Assembly: GCF_036898465.1 (NCBI RefSeq)
Contig: NZ_JARUMJ010000001.1
Location: 8,680,001 to 8,744,000 of the forward strand
Direction: 5' to 3'
Origin: Streptomyces sp. B21-105
GTDB lineage: Bacteria; Actinomycetota; Actinomycetes; Streptomycetales; Streptomycetaceae
Length of the DNA: 64,000 nucleotides
Below the pieces are notes generated by a model. It was given only the letters and a program-made list of their open reading frames with translations, was not told the DNA's origin and did no database searches. A program made the position numbers and the translations under genes. Within the stretch, counting starts at the first letter, position 1. The number at the start of each line of letters is the position of its first letter. Of this stretch, positions 1 to 64,000 are shown piece by piece.

Positions 1-502
1 CGGCCGGACCCGGCGCGTCCTCGTGCGTGCCGCGCAGGTCCAACACCAACTGCCCGTCGGGGAACCGGTCGGCGACAGCGCGCGCCGCGTGCAGCGCCAG
101 CGTCGTCTTGCCCGTGCCCGGCGGCCCGGACACCGCCACCACCACCGGCTGGACGGCCGCCTCGTGCTCGGCGAGCTCCACCAGCCGCGCCAGCTCCTCC
201 CGCCGGCCGACGAAGTCGTCCACGCCCCGCGGGAACGCCCGCACCCCCGCCGGGCTGTAGCCGCGGCCGCGCCCGGCCCGTGCGGCCGTCAGCAACCGCC
301 CCCTGAGCGCTTCGTCCAGACCCAGACCGTCCGCCAGGGCGGCGACCGTCCGGCGCTGCGGAGCCGCCCGCCGCCCGCGTTCCAGGTCCCCGATGCCCCG
401 TACGCTCACCCCCGACGCCTCCGCGAGGCCCTCGATGGTCTGCGACGCGGCCAGCCGTAACTCCCGCAGCAGCGACCCGAACGCCGCCTGCTCCCCGCTC
501 AA
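1..502 (-). CDS. XRE-type HTH / P-loop NTPase regulator (5' part, cut by window edge)
   Basis: Reading leftward, the first 70 or so residues form an XRE-like helix-turn-helix (LRELRLAASQTIEGLAEASG, then a GIGDLERGRR segment). A linker follows, then an NTPase domain starts with FVGRREELARL and a Walker A motif GPPGTGKTT. This is the N-terminal layout of actinobacterial NB-ARC/STAND regulators that combine an HTH with an ATPase and usually a TPR sensor; the C-terminus lies outside the window. The TTG start at 502 is chosen because AAGGGG lies 6 nt upstream; an in-frame GTG at 538 is the alternative. A TAGAAT hexamer near 558-563 (minus strand) could be its -10 box. It is divergent from the SWIM operon. 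Ligand and target are unknown. Confidence 0.7.
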   Translation of the reverse strand, partial: MSGEQAAFGSLLRELRLAASQTIEGLAEASGVSVRGIGDLERGRRAAPQRRTVAALADGLGLDEALRGRLLTAARAGRGRGYSPAGVRAFPRGVDDFVGRREELARLVELAEHEAAVQPVVVAVSGPPGTGKTTLALHAARAVADRFPDGQLVLDLRGTHEDAPGPA

Positions 503-635
503 TCCCGCCCCTTGAAGTCGTCGTGCCCCTGCCGTCACCCCCGGGCATGATCACGACATTCTAGGAGGGCGGGGAACGCCCGAGCCCGCGCCGCCCGGCA
601 TACGGACCGCGGCCTGCCTCCCGTCGCGCACGGCA

Positions 636-658
636 TTGTCAGTGGTCGCCGCTAAGTT
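636..658 (+). promoter_or_regulatory. RecA-NDp/PafBC-type DNA-damage promoter
   Basis: TTGTCAGTG at 636-644, eight spacer bases, then TAAGTT at 653-658. This matches the actinobacterial RecA-NDp consensus (TTGTCRGTG-N8-TANNNT), which in mycobacteria is used by the PafBC activator after DNA damage. Transcription should start near 665, about 80 nt before the SWIM gene start, so the promoter would drive the whole 746-8271 operon. The match is seen directly; the regulation is inferred. Confidence 0.65.
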
Positions 659-745
659 CGTTCGTGTCGTGCCGCTCAGGTGCGACGACCCCCCTTGTGC
701 TGCGCCGAGTCGGCGTGTGCAGCCGCGTGCCGCAAAGGAGATGGT

Positions 746-2707
746 GTGTTCTCGGACCGGGAGAACTGGGAGAGGGCGAGCACGGCCCGGGTGGTGCCGC
801 CCGCCCGGCCGCGCAAACTCGCCAAGGTCCCCTTCGTCGAACTGGCCGACGGACGCCTGCAGGGCGTCGTCTCCAGCGGCTCGGACATCGAGCGGGTGTA
901 CGTCTCGTCGGTCGCCGCCGGCACCTACGCCTTCGCGTGCAGCACCAACAACAACCGGCCCTGCGGCGGCGCGCGCGGCTCGTTCTGCAACCACATCCGC
1001 GCCCTGATCACGGAGGCCGTGCTGCAGTACGGCGCCGACCGCGTCGCCCGCTACCTGCGCGTGGAGCCCGCCGGCCCGGAGACCGACGCCGGAGCGCTCG
1101 CCGTCGCGATGACCGGCGCCCGCCCGCCCCAGGCGGACGGCAAGGCGACCGCCGCCCCCGTCTTCAGCAGGTTCCTGCGGCACCTGGCCTACCTGGAGCT
1201 CGCCCCCGTCACCGTGCCGCTGCCGGAACTGCAGTGGTTCCCGCCGACCCGCGCGCAGACCGCCCCGGCGGCGACGGCCCCGGCGGCGACCGCGCACGAT
1301 CCCGAGGCCGGTCAGGCGGCGCGAACCGAGCGTACCGCCGCACCCGTCGAAGGGCTCGACGAGGCGCTGACCGCGGTCGACGCCTTCGACCACGCCCTCG
1401 CCGCCGGTCTGCTGCGCCCCCGCCCCGACCGGGTCGGCGGACTCGACGGCCTCGCCCGCGCCGTCTGCGGCAGCCCGCTGGCCGCACGGGTGGCGGAGGC
1501 GGCCGAGAAGGCCGCGGCGGGCTCCGCGAGCGAGGACCACCTTCTCGCCCTCGCCGCCGCCCGCGCGGCCCTGCTGGGCGCCGTGCACGACGCTCTCGTC
1601 GTGTGCGCCGACGAACTGAGCGGCCGCCTCCGCGAGGAGCCCGCGCAGACGACCGCCGGCCCGCGCACGACGGTGAACCTGATGGCGGCGGCCCGCACCT
1701 GGCTCGCGGACCTCGCCCGCACCGGCTGGCAGGGCATCGACCACGAACTGGCCGGCGGAGCCGCCCCCATCGTCTCCGCCATGCTGCCGGAACCCGGACT
1801 GCGCCGACTGGCCACCCTGCTCGACGGATTCGCCGCGGAACTCGCCGCCTCGTGCCCCGGTGCGGCCCTCGAACACGTCCCGGAGCGCCGCTGGGCCGAC
1901 CTGTGGTCCCGCGCCCTGCTGCTCACCGCCCCCGGTACGGCCGACACCCCCGTGGCCCGCGCCGCCACCGGCCGGCTCCTGCCGCTCGGCGTCGACCTGC
2001 ACGAACACGCCACCGCCGCGCAGGCCCAGGTCCACGCGGTCTTCGAACCGGCCGACGGCAGCGCGCCGTTGCTGGTCCGCGCGAGCGTCTCGGCGCCGAA
2101 GCCGGACACCGTCGTCGCAGCCGGCGTCTGGCAACTGCTGCGGCCGCACCTCTCGCTGCTCACCGCCCTCGGCGAGGGCCGGTCGATGGAACTCGACGCC
2201 ATGCCCCTCACCGACGAGGGCGACCTCCTCTGGGACGACACCCGGGCCCGCCCGGGGGACCCCGCCGACGCCCTCGCCACTGCCCGGGTCGTCCTGCCGG
2301 CCGCCGTCGCGCTGCCCACCGCGCCCCTGAACCGGCATCCGGCGCGCCTCGCGGAGCCGGTGTTCCTGGAGGGCTACGACCGGCGCCAGGAGGGCGACGC
2401 CGTCATCTTCACCGTCGCCGGCCGCGATCTTCCCGTCGACACCGACCGCATCCCGGCCGCGGGGCCGCTCACCCCCGAGGCCGTGGCCGGCTCCCGCGCC
2501 TGCGTGGGCCTGCTCCGCTGGGACGACGGGGGGCTGCGTCTTCAGCCGTTCGCCGTCGAGACCACCGTGCGCAGGAAAGCCGTCGCCCTGCACGCGGGCG
2601 CGTGGGCCGGCGGCACCGCCGACAAGGCCGGCGCCCGGGCCGAGAAGGCCGCCACCGACGCCGTCACCGTCCTGCGCGAACGGGCGGGAAGGCTGCTGCG
2701 GAAATGA
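746..2707 (+). CDS. SWIM zinc-finger-like protein (YehQ-type), first gene of the vWA/MoxR operon
   Basis: Predicted 653 aa. Cys65, Cys73, Cys81 and His83 form a C-x7-C-x7-C-x-H cluster ending in FCNHIRAL, which resembles the CxCx(n)CxH SWIM motif of nucleic-acid or protein binding modules. The rest is a long, mostly alpha-helical Ala/Leu-rich region with no motif I recognise. GTG at 746 is chosen because AAAGGAG lies 5 nt upstream; the frame is open back to 680 but lacks a better ribosome site. The stop overlaps the next ATG by 4 nt. The order SWIM, vWA, AAA, DUF5682 matches the component types of E. coli yehQ, yehP, yehL and yehM, whose function is unknown. The SWIM call is less certain than the operon assignment, because the first two cysteines are spaced more widely than usual. 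Confidence 0.75.
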   Translation: MFSDRENWERASTARVVPPARPRKLAKVPFVELADGRLQGVVSSGSDIERVYVSSVAAGTYAFACSTNNNRPCGGARGSFCNHIRALITEAVLQYGADRVARYLRVEPAGPETDAGALAVAMTGARPPQADGKATAAPVFSRFLRHLAYLELAPVTVPLPELQWFPPTRAQTAPAATAPAATAHDPEAGQAARTERTAAPVEGLDEALTAVDAFDHALAAGLLRPRPDRVGGLDGLARAVCGSPLAARVAEAAEKAAAGSASEDHLLALAAARAALLGAVHDALVVCADELSGRLREEPAQTTAGPRTTVNLMAAARTWLADLARTGWQGIDHELAGGAAPIVSAMLPEPGLRRLATLLDGFAAELAASCPGAALEHVPERRWADLWSRALLLTAPGTADTPVARAATGRLLPLGVDLHEHATAAQAQVHAVFEPADGSAPLLVRASVSAPKPDTVVAAGVWQLLRPHLSLLTALGEGRSMELDAMPLTDEGDLLWDDTRARPGDPADALATARVVLPAAVALPTAPLNRHPARLAEPVFLEGYDRRQEGDAVIFTVAGRDLPVDTDRIPAAGPLTPEAVAGSRACVGLLRWDDGGLRLQPFAVETTVRRKAVALHAGAWAGGTADKAGARAEKAATDAVTVLRERAGRLLRK

Positions 2708-4314
2708 GCGACGACATGCCGGAAACGGTCCACCCGGTCCCCCCGGTCCCCCCGGTTCCCCCGGTTCCCCCGGTTCCTCCAGTTCCCACGGTCATCGCAG
2801 ACACCGTGGTCCCCGACGACAACCGCCGCCAGGTTCTCTACTGGCGGCTGCTGGCCCGGCTCTTCGACCCCGAGGAGCAGATCGCGCTGGAGTCCGCGAG
2901 CCTCGCCGTCGTCGAGGACATCGGCCTGCCGGCCGCCCTGCTGGACCCGCAGTCCTCGGTGGACTCCCTCGTGCAGCGTCACCCGGAACTCGCCTCGGAG
3001 TTCGACGGGTTGATTGTCCCCGAAGCCGAAGCCGAAGCCGAAGCCGAAGCCGAAGCCGAAGCCGAAGCCGAAGCCGAAGCCGAAGCCGTAGCCGTAGCGG
3101 TAAGCGAAACCGAACCCCAAGCCCAAGCCCAAGGAGAGGCCGGAGCCGGAGCCGGAGACGTCGGCGGCGACGGCCGTGACCGTGGCGACGAGGTGCGGCG
3201 GGCCGCGCTCGTGTCCAAGGTGCTGCTCAACGTCTTCGCGACGGGCGCCGGAGCCGTCAGCGCCGAGCAACTGTCGCGCTGGCAGAGTGACGCCGGCTGG
3301 CTGGAGCGCGCCCTCGGATGCCGCCCGGGCGAGCTGCGCGGCGGCCGGGGCCCGGCCCCCGGCGCGGGCGGCCTCGTCCCCGGCATAGGTCCGGAACTGG
3401 CCGACGTGGAAGCCGACCTGGTGCGGCGCATGCACCTGCGGGAAGTGCTCGCCGACCCCGCACTGGCCGCGCGGCTCACCCCGAGCATGTCGCTCGTCGA
3501 GCAACTGCTCCGCGACAAGAACAACCTCTCCGGTGTCGCTCTGGCCAACGCCAAGGCGCTCATCCGCCGTTTCGTCGACGAGGTCGCCGACGTGCTGCGC
3601 ACCCAGGTGGAGAAGTCCACGGCCGGCGCGATCGACCGCTCGGTGCCGCCCAAGCGCGTTTACCGCAACCTCGACCTCGACCGGACCGTCTGGAAGAACC
3701 TCACCAACTACAGCCCCGAGGAGGAACGCCTCTACGTCGACCGCCTCTACTACCGGCACACCGCCCGCAGGACGACGCCACAGCGGCTCGTCGTGGTCGT
3801 GGACCAGTCGGGCTCGATGGTCGACTCCATGGTCAACTGCACCATCCTGGCGTCGATCTTCGCCGGACTGCCCAAGGTGGACGTGCACCTGATCGCGTAC
3901 GACACCCGGGCGCTCGACCTCACCCCCTGGGTCCGTGACCCGTTCGAGGTGCTGCTGCGCACCAAACTCGGCGGGGGGAACGACGGCCCGGTCGCCATGG
4001 CCATGGCTCGCCCGAAGATCGCCGAGCCCAAGAACACCGTCATGGTGTGGATCTCCGACTTCTACGAGTTCGACCGCTCCCAGCCGCTGTTCGAGGGCAT
4101 CGAGGAAGTCCACCGCTCCGGCGTCAAGTTCATTCCCGTCGGCTCGGTCACCAGCTCCGGCCGGCAGGAGGTCAACCCCTGGTTCCGGGAGCGGTTCAAG
4201 GCGCTCGGCACACCCGTGATCTCCGGCCGCATCGACAAGCTCGTCCACGAGCTCAAGACGTTCCTCACCCGATCCGCACCCGCACACCCCGCATCCCGAA
4301 AGGCCTCCCGATGA
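2704..4314 (+). CDS. von Willebrand factor A domain protein (YehP/CoxE type)
   Basis: Predicted 536 aa, starting in an ATGA overlap with the SWIM gene. The C-terminal third is a vWA domain with the metal-binding DxSxS motif at Asp367-Ser369-Ser371 (VVVVDQSGSMV), followed by a GGGNDG segment and a VMVWISDFYEF strand. Such domains pair with MoxR AAA+ ATPases, and the ATPase is the next gene. Residues about 10-28 are a Val-Pro-Pro repeat from 9-nt DNA repeats. Residues about 107-130 are a Glu-Ala run from a 6-nt repeat. Both lie in the otherwise variable N-terminal region and keep the frame, so they probably act as spacers. Probably a metal-dependent scaffold that recruits substrate to the ATPase (inference). 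Confidence 0.85.
   Translation: MSDDMPETVHPVPPVPPVPPVPPVPPVPTVIADTVVPDDNRRQVLYWRLLARLFDPEEQIALESASLAVVEDIGLPAALLDPQSSVDSLVQRHPELASEFDGLIVPEAEAEAEAEAEAEAEAEAEAEAVAVAVSETEPQAQAQGEAGAGAGDVGGDGRDRGDEVRRAALVSKVLLNVFATGAGAVSAEQLSRWQSDAGWLERALGCRPGELRGGRGPAPGAGGLVPGIGPELADVEADLVRRMHLREVLADPALAARLTPSMSLVEQLLRDKNNLSGVALANAKALIRRFVDEVADVLRTQVEKSTAGAIDRSVPPKRVYRNLDLDRTVWKNLTNYSPEEERLYVDRLYYRHTARRTTPQRLVVVVDQSGSMVDSMVNCTILASIFAGLPKVDVHLIAYDTRALDLTPWVRDPFEVLLRTKLGGGNDGPVAMAMARPKIAEPKNTVMVWISDFYEFDRSQPLFEGIEEVHRSGVKFIPVGSVTSSGRQEVNPWFRERFKALGTPVISGRIDKLVHELKTFLTRSAPAHPASRKASR
2736..2789 (+). repeat. 9-nt tandem repeat coding for Val-Pro-Pro
   Basis: Six adjacent 9-nt units of the form GGT(C/T)CCCCC, the last degenerate, at the 5' end of the vWA gene. 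Each unit adds three residues, so copy-number change would alter the length of a proline-rich tail without shifting frame. Confidence 0.85.
3022..3087 (+). repeat. Hexanucleotide microsatellite (GAAGCC) x11
   Basis: Eleven perfect copies of GAAGCC, followed by degenerate GTAGCC copies, encode a Glu-Ala run inside the vWA protein. The unit is a multiple of three, so slippage changes the length of an acidic linker but does not switch the gene off. Confidence 0.95.
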
Positions 4315-5435
4315 CCGACCTGCTGCGCGCCCCCGCCGAACTCAAGTACGCCGAGGAACTCGACTGGCTGGAGTCGATCGACGACAACCCCAAGCCGTTC
4401 TGCTGGCGGCTCTCGCCGAAGATGGTCCGGCTGTTCGTCCTCGGCTCCGAGCGCGCCGACGGCCTCGACCGGGAGATCGCCCAGAAGTGGTTCGGCGACC
4501 GCAGCTTCGTCGAGCGCTCCATCGTCACCCTCGCCTCCGACCGCGGCCTGCTCCTCATCGGCGACCCGGGCACCGGGAAGAGCTGGCTGGCCGAACTGCT
4601 GTCGGCCGCGATCTCCCGCAACTCCACCCTGGTCGTGCAGGGCACCGCGGGCACCACCGAGGACCACATCAAGTACTCGTGGAACGTCTCGATGGTCATC
4701 GCCAAGGGCCAGTCGAGGGAGTCGATGATCCCCTCGCCGATCATGACCGCCATGGAGACCGGCGCGATCGGCCGCTTCGAAGAGCTCACCCGCTCCACCA
4801 GCGACGTCCAGGACGCGCTGATCTCGATCCTCTCCGAGAAGTACATCTCCGTCCCGGAGCTGGGCAGCGACCGGGACAGCGACAACATCGTGTTCGCCAA
4901 GCCCGGCTTCTCCGTCATCGCCACCGCCAACAGCCGCGACCGCGGCGTCAACGACCTGTCCTCGGCGCTCAAGCGCCGCTTCAACTTCGTCCGCATCCCC
5001 GTCGTCACCAACAAGAAGAGCGAGGCGGAGATCGTCCGCTTCCGCACCGAGGAACTGCTGCGCCGCCACCGCATCGAGCTGGACGTCCCGCCGACCCTGC
5101 TCGACGTGCTGCTGCAGAGCTTCGCCGACCTGCGGGCCTCCTCGGCGGCCGCCGGCAGCGACGACGAGAAGCTGGAGTCCGCCCTGTCCACCGCCGAACA
5201 GATCGGCGTCCTCGAGGACGCCGTCCTGCACAGCAACTTCTTCGGCGAGCGCGCCCTCACCGCCCGCACCCTCGCCTCCTCCCTCGTCGGTTCGCTGGCC
5301 CGGCGCGCGCCCGAGGACCTCGCCATCCTCAACAAGTACCTGCATGGCGTCGTCGAACCGCGCAGCAAGGAGCAGGGCGGCTCCTGGCCCGAGTTCCTCG
5401 AGGGCGGCCGCGACGCCATCGCGACCCTGTCATGA
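4311..5435 (+). CDS. MoxR-family AAA+ ATPase (YehL type)
   Basis: Predicted 374 aa, close to the family norm. Walker A is GDPGTGKS at residues 84-91 (Lys90). A sensor-1-like VIATANSRDRG and an ALKRRFNF arginine-finger segment follow; the region between Walker A and sensor 1 contains IGRFEELTRS where Walker B is expected. MoxR ATPases act as chaperone-like remodelers together with vWA partners, here the preceding gene. It starts in an ATGA overlap with the vWA gene, with GAAAGG about 9 nt upstream, and its stop overlaps the DUF5682 start in the same way, so it is probably made in fixed ratio with its partners. The substrate is unknown. Confidence 0.85.
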   Translation: MTDLLRAPAELKYAEELDWLESIDDNPKPFCWRLSPKMVRLFVLGSERADGLDREIAQKWFGDRSFVERSIVTLASDRGLLLIGDPGTGKSWLAELLSAAISRNSTLVVQGTAGTTEDHIKYSWNVSMVIAKGQSRESMIPSPIMTAMETGAIGRFEELTRSTSDVQDALISILSEKYISVPELGSDRDSDNIVFAKPGFSVIATANSRDRGVNDLSSALKRRFNFVRIPVVTNKKSEAEIVRFRTEELLRRHRIELDVPPTLLDVLLQSFADLRASSAAAGSDDEKLESALSTAEQIGVLEDAVLHSNFFGERALTARTLASSLVGSLARRAPEDLAILNKYLHGVVEPRSKEQGGSWPEFLEGGRDAIATLS

Positions 5436-6913
5436 GCGGCGCCTTCGACGCCCTGCGCGGTCAACTGCACGAGGCCGCCACGGCGTTCGCCGACGGACCC
5501 GGAGCCCTGGAGGGCATCCTGCGGGGGATCGTCGACGACGTCGAGCGTGCCGTGCGCGAGCCGCTGGAGATCTTCCCGGTCTGCCACCACTCGCCGGCCT
5601 CGGCGATCGCCATGGCGCGCCGGCTGCGCGAGAAGCAGCCGAAGGTGGTCTACCTCGAGCTGTGCGAGGACATGGCGCCGCTCCTCACCGAGCTGCGCAA
5701 CTGCCGTCTGCCGGTGGCGGTGCAGTCCTTCGCCACCGAGATCGAGGGGTTCCCCGCCGACTGGTCGCCGCTGTCGGTGGTCGCGCCGGTCACCGAGGCC
5801 TCCGCCGAGTACCAGGCCATCGCCTACGCCCTCGACACGCCGGGCGTCGAACTGATCCTCGTCGACCGCTCCTCCGACCACGTCTTCCAGTGGGAGGCCG
5901 ACACCGGCACCGACGCCGAGGCCGACACCGGGGCCGACGCCGAAGCCGGCGCCGGCGCCGACCTGCCCGAGACGCAGGAGCAGCCGGCGGCCCTGCACGG
6001 CGACGCCGTCGGGGTGGAGATCGGCGACCTGCGCCCGCGGTTCGCCGAGCTGGAGGAGCACCTGCTGCGTCACGGCAGGGTGCGGCACTGGTCGGAGTGG
6101 TGGCACCAGTACGTGGAGCTGCCCCTCGGCGACAGCGACCACGACACCTACCGTCAGGTGATGCTGCTCATCGGCAGCCTCTTCCGGCGTCTCGCCCCCG
6201 GCGACCCCGGCAGGGTGCGGGTCGACGAGGACCGCGAACGGTACATGTGGACGAGGATGCGCGAGCACCTCGCCGCCACCGGCGCCGACCCCGCCGACTG
6301 CCTCTACGTCTGCGGCGCCTTCCACGCGGCCAGCCGCGTCGCTGAGTTCGGCGTGCACGGCAGCGACGGCTTCGTCATCAGCCCGCCGAGCGGCACCCGA
6401 TGGCGGCACGGCCTCATCCCGTCCAGCCACGCGGCGATCGAGGCGCAGTTCGGCCTCGCAGCAGGCTCGGTGTCCATCGCGGCGGCGGAATGGGCGAAGA
6501 ACGTCAAGCGCACCGGCGTCCCCCCCTACCGCCTGGACGGCCAGGCGGGCACGAAGAAGACCACCAGGAAGACCACGCAGCCGAAGAAGGCCCCGCCCGC
6601 CGCCGCCCCGGAACCCGCGCCCCCGCCCGCCGACCGGCTCACCGGCTTCCTCCGGCGCCCGCCCGCCCTCGACGCCCTCGACGAGGCGGAACTGCTGGGC
6701 TGGTCGGTGGAGATCGTGCGGGCCGCCCGCCGGGGCGGCTACCTCGCCTCCACCGCCGACGCCATCGCCGTCTTCGAGACGTCCATCCTGCTCGCCGGGA
6801 TGCGCGACCGCGCCAAGCCCACTCCGTACGACTTCCAGGACGCGGCCGTCACCTGCATAGAGAAGGACGCCGTGCCGGCCGCCGGGACGTGGGCCGGCTC
6901 GTCGAGATCATGA
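5432..6913 (+). CDS. DUF5682 protein, N-terminal part (YehM type; TIKI/TraB-like motifs)
   Basis: 493 aa before an early stop. Visible motifs in order: FPVCHHSPASA (His52, His53), a strand ending YLELCED (Glu76), LILVDRSSD, and VCGAFHAAS (G-x-x-H, His298). His, Glu, Asp-Arg and GxxH in this order resemble the TIKI/TraB/EreA hydrolase superfamily, so I suggest a metal-dependent hydrolase fold (inference). A DTGTDAEADTGADAEAG linker and a Lys/Pro/Ala-rich stretch separate later parts. The last residues before the stop look out of frame, while the +1 frame continues as GRRDVGRLVEIM into the next ORF. Adding one base in 6875-6886 would give one 946-aa protein, so this is probably half of a frameshifted gene. 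Confidence 0.75.
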   Translation: MSGAFDALRGQLHEAATAFADGPGALEGILRGIVDDVERAVREPLEIFPVCHHSPASAIAMARRLREKQPKVVYLELCEDMAPLLTELRNCRLPVAVQSFATEIEGFPADWSPLSVVAPVTEASAEYQAIAYALDTPGVELILVDRSSDHVFQWEADTGTDAEADTGADAEAGAGADLPETQEQPAALHGDAVGVEIGDLRPRFAELEEHLLRHGRVRHWSEWWHQYVELPLGDSDHDTYRQVMLLIGSLFRRLAPGDPGRVRVDEDRERYMWTRMREHLAATGADPADCLYVCGAFHAASRVAEFGVHGSDGFVISPPSGTRWRHGLIPSSHAAIEAQFGLAAGSVSIAAAEWAKNVKRTGVPPYRLDGQAGTKKTTRKTTQPKKAPPAAAPEPAPPPADRLTGFLRRPPALDALDEAELLGWSVEIVRAARRGGYLASTADAIAVFETSILLAGMRDRAKPTPYDFQDAAVTCIEKDAVPAAGTWAGSSRS

Positions 6914-8271
6914 TGGGCGGCGACCGCCTCGGCCAGGTCGGCTACGACGCGCTGCCGCCGCTCGCCCGCGAGGTGCACGACCGCCTCGCCCCGCTGAACC
7001 TCAGGCTCGAGCAGCGCGGAGTGCAGCGCGCCCTGCTGGACATCGCCTCCCAGCCGGACCTGGCGCACTGCTCCGACCTGCTGTGGATGCTGCGCCGGCT
7101 GCTGCCGCAGGGCGCCGCCCGGCCGATCATGGGCGAACTGCGGCTCGGCGAGCGCTCCGTCCAGGAGTCCTGGGACCTGGCGCTGGGCACCCATCAGCGC
7201 GCCCTGATCGAACTCGGCTACGAGGGCGTCAGCATCGAGCAGGTCCTCGAACAGCGGCTGCGGCGCGCCGCGTACGCCCCGCAGGCCACCGCGGCAGAGG
7301 TCCTCGAGGCCGTCGAGGACGCCACTCTCTACCTGCGCAGCCGCCGCCTCGCCGACGAACTGGGCACCCGCGCCCTGGAGGTGCTGGCCCACGAACGCTC
7401 CGTCGACGGGGCGCCGGAGGTGCTGCGCCGCGTCCGGCGGCTGCTGGCGTACTACCGCACCGCCGAACCGGTCCTGCCGCCCTGGATCGAGTCCTTCGTC
7501 AAGGCGGGCTACGCGCACTACTGCACCCTGCTGCCGACGGCGTTCACCGACGAGGACGCGACCGTCCGTCAGGTCGCCGCGATGCTGGGCTTCCTGTTCG
7601 GCATGGAGAGCCTCGCGCTGTCACTCGGCTGCGACCGGGCCCAGCTGGAACTGTCCCTCGCCCAGTCCCATCCGACGGACCCCGCGCGCACCGCACTGCT
7701 GTGGGCGGCCCAGACCCACCTGGGCACACTGCCGAGGCCGCAGCTGCGGGCGCGCTGCGACGAGCTGCTCGGCAATCCGCTGGTGGTCCCCTCCTACCCT
7801 CGCTACCTCAGCGGGTTCGTGCACGCCCTGGAACCGGTGCCGGGCCTGGCCGACTTCGTCGTCGAGGCCGTGTCGAACGCGTTCGCCCGCCTTCCCGACC
7901 GGGTGCTGCTGCCCTGGCTGCCGACGCTGATCGGCACGCTGCGCGCCGGCGGCGCCGAGCAGGCGCCGCTGCTGATCCGCGAGGCCGGCCGGGTCTTCCC
8001 CGCCCGGCTGCCGGAGCTGGACGCCTGGGTGCCGCCGTGGCGGCTGCCGCAGGACCCGCCGGGCGTGCGTCCGCGGGTCGGCGAGGAAGCCGGAGGCGGC
8101 GCCGTGCTGCCGCTCCTGGCCGCCCACCCGGCGGTCTGCGACGCCCTGGCGGACCTGCTGGGCTGCGAAGCGGAGTGGGAGACCGCGGGGCCCGCCTCGT
8201 CCGGAGCGGTCCTCCTCGGCCGCCATCCGGCCACCGCCACCGCGCTGGAGGAGCTGCTGGCCGTCAGCTGA
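6910..8271 (+). CDS. DUF5682 protein, C-terminal part (probably continuous with the preceding ORF)
   Basis: 453 aa if started at ATG 6910, which overlaps the previous stop as ATGA. The sequence is alpha-helical and well conserved in character (GDRLGQVGYDALPPL, QESWDLALGTHQRALIELG), with no membrane segment or enzyme motif I recognise. Two readings are possible. It may be a separate, translationally coupled fifth gene, since every junction in this operon is ATGA. Or it may be the C-terminal half of DUF5682 after a one-base deletion. I favour the second: there is no good ribosome site, and the open frame upstream of the ATG (GRRDVGRLVEI) reads as coding sequence continuing the conserved CIEKDAVP segment. 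Its 3' end overlaps the convergent gene by 8 nt. Confidence 0.65.
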   Translation: MMGGDRLGQVGYDALPPLAREVHDRLAPLNLRLEQRGVQRALLDIASQPDLAHCSDLLWMLRRLLPQGAARPIMGELRLGERSVQESWDLALGTHQRALIELGYEGVSIEQVLEQRLRRAAYAPQATAAEVLEAVEDATLYLRSRRLADELGTRALEVLAHERSVDGAPEVLRRVRRLLAYYRTAEPVLPPWIESFVKAGYAHYCTLLPTAFTDEDATVRQVAAMLGFLFGMESLALSLGCDRAQLELSLAQSHPTDPARTALLWAAQTHLGTLPRPQLRARCDELLGNPLVVPSYPRYLSGFVHALEPVPGLADFVVEAVSNAFARLPDRVLLPWLPTLIGTLRAGGAEQAPLLIREAGRVFPARLPELDAWVPPWRLPQDPPGVRPRVGEEAGGGAVLPLLAAHPAVCDALADLLGCEAEWETAGPASSGAVLLGRHPATATALEELLAVS

Positions 8272-9833
8272 CAGGCAGGGACGACGTGACCAGGCGGCGG
8301 ATCGCGGAGGCGGTCAACGCCGGGTTCGCGGCGGCGTGGTGGACCAGCTCCTCGTCCTCGAGGAGCTGTGTCAGCCGAGGCCCGGGGAGGTTCGGGTGGC
8401 GGGCGAAGGCGGCCCGCACGGCGGGGTCGGGGTCCCGGGTGAGCCGCTCCACGGTGTGCGGTGCGGTCCCGGGATCGCGGGCGGCCAGCCGGCGGACGGC
8501 AGGGTCCGCGTCGTCGGCGTGGGCGGCGAGGCCCTCGCTCGGGAAGCCCGGCCGGGTCAGGAGACGCTCGCGTTCGTCGCCGGTGTACTCGAGGAAGCAG
8601 CGCAGCAGCAGTCCGGCCGGGGGGTGCGGGTGGTTCTGGGCCAGCAGCACACGGACGCCGAGGTCGTCGTCGGCGGCCAGCAGGGCCACCAGGTCGGAAG
8701 GCAGCGTGCGCTCCGTAGCGGCGTCCCGCCGCAGCAGCGGGTGGCCGGAGAGCGCGTCCCGGCGGACGGCCCCGGCGTCCCGCGGCGTCGCGGAGCAGTA
8801 GCGGAAGCCGAAGTCGCCGTGCTGGGACACCTGGTAGTCGATGGCGGACCGTTCCCGCTCGCTCCAGGCGGGATGGACGGAGACGGACAGGCGCACTCGG
8901 GGATCGGGGTCCGCGGCGAGGGCGGCACGCTCGTCGGGCCGAGGCCGGGGTGCCGGGCGATCGTCCGGCGTACCCCCGGGTCGGCATCCTCGACGAGGGC
9001 CCGGCGTTCGGCGGGCTCGAGGTCTTGCCGGCCCGCGATCTCCCGCCGGACCTCCGGATCCGCGTCGCGGGACAGCAGGGCCACGACGTCGGGCGGAAGA
9101 CCGGGTTCCTCGCGATCATCGACCGGTCGTCGGGGCCGGCCGGGGCGGTGAGGACGCCGTCCACCACGGCTCTGCTGAGCGCGCGGTGGAGCAGGGCGTC
9201 GGTGCGGGCGTGGCAGGAGTGCGGGGGCAGGACGCTCTCCACCCACGCCGGATCCTCCTCCCGCGCGTTGCGCTCGGCTCTCTCCCGCACCTCGTCGTCG
9301 GGGTCGGCCAGCAGGGCGGCCCGCGTCCGGGCGGGGAGAGAGCTCCAGGGCCCGGTTCCCCAGAGCCGGACCTTCGCCACCGGGTGCGTGGACATCGACC
9401 TTTCGAACGCGGCGGACATCTGCCGGTAGAAGAAGCCGCCGAGGAGTTCGTTCTCGTAGGTGGTGATCATGTGCACGACTGCGTCGTCGGGCAGTGGTGC
9501 GACGTCGTCGAGACCGGTCACCCGTGGCCCGTCGGCGAGGTGGGCGCGGACGATCCAGTCCGGGTCCGTCAGCAGCCGTGCCCGTGTGCGCGGCTCGACA
9601 TGGGGGTTGCGGGCGAAGAAGCTGCGCGTGTACGCGTCGGGATGCTCGACGACGGCGTCCACGACGGCGTCGGGCAGGAACCGGTCCCGGCACAGCACCA
9701 TCCGTACCGCGAGCGGTGCGTCCGCCAGCAGCCGCAGCAAGAGGTCGACCGGCGTGGACGGATTGAGCGCGAGCCCGGCCAGCCGCCGGGTCGGCAGATC
9801 GGTCCCGGCCCAGATGTCGTCGGGCGTGGGCAT
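8264..9833 (-). pseudogene. Leucine-rich-repeat-variant-like repeat protein with two frame breaks
   Basis: Three overlapping frames together encode a repeat protein. Units of about 24 residues recur with the pattern Asp-Pro-x-Val-Arg (ADPDDEVRERAERN, DADPEVRREIAGRQ, DADPGVRRTIARHP, DPDPRVRLSVSVHP), typical of leucine-rich repeat variant or HEAT-like solenoids. The frame is lost once near 9101-9105 and again near 8936-8940. One extra base at each point gives an uninterrupted 523-aa protein from ATG 9833 (AGGGGA about 7 nt upstream) to the stop at 8264. Both breaks are single-base losses in G/C runs, so sequencing error is as likely as decay. Probably a protein-interaction scaffold; partner unknown. 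It converges on the DUF5682 gene with 8 nt overlap. Confidence 0.75.
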
Positions 9834-9904
9834 GCGCGGTCCCCCTGGAGAGGTGTGGGCCCCCTGCGTGGGCATGGTCCCCTGGACAGGCGGGCCCTTG
9901 CACA

Positions 9905-9940
9905 GTCATGGGCCCCCTGCGGTGGCAGGGGGCCCATGAC
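9905..9940 (-). terminator. Perfect 16-bp stem-loop after the tandem GH43 gene
   Basis: Arms 9905-9920 and 9925-9940 are fully complementary with a GGTG loop. It lies 38 nt past the GH43 stop (minus strand) and upstream of the repeat-protein gene, so it should end transcription of the large gene. No U-tract is seen, as is common in Streptomyces. Confidence 0.75.
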
Positions 9941-9977
9941 CCTAACCGTCCGGCACCACGAGGTGCCAGGCGTTTCT

Positions 9978-12900
9978 CTAGCGGTGTCGCAGTCCGACCG
10001 TGATGACGCCGGCGACCCTCGTCATGATGCCGGTGTCATAGGTGACCTTCCCGTCGGACGTCTTCCAGATCCTGATGTGGAAGGTGTCCGGGCCGTCCGT
10101 GACGGTGACGCGGAAGCGGTAGCCGCTCTTGCCGTTGACCGTGCCGGATCCCTCCACGACGGCCCGGTTGCCGGTCACGACGAGCCAGTCGAGGCGAGCG
10201 GACCGGAACTTCGTGAGAGGCGACCGCAGATCGAGCGTGACCACGCCGGCCGGGGCGGAGGCCCCGGGCAGGTAGCCGGCCGACAGGGAGAACTTCGGCT
10301 TGCCGCGGGACGCGGACAGACCCGCGCCGACCGCCGGGCCGGCGGCCCGGTTGTACACGACCAGTTCGGGCAGCGTCGTGGTGGCCTTGCCGCCGTCGTC
10401 GTCGGTGACCGTGACCACGGGGCGGAGCAGACCGGCCGAGGTGTACGTGTGCTCGGCCCGGCAGTCGGACGCCGTGACGGCGCCCTTGACGGGCTTGCTG
10501 CCGTCCTTGAAGTCGACGACGCAGGTGTGCGTGTCACGGGCGCCCGCGTCGGCGAACTTGACGGTGACGACCGCCGGCCGGCCGACCGACACCGGGGACT
10601 TGGGACCGGTGGCGGAGGTGATCGAGGGAGCCGCGTTCGTCACCGTGACCACGGCCGTGTCGGTGCTGCGTCCGGCGGTCAGGGTGAGGGTGAACGTGCC
10701 GTCGTCGGTGCAGGTGACCGTCGTCCGGGTGGCCGTCGGGTCGGCGACCGTGCAGGGCGCGCCCTTCTCGGCCGTCCACTTCGGGCTGCCCGCCCCGGAG
10801 AGCGTGCCGTTCAGGGCGATCCGGTCGCCCTCCACGCCCTTGGCGTCCGGACCGGCGTGCACGACGCCCACCGGGTCGATGCTCGTGAGCGTGGGCACGA
10901 CCTTCTTGATCAGTTTGTCGGCGTCGAACTCCAGCTTGTCGACGGTGGTCTCGCGGTGCGTGCCGTCGCCGCCGGGGATCGCGAACCGGTGGTAGGCGAT
11001 GTACCAGTCGTCGGTGCCGGGCACATTCACGACCGAGTGGTGCCCGGTGCCGAGGATGCCCTGGGAGGCGTCCTTCTCCAGGATCACGCCCTGCTTGGTC
11101 CACGGGCCGGTGGGCGAGTCTCCGGTGGCGTAGGCGACCCGGTAGTTCTCGTCCCGGGTGTCGTTCTCCGACCACATGAAGTAGTAGACGCCCTTGCGCT
11201 TGATGACGAAGGCGCCCTCGTTGTAGCCGCTCGGGGTGATGTCCTGGACCTTCGAGGTGTCGATCGAGGTCATGTCGGCGTTCAGCGGGACGACGTACCC
11301 GTGGCCGTTGCCGAAGTACAGGTACGACTGGCCGTCGTCGTCGGTGAAGGCCGCCGGGTCGATCATCTGGCCGGGGAACTGGCCCGCCTTCAGCAGCGGC
11401 TTGCCGAGGGCGTCCTTGAAGGGGCCGGTGGGGGAGTCGGAGACGGCGACGCCGATGTTGGCGTCGGCGCAGAAGTAGAAGTAGTACTTACCGTTCTTCT
11501 CGGCGATGGTGGGCGCCCAGGCCCTGCTGTCCGCCCAGCTCACGTCGGGACCCAGGTCGAGGATGACCCCGTGGTCCGTCCAGTGCACCAGGTCGGTGGA
11601 GGACCAGGCCTTGAACTGTGTACCGCTCCAGCCCTCGAAGCCGTCGGTGGTCGGGTACATGTAGAAGGTGTCGCCGAAGCGGACGATGTTCGGGTCGGCG
11701 TTCAGCCCCGGCAGGACCGGGCTCTTCATGATCAGGGCGGACACCGTCCAGGTGCGCTTCGCGCCGTCGGAGCCGGTCACCTCGTACGTCAGCGGCTTGC
11801 TGAAGTCGCGCAGGGTGCCGGAGGCCGGGCTGATGCCCGCGCCGTGGGCCAGGGTGAACTGCGGTGCCAGAGCGGTGACGTCGCTGCCCTCGGTCAGCGG
11901 CAGGACGATCGTGCTGTTCTTGTCGTTGATCAGCGCGTCCACCTTGAGCGCCGGGTGGGTCGCCGCGGCGATGCCGGTGGTGTTGCCGGCGAGCTCCAGG
12001 ACCTCGGCGGGCGTCAGGGCCCGGTTGTAGATCCGGAAGTCGTCGACCTCGCCCGCGAAGTACGGGTCCGGGGAGTACAGGGACTTGCCGATGTAGCCCG
12101 AGGCGTCCTTCGCCGCGTCGTACAGCTCGGACGGCTTGACGGTGACGCCGTTCACGCGGGCGACCTCGGCGCCGTCCACGTAGAGGACCGCCGTCTGGGT
12201 CGCGCCGTCCAGGGTGACGGTGACGTGCTTCCACTCGCCCGGGGTGAGCTGCGCGCCGCCGATCATCTGCTTCTCACCGGACCAGGTGGCCTTGGTGATC
12301 GCGGAGAACAGCTTGCCGCTGCCGTTGGAGGGGGTGGCGAAAAGGTACTTGTTGTTGTCCGGGCCGAGCCCGAACAGCCACTGGAAGTTGTCGCCGCCCT
12401 TCCACTTGACGTAGGTGGAGACGGTGACGCTGTCGACGTTCTTGAGCACTCCGTTCGGAATCTTCACGTACGGCGAGTCGGAGGTGCTGGAGCCGCCGGA
12501 CATCTTGAACGAGCCGCCGTCGACGCCGGTCCCGAAGGCGGGCGTACGGACGTAGGTGCCGTGGAAGCCGTGGCCGCTGGAGTCACGGACGATGTTGCCG
12601 CCGCTCTCGTCGAAGCCGTAGTGCAGGAGCAGGTCGGCCGGGACGTCCGGGCCCTCGGCGGAGACCGTGACGTCGGCGTGGACCTCGATGGCCGCGTCGC
12701 CCGGCAGGTCGCCCTTCACCGCGAAGGAGCCGGCCTGCGCGTACTGCGAGGCGTCGATGTCCGCCCAGGTGACGGTGACGGGCCGCTTCGCGCCGTCCGC
12801 GTACGTGGCGATCACGGTGGCCGGCAGCACCGGCGCCTCACCGATCCGCGTCTTCACCGACACGTCCTCGACGCCGGTGATGATCTGGTCCGGCTGGTAG

Positions 12901-15155
12901 GCCTGCAGCAGCCGGTCGTACTCGGCCTGGGTGACCGGCAGCACCGTTCCGTGGCGCGGCTTCGACGGCAGGTCGTAGCCGGTGGACGGGGTCCAGTTGC
13001 CCCCCGCGAGGTCCTTCGTCTCGAACGGGATGTAGCCGCGGCCGCCGAACTCGTCGAGGAAGGCGTACCACTTCTCCTCGGTGTTGGACTTGAACACCAG
13101 CGGCCCCTCGGCCGCGTTCATCGCGCCCTTGCCGATGCCCTCGGCGACCGCGGTCCAGGAGAGGTTCAGCAGCGAGTTGCTCTTCTCCTCGAAGACGAAC
13201 TTGCTGTTGGGGGTGGAGGAGGAGTTGTTGCGCTCGTCCTTCGACAGGCGGAAGTACGTGCCGTCGTGCTGGATCACCGTGGAGTCGATGACCGAGTAGC
13301 CGCGGTCGATCCAGACCTTGGGCTCGCTGAACGTGTAGAAGTCGCGGGTGGTGGCGTACATCATCCGGTTGTAGGTGTCGCCGGAGTGCGAGGCGTTGTC
13401 GTACAGCTTCGACGCCCAGAACACCACGTACTGGCCGAGCTGGGAGTCGTAGTACGCCTCCGGCGCCCAGGTGTTGCCGGCGCTGTCCGGGGAGACCTTC
13501 ACCAGGCGCTGGTTCGTCCAGTGCACGAGGTCGGTGGACTCCCACACCATGATGGACTTGCTGCCGGAGCGCTGCGAGCGGTCCCAGTCGCCGTTGCCGT
13601 AGATCCTGAGGTCGGTGGCGATCTGGTAGAACTTGTCGCCCTCGGGGGAGCGGATGATGAACGGGTCGCGCAGGCCCTTCTCACCGAGCGTGGAGGTCAG
13701 GACGGGCTTGCCGTCGTTCAGCTCCCGCCACTTCAGCGGGTCGTTGCCCTTGCTGAGAGCCGCGTAGAGCTGCTCGCCGTCCGCGGTGCCCTCGCCGGTG
13801 AAGTAGCTGAACATGTAGCCCTTGAGGGCTTCCTTCACGGGGAGTTCGGGGACCTTTGCGGTGAACGTGCGGGTCGTCTTCGCGTCGCCCTTGGCGACGG
13901 TGGCGGTCAGGTCGGCCGTGGTGGCGCCGGCGCCGTGCGCGGGGCGGTGCACCACGCCGTCGGCGGAGACGACGTCCTCCTTGGCGGAGGACCAGGTCAC
14001 GGTGGTGCCGAACGCGCCCGTCGCGGGAAGGGTGAGGTTGCCGCGGGCGTCGTCCAGGTTGTGGACGGCGAGGGCCTCGGCGGCCTGCTCGGTGGCGGCC
14101 TTGTCGTCGAGGGCCGGCAGGACCGTGACGTCGAAGGTCCGGGTGGCGGAGACGGAGCCCTTCTTCAGGGTCGCGGTGAGCGTGGCGTGGCCGTCGGGCT
14201 CACCCGCGGCCGGCCGGGTCACCTTGCCCGCGTCGGACACCACGTCGGTGTGGTCGCTCGACCAGGTGATGAGGGAGCCGCCGGCCGGGCCGGTCTTGGG
14301 CAGGGTCAGATCGGCGGTGACGGCGCTCGTGTCGCCGAGGTCCAGCGCGGCCTTGTCGTCCGCGACGCCCTGGGTGGCCACCGGCAGGGAGAGCTGCTCG
14401 ACCTCGCCGGCGTCCAGGGCGCGGTTGTACACGCGGAAGTCGCGCATGTTGCCCTTGAACAGCCGGTCGCCCGAGTAGACGGACTTGCCGACGGCGTTGG
14501 CGGTGGTCGTGCCCGAGCCGATCGCGCCGGGGGTGATGGTCACCGACGTGTTGCGGGCGACCTCGACGCCGTCCTCGTACAGCACGCCGGTGGTCCCGGA
14601 CTGGGTGTACGTGAGGTGCTTCCACACGCCGCGGGCCAGGTTGTGGGAGTCGGCGGGCTTGGTGTTCTGCTCGGTCGACCAGTTGCCGGTCGCGATCGAG
14701 GTGCGCAGGGAGTTGCCCGTGGTGAACAGGTAACCGTTCCCGTTGCCCCCGCTGGTGTTGCCGAATCCGTAGAGGAAGTACGGCGTGGCCTGGGCGGCGT
14801 CCATCTTCACGTCCATCGCGACGCTGATCGACGACATGCCCTTCATCACGTCGTTCGGCACCTTGACGTAGGTGTCCGAGCCGTTGAAGGAGAGGCCCTG
14901 GCCGGACGAGGAGAAGTCGGCGGTTCCGTTGACCGTGCCGTTCAGTCCGTGGCCGGAGGCGTCGGCGACCGTGGTGCCGGATGCGGCGTCGAATTTGTAC
15001 CAGAGGGCCAGGCCGTCGGTGACATCGGCGGCCTCCGTCGCCTGGACCGGAGTCGTGGCCACGGCCAGGCCGGCGATCAGGGACACGGCGGTCAGTGCGG
15101 CCAGTCGTCCTGCCCCCCGTCCTGCCCGGCCTCGGAGTCGATGTCTGTGCGCCAT
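9978..15155 (-). CDS. Giant secreted two-catalytic-domain GH43 arabinofuranosidase/arabinanase
   Basis: Predicted 1725 aa. Order: Arg-rich signal peptide (about 1-40), LamG/concanavalin-like domain (45-256), atrophied bacterial Ig-like repeats (260-442), GH43 domain with GLRDPFII near 494, Big_4-like domain (772-832), second LamG domain (839-1055), second GH43 domain with GLNADPNIV near 1149, PKD-like domain (about 1505-1598) and a beta-rich C-terminus. The Asp in each DP motif is where GH43 enzymes carry the general base. GH43 enzymes remove arabinose or xylose units from plant polysaccharides; the linked galactanase and galactosidase suggest arabinogalactan side chains (inference). ATG 15155 is chosen because it begins a normal signal peptide; the frame extends to a TTG at 15203, and neither has a strong ribosome site. 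Confidence 0.85.
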   Translation of the reverse strand: MAHRHRLRGRAGRGAGRLAALTAVSLIAGLAVATTPVQATEAADVTDGLALWYKFDAASGTTVADASGHGLNGTVNGTADFSSSGQGLSFNGSDTYVKVPNDVMKGMSSISVAMDVKMDAAQATPYFLYGFGNTSGGNGNGYLFTTGNSLRTSIATGNWSTEQNTKPADSHNLARGVWKHLTYTQSGTTGVLYEDGVEVARNTSVTITPGAIGSGTTTANAVGKSVYSGDRLFKGNMRDFRVYNRALDAGEVEQLSLPVATQGVADDKAALDLGDTSAVTADLTLPKTGPAGGSLITWSSDHTDVVSDAGKVTRPAAGEPDGHATLTATLKKGSVSATRTFDVTVLPALDDKAATEQAAEALAVHNLDDARGNLTLPATGAFGTTVTWSSAKEDVVSADGVVHRPAHGAGATTADLTATVAKGDAKTTRTFTAKVPELPVKEALKGYMFSYFTGEGTADGEQLYAALSKGNDPLKWRELNDGKPVLTSTLGEKGLRDPFIIRSPEGDKFYQIATDLRIYGNGDWDRSQRSGSKSIMVWESTDLVHWTNQRLVKVSPDSAGNTWAPEAYYDSQLGQYVVFWASKLYDNASHSGDTYNRMMYATTRDFYTFSEPKVWIDRGYSVIDSTVIQHDGTYFRLSKDERNNSSSTPNSKFVFEEKSNSLLNLSWTAVAEGIGKGAMNAAEGPLVFKSNTEEKWYAFLDEFGGRGYIPFETKDLAGGNWTPSTGYDLPSKPRHGTVLPVTQAEYDRLLQAYQPDQIITGVEDVSVKTRIGEAPVLPATVIATYADGAKRPVTVTWADIDASQYAQAGSFAVKGDLPGDAAIEVHADVTVSAEGPDVPADLLLHYGFDESGGNIVRDSSGHGFHGTYVRTPAFGTGVDGGSFKMSGGSSTSDSPYVKIPNGVLKNVDSVTVSTYVKWKGGDNFQWLFGLGPDNNKYLFATPSNGSGKLFSAITKATWSGEKQMIGGAQLTPGEWKHVTVTLDGATQTAVLYVDGAEVARVNGVTVKPSELYDAAKDASGYIGKSLYSPDPYFAGEVDDFRIYNRALTPAEVLELAGNTTGIAAATHPALKVDALINDKNSTIVLPLTEGSDVTALAPQFTLAHGAGISPASGTLRDFSKPLTYEVTGSDGAKRTWTVSALIMKSPVLPGLNADPNIVRFGDTFYMYPTTDGFEGWSGTQFKAWSSTDLVHWTDHGVILDLGPDVSWADSRAWAPTIAEKNGKYYFYFCADANIGVAVSDSPTGPFKDALGKPLLKAGQFPGQMIDPAAFTDDDGQSYLYFGNGHGYVVPLNADMTSIDTSKVQDITPSGYNEGAFVIKRKGVYYFMWSENDTRDENYRVAYATGDSPTGPWTKQGVILEKDASQGILGTGHHSVVNVPGTDDWYIAYHRFAIPGGDGTHRETTVDKLEFDADKLIKKVVPTLTSIDPVGVVHAGPDAKGVEGDRIALNGTLSGAGSPKWTAEKGAPCTVADPTATRTTVTCTDDGTFTLTLTAGRSTDTAVVTVTNAAPSITSATGPKSPVSVGRPAVVTVKFADAGARDTHTCVVDFKDGSKPVKGAVTASDCRAEHTYTSAGLLRPVVTVTDDDGGKATTTLPELVVYNRAAGPAVGAGLSASRGKPKFSLSAGYLPGASAPAGVVTLDLRSPLTKFRSARLDWLVVTGNRAVVEGSGTVNGKSGYRFRVTVTDGPDTFHIRIWKTSDGKVTYDTGIMTRVAGVITVGLRHR

Positions 15156-15503
15156 GGGGGACCGCCGTTTCAACCGTGTGACGTGATGTTGCAGGAGTGT
15201 CAAACGTTGTGCATGGTCGCGTCAAGGCGTATCGAACGATGTCCGACAGGTCGAACGGTGGGAGTTGTGTCCAGGGAGCGGGCCGACGGTCGAGTCGAGG
15301 ATCGCAGCCGGGCGGTCAGCGCCCGCCACCAGGGCGGCGAGGCCCGCGGGGCTCTCGCTCGCGACCAGAAGGACCGAGGCGATCCACCGGACTCCGCCGA
15401 GCCGGTGCCCGACGCTGTGGGGGAGGGTGGATCGGCGCGGCGGCCGCCTGGCCGAGACACCATCCGCCGTCCCGCCTCCTCCATCAGTACACGGCCGGAA
15501 GGC

Positions 15504-15690
15504 GCCGGTCTCGGCGGAGGTGTGGCAGCCACGGGCGAGGCGAGGCAATCTCGGCGGAGGTGCGCCGGGCCACGGCCGAGGTGCGGCCGGTCTCGGCGGC
15601 GCTGCGGCGGGAACGGTCCGGGGGAGCCGGTCTCGGCGGAGGCGTGGCAGCCGATGTCGAGGCGAGGCAATGTCGGCTGGGGCGCGCCGG
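15504..15690. repeat. Two imperfect 65-bp direct repeats in the 15156-15855 intergenic region
   Basis: Copies at 15504-15568 and 15626-15690 share long identical blocks, including CTCGGCGGAGG, GTGGCAGCC and CGAGGCGAGGCAA. Shorter copies of the CTCGGCGG core lie between them. The 700-bp gap between the divergent GH43 and pyruvate carboxylase genes holds this array and an AACGTT-centred dyad near 15215, but no convincing gene. Confidence 0.8.
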
Positions 15691-15855
15691 TCACGGTCGA
15701 CGTGTGCCGGTCACGGTCGGGGTGGGCCCGTCCGGCGGTCTCGCGGGGCACGGTCCAATCGAGCGAGACATGCGATGAGTGGCCCGACTCACATGGCCAA
15801 CAAGGTCACTCACCGACACGATGGGTCCGTCACCGTCAGGCTGAAGGGGTCGAGG

Positions 15856-18800
15856 ATGTTCCGCAAGGTGCTGGTCGCCAACCGCGGCGAGATCGCGATC
15901 CGTGCATTCCGCGCCGGCTACGAGCTGGGCGCGCGCACGGTCGCCGTCTTCCCGCACGAGGACCGCAACTCGCTCCACCGGCTGAAAGCCGACGAGGCGT
16001 ACGAGATCGGCGAACCGGGACACCCGGTGCGCGCCTACCTCTCAGTGGAGGAGGTCGTCGGCGCCGCGCGCCGGGCCGGCGCCGACGCCGTCTACCCCGG
16101 CTACGGGTTCCTCTCGGAGAACCCCGAACTCGCCCGCGCCTGCGAGGAGGCGGGCATCACCTTCGTGGGCCCCGACGCCCGCACCCTCGAGCTGACCGGC
16201 AACAAGGCGAGCGCGGTGGCCGCGGCGCGCGCCGCGGGCGTCCCCGTGCTCGGCTCGTCCGCGCCCTCCAACGACGTCGACGAACTCGTCCGGGCCGCAG
16301 AGGAGATCGGCTTCCCGGTGTTCGTGAAGGCGGTCGCCGGCGGCGGCGGACGCGGCATGCGCCGGGTGGAGAACCCGGCCGCCCTGCGCGAGTCCATCGA
16401 GGCTGCCTCCCGCGAGGCGGCCTCCGCGTTCGGCGACCCCACCGTCTTCCTCGAGAAGGCCGTCGTGGACCCCCGCCACATCGAGGTTCAGATCCTCGCC
16501 GACGGCGAGGGCAACGTCATCCACCTCTTCGAGCGCGACTGCTCCCTCCAGCGCCGCCACCAGAAGGTCATCGAGATGGCGCCCGCGCCCGATCTCGCCC
16601 CGGAGCTGCGCGACCGGATCTGCGCCGACGCGGTCCGCTTCGCCCGGCAGATCGGCTACCGCAACGCCGGCACCGTCGAGTTCCTCCTCGACCCCGCCGG
16701 CAACCACGTCTTCATCGAGATGAACCCCCGCATCCAGGTCGAGCACACGGTGACCGAGGAGGTCACCGACGTCGACCTGGTCCAGGCCCAGCTGCGCATC
16801 GCCGCCGGGGAGACCCTCGCCGACCTCGGCCTGTCGCAGGAGACCGTCACCCTGCACGGCGCGGCCCTGCAGTGCCGCATCACCACCGAGGACCCCGCCA
16901 ACGGCTTCCGCCCCGACACCGGCCGGATCAGCGCCTACCGCTCCCCGGGCGGCTCCGGCATCCGCCTCGACGGCGGCACCACCCACGCCGGCACCGAGAT
17001 CAGCGCGCACTTCGACTCCATGCTGGTCAAACTCACCTGCCGCGGACGGGACTTCCCGACCGCGATCGGACGCGCCCGGCGCGCCGTCGCCGAGTTCCGC
17101 ATCCGCGGCGTCGCCACCAACATCCCGTTCCTGCAGGCCGTCCTGGACGACGCCGACTTCCAGGCCGGACGGGTCACCACGTCCTTCATCGAACAGCGCC
17201 CGCACCTGCTCACGGCGCGCCACTCGGCCGACCGTGGCACCAAGCTGCTGACCTACCTCGCCGACGTCACCGTGAACAAGCCGCACGGCGACCGGCCCGA
17301 CCTGATCGACCCGGTCGCCAAACTGCCGGCGACACCCGGCGGCGAGCCGCCCGCAGGCTCCCGCCAGCGACTGGTCCACCTCGGCCCCGAGGGCTTCGCC
17401 CGCTGGCTGCGCGAGTCGCCGACCATCGGCGTCACCGACACCACCTTCCGCGACGCCCACCAGTCCCTTCTGGCCACCCGGGTGCGCACCAAGGACCTCC
17501 TCGCCTCCGCCCCGCTGGTCGCCCGCACCCTGCCGAACCTGCTCTCCCTGGAGTGCTGGGGCGGCGCCACGTACGACGTCGCGCTGCGCTTCCTCGCCGA
17601 GGACCCCTGGGAGCGGCTGGCGGCCCTGCGCGAGGCCGTCCCCAACATCTGCCTCCAGATGCTGCTGCGCGGCCGCAACACCGTCGGCTACACCCCGTAC
17701 CCGACGGAGGTCACCGACGCGTTCGTGCAGGAGGCCGCCGCCACCGGCATCGACGTCTTCCGCATCTTCGACGCCCTCAACGACGTCGGCCAGATGCGGC
17801 CCGCCATCGACGCCGTACGGGAGACGGGCACGGCGGTCGCCGAGGTCGCCCTGTGCTACACCTCCGACCTGTCCGACCCGAACGAGCGCCTGTACACCCT
17901 CGACTACTACCTCCGTCTCGCCGAGCAGATCGTCGAGGCCGGCGCCCATGTCCTGGCCGTCAAGGACATGGCCGGCCTGCTGCGCGCCCCGGCCGCCGCC
18001 AAGCTCGTCTCCGCGCTGCGCCGCGAGTTCGACCTGCCGGTGCACCTGCACACCCATGACACCGCGGGCGGCCAGCTCGCCACTTACCTGGCCGCGATCC
18101 AGGCCGGCGCGGACGCCGTCGACGGCGCCGTCGCCTCCATGGCGGGCACCACCTCGCAGCCCTCGCTGTCGGCGATCGTCGCCGCGACCGACCACTCCGA
18201 GCGGCCCACCGGCCTCGACCTCCAGGCCGTCGGCGACCTCGAGCCGTACTGGGAGGGCGTCCGCAGGATCTACGCCCCCTTCGAGGCCGGCCTCGCCTCC
18301 CCGACGGGGCGCGTCTACCACCACGAGATCCCCGGCGGCCAGCTGTCCAACCTGCGCACCCAGGCCGTCGCGCTCGGCCTCGGTGACCGCTTCGAGGACA
18401 TCGAGGCGATGTATGCGGCCGCCGACCGCATCCTCGGCCACCTGGTCAAGGTCACTCCCTCGTCCAAGGTCGTCGGCGACCTCGCCCTGCACCTCGTCGG
18501 CGCGGGCGTGTCCCCCGACGACTTCGAGGCGGCGCCGGACCGTTTCGACATCCCCGACTCCGTCATCGGCTTCCTGCGCGGTGAGCTCGGCACGCCGCCC
18601 GGCGGCTGGCCCGAGCCGTTCCGCAGCAAGGCCCTGAGGGGCCGCGGCGAGGCCAAGCCGGTCCAGGAGCTGAGCGCCGAGGACCGCGAGGGCCTGGAGA
18701 AGACCCGCCGCGCCACCCTCAACCGGCTGCTCTTCCCCGGCCCGACGCGTGACTTCGAGACCCACCGGCAGGCGTACGGCGACACCAGCGTTCTCGACAG

Positions 18801-19230
18801 CAAGGACTTCTTCTACGGTCTGCGCCAGGCCAAGGAGTACGCCGTCGACCTCGAGCCGGGCGTGCGTCTGCTGATCGAACTGCAGGCCGTCGGCGAGGCC
18901 GACGAACGCGGTATGCGCACCGTCATGTCGACCCTGAACGGCCAGCTGCGGCCCATCCAGGTCCGCGACAAGGCGGCCGCCTCCGACGCCCCCGTGACCG
19001 AGAAGGCCGACCGCACCGACCCCGGGCATGTCGCGGCCCCGTTCGCGGGCGTCGTCACCCTGGCGGTCGCCGAGGGCGACGACGTGGAGGCCGGCGCGAC
19101 CGTCGCCACCATCGAGGCGATGAAGATGGAGGCCACGATCACCGCGCCGAAGGCCGGCCGGGTGAGCAGGCTCGCCATCAACCGCATCCAGCAGGTGGAG
19201 GGCGGCGACCTGCTCGTCGTCGTCGGCTGA
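15856..19230 (+). CDS. pyc: Pyruvate carboxylase
   Basis: 1124 aa, the usual length. It carboxylates pyruvate to oxaloacetate with biotin and ATP, the anaplerotic step. Order: biotin carboxylase (starts MFRKVLVANRGEIAIR; ATP-grasp loop KAVAGGGGRGM; EMNPRIQVEHTVTE), carboxyltransferase (TDTTFRDAHQSLLATR, then LHTHDTAGGQ), and a C-terminal biotinyl domain with EAMKMEA, biotin attached to Lys1090. Start ATG 15856 matches the conserved family N-terminus and has GAAGGGG just upstream; in-frame ATGs at 15775 and 15793 would add a non-conserved leader. The gene stands alone and is followed by a hairpin terminator. Regulation is not evident from sequence. Confidence 0.97.
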   Translation: MFRKVLVANRGEIAIRAFRAGYELGARTVAVFPHEDRNSLHRLKADEAYEIGEPGHPVRAYLSVEEVVGAARRAGADAVYPGYGFLSENPELARACEEAGITFVGPDARTLELTGNKASAVAAARAAGVPVLGSSAPSNDVDELVRAAEEIGFPVFVKAVAGGGGRGMRRVENPAALRESIEAASREAASAFGDPTVFLEKAVVDPRHIEVQILADGEGNVIHLFERDCSLQRRHQKVIEMAPAPDLAPELRDRICADAVRFARQIGYRNAGTVEFLLDPAGNHVFIEMNPRIQVEHTVTEEVTDVDLVQAQLRIAAGETLADLGLSQETVTLHGAALQCRITTEDPANGFRPDTGRISAYRSPGGSGIRLDGGTTHAGTEISAHFDSMLVKLTCRGRDFPTAIGRARRAVAEFRIRGVATNIPFLQAVLDDADFQAGRVTTSFIEQRPHLLTARHSADRGTKLLTYLADVTVNKPHGDRPDLIDPVAKLPATPGGEPPAGSRQRLVHLGPEGFARWLRESPTIGVTDTTFRDAHQSLLATRVRTKDLLASAPLVARTLPNLLSLECWGGATYDVALRFLAEDPWERLAALREAVPNICLQMLLRGRNTVGYTPYPTEVTDAFVQEAAATGIDVFRIFDALNDVGQMRPAIDAVRETGTAVAEVALCYTSDLSDPNERLYTLDYYLRLAEQIVEAGAHVLAVKDMAGLLRAPAAAKLVSALRREFDLPVHLHTHDTAGGQLATYLAAIQAGADAVDGAVASMAGTTSQPSLSAIVAATDHSERPTGLDLQAVGDLEPYWEGVRRIYAPFEAGLASPTGRVYHHEIPGGQLSNLRTQAVALGLGDRFEDIEAMYAAADRILGHLVKVTPSSKVVGDLALHLVGAGVSPDDFEAAPDRFDIPDSVIGFLRGELGTPPGGWPEPFRSKALRGRGEAKPVQELSAEDREGLEKTRRATLNRLLFPGPTRDFETHRQAYGDTSVLDSKDFFYGLRQAKEYAVDLEPGVRLLIELQAVGEADERGMRTVMSTLNGQLRPIQVRDKAAASDAPVTEKADRTDPGHVAAPFAGVVTLAVAEGDDVEAGATVATIEAMKMEATITAPKAGRVSRLAINRIQQVEGGDLLVVVG

Positions 19231-19235
19231 CGCGA

Positions 19236-19265
19236 CGGTCGCCGGCGCCCACCCGCCGGCGACCG
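19236..19265 (+). terminator. 12-bp stem-loop after pyc
   Basis: CGGTCGCCGGCG at 19236-19247 pairs perfectly with 19254-19265 across a 6-nt loop, starting 5 nt after the pyc stop. Confidence 0.8.
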
Positions 19266-19381
19266 CCTGCCGCCCCGCGGCCGCCGCCGCCCTGTCCACC
19301 GCGCTCGCGGCCACCGCGGGCCTTGCGGGTGTTCGCGGCGGTGGTCACCGCGGGGCGGCCTTCCGGGTGTTCACGGCCGTG

Positions 19382-20308
19382 TCACCGCAGGACGGCCTCC
19401 CAGGTGTCCACGGCGTAGTGCAGGGTCATGCCGTGACGGGCGTACAGCGCGGGCGCGCCGGTCGCGTTGGAGGTGTCCACGCCCAGCCCGACGGTGTCCC
19501 GCCCCCGGGCGGCGAACGCCGCGAACGCGTGCCGCAGCAGCAGCCCTGCGAGACCGCGCCCCCGGGCCTCGCGCAGGACGCCGATGGCCGGTATCCACCC
19601 CATGGCCTCACGGTCGTCACGGGCCATCAGGAACCCGCAGTCCCCGGCGTCGTGGGTGCCGGCGATCCACACCAGCGACCAGTCGAGCCCGGCGGCGTCC
19701 ACGTCGTGCAGCCACTGCTCGTAGCGGCGCGGGTGGAAGTCGAAGTGCTCGGCGAACGTGGCCTGGAACAGCTCGTGGACGCGCCGCCGGTCCGCCTCCT
19801 CGGCGCAGGGCCGCAGCCGCACCCCGGCGGGCACCCGGGGCGGCAGGTCGGCGGCCCGGTCCAGACCCCGGCGCAGCACGTGATGCCGCCGCACCACGGA
19901 CCAACCCCGCCCCCGCAGCAGCGAGACGTCCGTCGTGGGCCGTGCGTTGAGGTTCAGGTGCACCACGGCCCGCTCGGCGCCGTTCTCCCGGGCCTTCTCC
20001 AGCGCCCGCGCCTCCATCGCGGCCAGGACGAGCAGCCCTGCCTCCTGCCGGTCGGGCAGCACGTAGTGGTCCATGTCGACGCGCTCGCCGCCCGACTCGT
20101 CCCACAACAGGCCGTAGACCACCGGCCGGTCCCCGTCGAGGGCGAGCCAGGAGTCCCGTCGCAGGTCGACCTCGGGATGCTTCAGCTCCGCCTCGACGGA
20201 GTGCAGATCCGTCTCGGGACGGCCGATCTCGACCAGGTCGATCTCATTGAGGAGTCCGGCGATCGCCGGAGCGTCGGCGAGGGCGGCGGGGCGCAGGAAG
20301 GAGAACAT
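19382..20308 (-). CDS. GNAT-family N-acetyltransferase (tandem domains)
   Basis: 308 aa. The C-terminal half has a clear GNAT acetyl-CoA loop (VLREARGRGLAGLLLRHAFA) and an ALYARHGM segment; the N-terminal half resembles a second, degenerate GNAT domain, as in mycothiol synthase MshD. It would acetylate an unknown small molecule or protein in the cytosol. ATG 20308 opens the conserved MFSFLRPA segment, with GGAG upstream on the minus strand. It is divergent from the FAD-binding protein gene with 176 bp between them. I do not call it mshD, because the overall resemblance is weak. Confidence 0.8.
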   Translation of the reverse strand: MFSFLRPAALADAPAIAGLLNEIDLVEIGRPETDLHSVEAELKHPEVDLRRDSWLALDGDRPVVYGLLWDESGGERVDMDHYVLPDRQEAGLLVLAAMEARALEKARENGAERAVVHLNLNARPTTDVSLLRGRGWSVVRRHHVLRRGLDRAADLPPRVPAGVRLRPCAEEADRRRVHELFQATFAEHFDFHPRRYEQWLHDVDAAGLDWSLVWIAGTHDAGDCGFLMARDDREAMGWIPAIGVLREARGRGLAGLLLRHAFAAFAARGRDTVGLGVDTSNATGAPALYARHGMTLHYAVDTWEAVLR

Positions 20309-20484
20309 GCGCCCAGGGTCCAAGGGTGCCAAGCCGGGCCGCAACACGTTTCCCGTGGCGCACGGTGCGGCGATGAGCTCTGTATGCGCCCCCGTGAGCC
20401 TGGGCAGAATCGTTCTGCCATTGATCACGCCGGGGACGACACGCGGTCGCCCCGCCGATTCCACGGGAAGGCAGGTCGGTCGTC

Positions 20485-21222
20485 GTGCAGTTGCGTCTTC
20501 CCTCCTCCGTATCCGAAGCGCAGCGCTGTCTCGCCGAGGGCGCGGTACCGGTCGGCGGAGCCACGCTGGTGTGGGCGGGCTGGCAGCGGGACGGCTTTCC
20601 CGAGCAGGCCGTGTCGCTGCGCCGGCTGCCGGAGGCGAACGCGGTCGGCCCCGAGGAGCTCGGCGGGGCCGTGCTGCTGCACCGCGTCGACGCGACCGTG
20701 CCCGAGGTGCTGCACCGGGCGGCCGGCGCGGTGGGCACCGGCGCCGTCCGCCGGGCGGCCACGGTCGGCGGCAACATCGTCGGCAGCACCCTGCGCTGTC
20801 TGCTCCCCGCCGCCCTCGTCCTCGACGCCCGGGCCACGGTCCTGACCGCCGACGGCGTCTACGAGACCGACCTGGCCGAGCTGCTGGCCAAACGCCTCGT
20901 GCTGCTCGCCCTGCGCTGGCGCACACCGCTGGCCAGCGGCTACCGCAAGCTGGAGGGCGAGGCGGGCGGCGCGCCGCCCCTCGTCGTCGCCGTCGCGCTG
21001 CACGCCGGGGACGAGGGCCGCGCCCACCTGCGCGTGGCCGTCCGCGACGGTTACGACGTGCTCAGCGGGAACGCCCCCTACGAGCCCGGCGCCGGCGCCG
21101 GAACCGGCGCCGGGGAGGTGTTGCACGCCCTGGAGGGCACGGAGCTCGGCGAGTTGCCCGCCGACGCCCGGGACGCCGTACACGACCAGGTCGCCGACGT
21201 GCTGGCCCGCGCCGCCGGCTGA
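20485..21222 (+). CDS. FAD-binding protein, CoxM/XdhB type (orphan)
   Basis: 245 aa. PVGGATLVWAGW near the N-terminus and RRAATVGGNIVGST are the two FAD-binding stretches of molybdopterin dehydrogenase medium subunits. These normally work with a 2Fe-2S small subunit and a molybdenum large subunit to oxidise xanthine, CO or aldehydes. Neither partner is nearby: upstream is a divergent acetyltransferase and downstream a gene remnant. At 245 aa it is a little shorter than usual, with an Ala/Gly-rich patch near residues 196-210. GTG 20485 is preceded by GGAAGG at about 14 nt, a weak site. It may supply a distant operon or be a leftover. Confidence 0.8.
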   Translation: MQLRLPSSVSEAQRCLAEGAVPVGGATLVWAGWQRDGFPEQAVSLRRLPEANAVGPEELGGAVLLHRVDATVPEVLHRAAGAVGTGAVRRAATVGGNIVGSTLRCLLPAALVLDARATVLTADGVYETDLAELLAKRLVLLALRWRTPLASGYRKLEGEAGGAPPLVVAVALHAGDEGRAHLRVAVRDGYDVLSGNAPYEPGAGAGTGAGEVLHALEGTELGELPADARDAVHDQVADVLARAAG

Positions 21223-21469
21223 GGGGCGGGCGCCGCGCGGGAGACCGGTGCCGCCGGGGCGGGCGCGCGGAGCCGTCGGCCGGGACGCACGCCCTCGCCG
21301 GGCCGTCACGCGGCAGGCCCGTCGCGCGCCCGTCGACGCGGGGCCCGTCCGTCCCACGTCCGCCCGTCGTGGGGAACGCGGCAGGCGCCCGCGTGGCGTG
21401 CCGGCCCGGCACGGGGGTTCCCGCCCCCGGACCCGGCACGGCCTATCGTGCCGCGCCGCGCTGCGGCCG

Positions 21470-21582
21470 CGGGCGTGTCCGCTCGCCGTCTGCGACTGCC
21501 GCATCGGCTACGTCCACCTGGAGACGCTGCCGCTGTACGACGTCGTCGCCGGCGGCGTCCTGGAACGCATCCCGGCGGCCGC
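21470..21582 (+). pseudogene. Protein remnant (Cys-rich C-terminal tail of a lost gene)
   Basis: In the 480-bp gap between the FAD-binding gene and the GH30 stop, one frame encodes CPLAVCDCRIGYVHLETL followed by LYDVVAGGVLERIP. This looks like real conserved protein, while the frame before and after reads as Arg/Ala/Gly noise. It resembles the C-terminal end of SPL-like radical SAM proteins, but that assignment is from memory and tentative. No start codon or ribosome site gives a plausible gene. The rest of the gap shows no feature. Confidence 0.4.
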
Positions 21583-21702
21583 TCCCCGTGGCACTCGGCA
21601 CCGCCACACAGCGGCCCGGCCCCGCACAGCACTCCGCCCGCGTCACGAGGATCGCGACGCGGGCGGGGACGACGGACTGACGGATGTGCGGACGCGCAGG
21701 CG

Positions 21703-23730
21703 TTACGGCGTCACGTCCGTGACCCTCCAGCGCTGGTTGGAGCCGGAGTTGGCCTGCCAGGTGGTGACGGCCGAGCCCTCGTTGGTCGCCTGGCCGCCGA
21801 CCTCGAGGAGACGTCCGGTCGCCACGTTGATCAGCGTCCAAGTGCTGTCACCGGTGGTCGACATGATCCACTCGGTGGCGGGGTCCCGCTCGCCGGTGTC
21901 CGGCTCGACCACCGGCACGTTGTCGCGGACGGCGAGACGCTTGCCCTCGGCCGGGTTGGCGAAGACGTACCGCTGGCGCGCGCCCTTGTCGCCGTGCCGT
22001 GCGTCGAGCTGCCACTGCTGCGCGGTGCTGCCGTTGGCCGACCCGATGACCAGGCTCTTGCCGTTGGCCGCGACGGTCACCGCCTTGCCGCTCTGCACGC
22101 CGGTCAGCGTGTACGAGTGGCCCTTGCTGAACAGGCCCGCGTTCTTCGCGACGCCCGAGACGCCCTTGACGGCGAACGAGGTCACGGACTGGGCGGGGAC
22201 GGTGTAGGTGGCCTTGCCGTCGACGACCTTGACCGGGGCCTGCTGCTTCAGCTTGCCGTCGGCACTGGTCACGGTCGGGGTGACCGTCGCGCCCCGCTTG
22301 ACGGTGCGGAACTTCGACAGGTCGATGGTGACCGTGCGGGCCGCGGTGGTGGAGTTGACGTGGACGAGGGAGACGCCCTTGCCGTTCTTCGTCACGGCGG
22401 CGGCGCTGGAGGTGTCGTCCACCTTGATGAGCTTGTCGCCGGGCTTGATGAAGTGCGTGAAGTTGCGGGCCGTGTCGAACTTGGTGTTCGTGTAGATCGG
22501 GCACGACTTCAGGGTGTCCGACTTGGTGCAGCTGAACGGGAGCTGGATCTCGCCCCAGTTGCCGCCCTTGGCGGATTCGCCGCCCGGCTTCATGTTGTCG
22601 TAGTCCTCGACCGGCTGCCAGAACACCCAGGCGCTGGGCTCCAGTTCACGCAGGTCGTTCACCATCTGCTGGGCGAGCCCGAGGCCCGGACGCATATCGG
22701 TGAAGCTCTGCCCGTCGCCCCAGTCGCCCTCGACCTCGCTCATCCACAGCGGCTTGTCGGCGGCCTTGGCGAGGTCGCGGACGGTGGTGCGCTGGCCGGT
22801 GCCGTAGGTGTGGACGTTCATCTGGTCCACGAGGTCCTTGGAGGCCTGCGAGTAGGAGTTCCAGTTCGTCGCGAAGATGGACGGGTTGGTCTCGTCCATC
22901 GCCGATATCTTCGCCTTGGTCTTCGCCTTCTTCAGCGCGGGCGCCAGCGCGGCGAGCACCTTCTCCTGGAGCGCGGGACCGATGTGGGCGCCCTCCTGGC
23001 GGCCGCCGACCGGTTGGCCGTTCGCGTCGAGACGGGTGCCCCAGTAGCCGGTGTTGGGCTCGTTGAACGGGTCGACGGTGTCGACCTTGATGCCCTCGGC
23101 CTTCTCCAGCCGCTTGGTCGCGCCCGCGATGTACGCTGCGAAGTCGTCGACCGAGTCGGCCTTCAGCTGGTCGGTGTTGGCGTTGAACCCGCCCGAGACG
23201 TAACCGCTTTCCGTCATGAACCACGGCGGGGAGTTGCTGAACGTCTCCCAGTGGGTGATGTCCTTCTTGATGCGGTCGACCCACCAGCGCTGGGTGGCGT
23301 CGGCGTTCTTGTTCCAGTCCGCCGGGTCGTCCGCGCTCCACCAGTCGGTGTCCTCGCGGGTGGTGCCCGCGGGCGCCTTCCACCAGCCCTCGACTGCGCC
23401 GCCCGCGCGCAGGTAGTCCTTCACGTCCGGCGCGTTGCCGCCGCCGATGTTGTAGCGGGCGATGTTCAGCGCGAGCCCGTCGTCGCCGAAGAGCAGCTTG
23501 GCGAGCTTCTCGCGGACCGCCGGCGGGTAGTCGCCGGTGGCGTTCGCGAACCAGACCAGGCTGGTGCCCCAGCCCTCGAACTTCTCCTGCTGGTACGACG
23601 GGTCCGGCGTCACGGTGACGGCGGCCTCGGCGTGCGCCTGCACGGGAACGCTGAGAAGCGCGGCCCCGGTGGCCAGTGCGGTGAGTGCGGCGGCCCCGAG
23701 GGTCCGTCCGCTGCGGATACGGCGTGCCAT
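21703..23730 (-). CDS. Secreted GH30 endo-beta-1,6-galactanase with ricin-type module
   Basis: 675 aa. The signal peptide ends about QAHAEA. The GH30 TIM barrel starts EKFEGWGTSLVWFA and contains ALNIARYNIGGGNAP. The catalytic acid/base is Glu224 in DPFNEPNT and the likely nucleophile Glu332 in MSEVEGDWG. A beta domain follows, then a C-terminal ricin B/CBM13-like module (about 555-675, NPAEGKRLAVRDN, ATGRLLEVGG). GH30_5 members with this signature cut beta-1,6-galactan side chains of type II arabinogalactan. The gene sits downstream of the GH42 gene, separated by a terminator hairpin. ATG 23730 has GGGAG 6 nt upstream. Substrate is inferred from family and neighbours. Confidence 0.88.
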   Translation of the reverse strand: MARRIRSGRTLGAAALTALATGAALLSVPVQAHAEAAVTVTPDPSYQQEKFEGWGTSLVWFANATGDYPPAVREKLAKLLFGDDGLALNIARYNIGGGNAPDVKDYLRAGGAVEGWWKAPAGTTREDTDWWSADDPADWNKNADATQRWWVDRIKKDITHWETFSNSPPWFMTESGYVSGGFNANTDQLKADSVDDFAAYIAGATKRLEKAEGIKVDTVDPFNEPNTGYWGTRLDANGQPVGGRQEGAHIGPALQEKVLAALAPALKKAKTKAKISAMDETNPSIFATNWNSYSQASKDLVDQMNVHTYGTGQRTTVRDLAKAADKPLWMSEVEGDWGDGQSFTDMRPGLGLAQQMVNDLRELEPSAWVFWQPVEDYDNMKPGGESAKGGNWGEIQLPFSCTKSDTLKSCPIYTNTKFDTARNFTHFIKPGDKLIKVDDTSSAAAVTKNGKGVSLVHVNSTTAARTVTIDLSKFRTVKRGATVTPTVTSADGKLKQQAPVKVVDGKATYTVPAQSVTSFAVKGVSGVAKNAGLFSKGHSYTLTGVQSGKAVTVAANGKSLVIGSANGSTAQQWQLDARHGDKGARQRYVFANPAEGKRLAVRDNVPVVEPDTGERDPATEWIMSTTGDSTWTLINVATGRLLEVGGQATNEGSAVTTWQANSGSNQRWRVTDVTP

Positions 23731-23907
23731 CTGTGCTCCCAACTGCGGTGCGGTCGCTGTGGTGGGCCCCGGCCGCCGCGCGGGCGGCAGGGGATGGCCC
23801 CCGGCCTCGGGCGCATGCCGTGCCGTGCCGGGGAGTCGTGTGTGTTGGCGGATTGCGGGTGCGGTGACGACGGCGGGCTGCGCGGGGTGTGCCGCCCGGC
23901 GCCGTGA

Positions 23908-23942
23908 CCGGAAGGGTTCGCCGAGCCGGTGAACCCTTCCGG
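23908..23942 (-). terminator. 12-bp stem-loop after the GH42 gene
   Basis: CCGGAAGGGTTC at 23908-23919 is fully complementary to 23931-23942, with an 11-nt loop, 9 nt after the GH42 stop on the minus strand. It would separate GH42 transcription from the downstream GH30 gene. Confidence 0.8.
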
Positions 23943-23951
23943 AGACCCGCC

Positions 23952-25997
23952 CTAGCGCGCGGGCTGTCGCAGGACGGCGACGTCCCGCGGGCCGAGCACC
24001 GGCGCGCCGTCCGTGCCGCCGGAGCCGATCAGGATCTCTCCCTCCAGCCCGGCCACCGGCACCGTCGCGTCGGTCCGGTTGACGAGGAACAGGAACCGTT
24101 CCCCGGCGCCGCGGCGGACGGTCAGCTCGACCTTGCCCCGCACGTCGGCGGGGAGTTCGCTGCCGACGCCGGCCGGCTCCAGCAGCCTCGGCAGCAGCGA
24201 GCGGAGCCCGTCGACGCCGAGCCGGGTGGAGACGTACGAGGCGGAGCCGGTGCCGGTGGACCGCCGGGTGACGGCGGGGCGGCCGGCGTGCACTCCGGTG
24301 CGGTAGTGCGCCAGCACCTCGGTGTCGTCGTCGGTCACGGTGATCCGGTCCGTCCACAGGGTGCCCCAGGTGGAGTCGTCCAGCTCCACGCTCTCCCCGG
24401 CGAGCAGCGGGCCGAACTCCTCGATGCGCACGCCGAGCAGGTCGCGCAGGGCGCCCGGGTAGCCGCCGAGCCACACGTGGTCGTTCTCGTCGACGATCCC
24501 GGAGAAGTACGTGGTGACGAGGTGGCCGCCCTGCTCGGCGTACCGCGTGAGCTCCTTGGCGAGCTCGGCGGGGACGACGTGCAGCACGGGCGCGACGAGC
24601 ACCTGGTGCCGGGAGAGGTCGGCGCTGGTGGTGACGAGGTCGGCGCGCACGCCGAGGGCGAGCAGGGCCGAGTACCAGTCGAGCGCCTCCTGCCGGTAGT
24701 CCAGCAGGGCCGTGGGGTGCGAGTCCTGCTCGCTCGCCCACCACGACTGCCAGTCGTAGAGGATGCCGACAGCGGCCGGTTCGCGCTCCGAACCCGCCAC
24801 CGGGGCCAGCGTCTTGAGCTGGGCGCCGAGGTCGGCGACCGCGCGGAAGAGGTCGCTGTCGGGGCCGGCGTGCGGAACCATCGCCGAGTGGTACTTCTCG
24901 GCGCCCGCCGCGGACTGCCGCCACTGGAAGAAGCACACCGCGTCCGCGCCGTGCGCCACGTGCAGCAGCGAGTCACGGGCCAGGTCGCCGGGCCGCTTCG
25001 CCACGTTGACGGGCTGCCAGTTGACCGCGCTGGTGGAGTGCTCCATCAGGAACCACGGCCGGCCGCCCGCGATGCCGCTGACGAGGTTCGCGGAGAACGA
25101 CAGCTCGTCGCGGTCCTGCGGGCCGGGGTGCACGTAGTGGTCGTTGGAGACGAAGTCGATCTCGCTCGCCCAGTCCGGGTAGTCCATGCCCTTGGTGCCG
25201 CCCATCACCATGAAGTTGGTGGTGACGGGGATCTCGGGGGTGATCTCGCGCAGGATCTCCCGCTCGGCGACCAGGTGGTCCTTGAGCGCGTCCGAGGAGA
25301 ACCGCTTGAAGTCCAGCTGCTGGGTCGGGTTGGGGTGCGAGGCGGCCAGCCGGGGCGGCAGGATCTGCTCCCAGTCGCTGTAGCGCTGCGACCAGAACGC
25401 CGTTCCCCAGGCGTGGTTGAGCGCGTCGAGGCTGCCGTAGCGGGCGCGCAGCCAGACCCGGAAGGCGCGGGCGGCGTCGTCGGAGTGGTCGTAGACGTTG
25501 TGGCAGCCCAGCTCGTTGGAGACGTGCCAGGCGACGAGGGCCGGGTGGTCCTTGTAACGTCCGGCGATCTCCCGGACCAGCCGCAGGGCGTGCTCGCGGA
25601 AGACCGGCGAGGTGGGCCGCCAGTGCTGGCGCGCCCCCGGCCACAGGGTCTCGCCGTTCGCCGTGACCGGCAGGATCTCGGGGTGGGCGGTGGTCAGCCA
25701 CGGCGGCGGGGACGCGGTGGCGGTGGCCAGGTCGACGCCGATCCCGCCCGCGTGCAGCAAATCCATGACCTCGTCGAGCCAGCCGAAGTCCCAGGTGTCC
25801 GGGCCCGGCTGGATGCGGGCCCAGGAGAAGATCCCCACGGAGACGACGGTGACGCCGGCCTCCCGCATCAGCCGGACGTCCTCCTCCCACACGTCCCGGG
25901 GCCACTGCTCGGGGTTGTAGTCGGCGCCGTAGGCCAGACGCGGAGCGGGGTCACCGTCCGCCCCGCGCAGCATGCGGGACTGGAGGGTGGAGATCAT
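23952..25997 (-). CDS. GH42 beta-galactosidase (cytoplasmic)
   Basis: 681 aa with no signal peptide. YGADYNPEQWPRDVWEED is the GH42 N-terminal signature. The acid/base is Glu162 in AWHVSNELG and the nucleophile Glu319 in PWFLMEHST. A trimerisation domain (VLVAPVLHVVPAEL) and a C-terminal beta domain follow. It hydrolyses terminal beta-galactosides, here probably galacto-oligosaccharides imported by the adjacent ABC system. ATG 25997 is chosen because GGAAGGA lies 6 nt upstream; a second Met is 8 codons in. It follows the binding-protein gene by 148 bp that contain a strong hairpin, so expression may be attenuated relative to the transporter. Confidence 0.93.
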   Translation of the reverse strand: MISTLQSRMLRGADGDPAPRLAYGADYNPEQWPRDVWEEDVRLMREAGVTVVSVGIFSWARIQPGPDTWDFGWLDEVMDLLHAGGIGVDLATATASPPPWLTTAHPEILPVTANGETLWPGARQHWRPTSPVFREHALRLVREIAGRYKDHPALVAWHVSNELGCHNVYDHSDDAARAFRVWLRARYGSLDALNHAWGTAFWSQRYSDWEQILPPRLAASHPNPTQQLDFKRFSSDALKDHLVAEREILREITPEIPVTTNFMVMGGTKGMDYPDWASEIDFVSNDHYVHPGPQDRDELSFSANLVSGIAGGRPWFLMEHSTSAVNWQPVNVAKRPGDLARDSLLHVAHGADAVCFFQWRQSAAGAEKYHSAMVPHAGPDSDLFRAVADLGAQLKTLAPVAGSEREPAAVGILYDWQSWWASEQDSHPTALLDYRQEALDWYSALLALGVRADLVTTSADLSRHQVLVAPVLHVVPAELAKELTRYAEQGGHLVTTYFSGIVDENDHVWLGGYPGALRDLLGVRIEEFGPLLAGESVELDDSTWGTLWTDRITVTDDDTEVLAHYRTGVHAGRPAVTRRSTGTGSASYVSTRLGVDGLRSLLPRLLEPAGVGSELPADVRGKVELTVRRGAGERFLFLVNRTDATVPVAGLEGEILIGSGGTDGAPVLGPRDVAVLRQPAR

Positions 25998-26053
25998 GGC
26001 GGTCCTTCCGAAGGCAGGCGGTGCACGGGGGTGGCCCGAAGGCGGTGCACGGG

Positions 26054-26081
26054 GGCGGCGCGGCCCGGGTGCCGCGCCGCC
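26054..26081 (-). terminator. 11-bp GC stem-loop between binding-protein and GH42 genes
   Basis: GGCGGCGCGGC at 26054-26064 pairs perfectly with 26071-26081 across a 6-nt loop, 64 nt past the stop of the sugar-binding protein. It could end or partly attenuate transcription before GH42, leaving the binding protein in excess. Confidence 0.7.
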
Positions 26082-26145
26082 CGGCGTCTACTGCTGTGCT
26101 GGTGCTGTGCCGACTGCTTCCGCTGCCGGCGGCTTCAGGTGTCGA

Positions 26146-27483
26146 CTACTTCTCGATGGTGAAGCCCTGCTCCTCGCCGTACTTGACCGAGGCGTTCTGC
26201 CAGGCCTTCAGGCCGTCCGCCAGCTTGGTGCTGGAGACGTACGCCTTGCCGACCGTGTCGTTGAAGATCGAGTTGGCGTACGGCTGGAACGGGAGGTACG
26301 ACCAGTCGCTCGCCACGTTCGCGGCGGAGTCGGCGAAGATCTTGTTCGCCTCCTGGCCGTCGAAGTAGTCGAACTTCTTGCTCTGGAACGCGGGCGACTC
26401 GAGCTCCGCCTTGGTGGCGGGGAAGGCGCCCTCGCTGACGCGGGTGGCGACACCGGCGCCGGAGTTGGCGTACTCGGTGAAGGCGTAGGCGAGTTCCTTG
26501 TTCTTGGCCAGCGACGGGACGGCCAGCGAGCTGCCGCCGTTCTCCGCGCTCGCCTTGTCGCCCTTGGTCCAGGCCGGCATCGGCGCCGCGCGCCACTGGC
26601 CCTTGGCGTTCGGCACGCCGGTGCTGAAGTTGGCGGGCATCCAGGCGCCGGTGGCCAGGGTGGCGATGGTGCCGTCGCCCAGGCCCTTGTACCAGTCGTC
26701 GGTCCAGCCGTTGACCGGGGCGAGCAGCTTCTCGCTGATCAGCTGCTGCCAGACCGTCTCGAACTTCTTGGCGCCCGCGTCGTCGAAGTTGACGCCGAGC
26801 TTGGTGCCGTCGACCTTGTAGGGGCGCGAACCGGCCTGCCACAGCAGGGAGGTGGTGAGGCCCGCGTCACCGAGGTCGCTGGTGATGTACGCCTTCGGGT
26901 CGGCCTTGTGGAGCTTGCGGGCCGCGTCCAGGTACTCGTCCCAGGTGGTGGGGACGGCGATCTTGTACTTGTCGAAGACCGTCTTGTTGTAGAACAGCGC
27001 CATCGGACCCGAGTCCATCGGCAGGCCGTAGACCTTGTCGCCGTCGCTGACCGCGTTCCACGGGCCCGGCGTGTACTTCGACGCCAGCTTGTCGGCGCCG
27101 TAGGGGGCCAGGTCGGTCAGGCCCTTGGTGAGGGAGTACTGGCCGAGCGCGAAGTACTCGACCTGGGCGACGTCCGGGACGCCCTTGCCGGCCGAGATCG
27201 CGTTGGACAGCGCGGTGTAGTGCTTGTCGCCGGAGCGCTCGCTGACCAGGTTGACCTTGACCTTGGGGTACTTCTTCTGGAAGTCGGCGGCCACGGTCTT
27301 CAGGGTGGGCTCCCACGCCCAGACCGTGATGTCGCCGCCCTTGTCCAGGGCTGCCTGGAGGTCGCCGGCGGAGACGGCCTTGGTGTCGGAGTCGTCGTCC
27401 GAGCCGCCGCAGGCGGTGACGCCCAGGGCCAGGGTGGAGACGAGGGCGATGCCGCGCAGGATGCGGCTCGTTGTTCTGCGCAT
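26146..27483 (-). CDS. Sugar ABC transporter substrate-binding lipoprotein
   Basis: 445 aa. The N-terminus is a lipoprotein signal with lipobox VTAC-GG, so the mature protein is anchored outside the membrane by Cys25. ITVWAWEPTLKTVAADFQKK and the PDVAQVEYFAL, GLPMDSGPMALFYNK segments are typical of family 1 solute-binding proteins for oligosaccharides. It feeds the two permeases encoded upstream in the same direction (89 bp gap). ATG 27483 has GGAAG about 5 nt upstream. The ligand is probably a galacto- or arabino-oligosaccharide, given the GH42, GH30 and GH43 neighbours. No ATPase gene is present; in Streptomyces such systems usually share MsiK. Confidence 0.92.
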   Translation of the reverse strand: MRRTTSRILRGIALVSTLALGVTACGGSDDDSDTKAVSAGDLQAALDKGGDITVWAWEPTLKTVAADFQKKYPKVKVNLVSERSGDKHYTALSNAISAGKGVPDVAQVEYFALGQYSLTKGLTDLAPYGADKLASKYTPGPWNAVSDGDKVYGLPMDSGPMALFYNKTVFDKYKIAVPTTWDEYLDAARKLHKADPKAYITSDLGDAGLTTSLLWQAGSRPYKVDGTKLGVNFDDAGAKKFETVWQQLISEKLLAPVNGWTDDWYKGLGDGTIATLATGAWMPANFSTGVPNAKGQWRAAPMPAWTKGDKASAENGGSSLAVPSLAKNKELAYAFTEYANSGAGVATRVSEGAFPATKAELESPAFQSKKFDYFDGQEANKIFADSAANVASDWSYLPFQPYANSIFNDTVGKAYVSSTKLADGLKAWQNASVKYGEEQGFTIEK

Positions 27484-27572
27484 GGGGCTTCCACTTCTTC
27501 GTGGGTGGGACAGGTGAGGGTGGGGGTGGTGCTGGTAAGGCTTAAATGTGGGGCTTGTGGGGGCCGTCCACG

Positions 27573-28496
27573 TCACTCCTTGACGCTTCCGGCGGCGAGG
27601 CCGGACTGCCAGTACTTCTGGAGGAACAGGAAGGCGGCGATCAGCGGAAGGATCGTCAGCAGGGACCCCGTGATCACCAGGTTGAAGATCACGTCACCGC
27701 CGATGGTCTGCGCCTGGGAGCTCCAGGCGCTCAGACCCAGCGTCAGCGGGTACCAGTCGGGGTCCTTCAGCATGATCAGGGGGAGGAAGTAGTTGTTCCA
27801 GGTGGCGACCGTGGTGAACAGCAGGACGGTCACGATCCCGGGGGCCAGCAGCGGCAGCGCCACCTGGAAGAAGGTCCGCACCTCGCTCGCCCCGTCCATC
27901 CGGGCCGCCTCCAGCAGCTCGGTCGGGATCGCCTCGGCGGCGAACACCCACATCAGATAGAGGCCGAACGGCGACACCAGCGACGGGATGATGACCGCCC
28001 ACGGGGTGTCGGTCAGCCCCATCTTGCTGAACATCAGGAAGGTGGGCACCGCCAGCGCCGTACCCGGCACGGCCACCGCGCCGATCACCACGGCGAACAC
28101 GGCGCGCCTGCCGGGGAACTGGAACTTCGCCAGCGCGTACCCGCCGAGCACGGCCAGCAGCGTCGCGCCGCCCGCGCCGAGCCCCACGTACAGCAGGGTG
28201 TTCAGCAGCCAGCGGCCGAAGATGCCGTCGTGGTAGGTGAAGGTGTCCCGGACGTTGTCCCACAGGGCGAAGTCGTGGGCGAACCAGAGGCCGCCTGAGT
28301 CGGCCAGGCCGGCCTGGGTCTTCGTCGAGTTGATGACCAGCCAGATCAGCGGCACCACGGTGTAGAGGACCATCAGGGCCATCAGCACCGTCAGCAGCAC
28401 GTTGCGCCTCGGCTTGCCGGGGGTGTGCTTCTTACGGGGGGTGCGCAGTCCGGGCGCGGCGCTCTTCGCGGGGGAGGCGGTGACAGAGGTGCTCAT
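27573..28496 (-). CDS. Sugar ABC transporter permease (MalG type)
   Basis: 307 aa with six predicted membrane helices (first TVLMALMVLYTVVPLIWLVI). The cytoplasmic EAA loop, EAARMDGASEVRTFFQVALP, is the ATPase contact site of binding-protein-dependent permeases. It pairs with the MalF-type permease encoded 4 bp upstream, forming the membrane channel for the oligosaccharide bound by the lipoprotein. The ATG at 28496 follows directly from the preceding gene, so translation is probably coupled. Confidence 0.93.
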   Translation of the reverse strand: MSTSVTASPAKSAAPGLRTPRKKHTPGKPRRNVLLTVLMALMVLYTVVPLIWLVINSTKTQAGLADSGGLWFAHDFALWDNVRDTFTYHDGIFGRWLLNTLLYVGLGAGGATLLAVLGGYALAKFQFPGRRAVFAVVIGAVAVPGTALAVPTFLMFSKMGLTDTPWAVIIPSLVSPFGLYLMWVFAAEAIPTELLEAARMDGASEVRTFFQVALPLLAPGIVTVLLFTTVATWNNYFLPLIMLKDPDWYPLTLGLSAWSSQAQTIGGDVIFNLVITGSLLTILPLIAAFLFLQKYWQSGLAAGSVKE

Positions 28497-28500
28497 CGGG

Positions 28501-29427
28501 TCACGCTTCCTTACGCATGCCGCGCAGCTGGACGGCGTAGGCGACGATCATCGTGATGACGCCCATGATGATGGCCACCGTCGCGGAGTAGTTGTGCTGC
28601 TGGCCGTTGAACGACAGCGAGTACGTGTAGAAGTTCGGCGTGAAGTCCGTGGTGATGGAGTTCAGCGCCAGTGGACGCAGGATGCTCGGCTCGTTGAAGA
28701 GCTGGAAGCTGCCGATGATGGAGAAGATCGTGGCGATGACGATCGCTCCCCGGATCGCGGGCAGCTTGATCGAGCGGATGATCCGCCACTGCCCGGCGCC
28801 GTCGATCTCCGCCGCCTCGTACAGCGAGGTCGGGACGACGCGCAGCGCCGAGTAGAAGATCAGCATGTTGTACCCGACGAACTCCCAGGTCACGATGTTG
28901 CCGATGGAGGCGAGCACCCAGCCGGGGGAGAGCAGGTCGGGCAGCGTGACACCGAAAGCGGAGTTGATGTCGCCCACCAGGCCGTACTTGGTGCCGTACA
29001 TGAAGCCCCACATCAGGGTGGCGACCACGGCGGGCACGGCGTACGGGAGGAAGATCGTGATCCGGAAGAAGCTCTTGCCGTACAGCCGGCCGCTGTCCAG
29101 CGCCAGCGCCACCAGCAGGGCGATGCCGAGCATGAGCGGCACCTGGACGGCCAGGAAGAGCGCCACCCGGCCGACGGCGCCCCAGAAGGCGTCGTCCTGC
29201 AGGGCCCGGGTGTAGTTGTCCAGGCCGACGAACCGGTTTCCGCCGATGAGCTGGTTCCGGAAGAGGCTGAGGTAGATCGAGTACACGATCGGGGCCAGGA
29301 AGACCAGCGCGAACACGGCCACGAACGGACCGAGGAAACCCCACCCGGTCCAGGAGCGGCGGTCCCGTTTCGCCGGAGGCGGTGCCGGCCGCGGCTCGGC
29401 GGCCACCGGCGGTTGCAGCGTCGTCAT
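28501..29427 (-). CDS. Sugar ABC transporter permease (MalF type), first gene of the operon
   Basis: 308 aa. A Pro/Ala-rich cytoplasmic tail precedes six membrane helices (first FLGPFVAVFALVFLAPIVYSI). The EAA motif is EAAEIDGAGQWRIIRSIKLP. It is the first gene of the importer operon and is divergent from the LacI regulator; the 238-bp gap between them carries two palindromic operators and a half-site. Repression by the LacI protein and release by an imported sugar is the likely control (inference from arrangement). Confidence 0.93.
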   Translation of the reverse strand: MTTLQPPVAAEPRPAPPPAKRDRRSWTGWGFLGPFVAVFALVFLAPIVYSIYLSLFRNQLIGGNRFVGLDNYTRALQDDAFWGAVGRVALFLAVQVPLMLGIALLVALALDSGRLYGKSFFRITIFLPYAVPAVVATLMWGFMYGTKYGLVGDINSAFGVTLPDLLSPGWVLASIGNIVTWEFVGYNMLIFYSALRVVPTSLYEAAEIDGAGQWRIIRSIKLPAIRGAIVIATIFSIIGSFQLFNEPSILRPLALNSITTDFTPNFYTYSLSFNGQQHNYSATVAIIMGVITMIVAYAVQLRGMRKEA

Positions 29428-29500
29428 GTAGTTCCTCGCTCGTCCAGTCCTGGAACCGGCGGTGATGCGCGGAGATTTCCGGTCGCCTCACCGCCACCAT

Positions 29501-29584
29501 GATGTTTGCGTAAACATCAGCCACGCAAGGGGGCTGTACAAGCTGTTATGTTTACGTAAACATCTGATGGCGGCATGTTTACAC
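29501..29584. promoter_or_regulatory. LacI-family operators between the importer and regulator genes
   Basis: Two palindromes and one half-site. GATGTTTGCGTAAACATC lies at 29501-29518 with perfect 7-bp arms. ATGTTTACGTAAACAT at 29548-29563 is a perfect 16-bp palindrome. ATGTTTAC at 29575-29582 is a half-site. The central CG step and near-identical arms are typical of LacI/GalR operators. The two full sites are 46 bp apart centre to centre. They lie between divergent starts at 29427 and 29666, so one regulator can control both directions. Confidence 0.9.
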
Positions 29585-29665
29585 TGCCCCGATAACGATG
29601 GTCAAGGGCCCTCCGGGGAGACTGTGACAGCTGAGCCGACAGAGAGGTGGGCACACGGGGTGGAC

Positions 29666-30712
29666 ATGGCCGAAAGAACACCGGCGAGAGGGTCACGGCG
29701 GCCGCGGGCCACGGCCTCCATGGCGGACGTCGCGCGGCTCGCGGGGGTGTCCTCGCAGACGGTGTCCCGGGTCTCCAACGGGTATGCCGGGGTGAACGAG
29801 GGGACCCGGCGGCAGGTGCTCGAGGCCATGAAGGAACTCGGCTACCGGCCCAACAGCGCCGCCCGGGCCCTCAAGCGCGGGGAGTTCCGCACCATAGGCG
29901 TCATCACGTTCACGCTGTCCACCACCGGCAATGTGCGCACCCTGGAGGCGATCGCCACCTCGGCCGCCGAAGAGGGCTACGCGGTGACGCTGCTCCCGGT
30001 GGCCGTGCCCACCTCCGACGAGGTGCGCGGCGCCTTCTCCCGGCTGGAGGAACTGGCCGTCGACGCGGTGATCGTCATCATGGAGGTGCACCTGCTCGAC
30101 GCGGCGACCGTCAAACTCCCGCCGCACGTCCAGGTCGTCGTGGTGGACTCCGACGCCGGCGACCACTACACCGTCGTCGACACCGACCAGGCCGGCGGCA
30201 CCCGCACCGCCGTCCAGCACCTCCTCGACCTCGGCCACCGCACCGTCTGGCACCTCGGCGGGCCCGAGGGCTCGTTCGCCGCGCAACGCCGCGCGGACGC
30301 CTGGCGCGCCGCCCTCACCGAGGCGGGCCGCCCGGCCCCGCCCCTGGTCCGCGGCGACTGGTCGGCGGAGTCCGGCTACCGGGCCGGCCTCGAACTCGCG
30401 GCCCATGGGGAGTGCACGGCCGTCTTCGCGGCCAACGACCAGATGGCCCTGGGTCTGCTGCGCGCCCTGCACGAAAGCGGCCGCCGGGTGCCCGAGGACG
30501 TCAGCGTCATCGGTTTCGACGACATCCCCGAGGCGAGCTCCTTCCTGCCCCCGCTCACCACCCTGCACCAGGACTTCGCCGAGGTGGGCCGGCTGTGCGT
30601 CCGGGCCGTGCTGCGCAAGATGCGCCCGGACGGCGCCGAACACGGCACCACGCTCGTGCCGACGCGGCTCGTGCACCGGCAGAGCACGGCCCCGCCGCCC
30701 GGGTCGGACTGA
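29666..30712 (+). CDS. LacI-family transcriptional repressor
   Basis: 348 aa. The N-terminal HTH and hinge helix read [20 protein letters not shown] then [19 protein letters not shown], followed by a periplasmic-binding-like sugar sensor domain with [15 protein letters not shown] and [18 protein letters not shown]. It probably binds the ATGTTTACGTAAACAT-type sites in its own upstream region, repressing itself and the divergent importer until a galactose- or arabinose-containing sugar binds. ATG 29666 is the start giving the usual short tail before the HTH; an in-frame GTG at 29660 is also possible. The frame is open further upstream, through the operators, but that part is not conserved in character. 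Confidence 0.93.
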
Positions 30713-30893
30713 CACCGGGCGGCGCCGACCGCGCCGTCCCGGGGCAAGGGGGCTGTGCGGTCGTCCGCGCAGAGCACGGCGGCTCTACGACAACACGGCG
30801 CGCAAGACGACTGGGGGGCCGGCGTCCGGGAGCCTCCGGTCACCTCGGGTGCGCGCACGCGGTCCGCGTCCGGGAGTCTCTGGTCACCGGTCA

Positions 30894-31547
30894 TCACCTC
30901 GGGTGCTCGCCCACGGCCCGGGCCGCGGTGCGCCAGGCCGTCGTGACGGCGAGCCGGGCGGCCGTCGTACCGCGCTCCGTCTCCGCGGGCAGCCGCAGCG
31001 GCGCGCCCAGGTGGACGTGGCAGTGCGGGCGCCGCACCGGCGCCGTCAACGTGCCCGCCAGCTGCTTCGCGGCCGAGCCGGAGGCGATGCGCCGGGCACC
31101 CGCGTGGCCCACCGGCACCACCAGGGCGCCGGTCGCCTGCGCCAGCCGGGCCAGCCCGGTGCGGAACGGTTCGGGCGCGGTCGCCGCGGCGTCCCTGCGG
31201 CGCGGCAGCCCGCCCTCGCCGTACAGCAGCACGTGTCGCCCGCCCGCCAGCGCCTCCGCGGCGGCGTCGAGAGCCAGCGCCGCGTGCGCCGTGCGGCGGT
31301 GTACCGGGATGTGCCCCGCCCGGGACAGCGCCCGGCCGAGCAGCGGTACGCGCCACAGCCCCGCGGTCGCCATGACCACCGGCTCCAGTTCGAACCGCCG
31401 CAGGGCGGCCATGACGACGGCGGGGTCGGCGAGGGAGTCGTGGTTGGCCACGAAGATGCTGCCCGCGGGCAGCCGCAGCTTGATCTCGCTGGTGACGGTG
31501 AGCCGCCCGAAGAGCGGCGTCAGGGCGATGACGGCACGGCTGAACAC
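30894..31547 (-). CDS. 1-acyl-glycerol-3-phosphate acyltransferase-like protein (PlsC family)
   Basis: 217 aa. The catalytic HX4D motif is His36-Asp41 in [10 protein letters not shown]; the substrate-binding EGG follows in YGEGGLPRR, and a late hydrophobic [10 protein letters not shown] segment matches block IV. These enzymes add an acyl chain to lysophosphatidate or related lipids at the inner membrane. GTG 31547 is chosen because GGAGAGG lies about 7 nt upstream. It faces LacI tail-to-tail (181 bp) and is divergent from a small membrane-protein gene. The true acceptor may be a lipid other than lysophosphatidate. Confidence 0.85.
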
Positions 31548-31608
31548 GAGGGTGCCTCTCCGTAGGGGCGGTCGGAGCCTCAGTGTCGTGGGTCCCGGCC
31601 GGCCGCGC

Positions 31609-31626
31609 CTGAGTACCGCTACTCAG
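31609..31626. promoter_or_regulatory. Palindrome CTGAGTA-N4-TACTCAG in the divergent intergenic region
   Basis: Perfect 7-bp arms (31609-31615, 31620-31626) around CCGC, between the acyltransferase and small membrane-protein genes. It is a plausible operator for an unknown dimeric regulator. Confidence 0.5.
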
Positions 31627-31634
31627 ATCCCTGC

Positions 31635-31697
31635 GCCGAACGCCTCCCGGAATCAGCCGAACGTCTCCCGGCAACAGCCGAACACCGCACGGAATCA
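31635..31697. repeat. Three 21-bp tandem repeats
   Basis: Units at 31635-31655, 31656-31676 and 31677-31697 each begin GCCGAAC and end CGGAATCA or CGGCAACA. They lie beside the palindrome and just upstream of the 58-aa membrane-protein gene. Two helical turns per unit would place repeated contacts on one face of the DNA. Confidence 0.8.
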
Positions 31698-31780
31698 CCG
31701 GTGTTCAGCGCCCCGTCGGGGGCATCCGCACAGCAGCGGCTCGCCCGGGAGGCGGGCCCCACCCCGAAAGGACGGACCCC

Positions 31781-31957
31781 GTGCTCGCCATCGTCTCGGC
31801 AGTGCTGTTCTTCATCGCCTTCCTGATCAACGCGGCGGACATCTCCACCAACGACACCTTCACCTCCACCAACGTCATGCTCCTCGGCCTGACCGCGCTC
31901 GCCCTTCACGTCGCGGGCATCGGCAGCGGCTGGTCGGTGCGCGGCCGCCGACGCTGA
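31781..31957 (+). CDS. 58-aa membrane protein
   Basis: A GTG start with AAAGGA 9 nt upstream opens a 58-residue frame with two hydrophobic segments ([14 protein letters not shown] and [18 protein letters not shown]) separated by a short polar loop rich in Asn/Asp/Thr, and a basic tail SVRGRRR. The arrangement suggests a two-helix hairpin in the inner membrane. No function recognised. It stands between the acyltransferase and phosphoglucomutase genes, with repeats and a palindrome upstream. Confidence 0.7.
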
Positions 31958-32070
31958 GCGCGCCGCCCGGCGACCCGCGGGAAAAGCCGGCCCGTACTCG
32001 CGGACAGCCGCTCCCACGAGGGAAGATGGGGCCGCAGGTCAATGGTCAACCGATGTGGAGGAGCGGGCAC

Positions 32071-33711
32071 ATGCAGCACGAGCGAGCGGGCCAGGCGGCC
32101 GGCCCCGAGGATCTCGTCGACGTCGCCCGGCTGGTCACCGCGTACTACGCGCTGCACCCCGACCCGGCCGATCCGGCGCAGCGCGTAACGTTCGGCACCT
32201 CCGGGCACCGCGGGTCGTCGCTGAACACCGCGTTCAACGAGGACCACATCGCGGCCACCAGCCAGGCCATCTGCGAGTACCGGGCCGCGCAGGGCACCGA
32301 CGGTCCCCTCTTCCTCGGCGCCGACAGCCACGCCCTGTCGGAGCCGGCCCGGGTCACCGCTCTCGAGGTGTTCGCGGCGAACGGCGTGACCGTGCTCATC
32401 GACAGCGCCGACGGCTACACGCCCACGCCCGCCGTCTCGCACGCCATCCTGACCCACAACCGGGGGCGCACCGCCGCTCTCGCCGACGGCGTCGTGGTCA
32501 CCCCCTCGCACAACCCGCCCGCCGACGGCGGCTTCAAGTACAACCCGCCGAGCGGCGGGCCCGCGGGCTCCGACGCCACCTCCTGGATCCAGGACCGGGC
32601 CAACGAGATCATCGGCGCCGGCCTGAAGGACGTCCGGCGCGTCCCCTACACGCGGGCCCTCGCCGCACCCACGACGCAGCGGTACGACTTCCTCGGCGCG
32701 TACGTCGCCGATCTGCCCGGCGTCCTCGACCTGGACGCGATCCGCGCCGCCGGCGTGCGCATCGGCGCCGACCCGCTGGGCGGGGCCTCGGTCGCCTACT
32801 GGGGCAGGATCGCCGAGCAGCACCGCCTCGACCTCACCGTGGTCAATCCGCTCACCGACCCGACCTGGCGATTCATGACGCTGGACTGGGACGGCAAGAT
32901 CCGCATGGACTGCTCGTCGCCGTACGCGATGGCCTCCCTCATCGGCCGCCGCGACCGCTTCGACATCGCCACAGGCAACGACGCGGACGCCGACCGGCAC
33001 GGGATCGTCACCCCCGACGCGGGCCTGATGAACCCCAACCACTATCTGGCCGCGGCCATCGCCTACCTCTACGCGCACCGCGAGCAGTGGCCCGCGAGTG
33101 CGGGCATCGGCAAGACGCTGGTGTCGTCCTCCATGATCGACCGCGTCGCCGGCGACCTCGGACGCCGGCTGGTCGAGGTGCCCGTCGGCTTCAAGTGGTT
33201 CGTGGACGGCCTGGTGGACGGTTCACTCGGCTTCGGCGGAGAGGAGTCCGCGGGCGCGTCCTTCCTGCGCCGCGACGGCTCCGTCTGGACGACCGACAAG
33301 GACGGCCTCATCCTCGCCCTGCTGGCCTCCGAGATCACGGCGGTGACCGGCAAGACCCCTTCCGAGCACTACGCCGCGCTCACCGACCGCTTCGGCGCTC
33401 CCGCCTACGCCCGCATCGACGCCCCGGCCACCCGGGAGGAGAAGGCGCTGCTCGGCAGGCTGTCGCCCGCCCAGGTCGCCGCCGACTCTCTGGCCGGCGA
33501 GGCGGTCACCGGCGTGCTCACCGAGGCGCCCGGCAACGGCGCGTCCATCGGCGGCATCAAGGTGACCACCGAGAACGCCTGGTTCGCGGCCCGCCCGTCG
33601 GGGACCGAGGACGTCTACAAGATCTACGCCGAGTCCTTCCTCGGCCCCGACCACCTGCGCCGGGTCCAGGAGGAGGCCAAGGACGTGGTCGACGCGGCAC
33701 TGGGCGGCTGA
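32071..33711 (+). CDS. pgm: Phosphoglucomutase (alpha-D-glucose phosphate-specific)
   Basis: 546 aa, the normal length. It interconverts glucose-1-phosphate and glucose-6-phosphate, linking glycogen and cell-wall precursors to glycolysis. The active serine is in [14 protein letters not shown]; the metal-binding loop is [12 protein letters not shown]; the sugar-binding loop GFGGEESAG and the phosphate-binding AARPSGTED follow in the family order. ATG 32071 has GGAGGAG 7 nt upstream. Transcribed alone; the 428-bp gap after it contains repeats and a long hairpin. Confidence 0.96.
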
Positions 33712-33778
33712 GCAGCGGCGGCGGGGCGCGGGGGGTCGGTGACCGGCGCGCTTGCCGGGGCTCCCGCGCCCGTGGCGA

Positions 33779-33922
33779 CGCTCGCACCGTGCCCGCGCCT
33801 GCCTGCGCGCCTGCTTCCGTGCCGCGCCTGTGCCGCGCCCGCGCCTGTGCCGCGCCCGCGCCTGTGCCGCGCCCGCGCCTGTGCCGGCGCTCGCACCCGT
33901 GCCCGCGCCTGCCTGCGCGCCT
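33779..33922. repeat. Nested tandem and direct repeats downstream of pgm
   Basis: GCGCCTGTGCCGCGCCC occurs three times in perfect tandem (33824-33874) with a partial fourth copy. This block is flanked by two copies of a roughly 34-bp sequence starting GCTCGCACC (33779-33812, 33889-33922). Open frames across it encode only Arg/Ala/Pro repeats and are not believed to be genes. The remainder of the 33712-34139 gap holds the hairpin at 34035-34101. Confidence 0.85.
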
Positions 33923-34034
33923 CCTCCCGCGTCCGGGGCCGCGTCCGTCGGCGCTCCCGCTGTCGCGTGCGTCGGTTTTCCGCGGCGGCGGGCGGCTGCG
34001 CCGGGCTCGGCGGGCCCACTCCTGCGCGGTGTGC

Positions 34035-34101
34035 CTGTCGGGCCCCACCTCAGGGCCGGTATCATCCTCTAAAGGTAAAATCTGAGGTTTGCCCGACAGG
34101 G
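34035..34101 (+). other. Long hairpin with AT-rich loop upstream of the phosphatase gene
   Basis: CCTGTCGGGC (34035-34044) pairs with 34092-34101, and CCTCAG (34049-34054) with 34083-34088. The loop contains TATCATCCTCTAAAGGTAAA, strikingly AT-rich for this DNA. It ends 38 nt before the phosphatase ATG, so it may be a structured leader, an attenuator, or an operator exposed as a cruciform. Confidence 0.6.
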
Positions 34102-34139
34102 CCGTCCTCCCGACGAGCTGCCGTCCCGCCGGAGTGATC

Positions 34140-34988
34140 ATGTCCCGCAAGCGCACCACGGACGACGGCGACGAGCTGCTGGCCAGGCTCGGTTCGCTGA
34201 CCGCCCAGGCGCGTGAGCGCGCGGAGCAGCAACGCTCACGCGTCGAGCTGGCCCTCGCCCTCCAGCGCGGCATGCTGCCCCGGGACCTGCCCACCGGCCC
34301 CGGATTCCGGCTGGCCGTGCAGTACGCGCCCGCCTGCCACGGCCTCAACGTGGGCGGCGACTGGTACGACGCGTTCACCATGCCCGACGGGCGCGTCGGC
34401 CTGTCCATCGGCGACGTCCAGGGCCACAACATAGAGGCGACCGCCTTCATGGGTCAGGTCCGGGCCGGACTGCGGGCCCTCGCCTCCGTGACCGGCGAGC
34501 CGGGCGAGCTGCTCGCCCGGACCAACGACCTGCTGCTCTCCCTCGGCAGCGACCTCTTCGCCACCTGCACGTTCATGCGGCTCGATCCCGCCACCGGAGT
34601 GCTCGAGAGCGCCCGGGCCGGGCACATCCCGTGCGTGTGGGCCACCGCGGACGGCAAGTCCGGCGTCGCCGAGGACGAGGGCGGACCGCCGCTGGGGGTC
34701 CAGGAGGGTTCGGACTATCCCGTCACCCGCTACCGGCTCACCAAGGGCGGAGTGTTCGTCCTCCTCACGGACGGTGTGGTCGAAGGACCGACGCTGAGCG
34801 TCGAGGAGGGCCTCGACCAGGTCGTACGGCTCGCGGGCATAGCAGCCGTCGCGCAGATGGAGGCGGACGCGCTCGCCGCCGCGGTGATCAAGCGCGCCGA
34901 GCGGGTCGGACACGAGGACGACGCGGCGGTGCTGGTGGTGGGACACGACGGGCTGGGGGCGCCGGAAGTGCCCCGCGTTCAGCCGTAG
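34140..34988 (+). CDS. SpoIIE/RsbU-type PP2C phosphatase
   Basis: 282 aa. A coiled N-terminal segment (TAQARERAEQQRSRVELAL) leads into the PP2C domain with LQRGMLP, the metal-binding NVGGDWYDAF and GDVQGHN, TDGVVEG and the final GHEDDAAVLVV. Such phosphatases dephosphorylate anti-anti-sigma factors to release sigma factors. There is no sensor domain, so activity probably depends on a partner. ATG 34140 has GGAG 5 nt upstream. The next gene codes for a MASE1 membrane sensor in the same direction (79 bp gap) and could be that partner. Confidence 0.9.
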   Translation: MSRKRTTDDGDELLARLGSLTAQARERAEQQRSRVELALALQRGMLPRDLPTGPGFRLAVQYAPACHGLNVGGDWYDAFTMPDGRVGLSIGDVQGHNIEATAFMGQVRAGLRALASVTGEPGELLARTNDLLLSLGSDLFATCTFMRLDPATGVLESARAGHIPCVWATADGKSGVAEDEGGPPLGVQEGSDYPVTRYRLTKGGVFVLLTDGVVEGPTLSVEEGLDQVVRLAGIAAVAQMEADALAAAVIKRAERVGHEDDAAVLVVGHDGLGAPEVPRVQP

Positions 34989-35067
34989 GCCGGACGGCGG
35001 GCAGGCCTCAGCCGACGGAAGGGAGGCGGGGGCGCTCGCCTCGCCGACAGTGTGCCGCCGGTGTCTG

Positions 35068-36057
35068 ATGGCTGCTGTGGTGGGTACCGAGGATCTGCGC
35101 CGGCCGGCCGGCTTCGTCGTGCTGACGTCGGCCGTCGCCCTCTGCTACTACGCGGCGGGGCGGCTGGGCCTCATGCGGGAGCTCGTCGTCGAGGGCGCGG
35201 TGTTCACTCCCATCTGGCCGCCCACCGGCGTGGCGGTGGCCTGTCTGCTGCTCTTCGGGCTCCGCTGCGCGCCGGGCATCGCCCTCGGCGCCCTGTTCGT
35301 CATCATGTCCCTGACCTCGCTGCGTCCCGTGGTGATCGGCAACCTGGTGGGCAACACCGCCGCCCCGGTCTGCGCGTACCTCCTGCTGCGCCGCGTGGGC
35401 TTCCGCAACGACCTGGCCCGATGGCGCGACGGCCTCGCACTGGTGTTCCTGGGGGCGCTCACCGCGATGCTGGTGAGCGCGACCGTGGGCGTCGGTCTGC
35501 TGCTGCTCACCGACCGCCTCGGCGCGCACAGCTTCTGGCCCGTCTGGCTCGCCTGGTGGGTCGGCGACGCGATGGGCGTGCTGCTCGTCACCCCCCTGCT
35601 GCTCGTGCTGTTCGCGGTGCGCCTGCCCCTGGACCTGTCGCGCTGGAAGGAGGCCACGGTGCTGGCCCTCTGCGCCTGCGCCCTGGTCCCGCCGGCCACG
35701 CGCAGTTCCGTCAGCCTCCTGTTCCTGGTCTACCCGCTGCTCATCTGGGCGGCGCTGCGCTTCCAGCTCGCCGGCAGCATGCTGTGCGCGCTGTTCACCT
35801 CGGTGCTGGCCACCATCGCCGCGACGGACGCCGTCGGGCCCTTCGAGCGACTCACCCGGATCGAGGTGATGATCAAGCTCCAGGCCTTCAACGGGACGAT
35901 GGCCCTCACCGCCCTGCTGCTCTCCGCGCTGATCGCCGAGCAGCGCAACACCCGCCGTTCCGTGGAACGCGCCTGCCAGGAACTGGTCGAGGTTCTGGAA
36001 CACCTCACCGCAGGCGAGGCCCCGCCCGGCCGCCCGCCGAAGGACCCCGAGGACTGA
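35068..36057 (+). CDS. MASE1-domain integral membrane protein
   Basis: About 329 aa with eight or so hydrophobic helices. FTPIWPPTGVAVACLLLFG and WLAWWVGDAMGVLLVTPLLL are the conserved MASE1 segments found in membrane sensors of kinases and diguanylate cyclases. Here the MASE1 module ends with a short cytoplasmic helix and a charged tail (EQRNTRRSVERACQELVE), with no output domain, so it must signal through another protein if at all. The preceding PP2C phosphatase gene is a candidate partner. ATG 35068 lacks a clear ribosome site; GTG 35050 is an alternative. Confidence 0.8.
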   Translation: MAAVVGTEDLRRPAGFVVLTSAVALCYYAAGRLGLMRELVVEGAVFTPIWPPTGVAVACLLLFGLRCAPGIALGALFVIMSLTSLRPVVIGNLVGNTAAPVCAYLLLRRVGFRNDLARWRDGLALVFLGALTAMLVSATVGVGLLLLTDRLGAHSFWPVWLAWWVGDAMGVLLVTPLLLVLFAVRLPLDLSRWKEATVLALCACALVPPATRSSVSLLFLVYPLLIWAALRFQLAGSMLCALFTSVLATIAATDAVGPFERLTRIEVMIKLQAFNGTMALTALLLSALIAEQRNTRRSVERACQELVEVLEHLTAGEAPPGRPPKDPED

Positions 36058-36100
36058 CGCCGCCGCCCGGACCACCGCCGGGACCTGCGGGTCGCCGTCG

Positions 36101-36123
36101 ATGTCAGTGGCTGCGCCTACGGT
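36101..36123 (+). promoter_or_regulatory. RecA-NDp/PafBC-type promoter upstream of the WGR gene
   Basis: ATGTCAGTG (36101-36109), eight spacer bases, TACGGT (36118-36123). There is one mismatch to TTGTCRGTG-N8-TANNNT, with exact spacing. The predicted start near 36130 leaves a 50-nt leader before ATG 36179. It resembles the sites before the SWIM operon and the DNA ligase. Confidence 0.55.
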
Positions 36124-36178
36124 TCGATCAGTGGGACCCGCCGGAACGGCCGCGGGCCCGCCTGGGGAGGGGTGTGTC

Positions 36179-37633
36179 ATGTCTAGCGGTTCCAGCACGC
36201 TGTCCACGACGTATCTGGAGCTGTCGCAGGACGACGGCGGTGCACACAAGTTCTACGAAGTCACCGTCGAGGGCACGGTGGTGACCGTGCGGTACGGGCG
36301 GATCGGCGCCACGGGGCAGGTGCAGACGACCGCGTTCCCCACCGTCGAGAAGGCGCGCGCCGCCGCCGCGAAGAAGGTCGGGGAGAAGGTCCGCAAGGGC
36401 TATGCGCCGGCCGTCGCCGGGCAGCGCGCCCCTCGTGCGGTCACGCGCCGTCAGGTGGCGTCGGCGCCGTCGACGGCGCGCGCGGTGGCGCCGGTGCTGT
36501 GGCGGTTCCGCACCGGATCCTCCGCGTTCGGCATCCATGTGGACGACGACCACTGCTGGGTCGGCAATCAGGCGGGCGACGTCTACACCCTGGACCACGA
36601 CGGCGGCGTCCTCGCCCGCTTCACCCTGCCTGACGGCGTGAAGTGCCTGGTCGCCGACGACTTCTGGATCTACGCCGGCTGTGACGACGGCAAGGTGTAC
36701 GACCTGTCCTCGAAGCTGCCGTTCGCGGCGTACGACATCACCGCCGACGTCGACATCTTCTGGCTGGACATCCACGAGGGCGTGCTGAACGTCTCCGACC
36801 GGGCCGGCCGGCTCACCGTCATCGACCACGAGGACGAGCACCAGTGGGCCCGTCGCAGCCAGGGCGAGCACGCGTGGATGGTCCGCGCCGACGACGGCGG
36901 CGTCTATCACGGCCACCACCGGGGCGTCACCGCCTACGCGCCCGACGGCGGCGGCGAACTCTGGCACACGCCCACCCGCGGCGGCGTCCTCTTCGGCTGG
37001 CAGGAGGACGACGCCGTGTACGCGGGCACCGCCCACCGGGTGGTCCAGCGGCTGTCGAAGGCGACGGGCGCGATCGAGGCCACGTACGGCTGCGACAGCG
37101 CCGTGTACTCGTGCGCCACCTCGCCCGGCGGCCGGTTCGTGTTCGCGGGTGACGCGTCGTCGTCCGTCTACTGCTTCGACCGGGACGGCACCCGCCTGTG
37201 GAAGCTCGGCACCGGCGGCGGCTCGGCCCTGTCGATGCAGTACCACGACGAACGGCTGTATCTGGTGACCACCGACGGCTCGCTGGTCTGCGTGGACGCG
37301 AGCGAGACGGCTGTCTCCGCGGCGCAGCAGGGCACGGTGCCGGTGGCGCGGGACGTGAAGCTCGCCGCGGTGCTGCCGACCTACGCCCCGGCCACCGCCA
37401 TGAGCGCGGTGGCGACGGTCGCCCAGGCGCCCGCCGGCGCCGTCGTCGTCGAGTGCGTCCGGGAAGGCGGCCGGGTCCGGGTGCACGTGGTCTCCGAGGG
37501 CTACGACACGTCGTGGAACGTGCAGTTCCCGCGCGAGATACGCGAGCCCGGGGCGCGGTACGCGGTGGACGCCCTGCACTCGGCGGCCGGCGGCTTCTAC
37601 CGGGTCCGCGGCGACATCCGACGACTGCTGTGA
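36179..37633 (+). CDS. WGR-domain / beta-propeller protein
   Basis: 484 aa. Residues about 10-85 form a WGR domain (TYLELSQDDGGAHKFYEVTV, then VRYGRIGATGQVQTT and a FPTVEKARAAAAKKVGEKVR helix), a module found in poly(ADP-ribose) polymerases and other nucleic-acid-linked proteins. From about 110 onward it is all beta strands with repeated blades (HVDDDHCWVGNQAGDVYTLD, VLNVSDRAGRLTVID, LYLVTTDGSLVCVD) forming a PQQ-like propeller. It has no signal peptide. It may read DNA ends through WGR and bind partners with the propeller (inference). ATG 36179 has GGGGAGG 8 nt upstream. The damage-type promoter fits a repair role. Confidence 0.85.
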   Translation: MSSGSSTLSTTYLELSQDDGGAHKFYEVTVEGTVVTVRYGRIGATGQVQTTAFPTVEKARAAAAKKVGEKVRKGYAPAVAGQRAPRAVTRRQVASAPSTARAVAPVLWRFRTGSSAFGIHVDDDHCWVGNQAGDVYTLDHDGGVLARFTLPDGVKCLVADDFWIYAGCDDGKVYDLSSKLPFAAYDITADVDIFWLDIHEGVLNVSDRAGRLTVIDHEDEHQWARRSQGEHAWMVRADDGGVYHGHHRGVTAYAPDGGGELWHTPTRGGVLFGWQEDDAVYAGTAHRVVQRLSKATGAIEATYGCDSAVYSCATSPGGRFVFAGDASSSVYCFDRDGTRLWKLGTGGGSALSMQYHDERLYLVTTDGSLVCVDASETAVSAAQQGTVPVARDVKLAAVLPTYAPATAMSAVATVAQAPAGAVVVECVREGGRVRVHVVSEGYDTSWNVQFPREIREPGARYAVDALHSAAGGFYRVRGDIRRLL

Positions 37634-37669
37634 GCGGCGGAGGGGGCGCGTCCGCGACGCGGCTGCCGG

Positions 37670-37694
37670 TGGGGGCGACGGCACGTCGCCCCCA
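37670..37694. terminator. 10-bp stem-loop between convergent genes
   Basis: TGGGGGCGAC at 37670-37679 pairs perfectly with 37685-37694 across GGCAC. It lies between the WGR gene (plus) and a methyltransferase gene (minus) and can serve both. Confidence 0.75.
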
Positions 37695-37731
37695 AGGAGG
37701 TCCGTTCGTCAGGTCGCGGTCCGGCCGGCGG

Positions 37732-38547
37732 CTAGGGCTTGCGGGCGAGGCCGCCGTGCTCGCCGATCACGGCCGGGGCCGGGGCGGCGGCCTCCGGACG
37801 CCACAGCGGGACCGGGACGACTCCGGGCTCCAGCAGTTCCAGACCGTCGAAGTACGCCGTGATCTCGTCGACCGTGCGCAGGTTGTACGGGACCGCGCCG
37901 CTCTCGTTGTAGGCGTCCTGGGCCTGCTCGAAGACCGGGTCCACGCCCCGCGAGCCGTCGTTGACGGACAGATAGCTCCCGGAGGGCAGGGCGGCCATCA
38001 GCCGGGTGACGACGGAACGGGCCTCGTCGTAGTCGGCGACATGCCCCAGGATGTTGCTGAGGATGAGCGCCGTGGGGCGGGTGAAGTCCAGCGTCTCGGC
38101 GGCGGCCGCCAGGATGCGCTCGGGGTCCAGCACGTTGGCGTCGACGTAGGCGGTCGCGCCCTGCGGGGTGGAGGTGAGCAGGGCGCGGGCGTGGGCGAGG
38201 ACCAGCGGGTCGTTGTCGACGTAGACGATCCGCGTCTCGGGCGCGAGCCCCTGGGCGACCTCGTGGGTGTTCTCGGCGGTCGGCAGGCCGGTCCCCACGT
38301 CGAGGAACTGGCGGATGCCGGCCTCGGCGACGAGGAACGTGATGTTGCGGCGCAGGAAGGCACGGCTGCTGCGGGCGATGGTGACGATGCCGGGGAAGAC
38401 GGCGGTGTACGCGTCGCCGGCCTGCTCGTCGACGGGGTAGTTGTCCTTCCCGCCCAGCCAGTAGTTCCAGATGCGGGCCGAGTGCGGCACCGTCGTGTCG
38501 ATCTTCTGAGGGGCCGCCGGTCCGGGCGTGGTGACATGGTCGGTCAT
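37732..38547 (-). CDS. SAM-dependent methyltransferase, PF04672 family (copy 1)
   Basis: 271 aa. The N-terminus KIDTTVPHSARIWNYWLGGK is the family signature; the SAM-binding loop is FLDVGTGLPT, with IVYVDNDPLVLAHAR for the adenine/ribose side. The family is numerous in Streptomyces and its substrates are unknown. ATG 38547 starts the conserved region after a short tail. A related protein is encoded at 39805-40611 with a kinase-fold gene between. A dyad ATGTTA-N11-TAACAT lies upstream at 38611-38633. Confidence 0.9.
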   Translation of the reverse strand: MTDHVTTPGPAAPQKIDTTVPHSARIWNYWLGGKDNYPVDEQAGDAYTAVFPGIVTIARSSRAFLRRNITFLVAEAGIRQFLDVGTGLPTAENTHEVAQGLAPETRIVYVDNDPLVLAHARALLTSTPQGATAYVDANVLDPERILAAAAETLDFTRPTALILSNILGHVADYDEARSVVTRLMAALPSGSYLSVNDGSRGVDPVFEQAQDAYNESGAVPYNLRTVDEITAYFDGLELLEPGVVPVPLWRPEAAAPAPAVIGEHGGLARKP

Positions 38548-38610
38548 GAAGGGCGTCCGTCTTTCAGCCGTGGCATGAGCAGGTCGAGCACAACTTACGT
38601 CCCAACGGCC

Positions 38611-38633
38611 ATGTTACGGACACCAGTTAACAT
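38611..38633. promoter_or_regulatory. Dyad ATGTTA-N11-TAACAT upstream of methyltransferase copy 1
   Basis: Perfect 6-bp arms in an AT-rich patch 64-86 nt upstream of the 38547 start. Plausible operator or promoter; regulator unknown. Confidence 0.45.
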
Positions 38634-38708
38634 TTTCGGTCGGATCCAGCGGCCTATCGGCACAATTGCCCGGTGTGGCGCCAAGGTGTCTCCAGGCGCG
38701 ACGAACCG

Positions 38709-39743
38709 TCACCATGCGGTCTCCAGGCACTCCGCCAGCCGTGCGACGGCCGTCGGATCCGGCAGATTCCGCAGCGAGGCGACGACCTGACCGCTCGCGA
38801 ACTCCCTCAGCGCCGGCGTCACCGTCGGGTCGATCGCGCACTCGGCCTGCACGTGGACGTAGTTCAGGGTGGTGGCGAAGAGCATCGAGAACGAGTCCAG
38901 GCCCTTGAGGACGGGCCGGCCGCCGGCTTCCCGGTACGCGCGCACCAGCCGCCGGGCGGACCCGGCGTGGAAGTCGTTCCCGCCGGACCACACGAACACG
39001 ACCTGCGCGAGTTCGCGCCCCGCCGACGTCGGCCCGGCGTTGTCCCAGTCGAGGAGAACCGGCCCGTGCGGTCCCACCAGCACGTTCTGGGGCTGCACAT
39101 CGAGATGCGACATCACCACGTCCGCACCGGCCGCCGGAACGCCGTCGGCGACGGACGCGGTGACATGGCGGGCGAGCTCCCCGGCCGACGAGGCGACGAA
39201 CCGGCCCAGGGCGTCGCCCCACGGCACGCCGGCCCGCCGCACCCGCGCGTGCAGCCCCGCCCACTCGGCGGGCGAAGGGCACCGTTCGTACCAGGGACCA
39301 GGCGTCCCGGCCGTGTCCGCCCCCGCCCGGTGCAGGACGGCGAGCGTGCGGCCGCACCAGCTGAGGAGCTCCGGATCGGACGCGTCCGCACGGGCTCCCT
39401 CGACCCACTCGTACAGCTTCACGCAGGGCCCGTCGGGCGAGCCGCCGAGCCGTGTGAGGTAGGCGCCGGCCCGGTCGGGAAGGAGCCGCGGAGAGGCGAT
39501 GCCCAGCCCCTCCGCGGCGTCGCGCAGCGCGGCCTCCCGCAGAACCTGCTCTTCGTCACCGTCGAAGAGCAGCTCCTTCACCGCCCATGCGGGCCCGCCC
39601 GACAGGCCGTTCGGCGCGTGCTTCCGCGTCAGCTTCCAGATCTGCCCGAGCGCGCCACGCGCGACCGGCGCCATGGCCCACTCACCGGAGCCCAGCGCGT
39701 ACGCGTCCGCGACGGCGTCACCCGGGCCGTCCGTGTCGTGCAT
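38709..39743 (-). CDS. Aminoglycoside phosphotransferase-fold kinase
   Basis: 344 aa. The catalytic loop is SHLDVQPQNVLVG and the metal-binding Asp is in VLLDWDNAGP, both standard for APH/choline kinase folds. The N-terminal lobe has WAVKELL with the ATP-binding Lys. It phosphorylates a small molecule or antibiotic hydroxyl; the acceptor cannot be told. It lies between two PF04672 methyltransferase genes, all on the minus strand, which suggests a joint pathway rather than simple resistance (inference). ATG 39743 has GGGAG 6 nt upstream. Confidence 0.85.
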   Translation of the reverse strand: MHDTDGPGDAVADAYALGSGEWAMAPVARGALGQIWKLTRKHAPNGLSGGPAWAVKELLFDGDEEQVLREAALRDAAEGLGIASPRLLPDRAGAYLTRLGGSPDGPCVKLYEWVEGARADASDPELLSWCGRTLAVLHRAGADTAGTPGPWYERCPSPAEWAGLHARVRRAGVPWGDALGRFVASSAGELARHVTASVADGVPAAGADVVMSHLDVQPQNVLVGPHGPVLLDWDNAGPTSAGRELAQVVFVWSGGNDFHAGSARRLVRAYREAGGRPVLKGLDSFSMLFATTLNYVHVQAECAIDPTVTPALREFASGQVVASLRNLPDPTAVARLAECLETAW

Positions 39744-39804
39744 GTGTGACTCCCGTCGAGCAGTCGGTGCGCCGGTGCGCCGGTGTGCCGGTGTGACGGG
39801 CCGG

Positions 39805-40611
39805 TCAAGGCTTGATGCCGACGCCCGTCCAGAGGCTGACCGTGGCGTCCGTGGCCTCGACGGCGGCGTCCGGACGCCAGCGGTGGCCGACCGTGACGCC
39901 GGGGTCGAGGAGGTCGAGCCCGTCGAAGAATCGGGTGACGTCCTGCCGCGAGCGGAACCGCACCGGCGTGCCCGCGTTCGTGTAGATGTCGGTGACCTTC
40001 TGCCAGGTGGCCGGGTCGAAGTCGGGCGTGCAGTGGCTGAGGGCCAGCGCGCTGCCCGACGGCAGGGCGTCCAGCAGCCGTCCCACGATGCCGTACGGGT
40101 CCTGCGCGTCGGTGACGAAGTGCATGAGCGCGTTGAGGGACAGGGCAACCGGCCGGTCCAGGTCGAGCACCTCGGCCAGCGCGGGCGCTTCGAGCAGTGC
40201 GCCGGGGTCGTTCACGTCACCGTGGACGTAGGCCGTGCGGCCCTGGGGCGTGCTGCGCATCAGCCGCTCCGCGTACTTCAGGACGAGCGGGTCGTTGTCG
40301 GCGTAGACGACGCGCGCGTCGGGGACCACGGACTGGGCGACCTGGTGCAGGTTGGGCTCGGTGGGGATGCCGGTACCGATGTCCAGCCACTGGCGGATGC
40401 CGTGCTCACGCGCGAGGACCCGGGTGGCCCGGTGCATGAACGCGCGGTTCTCCCGGGCGCACACGAAGATGCCCGGGTAGACCGACGCCACGGTCTCCGC
40501 GGCCTGCTTGTCCACGTCGAAGTGGTCCTTGCCGCCGAGGTAGTAGTCGTACATCCGGGCGGAATGCGGCCTGCTGGTGTCGATGTCCCGCGGGGCGTTC
40601 GAGGTGGTCAT
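39805..40611 (-). CDS. SAM-dependent methyltransferase, PF04672 family (copy 2)
   Basis: 268 aa. Signature DIDTSRPHSARMYDYYLGGK, SAM loop WLDIGTGIPTEPN and VVYADNDPLVLKYAE. It is clearly related to the protein at 37732-38547 but divergent, so the duplication is old. GAAAGG lies about 7 nt before ATG 40611. The DUF397/XRE pair immediately upstream on the same strand often accompanies such genes in Streptomyces. Confidence 0.9.
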   Translation of the reverse strand: MTTSNAPRDIDTSRPHSARMYDYYLGGKDHFDVDKQAAETVASVYPGIFVCARENRAFMHRATRVLAREHGIRQWLDIGTGIPTEPNLHQVAQSVVPDARVVYADNDPLVLKYAERLMRSTPQGRTAYVHGDVNDPGALLEAPALAEVLDLDRPVALSLNALMHFVTDAQDPYGIVGRLLDALPSGSALALSHCTPDFDPATWQKVTDIYTNAGTPVRFRSRQDVTRFFDGLDLLDPGVTVGHRWRPDAAVEATDATVSLWTGVGIKP

Positions 40612-40695
40612 CCTGTGCCTTTCGGTGGTGTGCGTGGGGGGTGTCCGGCGGATCACGCCGGTGGGCGGACGTCTTGCGCCGTCCGTGCCCGGGTC

Positions 40696-40968
40696 TCAGC
40701 CGGCCGCGAGATGGTCGGCGAGACCCCGTTTGACGCCCGCGACGAACGCGGCGATCTCCTCGGGGGTGTAGATCAGCGCGGGGCCGGCGGGATCGGTCGA
40801 CTGCCGCATCGCCACACGTCCGTCGGCCAGTTGCTTCGTCTGTACGCACTGGCCGCCGTTGGGGCCGCTCCACGGCGACTCCCAGCCGTGCTCGCCGAGA
40901 TCGGAGGCGGGCATCCCGTTGTAGACATGGTGGTGGGCACGCCCGTCCATGCCTTGTACACCGGTCAT
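40696..40968 (-). CDS. DUF397-domain small protein
   Basis: 90 aa. WESPWSGPNGGQCVQTKQLA and AMRQSTDPAGPALIYTPEE are the DUF397 hallmarks. DUF397 proteins are partners of the XRE/DUF5753 regulators encoded next to them; here the ATG overlaps the stop of the XRE gene by 4 nt, so the two are translated together. In several Streptomyces such pairs control morphology or antibiotic production; which one applies here is unknown. Confidence 0.9.
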   Translation of the reverse strand: MTGVQGMDGRAHHHVYNGMPASDLGEHGWESPWSGPNGGQCVQTKQLADGRVAMRQSTDPAGPALIYTPEEIAAFVAGVKRGLADHLAAG

Positions 40969-41840
40969 GAGTACTCCTTGCGCATCCGGTTCAGCAGCGC
41001 CCTGCTGGCGTTGTCCGAGGTCAGCAGGGACATGCGGTTGTGCGCCTCCAGATGGGCCGCGACATCGGAGCGCTGGTCCAGATAGACGGCGCCGGAGAGG
41101 ATCTCGGTGTAGACGATGTCCGGCAGCTCCGGCTCCTCGAACCGGAAGTACGTGAACGGGGCGCACGCGCCGAAGTGGGCGCCCGCCGCGAACGGCACCA
41201 CGTCCACGCTGACATGCTCCAGCTCCGACACCTCCAGCAGCCGCTCGATCTGCTCCCGCATCACCTCGGCGCCGCCTACCACCCGGTGCAGCACGGCCTC
41301 CTCCAGCACCACCCACAGCGTGGGCGCGTCGGCTCTCTCCAGCAGGCTCTGTCGGCGCAGCCGCAGGTCGACGCGGCGCCGCAGATCGTCGTCCCCGTCG
41401 TTCGGGAAACCACCGCTGAGGACGGCGCGGGCGTAACGCGCGCTCTGCAGCAGCCCGGTGACGTAGTGGGGCTCGTACGCGCGCAGGGTCCGGGCCGCGG
41501 TCTCCAGGCTGACGTAGGCGCTGAACCAGCTCGGCAGCACGTCGCGGTACGGGTGCCACCAGCCCGGCTCGTTGGCCCGCTCGGCGAGAGCGACGAACTC
41601 CTCGATCTCCTGCCGGCCGGCCCCGTACGTCTCCAGCAGGATCTCCACGTACAGCGGCCGCAGTCCGACCTCCGCCTTCTCCAGGCGGCGCACGGTCAGC
41701 GGCTTCACCCGCAGCGCCCTGGCCGCGTCCTCCAGCGAGACTCCCGCGCCCCGGCGCCGCTCCTGGAGGCGCCGGCCGAGGATCATGCGCAGCACGGTGG
41801 GCGCACTGGCGCCGCCCGCGCCCGAACGGCCTTCGCTCAC
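40965..41840 (-). CDS. XRE-family regulator with DUF5753 (Scr1 type)
   Basis: 291 aa. The N-terminal HTH contains LGRRLQERRRGAGVSLEDAA and RALRVKPLTVRRLEKAE; the rest is DUF5753, with ANEPGWWHPYRDVLPSWFSA and YEPHYVTGLLQSARYARA. It binds DNA and is paired with the DUF397 protein downstream. GTG 41840 is chosen because AGGAGGT lies upstream. Divergent from the anti-sigma-like ATPase gene, with which it shares a 309-bp promoter region. Confidence 0.92.
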   Translation of the reverse strand: MSEGRSGAGGASAPTVLRMILGRRLQERRRGAGVSLEDAARALRVKPLTVRRLEKAEVGLRPLYVEILLETYGAGRQEIEEFVALAERANEPGWWHPYRDVLPSWFSAYVSLETAARTLRAYEPHYVTGLLQSARYARAVLSGGFPNDGDDDLRRRVDLRLRRQSLLERADAPTLWVVLEEAVLHRVVGGAEVMREQIERLLEVSELEHVSVDVVPFAAGAHFGACAPFTYFRFEEPELPDIVYTEILSGAVYLDQRSDVAAHLEAHNRMSLLTSDNASRALLNRMRKEYS

Positions 41841-42149
41841 GCCTACCTCCTGGAAGAAGACACCGCCACGAGTCCGGCGACGGCGTGCCGGAGCGGCCGG
41901 ACGGATATCGGCTTGCTGAAATTATCAGGCAGTCAGTTGCAGCTTGAACTTCAGTGCGAGCATAGTTACTTGTGTGAACTGCGCCGACGAACTCGACCGT
42001 TCCCCCGTCAAACTCCGTCATCCTCACGCGAGTTGGACTGCTCGGGAGTTCGCCGACGCAGGGCCCGTCCGGAACACCCCCTCCTCCTGGGCCCCTTGCA
42101 CACCTTCCCCGGCCTCTGGCCGCTCCCGCCCCCACGGAAGGCGACCACC
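41841..42149. promoter_or_regulatory. Divergent promoter region between XRE regulator and ATPase genes
   Basis: 309 bp without a gene. The segment 41915-41985 is unusually AT-rich (TGAAATTATCAGG, then TTGAACTTCAG, then TAGTTACTTG) and probably carries both promoters and the binding site of the XRE regulator. No clean palindrome longer than 6 bp was found. Confidence 0.5.
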
Positions 42150-42587
42150 GTGTCCCCCCACACGACCTCCCCTCAGTTCTTAGACACCTGGAGCCCGGAC
42201 CGGACGCACTGGCTCGAACTCCCCGCGCACCGCTCCAGCGTGTCGATCGCCCGCCGCTCCATGACCATGTGGCTGACCGCCTGGCGCATGCCGGGCGAGT
42301 TGTGCGCGGACGCCGTCCTGCTCGTCTCGGAACTGGCCACCAACGCCGTACGGCACACCCTCGGCACCCGGTTCCTGTGCGGGGTCGGCCTCGTCACCGA
42401 GGGATGCCTGCGTCTGGAGGTGCACGACCACGACCGCACGGGCCGCGGCCTGCCGCGCTGCGAACCCGGCCCCGACGACGAGGGCGGCCGCGGGCTGCTC
42501 CTCGTCGAGCAGCTCTCCCAGGCCTGGGGAGTGGACCGGTCCAGACTCACCGGCGGCAACGCGGTGTGGGCGACCCTGGCGAGCTGA
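42150..42587 (+). CDS. Anti-sigma-type ATP-binding protein (RsbW-like HATPase)
   Basis: 145 aa. The GHKL fold is shown by [11 protein letters not shown] (N box), a degenerate G1 motif in the [12 protein letters not shown] stretch and [15 protein letters not shown] (G2). Such small ATPases act as anti-sigma factors or kinases of anti-anti-sigma factors, and in Streptomyces are often divergent from XRE/DUF397 pairs as here. GTG 42150 has GGAAGG 8 nt upstream. The sigma factor or partner cannot be identified; three SpoIIE-type phosphatases elsewhere in the window are possible counterparts. Confidence 0.88.
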
Positions 42588-42658
42588 GCGCAGCCCCGGG
42601 GGGTCCGCCGCGCATTCGAGCCCTCCGAAGGACGTCCCGCAGGCGGCGCCCGAGGGCG

Positions 42659-42681
42659 TTGTCAGTGGTGGCGGGCAGGAT
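42659..42681 (+). promoter_or_regulatory. RecA-NDp-like promoter giving a leaderless ligase mRNA
   Basis: TTGTCAGTG at 42659-42667 is identical to the site before the SWIM operon. After eight bases comes CAGGAT (42676-42681), a weak -10. The expected start, 6-8 nt downstream, coincides with ATG 42689, so the mRNA would be leaderless. Confidence 0.55.
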
Positions 42682-42688
42682 GACAGGC

Positions 42689-44845
42689 ATGACAACACGT
42701 GGTGCAGTGATCGGGGACGCCGCCGCCTACGCGCAGGCGGTCGAGGACGCGGTGAAGGCGTCGGCGGCGTACTACGCGGCCGGCACGTCGGGGCTGGACG
42801 ACGACGACTACGACCGGCTGGTGCGGTCCATCGCGGCCTGGGAGGCCGAGCACCCGGAGCAGACCCTGGCCGACTCCCCGACGGGGAAGGTCGCCGGCGG
42901 GGCCGTGGTGGGCGACGTGCCGCACACCACGGCGATGCTGAGCCTGGACAACGTGTTCTCGCCCGAGGAGTTCACGGCGTGGACCGTCTCGCTGACAAGA
43001 CGCATCGGCCGCGAGGTCACCCGGTACAGCGTGGAGCCGAAGCTCGACGGCCTGGCGATCGCGGCCCGCTACCGGCAGGGCCGGCTGACACAGCTCGTCA
43101 CCCGCGGCGACGGGACGGCCGGGGAGGACGTCTCGCACGCGATCGGCACCGTGGAGGGTCTGCCGGCCGAACTGGCACAGCCCGTCACTGTGGAGGTGCG
43201 CGGCGAAGTCCTCATGACGAACGCCCAGTTCGAGCACGCCAACGAGGTGCGCACCGCACACGGCGGAGCACCGTTCGCCAACCCCCGCAACGCCGCCGCG
43301 GGCACCCTGCGCGCCCGGGAACGCGCCTACACCGTGCCGATGACGTTCTTCGCCTATGGCCTGCTGCCTCTCCCCGACACCGACCCGGCACTCGCCGAGC
43401 AGCTGAGCAGGAGCGCCCACAGCGACCTCATGACCGAGGCCGCCGCGCTCGGCGTGCACACCACGGCCGCCACCGCCGTGCCCGGCATCACCGCGGCCAC
43501 CGTCGAGGAGGTCCTGGCCCGGGTGGCGGAGACGGCGGCTCTGCGCGCGGCGTTGCCGTTCGGGATCGACGGGATCGTCGTCAAGGCCGACCTGGCCGCC
43601 GACCAGACGGCAGCCGGATCCGGGTCCCGCGCCCCGCGCTGGGCGATCGCGTTCAAGCTGCGTGCCGTGGAGAAGATCACCCGGCTGCTGGCGGTGGAGT
43701 GGAACGTGGGCCGCACCGGAGTCATCGCCCCGCGCGCCGTCCTGGAGCCGGTCGAGATCGAGGGCTCCACCATCACCTACGCCACCCTCCACAACCCGGC
43801 CGACATCACCCGCCGCGACCTGCGCCTCGGCGACCGGGTCATGGTCCACCGAGCCGGTGACGTCATCCCGCGCATCGAGGCCCCGGTCGCCCATCTGCGC
43901 ACCGGCGAGGAACAGCCCATCGTCTTCCCCGAGTCCTGTCCGCGGTGCGGGTCGGGCATCGACACCAGCGAGCAGCGCTGGCGCTGCGAGAACGGCCGCG
44001 ACTGCCATCTCGTCGCCTCCCTGTCCTACGCCGCCGGGCGCGACCAGCTCGACATCGAGGGCCTCGGCCAAACCCGCGTCGTCCAGCTCGTCGACGCCCG
44101 ACTGGTCGGGGACCTCGCCGACCTGTTCACCCTGACCCGAGACCAACTGCTGGGCCTGGAGCGGATGGGGGAGACCAGCACGGACAACCTGCTGGCAGCG
44201 CTCGCCGCCGCCCGGTCGCAGCCGCTGTCGAGGGTGCTGTGCGCGCTCGGCGTCCGCGGCACCGGCCGTTCGATGTCGCGGCGCATCGCCCGGCACTTCG
44301 CCACCATGGACCACCTCAGGGCCGCCGACGCCGAGGCGATCCGGCAGGTCGAGGGCATCGGCGCCGAGAAGGCCCCGTCGATCGTCGCCGAACTCGCCGA
44401 ACTGGCCCCGCTCATCGACAGACTCGCCGCGGCCGGGGTCAACATGACCGAGCCGGGCGCCACCCCGCCCCTGCCCCGGACAGCCGCGGCAGCGGACGGG
44501 GACGGGGACTACGGCGCGGAGGGCGCGAGGGGCACGGACGGAGCGGAAGGCGCCGGTGCGGCGGGCGGGCCGCTGGCCGGGATGACCGTGGTCGTCACCG
44601 GCGCGATGACCGGAGCGCTGGAGAAGCTGAGCCGCAATCAGATGAACGAGCTCATCGAACGGGCCGGCGGCCGCTCCTCCTCCAGCGTCTCCGGGAAGAC
44701 CTCGCTCGTGGTGGCCGGGGAGGGCGCCGGATCCAAGCGCGCCAAGGCCGAGACCCTCGGCGTCCGCCTTGCCGCGCCCGACGAGTTCGCCGTCCTGGTC
44801 GCCGACTTCCTCGCCCCGGCCACCGGAGCCCGGCCGCCGGCGTGA
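42689..44845 (+). CDS. ligA: NAD-dependent DNA ligase (probably accessory copy)
   Basis: 718 aa. Domain order is standard: Ia segment, adenylation domain with the AMP-accepting Lys118 in [14 protein letters not shown] fold, a Cys4 zinc finger ([18 protein letters not shown]), helix-hairpin-helix repeats and a C-terminal BRCT domain ([20 protein letters not shown]). An Ala/Gly/Asp-rich linker before BRCT is unusual. The enzyme seals nicks using NAD. Divergence in several blocks suggests a second ligase besides the housekeeping LigA, not provable here. ATG 42689 is preferred over ATG 42680, because the damage-type promoter would start transcription there and AGGA lies 8 nt upstream. Confidence 0.92.
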
Positions 44846-44872
44846 CCCTCACCGCGGCGGCCGACCGCCGCT

Positions 44873-44902
44873 CCCGGACCGGCGATCAGCACCCGGTCCG
44901 GG
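44873..44902 (+). terminator. 10-bp stem-loop after the ligase gene
   Basis: CCCGGACCGG at 44873-44882 pairs with 44893-44902, 27 nt past the ligase stop. Confidence 0.7.
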
Positions 44903-44932
44903 CGGCGATCAGCAGCCGATCCGGCCGGTGAT

Positions 44933-45015
44933 CCGCACCACTCGGCCTCGGAGAGCGACGTCACGCCAGGTGGTGCGGTATTGGCCGGGCGCGCGACACG
45001 CGGTACCGTCGCTCT
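44933..45015 (+). other. Interleaved inverted repeats (possible pseudoknot) before riboswitch
   Basis: CCGCACCAC (44933-44941) pairs with GTGGTGCGG (44970-44978). AGAGCGAC (44952-44959), inside that loop, pairs with GTCGCTCT (45008-45015) outside it. The two helices interleave, as in an H-type pseudoknot. It may instead be nested DNA operator sites. Confidence 0.45.
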
Positions 45016-45020
45016 GATAT

Positions 45021-45130
45021 CGACGACGTCAGCACGGAAGCCGGTGGAAATCCGGCACGGTCGCGCCACTGTGAACGGTGCGCCCCTCACCGAGGGGCAC
45101 ATCGAGAGTCAGACCCGGAGCCGTCGTCCT
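45021..45130 (+). ncRNA. Cobalamin riboswitch controlling cbtB-cbtA
   Basis: Core sequence AAGCCGGTGGAAATCCGGC, then GCGCCACTGTGAAC (B12-box region) and GAGAGTCAGACCCGG are the conserved cobalamin riboswitch elements. The closing stem P1 pairs 45022-45028 with 45122-45128. The SD AGAGGAGG of cbtB lies 30 nt downstream, so ligand binding probably hides ribosome access and lowers cobalt uptake when B12 is plentiful. Confidence 0.88.
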
Positions 45131-45175
45131 GTGCACCACCGAGATGGGACGCGAACTCCCAGAGGAGGCCCTGCC

Positions 45176-45397
45176 ATGGCGCAGCATGTCGCCCAGCCGA
45201 CCCCCACCACCCCTGTGGTCCCCGCAAAGCTGCCGCTGAAGGACATCGCCCCCTGGGCGGTCTTCTTCGGCGTCCTGATGCTGGTCCTGCTGTACTTCGT
45301 CGGCGCCGAACAGGGCGCCACCTCCGTCGTCTCCGGCGAGGGAGTCCACGAGTGGGTGCACGACGCACGCCACCTTCTCGGCTTCCCGTGCCACTGA
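45176..45397 (+). CDS. cbtB: CbtB cobalt-uptake subunit
   Basis: 73 aa with one membrane helix (WAVFFGVLMLVLLYFVG) and a C-terminal His-rich tail (HEWVHDARHLLGFPCH) thought to bind cobalt. CbtB works with CbtA, encoded next, to bring in Co2+ for cobalamin synthesis. ATG 45176 has AGAGGAGG 7 nt upstream. The cobalamin riboswitch in its leader confirms the link. Confidence 0.93.
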   Translation: MAQHVAQPTPTTPVVPAKLPLKDIAPWAVFFGVLMLVLLYFVGAEQGATSVVSGEGVHEWVHDARHLLGFPCH

Positions 45398-45417
45398 CGA
45401 GGGACGCCGCACACTCG

Positions 45418-46176
45418 ATGAACTCCGCAACGGTAAGAAACCTGCTCGTCCGCGGCATGCTCGCCGGCCTCGCGGCCGGCGTGCTCGCCCTGGTCGTCGC
45501 CTACTTCCTCGGTGAGCCGAACGTCGACAGCGCGATCGGCTTCGAGGAGTCCCACGCGCCCGCGCACGAGCACGAGGTCGAACTCGTCTCCCGCGGCCTC
45601 CAGTCCACCGCGGGCCTCGCCACCGGCGTCCTGGTGTACGGGGTCGCCCTGGGCGGCATCGCCGCCCTCGCCTACTGCTTCGCGCTCGGCCGCGTCGGCC
45701 GCTTCACCCCCCGGGCCACGGCGCTCCTGCTCTCGGGAGCGGCGCTGCTCACCGTGTACGTCGTCCCGTTCCTCAAGTACCCGGCCAATCCGCCCGCCGT
45801 CGGTGACCACGACACCATCGCCAAGCGGACCACCCTGTTCTTCCTGATGATGGTGCTCGGCGTGCTCCTCGCGGTCGCCGCCGTGATCGCGGGCAAACGC
45901 CTCGCGCCGGGACTGGGCGCCTGGTACGCCACGGTCGTCGCCGTTGTCGGCTTCACCGCCGCCATCGGTCTGGCCTACGCGTTCCTGCCCGCCGTCAACG
46001 AGGTGCCGGCGGACTTCCCGGCGGCCCTGCTGTGGCGGTTCCGGCTCTCCTCGCTCGCCCTGCAGATCACGATGTGGGCAGGCTTCGGCCTGGCCTTCGG
46101 GGAACTGGCCGAACGGCTGCTGAACCCGAAGCCCGCCGCGATCCCGACGGGAACGACGGTGACCACCTCGCGGTGA
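45418..46176 (+). CDS. cbtA: CbtA cobalt transporter
   Basis: 252 aa with about six membrane helices. The loop after the first helix carries FEESHAPAHEHEVELVSRG, a His/Glu cluster suited to metal binding, and VYGVALGGIAALAY is a conserved segment. With CbtB it forms a cobalt importer. The start lies 20 nt after the cbtB stop, so both are on one riboswitch-controlled transcript. Confidence 0.92.
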   Translation: MNSATVRNLLVRGMLAGLAAGVLALVVAYFLGEPNVDSAIGFEESHAPAHEHEVELVSRGLQSTAGLATGVLVYGVALGGIAALAYCFALGRVGRFTPRATALLLSGAALLTVYVVPFLKYPANPPAVGDHDTIAKRTTLFFLMMVLGVLLAVAAVIAGKRLAPGLGAWYATVVAVVGFTAAIGLAYAFLPAVNEVPADFPAALLWRFRLSSLALQITMWAGFGLAFGELAERLLNPKPAAIPTGTTVTTSR

Positions 46177-46224
46177 GCCGCGGACTCCGTCCCGGCGCCC
46201 GACGACGATCGGGCGGACGCGGCC

Positions 46225-46806
46225 TCAGGCCGTCTCCGCCCGGTCCAGCGGGAGTCCCAGCCGCAGGTTCCAGCGGCCGCCGCGCCCGCCGACGGAGGTG
46301 GCCGTCAGCGGCGGGACGTCCAGCCGCCAGAAGGCCGCCGCGGGCGCTCCCAGCACATGCACCACCGCGGCCCGTACGACCTCCGGCTCGACGACGGCCA
46401 GGGTGCGTCCCGCGCCGTCCGGGATCTCCTCCAGCCAGCGGGCCACCCGTTCGCACAGATCCCGCACGGACTCGCCGCCGTGCGGCGCCGACGCGGGATC
46501 GGTGAGCCAGCGGGCCACCGCCTCCGGCTCGGCGGCGCCGACCTCGGCGAGCGTCAGACCCCGCCACCGGCCCACCTGAAGCCCCGCCAACTCCGCCGTC
46601 TCCAGCGCGTCGAGACCGAGCGCCTGCGCCGTCCCACCGCAGCGCACGCCCGGCGAGACGAGGACCCGAGCGGCTGCGGGCAGGGTCCCGGCCGCGGCGC
46701 GGGCGAGCGCCTCCCCGGCGGCGTCGATCGGGGCCCCGTCGTCGAAACGGGCCTGCCGCAGCGACGAACTCGTCGCGGGCGAGACGAGAACGACCCGGAT
46801 GGTCAT
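46225..46806 (-). CDS. Histidine-phosphatase-fold protein without catalytic histidines
   Basis: 193 aa. The fold of phosphoglycerate mutase-like or CobC-like phosphatases is evident (VLVSPGVRCGGTAQALGL, LQVGRWRGLTLAEV, ASAPHGGESVRDLCERVARW). However, the usual N-terminal RHG is VSPATSSSLRQARF here, and the second histidine (normally in a VxH motif) is replaced in VVEPEVVRAAVVHVLG. The phosphoenzyme histidine is therefore missing. It probably has a binding rather than catalytic role in the B12 locus, or uses different chemistry. It is convergent with cbtA. Confidence 0.8.
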   Translation of the reverse strand: MTIRVVLVSPATSSSLRQARFDDGAPIDAAGEALARAAAGTLPAAARVLVSPGVRCGGTAQALGLDALETAELAGLQVGRWRGLTLAEVGAAEPEAVARWLTDPASAPHGGESVRDLCERVARWLEEIPDGAGRTLAVVEPEVVRAAVVHVLGAPAAAFWRLDVPPLTATSVGGRGGRWNLRLGLPLDRAETA

Positions 46807-47043
46807 GTGGCGGCTCCTCGTGGTCCGGTCATGAACGTACCCGGGCTTCCGACGCGAGCGCGGAGGGCACGGCAGTACGGAAGGCGCACGGACGGAGGGC
46901 GGACGGACTGAGGGCGCGGCCGCGCGGAGAACGGCGTTCCGTGCTGCGCCGGGCTGCGCAGGACCGCGCCGGGCCGCCGCTGAACGGTCAGCCCGCCGGC
47001 CGTCGCTCGCCGCCCGGCCGTCCCTCGGTCAGCTGCTCTCCGA

Positions 47044-47901
47044 TCAGCTGCTCTCCGTCCCTTGCCCCACGTTCGTCCGCGCCACGTTCCTCCGCTCCCC
47101 GTTCCGCTCGGCGGGCAGGGTGCCCAGGAAGCGTATGTGCGGGCGGCCGTCGGGGCCGTCGCGGGTGAGGCTGGCCCGCACCCCGTAGACGTCGGCGATC
47201 AGCGCCTCGGTGAGCACCTCCTGCGGCGTGCCGTCGGCCACCGCCCGGCCCTGCTTGAGGACGACCACCCGGTCGCAGTACATCGCGGCCAGGTTCAGAT
47301 CGTGCAGTGCGACGACGCTGGTCAGCCCGAGCTCCGTGATCAGGTCCAGCAGCGCGAGCTGGTGCTGGATGTCGAGGTGGTTGGTGGGCTCGTCCAGCAG
47401 CAGCTCCCGCGGTTGCTGGGCGAGTGCGCGGGCGACCTGGACACGCTGACGCTCCCCGCCGGAGAGGGTGTGCCACAGCCGGCCGGCCTGGTCGCCGAGA
47501 CCGGTCCGCTCCAGCGCGGCACGCACCGCCGCCTCGTCCTCGGCCGACGCCGCGCCCCAGGCCCGGCGGTGCGGGACACGGCCGAGACGTACGACGTCCA
47601 GAACGCTCAACGCGACCTGGGAGTCGGCCTGTTGCTCCACGACGGCGACCCGCCGGGCGAGCGCCCGCCGCCCGACCCGCTTCAGCGGACGGCCGTCGAG
47701 GGTGACGACGCCCGAGGCGGGGGCGAGGACGCCGGCGAGCAGACGCAGCAGCGTGGACTTGCCGGAACCGTTGGGACCGAGCAGACCGGTGACGGTCCCC
47801 GGGCGCGGCGCGAGGTCGACCCCGTCCAGGATCAGCGAGCCGCCCGCCGCGTAGGCGAGCCGGTCGCCGCGCAAGCCGTTGTCCTTGGCGGGCCCGGTCA
47901 T
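47044..47901 (-). CDS. ABC transporter ATP-binding protein (FecE/BtuD type)
   Basis: 285 aa. Walker A GPNGSGKST, signature LSGGERQRV, Walker B ELLLDEPTNHLD and the switch His in ALHDLNLA are intact. It energises import through the permease encoded upstream, whose stop it overlaps by 4 nt. The C-terminus ends with a repeated TCAGCTGCTCTCCG duplicated just after the stop. A B12-type substrate is inferred from the upstream cobalamin riboswitch. Confidence 0.93.
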   Translation of the reverse strand: MTGPAKDNGLRGDRLAYAAGGSLILDGVDLAPRPGTVTGLLGPNGSGKSTLLRLLAGVLAPASGVVTLDGRPLKRVGRRALARRVAVVEQQADSQVALSVLDVVRLGRVPHRRAWGAASAEDEAAVRAALERTGLGDQAGRLWHTLSGGERQRVQVARALAQQPRELLLDEPTNHLDIQHQLALLDLITELGLTSVVALHDLNLAAMYCDRVVVLKQGRAVADGTPQEVLTEALIADVYGVRASLTRDGPDGRPHIRFLGTLPAERNGERRNVARTNVGQGTESS

Positions 47902-48971
47902 CGCGCGCTCCTGGTCCGGTACAGCACGAGAACGAACGCCGGGACGCCGATCAGCGAGGTCACCACGCCCACCGGCACCTCCTGCGGGTCCAGCACGGTG
48001 CGGGCGAGGGTGTCCACCCACACCAGGAACACCGCCCCCGCCAGAGCGGTGGCCGGCAGCAGCCGGGTGTGTCCTGGACCGGTCAGAGCGCGGGCCGCGT
48101 GCGGAAGCACCAGGCCGACGAAGCCGATCGCCCCCGCGGAACTGACCAGAGTGGCCGTCAGCAGGGCGGTGGCGCAGAGCAGGACCAGCCGGGTGCGGGC
48201 CACGTGCACGCCCAGCGACGCGGCCGCGTCCTGCCCGAACGCGAAGGCGTCCAGCGTCGTCGCGTACCCCGTGCACACCAGCAGCACCGCGACCAGCACC
48301 GCCAGACCCACGCCCACGTCCGCCCAGTCGGCTCCGCTGAGCGAGCCGAGCAGCCAGAACAGGACCCCGCGAGTGGTCTCCGCGTCGGCGGCAGTCATGA
48401 CGACGAACGAGGTGAGCGCCGAGAACAACTGCATCGCCGCCACCCCGGCGAGCACCACGCGGTCCGTGGCGCCGCCCAGCGTGTGACTGAGCAGCAGTAC
48501 CAGTGCGAAGGAGACCGCCGCGCCCAGGAACGCGCCCCCGGACACCGACAGGGCGCCGCCGCCCGCCCCGAGCACGACCACCACGACCGCGCCCGTCGAG
48601 GCGCCGGAGGAGATCCCGAGGACGAACGGGTCGGCGAGCGGGTTGCGCAGCAGGGACTGCATCACCGCGCCGCACACGGCGAGGCCCGCGCCGCACACCG
48701 CCGCCAGCAGGGTGCGCGGCAGCCGCAGATTCCACACGATGCCGTCCCTCAGCGGCGTCAACCCGGCCTCGCCGAAGCCGAGATGGGAGGCCACTGTCGA
48801 CCACACGTCCCCGACGGCGATGTCCGCCGGGCCGATGGTGATCGCCATGGCGACGGACGCGCACAGCAGCACGAGGCCGGCCGCCCACAGCGGCCCGTGG
48901 CGCACCCTGTGGCGCGGCTCCCGTGCCGCCACCGCGGGCGCGGCGGCGGCCGCCGGGTCGGCGACAGTCAT
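47898..48971 (-). CDS. ABC transporter permease (FecCD/BtuC type)
   Basis: 357 aa, about ten membrane helices. LRLPRTLLAAVCGAGLAVCG, NPLADPFVLGISSGA and IGFVGLVLPH are conserved FecCD segments. The single permease would form a homodimer channel for corrinoid or siderophore. Both ends overlap neighbouring genes by 4 nt (binding protein upstream, ATPase downstream). Confidence 0.93.
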   Translation of the reverse strand: MTVADPAAAAAPAVAAREPRHRVRHGPLWAAGLVLLCASVAMAITIGPADIAVGDVWSTVASHLGFGEAGLTPLRDGIVWNLRLPRTLLAAVCGAGLAVCGAVMQSLLRNPLADPFVLGISSGASTGAVVVVVLGAGGGALSVSGGAFLGAAVSFALVLLLSHTLGGATDRVVLAGVAAMQLFSALTSFVVMTAADAETTRGVLFWLLGSLSGADWADVGVGLAVLVAVLLVCTGYATTLDAFAFGQDAAASLGVHVARTRLVLLCATALLTATLVSSAGAIGFVGLVLPHAARALTGPGHTRLLPATALAGAVFLVWVDTLARTVLDPQEVPVGVVTSLIGVPAFVLVLYRTRSAR

Positions 48972-50026
48972 CCCGCGAGGCCGTACGCGCGCAGTGCCGC
49001 GGCCACCTTCTCCACGCCCTCGACCGTGCGCACGGTCGGGTTCATCGCCTGCCCGGACAGCAGCACGTACCGCTTCTTCCGCACGGCGGTCATGTTCCTG
49101 GTGACCGGATCGGACTCCAGGAACGCGATCTTCCTGGCCGCGGTCTCGGCCGTCTGCTGCTTACGGGTCAGATCGCCGATGACGAGGACGTCCGGGTCGC
49201 GGTCGGCGACCGTCTCCCAGTTGACCTGCGGCCACTCCTCCTCGGTGTCGTCGAAGACGTTCTTCGCACCGACTTCGCGGGTGATGACGCCGGGGGCGCC
49301 GCAGCAGCCGGCCAGGTAGGGGGACTGGGAGTTGGCGAACCAGTAGAGGAGGGTGACGTCCTTTGCGTCGAGTCCCGAAGCGGCCCTGCTCACCCGGGAC
49401 TTCAGGTCGGCCACCAGGATCTCCCCCCGCTTCTCGACACCGAAGACCCGGGCCAGGTCGCGTACTTCGCCGTACACCGCGTCCATGGTGAGCGGCTCGG
49501 TGCGGACGCCGTCGCCGTCGCCGCTGTTGTCCTTGCCGGCGCAGTCGGCGGGGGAGAGATAGGCCGGCACCCCGAGCTTCTCGAACTGCTCGCGGGTGGC
49601 CACCCCGCCCTTGCCGAGCGTGGAGGCGAACGAGGCGGCCACGAAGTCGGGTTCGACGTCCAGGACCTTCTCGAAGGAGGGTGCGTTGTCGGCCAGCCGC
49701 GGCACCCGGGCGTTTGCCTTCTCCAGGCTCTCGGGCAGCGGTTCGGTCCAGGTGGCGGTGCCCGCCATCCGGTCGCCGAGCCCGAGGGAGAGCATGATCT
49801 CCGTCGTACCCTGGTTGAGGGAGACCGCCCGCCGCGGGGGCGTGTCGATCCGGACCCGCTGTCCGCAGTTGTCGAGCGTGACCGGATGGCCGGCCGCCTG
49901 CCCCCCGGCGGGACCGTCGGTGGCGGCCGAGGAGGCGGGGGAGGTGGCGGATCCGCCGCAGCCGGTCGACAGGAGGGCGCCTGCCAGGAACAGGACGGCA
50001 GAGCGGACGGGACGTGCGAACGGCAC
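48968..50026 (-). CDS. Corrinoid/Fe-siderophore-type substrate-binding lipoprotein (BtuF-like)
   Basis: 352 aa. The lipobox LLSTGC-GG anchors it at the outer face of the membrane. It has the periplasmic-binding fold of class III proteins (RAVSLNQGTTEIMLSLGLGD, DVLVIGDLTRKQ). GTG 50026 has GAAGGA about 7 nt upstream. First gene of the three-gene operon and preceded by a cobalamin riboswitch, which argues for vitamin B12 or a corrinoid as ligand rather than iron (inference from regulation). Confidence 0.9.
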   Translation of the reverse strand: MPFARPVRSAVLFLAGALLSTGCGGSATSPASSAATDGPAGGQAAGHPVTLDNCGQRVRIDTPPRRAVSLNQGTTEIMLSLGLGDRMAGTATWTEPLPESLEKANARVPRLADNAPSFEKVLDVEPDFVAASFASTLGKGGVATREQFEKLGVPAYLSPADCAGKDNSGDGDGVRTEPLTMDAVYGEVRDLARVFGVEKRGEILVADLKSRVSRAASGLDAKDVTLLYWFANSQSPYLAGCCGAPGVITREVGAKNVFDDTEEEWPQVNWETVADRDPDVLVIGDLTRKQQTAETAARKIAFLESDPVTRNMTAVRKKRYVLLSGQAMNPTVRTVEGVEKVAAALRAYGLAG

Positions 50027-50099
50027 GGAGTTTCCTTCGTCGTCGAGGGCTCAAGCGCGAAGCCCGGTCGTACGGTGCGCTCCTCCGGCCGGTCTGCGG

Positions 50100-50285
50100 C
50101 ACCGGAGGCCGCCAGCAGGTCTTCGGACTCGGGGTCACCCGGGCGAGGCGCCTTCCCGGAGCGCGCGCGTGCGCGCCCCAGTGGCCGAAAGCCCCGCCCG
50201 TCGCCCTTACCGCTGCGCGTCAGCTCCGGAGTCTCACCGGATTCCCTGACCCCTGCGCGCCCGGGGGCGCGCACGAGTACGACTG
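50100..50285 (-). ncRNA. Cobalamin riboswitch upstream of the BtuFCD-type operon
   Basis: On the minus strand: GGGAATCCGGTGAGACTCCGG, then GCAGCGGTAAGG, then GGCCACTGGG (B12 box) and GAGTCCGAAGACCTGC. These are in the order of class I cobalamin riboswitches. It lies about 75 nt upstream of the binding-protein start and would shut off uptake when B12 is abundant. Confidence 0.9.
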
Positions 50286-50361
50286 GCTTCGGCAAGCTAC
50301 CACAGGCGTCGAGGGTCCTGACGGGGGTGACCTTCGACACATCGGAGGTCTCCGGGCCACT

Positions 50362-50420
50362 ACGTGCTTTCATCGTGCACCTGTTGCTCAGCACGCACTG
50401 TTCCCGCAGGGAAAGCACGT
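50362..50420. other. Nested stem-loop upstream of the kinase gene
   Basis: ACGTGCTTTC (50362-50371) is complementary to 50411-50420, and a shorter CGTGC/GCACG pair lies inside. The rest of the 50290-50631 gap holds a TTGACA at 50433-50438 with no matching -10 box, and nothing else recognised. Confidence 0.5.
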
Positions 50421-50631
50421 GTCACCCGACCTTTGACATGGCGTCATATCGGCGTGAAAGGGCCGGAGTGCGGCCGGGTACTTACTTTCAGGTGCGTGGA
50501 CCGGCATGCAATGACCCGCTCCCGAACCGCCGTTCGAGCGCCTAGTCTGTCGTCCGGACCCCCACCGGGCCTTCCCCCGCAGCGTGGGCGGGATCTTTGC
50601 CCGTCCCCACCGAGAACAGGCGGCCGAGGGC

Positions 50632-53385
50632 ATGCAGTCACTGCGCCCAGAAGACCCCGAGCAGCTCGGGCCGTACCGGCTCGTGGCCCGGCTCGGCGCA
50701 GGCGGCATGGGCCGGGTCTATCTGGCACGGTCGTCGGCCGGCCGTGTCGTCGCGGTCAAGGTGATCCGTCCCGAGATGGCGGACGACAACAACTTCCGTA
50801 TCCGCTTCCGGCGGGAGGTGGCGGCCGCGGCCGCAGTCGGCGGTGCCTACACGGCACACGTCGTCGACGCCGCACCGGACGACGAGACGCCCTGGCTCGC
50901 CACCGACCACGTACCCGGCCCCACCCTGGCCGAGGCGGTCGCCGCGCACGGGCCGCTGCCGGCGGAGACGGTCCTCGCACTGGGCGCGGGCATCGCCGAG
51001 GCGCTGATGGCGGTGCACGCCGAAGGGCTCGTGCACCGTGACCTCAAACCGTCCAACGTGCTGCTCGCGGCGGACGGCCCGCGGGTCATCGACTTCGGCA
51101 TCGTGCGCGCCCGTGACGGCTATGAACTCACCGGTTCCGGCACCCTGTTCGGCTCCCTCGACTACATGTGCCCGGAGCAGGCAACCGGAGATCCGATGGG
51201 CCCCGAGGGCGACGTCTTCTGCCTCGGCTCGGTGCTCGCGTTCGCCGCGTCCGGACGCTCGCCGTTCGGCGGGGCGGTGGGCGCGGCGCTGCTCTACCAG
51301 GTGGCCCACGGGGCGCCCGACCTGAGTCTGGTGCCCGAACCGCTGGACAAGATCATCGGTCTGTGTCACGCCAAGGACCCCGTCCTGAGGATCCACCCCG
51401 ACCGGCTCTCCGCGGCCTGCGCACCCGGCGGCGCCGAACAGGTGCTGACGGAGGGCTGGCTGCCGGCGCCCGTGGCCGCCATGGTCGACGCCCACCGGGC
51501 CGCCGTGCGGGACCTGGACCGCCTCGCCCCGCCGGCCGCGGATCCGCGGCCCGGGGCTGCCTTCGCGCCGCCCGCGCCGCCCGAGGGGCCCGTCGCCGAG
51601 CGGTCTGAGCTCACCGGCCAGTCGGCATACGGCGCCCCCGAAAGCGGCAGCAGCGACGGGAACAGCTACGGAAACGGCAACAGCTGCGGAAACGGGAACA
51701 GATACGGAAGCGGATACGGAAGCGGAGCCAGAAACGGCATCACCAGCAGAAACGAAGACCGAAACGGCTACGCAAACCGCAGCGGAAACCAGGGCGTCGC
51801 AAGCCGCGGTGAGGGCGCCACAGCCGTCGGCGGCGCGGAGCCCCCCACGGCACTGGCGCGAGCCGAGTCGTTCGTCTCACCGGACGTGCCGGCCCAGGTG
51901 CGGAGGCAGCCCCAGGCGCAGGCGCTCACGCGGGCCGAGTCCCGGGCAGAAACCCGAGCCCGATCCGAAACGGGCTACGAAACGGGCTACGAAACCCGAT
52001 CCGAAACCGGCTACGAAAACCGGTCCGCAGCCCAGCCCGACGCCCGGTCCGCAGCCCAGGCCGAGACACGAGGACAGGCCGCGGAACCGGCCAAGGGGCG
52101 TTCGCAGAGGCCGGGTTCGACGCCGTTGCCGCAATCGGCGTCGAAACGTTCCGCCGCACCCGCACCCGCACCCGCACCCGCACCGTCGCCCGCGCACCAC
52201 CGGGCTCCCGCACGCACCGGAGTCGCCCGGCGCGCGGTCCTGGGGGCCACCGCCGGCGCGGCGCTCGTCGCGGGAGCGACACTCGCCGTCCGCGGAACGC
52301 CGGGCGCAGAACCGGGTACGGAAGCCGCGCGTCCGCTCGGCCGGGCACCGGAGCCGACCTGGGTCTACCGGGGCGGACCGCTGTTGCAGGCCCCGGCCGT
52401 CTTCCACGACGGCGCAGCCCTGGTGAAGACCCGCCCGGGGGACATGATCGGCCTCGACGTGAAGAACGGTTCGCGGCCCCGGTGGGTGTATCAGGGCATC
52501 AGCCTCTCGCCCGGCCCCGTCCTGCTGATCAACGGCGCGGCGGTCGCGCTGGGCACGGGCGCGACGGTGATCGGCGTGGACCCGGTCGGCGGCGCGGAGC
52601 AGTTCACCCTCGACTTCGGCGAGGACTACCGGTTCGACCAGTTGCTCGGCGGCTACGACGATCACACCGTCTCGGTGCTCGGCGCCAAGCTGCAGCGCCG
52701 GCCGGGGGAGCAAGGGGTGGCGACCTCCACCGACTCCGTCTTCGGCGTCGACATCGAGGCGCGTCAGGCCGTCGTCATACCGATCGATCCGCAGGACGTC
52801 GGCATCGCCCTGCAGCCAGTCCTCACCGGCGAGTACTTCGTCTACGCCGACGGACTGCGCAACGTGGCCGTCCGCGGCACCCGTGACGGCGGCGCGCTGC
52901 GCTGGCGGCACCCGGTGGGCTACGACCTCAGGCCGGGCCTGGCCGTGCTCGGGCAGACCGTCTTCGCGGTCGGTTCCGAGGTCATCGCCCTCGAGCTGAG
53001 CACCGGCAGGCTCCGGTGGAACACGAAGGCGGAACGGGGCATGTACGCCTCCCTCGGAGCCGTCGGCAACACCGTCTACGTCACCGGCACCGACCCCACC
53101 GGCGTGTACGCCTTCGACGCGGCGAACGGCTCCCGGCGCTGGTTCTGCGAGACTCCCCGCCTCGACGTGGACAGTCCCGTCGTGGTGGGCGGGCGCGCCG
53201 TGTACGTGACGGCCTTCGAGAGCAAGGACGGCTTCTACGCGATCGACATCGCCTCGGGCCGTCTGCTGTGGAACTTCACCGACGGCCGCGAGACCGGCGT
53301 CAACCGGTGGCAGGTCGCCTGCGACGCCGCCGGACATCTGGTGGCCCACCACTTCGACCGGGTCTACGGGCTGTCCGTCACCTGA
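50632..53385 (+). CDS. Membrane Ser/Thr protein kinase with extracellular PQQ-type propeller
   Basis: 917 aa. The kinase domain (about 12-275) has GAGGMGRVY, ATP-binding Lys43 (VAVKVI), catalytic HRDLKPSN with Asp137 and DFG with Asp154. A low-complexity Asn/Gly/Ser/Arg/Glu linker with internal repeats follows, then one membrane helix (about 533-556, AVLGATAGAALVAGATLAV), then a PQQ-like propeller outside (DGAALVKTRPGDMIGLDVKN, VYAFDAANGSRRW, FYAIDIASGRLLWNF). This is the PknB/PknD-like sensor plan common in Streptomyces. ATG 50632 begins just before the kinase domain; GTG 50584 would extend it. Confidence 0.92.
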   Translation: MQSLRPEDPEQLGPYRLVARLGAGGMGRVYLARSSAGRVVAVKVIRPEMADDNNFRIRFRREVAAAAAVGGAYTAHVVDAAPDDETPWLATDHVPGPTLAEAVAAHGPLPAETVLALGAGIAEALMAVHAEGLVHRDLKPSNVLLAADGPRVIDFGIVRARDGYELTGSGTLFGSLDYMCPEQATGDPMGPEGDVFCLGSVLAFAASGRSPFGGAVGAALLYQVAHGAPDLSLVPEPLDKIIGLCHAKDPVLRIHPDRLSAACAPGGAEQVLTEGWLPAPVAAMVDAHRAAVRDLDRLAPPAADPRPGAAFAPPAPPEGPVAERSELTGQSAYGAPESGSSDGNSYGNGNSCGNGNRYGSGYGSGARNGITSRNEDRNGYANRSGNQGVASRGEGATAVGGAEPPTALARAESFVSPDVPAQVRRQPQAQALTRAESRAETRARSETGYETGYETRSETGYENRSAAQPDARSAAQAETRGQAAEPAKGRSQRPGSTPLPQSASKRSAAPAPAPAPAPSPAHHRAPARTGVARRAVLGATAGAALVAGATLAVRGTPGAEPGTEAARPLGRAPEPTWVYRGGPLLQAPAVFHDGAALVKTRPGDMIGLDVKNGSRPRWVYQGISLSPGPVLLINGAAVALGTGATVIGVDPVGGAEQFTLDFGEDYRFDQLLGGYDDHTVSVLGAKLQRRPGEQGVATSTDSVFGVDIEARQAVVIPIDPQDVGIALQPVLTGEYFVYADGLRNVAVRGTRDGGALRWRHPVGYDLRPGLAVLGQTVFAVGSEVIALELSTGRLRWNTKAERGMYASLGAVGNTVYVTGTDPTGVYAFDAANGSRRWFCETPRLDVDSPVVVGGRAVYVTAFESKDGFYAIDIASGRLLWNFTDGRETGVNRWQVACDAAGHLVAHHFDRVYGLSVT

Positions 53386-53530
53386 GGGCGACGCGTTCGA
53401 GGCGGGCGGAGCGCGCTTCAGAAGCGGGGACCACCCGTTCGGACCGCGGCCCGCGGCGGCCGACGCGCGAGCACCGCGGCGCGGTGCCACGCTGAGGGCG
53501 TTGACGGATCTGCGAAAGGGCAACGTCGTG

Positions 53531-54321
53531 ATGACCACCGATCCCACCCCCGGCGTCCCCTGCTGGCTGGACCTCGGGGCCCCCGACGTCCCGGCCGCCG
53601 CGGCCTTCTACGGCGCCGTGCTGGGCTGGCGGTACGAGCCCATGGAGGGGCAGGGCGCGGAGGGCGGGATGTTCCAGAAGGACGGCAAAACCGTCGCCGG
53701 CCTCGGCAAGCTGACCGAGGAGGGCGCCCGCTCCGCGTGGATGATCTACTACACGGTCACCGACGCGGACGCCACGACCCGGGCCGTCGAGAGGGAGGCA
53801 CCGTGCGGCTGGCGTCTAGGGACCTCGGCGACTGGGGCCGGATGGCGCAGTACAGCGACCCGCTGGGCGGCCAGTTCGCGGTCTGGCAGCCGGGGAAGAA
53901 CGCCGGCTTCGAGCTCGTCGACGAGCCGGGCTCGCTGTGCTGGACCGAGCTGTACACGACCGACGCCCCGGCGGCGAAGGAGTTCTACGGCGGGGTGTTC
54001 GGCTGGCGGTTCAGCTCGATGGAGCTGGCGGGCGGCGGAGGCGAGTACTCCCTCATCACGCCGGAGGGGCTGCCCGAGGAGCGCATGCAGGGCGGCGTCA
54101 TGCAGCTCCGCGCGCAGGACCTCGCCCTGACGGAGGGACGTCCGTACTGGCACCCGGTCTTCGCCGTCGCCGACTGCGACGCCGCGGTCGCCGCCGTCAC
54201 CGAGAACGGCGGCAGTGTGCAGATGGGCCCTCAGGACGCGCCGGGCGTCGGCCGGCTGGCGGTCTGTCTCGACCCGTCGAACGCGGACTTCGTGGTGCTC
54301 ACCCCGACCACCGACCGCTGA
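53531..54321 (+). pseudogene. Two-domain VOC (glyoxalase-like) protein, frameshifted
   Basis: The frame starting TTDPTPGVPCWLDLGAPDVP reads the first VOC domain through TTRAVER, then goes out of frame. Another frame, starting within the same stretch, continues GGTVRLASRDLGDWGRMAQY and the second VOC domain to the stop at 54321. One extra G in the GGG at 53793-53795 restores a single 263-aa protein of two VOC domains, the normal size of actinobacterial double-VOC proteins. VOC proteins bind metals and catalyse or bind diverse small molecules. ATG 53531 or GTG 53528 is the start (GAAAGGG upstream). Either decayed or a sequencing error. Confidence 0.85.
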
Positions 54322-54330
54322 GCCGGGGCC

Positions 54331-55050
54331 TCAGGCGACAAAACCGTCACGGCCGCGGGCCGTGTCCGTGCGCAGGTGCTCTCTCAGCCACGCTTCGGTG
54401 GTGCTCACGTGCAACAGGGCGGCGGCCTGGCTGAGGGCGGCGTCGCGGGTGGTCAGCGCCTTGAAGATCGCCTCGTGCTCGGCGAGGGTGCGGCCCGCGG
54501 CCTGGTCGTCGACCAGGCCGCGCCAGATGCGGGCGCGCAGAGTACGGCCGGAGACGCCCTCGAGCAGGGCGAGCAGTGACTCGTTGCCGGTGGCGACCAC
54601 GACGGCGCGGTGGAAGGCCGCGTCGTGCGCGTTGAGCAGTTCGACGTCGTCGCGGGCCTCCCGCATGGCGTCCAAGTGCCGCTCCACCTCGGCCAGTTGG
54701 GCGTCGGAGATCCGGGTCGCGGCCAGCGCGGTGGCGACCGGTTCGAGCAGCCTGCGCACCTCCATGAGGTCCTGCAGCGCGGCCGAGTCGCCCTGCAGCA
54801 GTTCCACCGCCCCGCCGAGCCCCTCCAGGAGCAGACTCGGCTGCAGGCTGGTCACGTACGTGCCGTCGCCGCGCCGGACCTCCAGGATCCGGGCCACGGC
54901 CAGCGCCTTGACCGCCTCGCGGGCGAGATTGCGGGAGAGGCCGAGCTGGGCGGCCAGGTCCGATTCCGGCGGGAGCTTCGACCCCGGGGGCAGAGCGCCG
55001 GTGCGAATGAGCTCACGGATCTGCTCGATGGCTTTGTCCGTCAGAGACAA
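54331..55050 (-). CDS. FadR-family GntR transcriptional regulator
   Basis: 239 aa. Winged HTH: LPPGSKLPPESDLAAQLGLS and RNLAREAVKALAVARILEVR, followed by the FCD ligand domain (DLMEVRRLLEPVATALAATR, HDAAFHRAVVVATGNESLLALL with metal-binding His/Asp). TTG 55050 is chosen because GGAAGGAGG lies 8 nt upstream; the frame is open to 55140. It probably senses an organic acid. Nothing directly adjacent suggests its target. Confidence 0.9.
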   Translation of the reverse strand: MSLTDKAIEQIRELIRTGALPPGSKLPPESDLAAQLGLSRNLAREAVKALAVARILEVRRGDGTYVTSLQPSLLLEGLGGAVELLQGDSAALQDLMEVRRLLEPVATALAATRISDAQLAEVERHLDAMREARDDVELLNAHDAAFHRAVVVATGNESLLALLEGVSGRTLRARIWRGLVDDQAAGRTLAEHEAIFKALTTRDAALSQAAALLHVSTTEAWLREHLRTDTARGRDGFVA

Positions 55051-55191
55051 CGCGAGCTCCTCCTTCCCGAGGGTGACCTCGATGGTACTCGGCCGACCGG
55101 ACCGGCCGAGCCCCCGACGGCGGCACCGCCCACCCGGCACCGCCGCCGACCGGGCCCGCCGTCCACCCGGGACCGCGGGCCGTGTGGTGCG

Positions 55192-55515
55192 CTAAGCGCC
55201 CTTGGGCGTCACCTGCTGGGCGACCTCGAACGACCAGAGGGTGGACGCCGAGGCGGCGGGCTTGGGACGCTCCCCTTCCGCGCCGCCCTGGTGCGCCGCC
55301 CTCATCGGGCCCTCGGCCCACGCCCGGAACGACTCCTCGTCACGCCAGCGCGTGTAGACGAGGTAGGTGTCGGTGCCCTCCACCGGCCGGAGCAGCTCGA
55401 ACCACTCGAAGCCGTCGGAGCTCTCGACGGAGTGGCCGCGTGCGGCGAAGCGCTGCTCGAGAGTCTCCCGCTGCTCCGCCGGGACGGTCAGTACGTTGAT
55501 CTTGACTACGCTCAT
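55192..55515 (-). CDS. Antibiotic-biosynthesis-monooxygenase-like protein
   Basis: 107 aa ABM/IsdG dimeric alpha-beta barrel (KINVLTVPAEQRETLEQRFA; YLVYTRWRDEESFRAWAEGP). Members include haem-degrading and polyketide monooxygenases as well as uncharacterised proteins. No adjacent biosynthetic genes, so function is open. ATG 55515 is preceded by a GGGGG run. Confidence 0.85.
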   Translation of the reverse strand: MSVVKINVLTVPAEQRETLEQRFAARGHSVESSDGFEWFELLRPVEGTDTYLVYTRWRDEESFRAWAEGPMRAAHQGGAEGERPKPAASASTLWSFEVAQQVTPKGA

Positions 55516-55715
55516 GCCCCCATACTGCCTCCGCGGCCGCCCGGGCCGACGGCCGCCCCACCCGTTCGGCGCCCCTGGAGCCACCGTGCGGCGGGGCGCG
55601 ACGCGGTGGGTCGGGCACCCGCCGACCCCCCTGGCCGGGCCTCGCCCCCCCGGCCGGCCACTCCGCCGGTCCGCCCGGCGGGGCCCGCGCCCGCATCCGG
55701 CGTACCGTCGACAGT

Positions 55716-57896
55716 GTGGACGACCAGGCCGACCGTCTCGTGTCCCGCGTCGCGCGCGAGCTGGGCGCGCGGGCGGACGAGCTGGTCGCCGACGTGGAGA
55801 AGGCCCTGCGGCGGGAGCTTCCCGCACTCTGGGAGACCCCCGAGATCGCCGACACGGTGTCGCAGAACGTCGCCGAGTACATCGGGACCGGGCTGTCCGG
55901 CCTGGCCCGCTCGGCCGATCCGCAGCTGATCGAACCGCCGCCGGCCGCCCTGGAGCGCGCCCGCCGCCTGGCCCGGCACGGCATCGCCCTGGACACCATG
56001 CTGCGGGCCTTCCGGCTGGCCCAGGGAGTCGTCCTCGACCGGCTGATCGCCGAGCTGCCCCGGTACACCGCCGACGCGCCCCTGGTCAGCAGGGCGACCC
56101 GGTATGTGATCGCGACGTCGACCAGGTACGTCGACCGCACCTCGCAGCAGGACGTCGTCGCCTTCCAGGAGGAGCGCGACCGCCGGCGCCAGTGGCGGCT
56201 GGCGATGGTGAACGAGGCGGGCCTGCGCATCGGGACCACGCTGGACGTCGCCCGCACCGCCCAGGAGCTCGCCGACCTCGCCGCGGAGCGGTTCGCGGAC
56301 CTCGTCACCGTCGACCTGCTCGACTCCGCGCTGCACGCTGACGACGCCCCGGGCCCGGACCAACTCGCCGTGCGCCGGATCGCCCGGGCGCCCGCGGCCG
56401 CCAGCGACGCGCGGCCCCCCACCGTCGCCGGGTGGCCGCTGGACACCTGCGTCGACGGATCACCCGCGGCACACGCCCTGGCCACCGGGCGGCCCTCACT
56501 GCACCACGGCGAGCGAAGCGCGGACGGCCACCGCGTCCACTCCACGATGGTGGTGCCGCTGCGCGCCCGCGGCAGCACACTCGGCGTCGCCGAGTTCTGC
56601 CGGCACCGCAACCCCGACCTCTACGACGACGAGGACCTGCTGCTCGCCCAGGAGATCGCCGCCCGGGCGGCGATCGCCGTCGACAACGCCCGCCGCTACA
56701 CGCACGCCCGCGCCACCGCACTCACCCTGCAGCGCAGTCTGCTCCCGCGCCCTGCCCCCCGGCAGTCGGCGGTGGAGGTCGCCTACCGCTATCAGCCGGC
56801 CGGCGGCCAGGCCGGGGTGGGCGGCGACTGGTACGACGTCATCCCCCTGTCCGGGGCCCGGGTGGCCCTGGTGGTGGGTGACGTGGTCGGCCACGGCATC
56901 CACGCCGCCGCCGCCATGGGCCGGCTGCGGACCGCGGTGCGCACCCTCGCCGACATCGACCTGCCGCCCGACGAACTGCTCACCCATCTCGACGACGTGG
57001 TCCTGCGCCCCTCCGGCGAGGCCTCCGACGACCCGGACGGTCACCCGGGCGGCGACGGGGACGGCGACGGGGACGACCACCCGGTGGGCGACCCGGGCGA
57101 GACGGGCGCCACCTGCCTGTACGCCGTCTACGACCCCGTCTCCCGCCGCTGCACCCTGGCCCGCGCCGGTCACGTCCCGCCGGCCGTGACGAGCCGGGAC
57201 AAAACGGTCGAGCTGCTGGAACTGCCGCCCGGGCCGCCGCTGGGCCTGGGCGGCCTGCCCTTCGAGGCGACGGAGGTGGAACTGCCCGGGGGCACCCTGA
57301 TCGCCCTGTTCACCGACGGCCTGATCGAGGCCCGAGACCACGACGTCGACGCGGGTCTCACCCGGCTGCGCCACGCCCTGGCCCGGCCGGAGACGTCCCT
57401 GGAGGCGATCTGCGACACCGTCCTCGAAGCCATGCTGCCGGACCGTCCGGACGACGACGTCGCCCTCCTCCTGGCCCGCACCCACGCCCTAGGCGCACGG
57501 CAGGTCGCCACCTGGGATCTGGACGCCGACCCGGCCGCCGTCGCGCGGGCCCGGTCGCACGTCTCCCGGCAGCTGGCCGACTGGCGTCTGGAGGACCTCG
57601 CCTTCACCGCCGAGCTGGTGGTCAGCGAACTGGTCACCAACGCCATCCGCTACGGCAGGCCCCCGATCAGGCTGCGCCTCATCCACGACCGCGGACTGCT
57701 GTGCGAGGTCTCCGACGGCACCAACACCACCCCGCACCTGCGCCGCGCCCGGGTCCTCGACGAGGGCGGACGCGGCCTGCTGCTGGTCGCCCGGCTGGCG
57801 GAGCGCTGGGGCACCCGCCACGCCCGCCGCGGCAAGACGGTCTGGGCCGAACTGAGCGAGTCGGCGCAGGTCCCGTCGTCGGCGCTCTCCGTGTGA
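55716..57896 (+). CDS. RsbRD-like / GAF / SpoIIE phosphatase / HATPase fusion
   Basis: 726 aa. N-terminal helical region resembling the RsbRD sensor (VSRVARELGARADELVADVE), GAF domain (residues about 165-340), PP2C/SpoIIE phosphatase (VGGDWYDVIPLSGARV, GDVVGHGIHAAAAMG, PDDDVALLLART) and C-terminal HATPase ([27 protein letters not shown]). One chain thus combines a sensor, an anti-anti-sigma phosphatase and an anti-sigma-type kinase, a Streptomyces design. A GD-rich insert lies in the phosphatase domain (DPDGHPGGDGDGDGDDHP). GTG 55716 has no clear ribosome site. Tandem repeats follow its stop. Confidence 0.92.
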   Translation: MDDQADRLVSRVARELGARADELVADVEKALRRELPALWETPEIADTVSQNVAEYIGTGLSGLARSADPQLIEPPPAALERARRLARHGIALDTMLRAFRLAQGVVLDRLIAELPRYTADAPLVSRATRYVIATSTRYVDRTSQQDVVAFQEERDRRRQWRLAMVNEAGLRIGTTLDVARTAQELADLAAERFADLVTVDLLDSALHADDAPGPDQLAVRRIARAPAAASDARPPTVAGWPLDTCVDGSPAAHALATGRPSLHHGERSADGHRVHSTMVVPLRARGSTLGVAEFCRHRNPDLYDDEDLLLAQEIAARAAIAVDNARRYTHARATALTLQRSLLPRPAPRQSAVEVAYRYQPAGGQAGVGGDWYDVIPLSGARVALVVGDVVGHGIHAAAAMGRLRTAVRTLADIDLPPDELLTHLDDVVLRPSGEASDDPDGHPGGDGDGDGDDHPVGDPGETGATCLYAVYDPVSRRCTLARAGHVPPAVTSRDKTVELLELPPGPPLGLGGLPFEATEVELPGGTLIALFTDGLIEARDHDVDAGLTRLRHALARPETSLEAICDTVLEAMLPDRPDDDVALLLARTHALGARQVATWDLDADPAAVARARSHVSRQLADWRLEDLAFTAELVVSELVTNAIRYGRPPIRLRLIHDRGLLCEVSDGTNTTPHLRRARVLDEGGRGLLLVARLAERWGTRHARRGKTVWAELSESAQVPSSALSV

Positions 57897-57922
57897 CGGC
57901 GACGGCCGGCGCGCGTCGGAAG

Positions 57923-58034
57923 AACCCCGCGGCACCACGGAACCCCGCGGCACCACGCAACCCCGCGGCACCACGGAACCCCGCGCGGCACCACGGAACC
58001 CCGCGCGGCACCACGGAACCCCGCGGCACCACGG
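57923..58034. repeat. Minisatellite, six 18-20-bp units
   Basis: Six head-to-tail copies of AACCCCGCGGCACCACGG. Four are 18 bp and two carry an extra CG (20 bp). They sit between the fusion phosphatase and the IclR gene, starting 27 nt after the phosphatase stop. The frame across them on the minus strand reads as Val-Pro-Arg-Gly repeats and is not believed to be a gene. Confidence 0.95.
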
Positions 58035-58086
58035 GGCCGGCGGCGCGTGTCTTGCCTGCCCCGCCGGCCGGGCGCACGCTGGTCGT

Positions 58087-58845
58087 ATGAGTGCGCGGGA
58101 CGGCCCCACGCTCATCACGTCCGTGCAGCGGGCCTTCCGCCTGCTGGAGGTGGTGAGCGAGCACGAGAACGGCGCGCCGGCCAAGCAGCTGGCGCGGGAG
58201 GCGGGGCTGCCCCTGGCCACCGCCTACCACCTGCTGCGGACCCTGGTTTACGACGGCTACCTGCTGAAACTCCAGGACGGCGGGTTCATCCTGGGCGACA
58301 GACTCCGGACGCTGCACACCGGGGGCCGCGGCCAGGCGCTGCTCAGCCGCGTCCGTCCGACGCTGGCCGCGCTGCGGGACGAGCTCACGACCGCCGCCTA
58401 CCTCACGTTCTACGAGGAGGGGGAGATCCGGGTCGCCGAGATCGTCGACGGGCCCCGGACGCCCCGCGTGGACCTGTGGGTCGGTTTCGAGGACGCGGGG
58501 CACGCCACCGCCCTCGGCAAGTCCGTCCTGCGGGAAATGGACGACGACGCCCGCCGCGACTACCTCTCCCGTCACCGACTGGCCGACCTCACCCCGAGGA
58601 CCATCACCAGCGCTCCGGAACTGATCCGGCGCCTGGACACCTCGCCCGTGGCCCCGGCCGTCACCGACCTGGAGGAGTACGCCCTCGGCACCGTCTGCGT
58701 CGCCGTCCCCGTCTACAGCGGCGACGTGATCGGCTCGCTCGGCGTCTCCCTGCCCGCCGACCGGCTGTCGCGGATCGAGCAGGTCCGGGACCGGCTGATC
58801 CCCACGGCGAACCGTGTGACCAGGACGCTTTCCCTGCACGTCTGA
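58087..58845 (+). CDS. IclR-family transcriptional regulator
   Basis: 252 aa. N-terminal winged HTH (TSVQRAFRLLEVVSEHENGA, then AKQLAREAGLPLATAYHLLRT) and C-terminal GAF-like effector domain (RVDLWVGFEDAGHATALGKS, ALGTVCVAVPVYSGDVIGSL). These sense small aromatics or sugars acids and repress nearby catabolic genes, but no such operon is adjacent. The start at 58087 lies 53 nt after the minisatellite, so the repeats could be in its promoter. Confidence 0.92.
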   Translation: MSARDGPTLITSVQRAFRLLEVVSEHENGAPAKQLAREAGLPLATAYHLLRTLVYDGYLLKLQDGGFILGDRLRTLHTGGRGQALLSRVRPTLAALRDELTTAAYLTFYEEGEIRVAEIVDGPRTPRVDLWVGFEDAGHATALGKSVLREMDDDARRDYLSRHRLADLTPRTITSAPELIRRLDTSPVAPAVTDLEEYALGTVCVAVPVYSGDVIGSLGVSLPADRLSRIEQVRDRLIPTANRVTRTLSLHV

Positions 58846-58916
58846 TCGTTCATTATCTGAAAAGCTGCTCCTTGTGAGCGGCGGCGGCCCTCCCGTTTCC
58901 TGGAGGAGACGGACAG

Positions 58917-60116
58917 GTGCGATGTGCCCGAGCGCACGGTGAGGACTGCATACCCAGCATGAGTCAGGCCCGGAACCATGGCGGTGCCCCCCAGCCGACA
59001 CGGCTGTTCGGACACCGGTCGGCAGGCCCCCTCCTGCCCGTCCTGATCGTCCTCACGGTCGTGCTCGTCGATCTCGTCGGCGCAACGGGGACGACCTGGC
59101 TCTCCCTGCTGGTGGCCGGCCCCGCATTGGCCGCCACCACCAACGGGCCGCGCGGCGTTCTCTGCGTCGGGCTCCTGGCCGCCGTGCTCGGCACGGCACT
59201 CGGCGCCCGGGACGGCGTGCCCGGCCCGGAACTGGCGGCGGTGCCGGCCGCCCTGCTGGCCGTCACCCTGGCGAGCGCCCTCGCCGGCGCCCTGCGCTCG
59301 CGCCGGGAACAGGTGCTCGCCGACGTCCGCTCCGTCGCGGAGGCCGCCCAGCACGCGCTGCTGAAGCCGGTGCCCGCCACGGTCGGCCCCTTCGAGGTCG
59401 CCGTGTGCTACAGCGCCGCCGCCGCGGAGGCGAGGATCGGCGGGGACCTCTACGCCCTCGTGCCCACCCCGTACGGCGTCCGGATGATCGTCGGCGATGT
59501 GCGGGGCAAGGGGCTGCCGGCCGTGGGCACCGCCGCCCTCGTGGTCGGAGTCTTCCGCGAGGCCGCCTACGACGAGCCCGATCTCCTCGCCGTCGTCGAC
59601 CGGATCGAGCGGAGCCTGGCACGCAATCTCGGCGCGGACGACTTCGTCACCGCCGTCGTCGCCGGACACCCGCGGCCCGGGGAGCTGGAAGTGGTCAACT
59701 GCGGACACGCGCCGCCGCTGCTGGTGCGCACGCCCGAAGAGGTGCTCGCCGTCGAGAGCCCGCACCCGGTCCCGCCCCTCGGCCTGCGCGCCCTCACCGA
59801 CCAGCGACCCGACCTGACGGTGCTGCCGTTCGCCGACGGGGACCAACTGCTGCTCTACACGGACGGCGTCATCGAGGCCCGTGACCGCCACCGGGAGTTC
59901 TACCCGCTCGCCGAAGGGCTGGCGCGCCACCTCTGCGACGAGCCGGCGCGCACGCTCGGCTCGATCCACGAGGAACTGCTGGCGCACGTCGGCGGACGAC
60001 TGCACGACGACGCCGCGCTGGTGCTGATCCGCAAACCGACGGCCGGTGTGCCCGGTGCGCCCGTGCTGCCCCAACCGGCCCTCGAAAGCAGGGCGTTGGG
60101 GGAGCAGGCGGTGTGA
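58917..60116 (+). CDS. Membrane-anchored SpoIIE/PP2C phosphatase
   Basis: 399 aa. Three to four hydrophobic segments (VLIVLTVVLVDLVGATGTT, LLAVTLASALAGAL) precede the phosphatase domain (IGGDLYALVPTPYGVRMIVG, GDVRGKGLPAVG, YTDGVIEARDRH, LHDDAALVLIRK). Members with this plan relay a membrane signal to anti-anti-sigma factors. GTG 58917 is chosen because GGAGGAG lies 8 nt upstream. It follows the IclR gene by 71 nt in the same direction. Confidence 0.9.
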   Translation: MRCARAHGEDCIPSMSQARNHGGAPQPTRLFGHRSAGPLLPVLIVLTVVLVDLVGATGTTWLSLLVAGPALAATTNGPRGVLCVGLLAAVLGTALGARDGVPGPELAAVPAALLAVTLASALAGALRSRREQVLADVRSVAEAAQHALLKPVPATVGPFEVAVCYSAAAAEARIGGDLYALVPTPYGVRMIVGDVRGKGLPAVGTAALVVGVFREAAYDEPDLLAVVDRIERSLARNLGADDFVTAVVAGHPRPGELEVVNCGHAPPLLVRTPEEVLAVESPHPVPPLGLRALTDQRPDLTVLPFADGDQLLLYTDGVIEARDRHREFYPLAEGLARHLCDEPARTLGSIHEELLAHVGGRLHDDAALVLIRKPTAGVPGAPVLPQPALESRALGEQAV

Positions 60117-60173
60117 TCACGGTGACGTGTGCGGCCTCTGTGACAGCGCCGCCGAATGTCGCAGACTGTGCTC

Positions 60174-61005
60174 ATGACACGCATGAGGAAGATCGCGGCC
60201 GCGCTGCTGGCCGCATCGGGCGCACTGCTCGCGCTACCCCCCCACCGCCTCTGCCGGCCCCACCGACCCCACCGCCTCCGTCAGCGGTCCCCACCGTGCC
60301 GCCGGCGACACCTACTCCCGCAAGACCTTCGTCCGCGAGAGCTTCGACCGTCTCCCGCTCGGCCCGGTCACCGCCGGCCACGGCTGGACCACCGACGTCT
60401 CGAACGGCTCCCTCACCGTAGAACGCAGCCGCACCGGCCACGGCCGCGAACTGCGACTCCACACGGAGGGCAACGGCCGCGCCTTCCTCGTCCTGTCCGA
60501 CCTCGCACCCGCCGGAAACAGTTTCTGGGCCCGGCTGCGGCTGCGCGTCGACGCGTTCCCGACCGCCCCCGACTGGGCGCACTGGACGGTCGCCGAGGCG
60601 TCCGGCTCCGACGCGCCCACGCTGGTACGCCCGTTGGGCGGCCAGTACGTGCCCACCGAGCAGGCGAACTTCTGGGGTGTCGGCTCCGACCTCGGCTCCA
60701 CCGGGGACTGGACCGCGTGGCGTACCTCCTCGCCCGCCACGGCCGGGACCTGGAGCTGTGTGGAGTTCCACCTCGACGCCACCGACAACCGCGTCACCGT
60801 CTACCAGGACGGGGTGGAGCGCTCCGATCTGACCGTCTCCACGAAGGAGCACGGCGGCAGCGCGGGCGACTTCGTCTTCCCGCGCTTCGACACGCTCAAG
60901 CTGGGCTGGCAGCTGTACCAGGCCGGACCGACGCCCTCGTCGTACGACGTCCGCATGGACGACGTGGAGCTCAGCACCCGGCGCGTCGGCGGGTGCGCCT
61001 CCTGA
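60174..61005 (+). pseudogene. Secreted Cip1-like beta-sandwich protein, frameshifted
   Basis: Starts MTRMRKIAAALLAASGALLA, a signal peptide, then loses frame in a run of seven C at 60237-60243. The other frame continues TASAGPTDPTASVSGPHRAA and reads a continuous protein to the stop at 61005 (GHGWTTDVSNGSLTVERSRT; WTAWRTSSPATAGTWSCVEF; MDDVELSTR). Removing one C gives one 276-aa secreted protein. The core resembles Cip1-like jelly-roll proteins of cellulolytic organisms, which bind or cut acidic polysaccharides (tentative). Probably a sequencing error in a C run or a recent knockout. Confidence 0.7.
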
Positions 61006-61060
61006 GACCGGGGCGGGACGCCACCGCACCCGCCGTCCCGGCCGCCGGGTGACGACGTGG

Positions 61061-61093
61061 ATCGGCGGGGCGTCGCGACGACGCCCCGCCGAT
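61061..61093. terminator. 15-bp stem-loop, first of two between convergent genes
   Basis: ATCGGCGGGGCGTCG (61061-61075) pairs perfectly with 61079-61093 with a 3-nt loop, between the Cip1-like gene (plus) and the metalloprotease gene (minus). Confidence 0.85.
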
Positions 61094-61096
61094 GAC

Positions 61097-61124
61097 GGCC
61101 GGCCCCTCGCCGGAGGGGCCGGCC
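61097..61124. terminator. 12-bp stem-loop, second of two
   Basis: GGCCGGCCCCTC (61097-61108) pairs with 61113-61124, 4 nt past the metalloprotease stop. Together with the preceding hairpin it makes a bidirectional terminator pair. Confidence 0.85.
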
Positions 61125-61128
61125 GGTG

Positions 61129-62289
61129 TCAGGACAGGAAACTCCCGTAGGGGCCGTTCAGGATCTGGTTCTTCTGGCTCTGGCTGAAATGGGTGTTGGG
61201 GTAGTCGTAGAAGGACGCCGACATCGGTGTGCCGTCGGTCGAGGACGAGTCGGGCAGGCCGAACGCGTGCCCGAGCTCATGGACCATTCCGCCGTACCAG
61301 CGGTTCATGGACTGTCCGCTGGTGCCCGCGGCGCCGTCGGCGTCATGCCCGCTCAGGATGACCCAGCCGGTGCTCGCGCCGCCGCCCGCGCCTTCTCCCT
61401 CGGCGCTGATCTCGCCCACGTTGAGCCAACGGCTGTCGGGGCGGTTCAGGCCGAACTTCCTGACGAGTTCGTTCTGCATGTTCGTGACCGCCCACCAGTA
61501 GCGGTCACCGCCGTTGGGCGTGTTCTCGTACCAGCTCCGCGGCTGGTCGCCGTTGACGACCTCGACCACGGTGTCGTTCAGCTTGAAGGTCTTGCCGAGC
61601 TCCTGCTGGTAGTAGCGCTGTGCCTCGCGCATCACCTTGGCGATGCCGTCGGGGTACCGCTGGTCGAACGGGACGTCGGAGGGCTTAAGCCAGTACACCC
61701 GGACGGTCTTCGTCGGCGGTGTGGTCGGACCGCCGCCGCCGCCTCCGCCGAAGCCGGCCAGCCGCCAGGTCCGGGACGCCGTGCCGGTGCAGGGCAGTTG
61801 GACGAGGCCGGTGTTCGAGGCCGAGGAGTCGCCCGCGGGAGTGACGCACTTGCCGGAGGACACCGACTGCAGGCCGAAGACGTCGGTCGTGCCGCTGACC
61901 GTCACCGGCACGAGACGGAACTTCTGACTGGCGCCCGAGCCGCAGGCCCGCTGGACGATCGTGGCGTTGTCGGCGCCGGACGCTCCGTTGACGTCCACGC
62001 ACCGCCCGCCCGAGGTGCGGGCGGTGTACTGGTCGGCGGTCCCGCCGACCGGGGTGAAGGTGAAGGTCTGGTTGGGTTCGCCGTGGCAGGTCCACTGGAT
62101 GAGCTGGAGGCCGTCGGCGGTGGAACTGCCCGGGACGTCCAGGCAGTTGCCGCCGCCGCGGTTGACCGCGGTGGAGGTGAACGCCGTCGCGGCGTGGGCC
62201 TGCGGTGCGATCGCGACGGCGCCCATGACCGCACCGAACATCACCGTGAGCAGGATCGCCCACAGGGGCTGGAACCTCGATCGTGACAT
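61129..62289 (-). CDS. Secreted CBM13-metalloprotease (HExxH zincin)
   Basis: 386 aa. Signal peptide (about 1-33), CBM13/ricin lectin module (34-180), Gly/Pro/Thr linker, then a zincin domain. Zinc ligands are His337 and His341 in VHELGHAFGLPD with catalytic Glu338; the likely Met-turn is PMSASFY. It binds polysaccharide and cleaves protein or peptide nearby, possibly plant cell-wall glycoproteins such as arabinogalactan proteins (inference). It starts 4 nt after the GH43 gene stop, its ribosome site GGGGGAG overlapping that gene, so the two are co-translated. Confidence 0.88.
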   Translation of the reverse strand: MSRSRFQPLWAILLTVMFGAVMGAVAIAPQAHAATAFTSTAVNRGGGNCLDVPGSSTADGLQLIQWTCHGEPNQTFTFTPVGGTADQYTARTSGGRCVDVNGASGADNATIVQRACGSGASQKFRLVPVTVSGTTDVFGLQSVSSGKCVTPAGDSSASNTGLVQLPCTGTASRTWRLAGFGGGGGGGPTTPPTKTVRVYWLKPSDVPFDQRYPDGIAKVMREAQRYYQQELGKTFKLNDTVVEVVNGDQPRSWYENTPNGGDRYWWAVTNMQNELVRKFGLNRPDSRWLNVGEISAEGEGAGGGASTGWVILSGHDADGAAGTSGQSMNRWYGGMVHELGHAFGLPDSSSTDGTPMSASFYDYPNTHFSQSQKNQILNGPYGSFLS

Positions 62290-62293
62290 CCGA

Positions 62294-63796
62294 CTACTCC
62301 CCCGAGGGTGCGGGCAGGGTGACGCCGAGTGCCACGGGGGCGCCGAAGTTCGGCGTGCCGTCGGCGTTCCAGGTGAACTTCTGCGCTCTGGTGCTCCTGT
62401 TCATGTCGCAACCGCCGCTCGTCGAGTTGTTGGCGTGGTAGACGATCCAGTCCTCGGTGCCGTCCGGCGACTTGAAGAAGCCGTTGTGCCCGGGGGCGTA
62501 CACCCCGTTGGCGTTGGACCGCTGGAAGACCGGGTTCGGCGACTTGACCCACGAGGAGGAGTTGAGCGGGTCGCCGCCGTTGTAGGTGAGCATGCCCAGC
62601 TTGTAGTCGGGCGTGGAGCAGTGACTTGCCGAGTAGACGATGAACGTCTTCCCGCCCCGCTGGAGGACCTCTGCGCCCTCGTTGACCGCGCCGCCCACCG
62701 TCTCCCAGCTGTAGGTCGGCGTGGACAGCACGCGACGGGTGCCGCTCGCCGTCCAGGGGTTGGACAGCGGCCGGATGAACATCGGCTGCGAGCCGTTGTA
62801 GAAGGTGCCCAGCAGGTAGAGCTGCCCGCCCAGCTGGAGGATGCCCGGGTCCAGCTCCCAGGTGTTGTCCTGGGTCGGGTCGAGCAGGTCGGCCTTGAAA
62901 CTGTACGGGCCCATCGGGTCGAGGCCGGCGCTCTCCAGCACGTGGATCCGCTGGGTGCCCAGGTCGTACGGCTCCCGCCCGGCGGTGTAGTAGAAGTACC
63001 ACCGTTTCCCGTTCGGACCGTCGAGCAGATGGAACTCGGGCGCCCACATGGTGCCCGCGCCGTTGGGCCGGGTGAGGTTGAAGATCACCTGGTCGGAGGC
63101 GGAGGCGAGGCCGGCGAGGGTGCTCGCCTTGCGCATGGTGACCGTCGAGTTCCAGGTCGTGGTGGCGAGGTAGTAGTAACCGTTGTAGTACGTCAGCCAG
63201 GGGTCGGGCCCGTGCTGGGACAGCGGGTTGGTGAAGGTCTTCGTCCCCGTGCCGCCGCCGCCGGCGAAGGCGGGCAGCCGCCAGACCCTGCCGCCCGCCG
63301 TGCTGCAGGGCAGCTGCACCAGGTTGGTGTTCGAGGCGGACGAACCGCCGCTCGGCGCCACGCACTTGCCCGAGCTCACGGAGACCAGGTTGAAGGTCTT
63401 GTCGGTGCCGCTCACCGACACCGGCACGAGCCGCCACTGCTGGTTGGTCCCGCCGTGGCAGGGCCACTGGATGATCGCCGCGTTGTCCCCGGTGGACGCC
63501 CCGTAGACGTCGACGCACTGGCCGGACTGCCCGGTGACCGTGTAGGTGTCGGCGGTGCCGGAGACCAGGGTGTACCCGAAGTTCTGGTTGCCGGCGCCGG
63601 CGGAGCACGCGAAGGCACGCAGCTGGGCTCCCGCGGTCGTCGAACCGCCGGGCAGGTCCAGGCAGTTGCCGCCGTTCTGGTTGACCCCCGTCGAGGTGAA
63701 CGCGACGGCGGCGGAGGCGGTGGGCGGCGCCACCAGGAAGGCGACCGCCGCAAGGAGAGCCGCGACGAGCGCGGACAGGCATCTGGAACGGGTCAC
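62294..63796 (-). CDS. Secreted CBM13-GH43 exo-arabinanase/arabinofuranosidase
   Basis: 500 aa. Signal peptide (1-29), N-terminal CBM13/ricin module (30-165, with NCLDLPGGST, QCVDVYGAS and KCVAPSGGS QxW-type repeats), Gly linker, GH43 propeller with the general base in QHGPDPWLTYYNGYYY, and MWAPEFHLL. GH43_26-like enzymes of Streptomyces release arabinose from arabinan. GTG 63796 overlaps the stop of the upstream gene as GTGA, indicating translational coupling. Closely related modules to the metalloprotease downstream suggest module sharing. Confidence 0.88.
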   Translation of the reverse strand: MTRSRCLSALVAALLAAVAFLVAPPTASAAVAFTSTGVNQNGGNCLDLPGGSTTAGAQLRAFACSAGAGNQNFGYTLVSGTADTYTVTGQSGQCVDVYGASTGDNAAIIQWPCHGGTNQQWRLVPVSVSGTDKTFNLVSVSSGKCVAPSGGSSASNTNLVQLPCSTAGGRVWRLPAFAGGGGTGTKTFTNPLSQHGPDPWLTYYNGYYYLATTTWNSTVTMRKASTLAGLASASDQVIFNLTRPNGAGTMWAPEFHLLDGPNGKRWYFYYTAGREPYDLGTQRIHVLESAGLDPMGPYSFKADLLDPTQDNTWELDPGILQLGGQLYLLGTFYNGSQPMFIRPLSNPWTASGTRRVLSTPTYSWETVGGAVNEGAEVLQRGGKTFIVYSASHCSTPDYKLGMLTYNGGDPLNSSSWVKSPNPVFQRSNANGVYAPGHNGFFKSPDGTEDWIVYHANNSTSGGCDMNRSTRAQKFTWNADGTPNFGAPVALGVTLPAPSGE

Positions 63797-64000
63797 GGTC
63801 CGTACACCTTTGCTTCGAGGAGGCCGACGGAGCTGGAGCCGTTGCCGGTGAGCAGCACCCGCAGCCGGGTGGTGTTCACGCCGGTGAAGGAGACGGTGTT
63901 GTACTGGTTCTCGGCCAGCGGGTAGCCGCTCGCGCCGGGCACGTCGGCGTAGGCGCTGCCGTTCCAGTACTGGAGCTTCCAGGAGGCCGGCATGTCGATG
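63793..64000 (-). CDS. C-terminal end of a secreted glycosidase-like protein (partial)
   Basis: Only the last 68 or so residues are inside the window: WKLQYWNGSAYADVPGASGY, then YNTVSFTGVNTTRLRVLLTG and SSSVGLLEAKVYGP. This is a discoidin-like beta-sandwich tail found at the C-terminus of GH127 arabinofuranosidases and similar Streptomyces glycosidases. It runs off the right edge. Its stop overlaps the GH43 start, so it is the upstream member of the same operon. Confidence 0.65.
   Translation of the reverse strand, partial: IDMPASWKLQYWNGSAYADVPGASGYPLAENQYNTVSFTGVNTTRLRVLLTGNGSSSVGLLEAKVYGP

Follow-up and report, generated by a model that had tools for sequence, protein, structure and literature searches.

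The window, that is the whole 64-kb stretch of DNA analysed here, carries a promoter motif followed by four open reading frames. Below, "relatives" (class A) means the best 80 of the 549 loci that were confirmed.

636..658, plus strand: promoter motif of the RecA-NDp/PafBC type, TTGTCAGTG-N8-TANNNT, exact in the pattern scan
746..2707, plus strand: fused first gene, with a Cys-rich SWIM-like N-terminal module (~167 aa) and a ~465-aa module of unknown family
938..994, plus strand: codons of the Cys motif in the first gene, CSTNNNRPCGGARGSFCNH (C-x7-C-x7-C-x-H), read from the sequence
2704..4314, plus strand: vWA (CoxE-like) gene, PF05762 with E 2.2e-29, ATGA overlaps at both ends
3802..3819, plus strand: MIDAS motif DQSGSM in the vWA gene, DQSGSM in 80/80 relatives (best 80 of 549)
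4311..5435, plus strand: MoxR-type AAA+ ATPase gene, YehL-like, AAA_5 PF07728 with E 1.7e-38
5432..6913, plus strand: N-terminal part of DUF5682 with a putative TIKI-like domain, ending at a premature TGA, PF18934 with E 1.2e-17
6868..6913, plus strand: stretch where DUF5682 goes out of frame, with a one-base difference to both closest genomes near 6874-6878
6910..8271, plus strand: C-terminal part of DUF5682, out of frame by frame comparison and helical in the model of an intact ortholog

ATGA junctions at 2704, 4311 and 5432 link the four frames, just as the original prediction had stated. Of the gene types that it named, vWA, AAA+ and DUF5682 are supported by Pfam, whereas the SWIM assignment finds no profile support. 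The vWA protein contains a low-complexity (EA)n stretch.

By sequence comparison, the window's first gene is a fusion, and most relatives have five genes: the two modules are encoded by separate genes in 61 of the 80 relatives and fused in 15, with 4 not scorable (best 80 of 549). In an alignment of 18 of the 61 split first-gene proteins, the three Cys columns and the His column of the C-x7-C-x7-C-x-H motif are invariant (18/18); in one of these relatives, L106, the second Cys spacer is longer by one residue. The Pfam SWIM profile matches neither the window's first gene nor any of these 18 proteins (0/18 at E<=10), and hhalign of the first gene against the true SWIM protein of the paralogous locus C gave a probability of 0.5% and no profile match. 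At the sequence level, the SWIM label is thus unsupported. A low-confidence AF2 model of the first gene (pTM 0.35) has three strands followed by a helix, which resembles SWIM alongside the Cys motif; a second model alignment combined all 15 fused proteins with 14 of the 61 N-terminal and 21 of the 61 C-terminal split proteins and the window.

The DUF5682 frame of the window stops at 6913, and the rest of the gene continues in another frame (6910-8271), which was overlooked when the gene was originally treated as intact. A programmed frameshift is rejected, because the DUF5682 frame is open over the aligned region in 80/80 relatives (best 80 of 549; not all of these loci reach the end of the gene). 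At 6874-6878, one base distinguishes the window from each of the two closest genomes. Further one-base differences that are private to the window occur in the next gene at ~8935 and ~9102, and another one near 15158, which suggests an assembly error or local decay. The frameshift is thus probably an assembly error or a recent decay event, and the copy as assembled may lack a full-length product.

For the promoter, the pattern TTGTCRGTG-N8-TANNNT was used as given in the original prediction, which had called the site near-perfect; at 636-658 it is exact and is the sole exact match in the 64-kb window, where 6 matches with at most two mismatches stand against 1.22 expected. Upstream of the orthologs, the motif is exact in 67/77 cases, with one mismatch in 8/77, two in 1/77 and four in 1/77 (from the best 80 of 549; two loci without a SWIM match and one without upstream DNA were dropped). 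The comparison across Streptomyces orthologs that had been proposed as a check therefore comes out in favour of the promoter, with 75/77 at no more than one mismatch and never fewer than three for the reversed pattern. When both strands of the 80 loci (best 80 of 549) were scanned in tiles, corresponding to 2.59 Mb of strand, 80 tiles contained a site with at most one mismatch, and 75 of these are the operon promoters, with 5 elsewhere. The class A locus L064 has no promoter match with two or fewer mismatches. Among non-Streptomyces loci from elsewhere in the class, 13/23 carry a site with at most two mismatches (reversed pattern 0/23), and 10/23 are without a match at this threshold. In 12 of these 13, the site ends 13-17 nt ahead of the point where the alignment to the SWIM protein begins. 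On the opposite strand, 2 of the 23 regions also carry a two-mismatch site. These 23 loci come from 29 matching genomes, 6 having been excluded as their match starts at residue 68 or later.

Across the whole genome (9.2 Mb), the same motif has 31 exact matches and the reversed pattern has 0. Genes for repair, replication or helicases, e.g. recA, uvrA, uvrB and ruvC, follow at least 13 of these sites, and 13/31 is the fair figure, as the Pfam scan covered 18 motif sites that were chosen after viewing the translations, with 12 left out. Several of the 31 sites precede genes without an evident repair role. Behind the same motif, this genome thus has recA, uvrA, uvrB and other repair genes, as in the RecA-NDp/PafBC regulon of Actinobacteria outlined in passages of PMC6789036, PMC8223512 and PMC5087735; the difference is that the literature searched yielded no description of MoxR/vWA/DUF5682 operons as part of that regulon. 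Two neighbouring WYL domains on the same strand, 1 kb apart (C1:2121874-2123070, among 9 WYL matches), lie near a DSHCT helicase gene that bears the motif, and are candidates for PafB and PafC. For LexA, the best SOS-box site of the window has 4 mismatches to the consensus used, to which even the recA calibration locus reaches only 2, so that this control has little power; with this same consensus, a box with at most one mismatch was found near the operon in 0/76 relatives and one with two mismatches in 8/76 (from the best 80 of 549).

The genome contains two paralogous MoxR/vWA/DUF5682 loci, B and C, each with an exact promoter site that is conserved across the genus. The counts come from 30 loci per class, out of 37 matches for locus C and 40 for locus B. 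On the SWIM side of locus C, the promoter is exact in 28/30 and has one mismatch in 2/30, and on its AAA+ side 25/30 have one mismatch and 5/30 are without a match at two or fewer mismatches. Locus B has 15/30 exact sites, 10/30 with one mismatch, 4/30 with two and 1/30 with three. Reversed controls always have at least three mismatches. As the motif is found in orthologs and at both paralogs, and as the genome has a repair-gene regulon behind it together with a WYL pair, we strongly infer a PafBC-type, damage-inducible control of the operon.

The DUF5682 alignment contains a set of residues that may form an active site. The protein is present in 80/80 class A loci (best 80 of 549), 42 of the 76 complete class A proteins were taken for the alignment, and eight residues are invariant in 54/54 aligned proteins, among them H52, E76, G286 and H289. 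This resembles the TIKI/TraB/ChaN/erythromycin-esterase superfamily in its G-x-x-H ... E ... G-x-x-H layout and its invariant His, Glu and basic residue; a His/Glu set with a basic residue, comparable to these invariants, is indicated for a TIKI enzyme in a part of PMC6254334. The differences are that the first G of G-x-x-H is a P in 44/54 proteins, class A included, and that profile matches to the ChaN and TraB families are sub-threshold: PF04187 was hit with E 0.086 (2/54) and PF01963 with E 0.071 (1/54), and unrelated families score equally or better at that level (DUF3606 in 5/54, best E 0.037). The PF18934 model itself matches only 15/54 whole aligned proteins in hmmscan; the intact ortholog in genome G013 reaches 99 bits. 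In the intact-ortholog model, an N-terminal beta/alpha core has mostly high pLDDT and the C-terminal part is helical, and the structural matches listed are all to the C-terminal half. Our hypothesis for DUF5682, also for its biochemistry, is a domain similar to the hydrolases of the TIKI superfamily with a helical solenoid attached to it.

What could such an operon do? A remodelling or hydrolase machine is plausible, because the MIDAS motif and Walker A are intact (Walker A GDPGTGKS of the AAA+ in 80/80 relatives, best 80 of 549), because DUF5682 has its invariant residues, and because in locus B DUF5682 is fused to vWA, which supports physical coupling. Our main reading, to which we give even odds (about 0.5), is a self-contained DNA-damage-inducible cassette that encodes a MoxR AAA+/vWA remodelling machine with DUF5682 as its partner. 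Damage would activate PafBC, and PafBC would then bring RNA polymerase to the RecA-NDp promoter, as suggested by the conserved motif and the repair-gene regulon. From their families and intact motifs, the AAA+ ring and vWA would form a chaperone/co-chaperone pair in which the MIDAS of vWA docks the client. DUF5682 could be the dedicated partner, by its motifs and model a putative hydrolase of TIKI/TraB/ChaN type at the N-terminus, with a helical solenoid behind it to hold clients or partners. The Cys-rich SWIM-like protein might direct this machinery to its target, either nucleic acid or a protein, and the machine may dismantle or cleave proteins left on damaged DNA, or activate a hydrolase there.

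Which alternatives exist for such a machine? It is possible, though on balance improbable, that AAA+ and vWA are a dedicated maturation chaperone similar to CbbQ/CbbO, NorQ/NorD or CoxD/CoxE, which would assemble a single enzyme needed after damage, or supply it with a cofactor, the enzyme being either DUF5682 or a repair enzyme. A section of PMC3893208 ascribes to MoxR proteins a presumed role in the maturation of specific complexes, the vWA is of the CoxE type (PF05762), and the constant presence of DUF5682 in class A as well as its fusion to vWA in locus B would fit such a client, but the loci show no metal or cofactor pathway and no named client. Somewhat less likely still is an anti-invader (anti-phage) role, in which MoxR/vWA would form a threshold switch, armed through the damage regulon once a phage or plasmid damages or degrades DNA, with DUF5682 as effector. 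The operon is present in only 35/150 Streptomyces, and its flanks vary greatly, with 42 connected groups among 70 upstream regions and 52 among 76 downstream regions (from the best 80 of 549), so that the cassette seems mobile. MoxR-vWA ternary conflict systems, described in part of PMC8195603, share with it the MoxR AAA+/vWA core and an actinomycete host, but by Pfam none of the VMAP, iSTAND or TERNS3 third components or effectors is found in five ORFs of the window, a library that may lack such families. Moreover, PADLOC matches are only weak, the AAA+ giving the best one with E 3.8e-6 to mad8, and locus C, near-universal with 37/41 in the genus sample and adjoining sucCD-like ORFs in our own reading, is more housekeeping-like. 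A merely coincidental promoter match, with an operon that is not under damage control, is very improbable: the initial search reported in a passage of the Streptomyces LexA study (PMC9380542), which suggested a lack of conservation in S. venezuelae for the PafBC motif of M. smegmatis, has to be set against the 75/77 orthologs (from the best 80 of 549) with at most one mismatch, the sites at both paralogs and the reversed controls at three or more.

The proposed damage-inducible cassette is of interest beyond this genome, as the gene type occurs in several phyla, and three loci behind a promoter of the recA/uvrAB type give a direct and cheap function hypothesis. The promoter link supplies a condition for phenotype hunting, and DUF5682 offers a predicted active site to mutate. 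The three-locus promoter finding also bears on the existence of a LexA-independent damage response in Streptomyces, which is still to be shown according to the part of PMC9380542 that deals with it.

Among the closest known systems is the yeh locus of E. coli K-12 MG1655, with clustered DUF4132, MoxR AAA+, DUF5682, vWA and SWIM genes. The match to yehQPLM that had been noticed from the sequence thus holds for the gene set but not for the order, which is yehI(DUF4132)-yehK-yehL-yehM-yehP-yehQ, and the first gene of class A cannot be recognised as encoding a SWIM protein. The eight invariant DUF5682 residues are all present in YehM, which is annotated as uncharacterized. E. coli is not known to have this promoter type. 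The literature searched under the name DUF5682 yielded no role, and at least two of the names yehL, yehM, yehP and yehQ came up together only in genome papers, judged by title, with no role found. YehL is also among the seven named subfamilies of MoxR AAA+ ATPases (PMC3893208, in part), and the window resembles it in having an AAA_5-type ATPase beside a vWA gene.

A more distant comparison is provided by Deinococcus. A plasmid of D. taeanensis carries SWIM-DUF5691-AAA+-hypothetical-DUF5682-vWA; no RDRM site with three or fewer mismatches to the consensus used was found in D. taeanensis, and an operator-like site ~20 nt before the SWIM gene is weak (5/17 mismatches to that consensus). No alphaproteobacterial LexA box was found near the Rhizobium operon. 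In D. deserti, a putative five-gene operon, Deide_18730-18690, with MoxR-like AAA+ and vWA genes, lies behind a radiation response motif, as stated in a portion of PMC2669436, and its other genes may be SWIM, DUF5691 and DUF5682. This operon shares with ours the MoxR/vWA genes behind a damage-type motif, and differs in belonging to a separate damage regulon. A broader and rather doubtful extension would be that MoxR/vWA/DUF5682 (the yehLMPQ family) is itself a core arm of the bacterial DNA-damage response that had gone unrecognised, controlled by unrelated regulators in different phyla (PafBC in Actinobacteria, the radiation response motif in Deinococcus), in which a TIKI-type hydrolase acts on proteins at damaged DNA and some copies are mobile with their own damage promoter. 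By analogy, the Deinococcus MoxR/vWA operon points the same way as the damage-response reading of the Streptomyces cassette.

At roughly 85% probability, we consider the operon at 746-8271 to be under DNA-damage regulation, a putative assignment suggested by its promoter. An exact match to the RecA-NDp/PafBC-type motif TTGTCRGTG-N8-TANNNT lies at 636-658, 87 nt upstream of the GTG start, and the genome contains 31 exact sites but none of the reversed control pattern. The original prediction of such a promoter holds among orthologous operons, as the motif is exact upstream of 67 of 77 and has one mismatch in eight (75/77 with at most one), two in one and four in one, whereas the reversed pattern never has fewer than three mismatches upstream of the same 77; these loci are related by descent and thus not independent trials. 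The 77 are the best 80 of 549 confirmed loci of this operon type (class A), minus two without a SWIM hit and one without upstream DNA, and belong mostly to Streptomyces, but also to Kitasatospora, Actinacidiphila, Saccharopolyspora, Streptoalloteichus, Actinophytocola and Goodfellowiella. The 8-base spacer varies across these promoters, and the fixed bases are kept. A tiled scan of both strands of these loci gave 80 tiles containing a site of one mismatch or fewer, and in 5 of them the site lies elsewhere than at the operon promoter. Near the promoter, no LexA-type box matched with one mismatch or none, but this search is weak, because with the consensus used recA itself was reached only at two mismatches. 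Within the window, further one-mismatch matches to the promoter motif lie at 36101-36123 and 42659-42681 (+ strand).

ORFs behind the genomic sites were chosen via codon-position GC, and Pfam follow-up covered 18 of the 31 sites besides that of the window, picked after inspection of the translations. Repair, replication or helicase genes follow the motif at 13 of these 18, and thus at at least 13 of 31 sites: uracil-DNA glycosylase, RuvC, a DSHCT helicase, two RecD2-like proteins, UvrA, UvrB, Ogt, UvrD/PcrA, XseA, RecA, a DinG-like helicase (by our reading) and a DnaN paralog. The other five are two first genes of paralogous loci, one SUKH-4, one AAA_16 and one gene without family; the remaining 12 sites are, by our reading, followed among others by genes for a sigma factor and an MFS transporter, and at three no ORF is convincing. 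In the source genome, the exact site G000:C1:5809226-5809248 (L147) precedes a DNA polymerase III beta-clamp-like gene, and G000:C1:3724773-3724795 (L138) a SUKH-4 immunity-type protein gene. A WYL-domain pair 1 kb apart at C1:2121874-2123070, among nine WYL matches in the genome, is by sequence consistent with PafB/PafC.

In the accessible text of the open-licence literature, we found no report placing MoxR/vWA/DUF5682 operons in the PafBC regulon. For S. venezuelae, the available part of one study states that an initial search pointed to a lack of conservation of the mycobacterial motif (PMC9380542); against this stands an alignment, in the accessible part of another, of the RecA-NDp promoter before SCO6735 and its orthologs with the recA promoters of S. 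coelicolor and M. tuberculosis (PMC5087735). For an M. smegmatis pafBC mutant, the accessible text lists one von Willebrand factor protein, together with MoxR1 and MoxR2, at altered (negative-fold) levels (PMC5656591), which does not imply kinship to the present operons.

The operon comprises five ORFs with an ATGA overlap at each junction (2704, 4311, 5432, 6910). The predicted overlaps are thus present; Pfam recovered three of the predicted genes, and the first and last ORFs (746-2707, 6910-8271) matched no Pfam family:

2704-4314, + strand, CoxE-type vWA
4311-5435, + strand, AAA_5
5432-6913, + strand, DUF5682

What did not stand is the DUF5682 gene as one piece: judged by sequence, ORFs four and five (5432-6913, 6910-8271) are two halves of a single gene, split by a frameshift. 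The frame is open at the corresponding place in all 80 relatives (best 80 of 549 loci), and the window has a single-base difference from both closest genomes at 6874-6878. An assembly error or local decay of recent origin is more likely than a biological device, as further private one-base differences from both closest genomes occur at ~8935 and ~9102 in the neighbouring gene and near 15158. This neighbour (8264-9909, - strand), a leucine-rich-repeat-variant/HEAT-like gene (PF01816, E 1.2e-6 over one part), is also split across two frames, with its differences near 8935 and 9102. Short repeats in the vWA gene (2730-2795, 3028-3100), encoding (VPP)n and (EA)n stretches, are the site of several indels relative to the two closest relatives.

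Among the same best 80 of 549 loci, the first gene is two genes in 61 (~167 and ~465 aa, the start of the larger overlapping the stop of the smaller), fused in 15 as in the window, and not scorable in four. In the small protein, three Cys and one His columns are invariant in 18/18 aligned members (C-x7-C-x7-C-x-H; L106 has one additional residue). The predicted SWIM identity was not borne out, as Pfam SWIM matched 0/18 members and hhalign did not link the small protein to a true SWIM protein; no label stronger than "SWIM-like" is warranted.

The genome carries two additional MoxR/vWA/DUF5682 loci. Locus B (DUF4132, a protein of 1,668 aa that matches no Pfam family, AAA+, DUF5682-vWA fusion) has an exact motif upstream; across the genus (30 of 40 matches), 15 sites are exact and 10, four and one have one, two and three mismatches. 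Seven of these 30 promoters (L197, L199-L204) share a variant upstream of DUF4132, TTGTCACTG in place of TTGTCAGTG. Locus C is divergent, with SWIM-DUF5691 behind an exact motif and, in the opposite direction, AAA+-DUF5682-vWA behind a site whose one mismatch is CA for TA. Its SWIM side is exact in 28/30 and has one mismatch in 2/30 (30 of 37 matches), and its AAA+ side has one mismatch in 25/30 and nothing closer than four in 5/30; the CA that replaces TA at its -10-like element (L155:1077-1099), present in 25/30 genomes, may make this a weaker site. Upstream of the locus C SWIM gene (L156-L185), the motif stops 7-8 nt short of the aligned start in 27/30, which suggests that the transcript is leaderless or nearly so. 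Of 23 SWIM genes from other genera of the class, 13 are preceded by a site of two mismatches or fewer and 10 are not, and 12 of the 13 sites end 13-17 nt ahead of the aligned start; the reversed pattern gave 0/23 and the opposite strand a two-mismatch site in 2/23 (23 of 29 matched non-Streptomyces genomes, six being omitted as the match began at residue 68 or later). The locus C SWIM gene occurs in 37/41 genomes and the locus B DUF4132 gene in 38/101. Class A is patchy (35/150 Streptomyces genomes, 87-100% identity) and its flanks fall into many neighbourhoods (70 upstream flanks form 42 groups and 76 downstream flanks 52), and it therefore looks like a mobile cassette carrying its own promoter.

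Mechanistically, PafBC would control the operon, the AAA+ and vWA proteins would form a remodelling pair, as the accessible text describes for other MoxR pairs (PMC3893208), DUF5682 would be a client or effector hydrolase, and the Cys-rich protein would recognise nucleic acid or a target. That the hydrolase acts on proteins at damaged DNA is a tentative hypothesis, which we hold to be possible rather than probable.

We lean towards a putative TIKI-like domain in DUF5682. H52, H53, E76, D145, R259, E260, G286 and H289 (numbered after the intact ortholog) are invariant in 54/54 members of classes A, B and C and E. coli YehM. The N-terminal core of the AlphaFold2 model of the intact ortholog from genome G013 (mean pLDDT 76, pTM 0.69) alternates beta and alpha elements, mostly at high pLDDT, with the invariant residues at or near strand ends; the C-terminal half is long and helical, and it alone appears among the structural matches listed. 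Sub-threshold Pfam matches to ChaN (E 0.086, 2/54) and TraB (E 0.071, 1/54) lend the assignment slight additional support, although unrelated families reach this level too, e.g. DUF3606 (5/54, best E 0.037), and Pfam DUF5682 itself matches just 15/54 members as whole proteins.

The comparison with known enzymes relies on the DUF5682 layout G-x-x-H ... E ... G-x-x-H, which resembles the signature of the TIKI/TraB/ChaN/Ere superfamily; it is clear in loci B, C and E. coli, whereas class A has P for the first G. A His/Glu set with a basic residue is described, in the accessible text, for a TIKI enzyme (PMC6254334). DUF5682 was found in 10/149 genomes sampled from the phylum and, beyond Actinobacteria, in E. 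coli and Deinobacterium chartae, two of 14 control genomes. In E. coli K-12, genes for DUF4132, AAA+, DUF5682-type, vWA and SWIM proteins lie together, and plasmid-borne copies in Deinococcus taeanensis, Hymenobacter and Rhizobium have a SWIM/DUF5691/AAA+/DUF5682/vWA set; on a Hymenobacter plasmid, one protein annotated DUF5691 (L251:3174-6203) is an apparent SWIM-DUF5691 fusion. D. taeanensis has a weak operator-like site just upstream of its SWIM gene (5/17 mismatches to the consensus used). For D. deserti, the accessible text describes five genes, among them those for a MoxR-like AAA+ and a vWA protein, as a putative operon with the radiation response motif upstream (PMC2669436), and if these genes are the same operon, it would be owned by two unrelated damage regulons.
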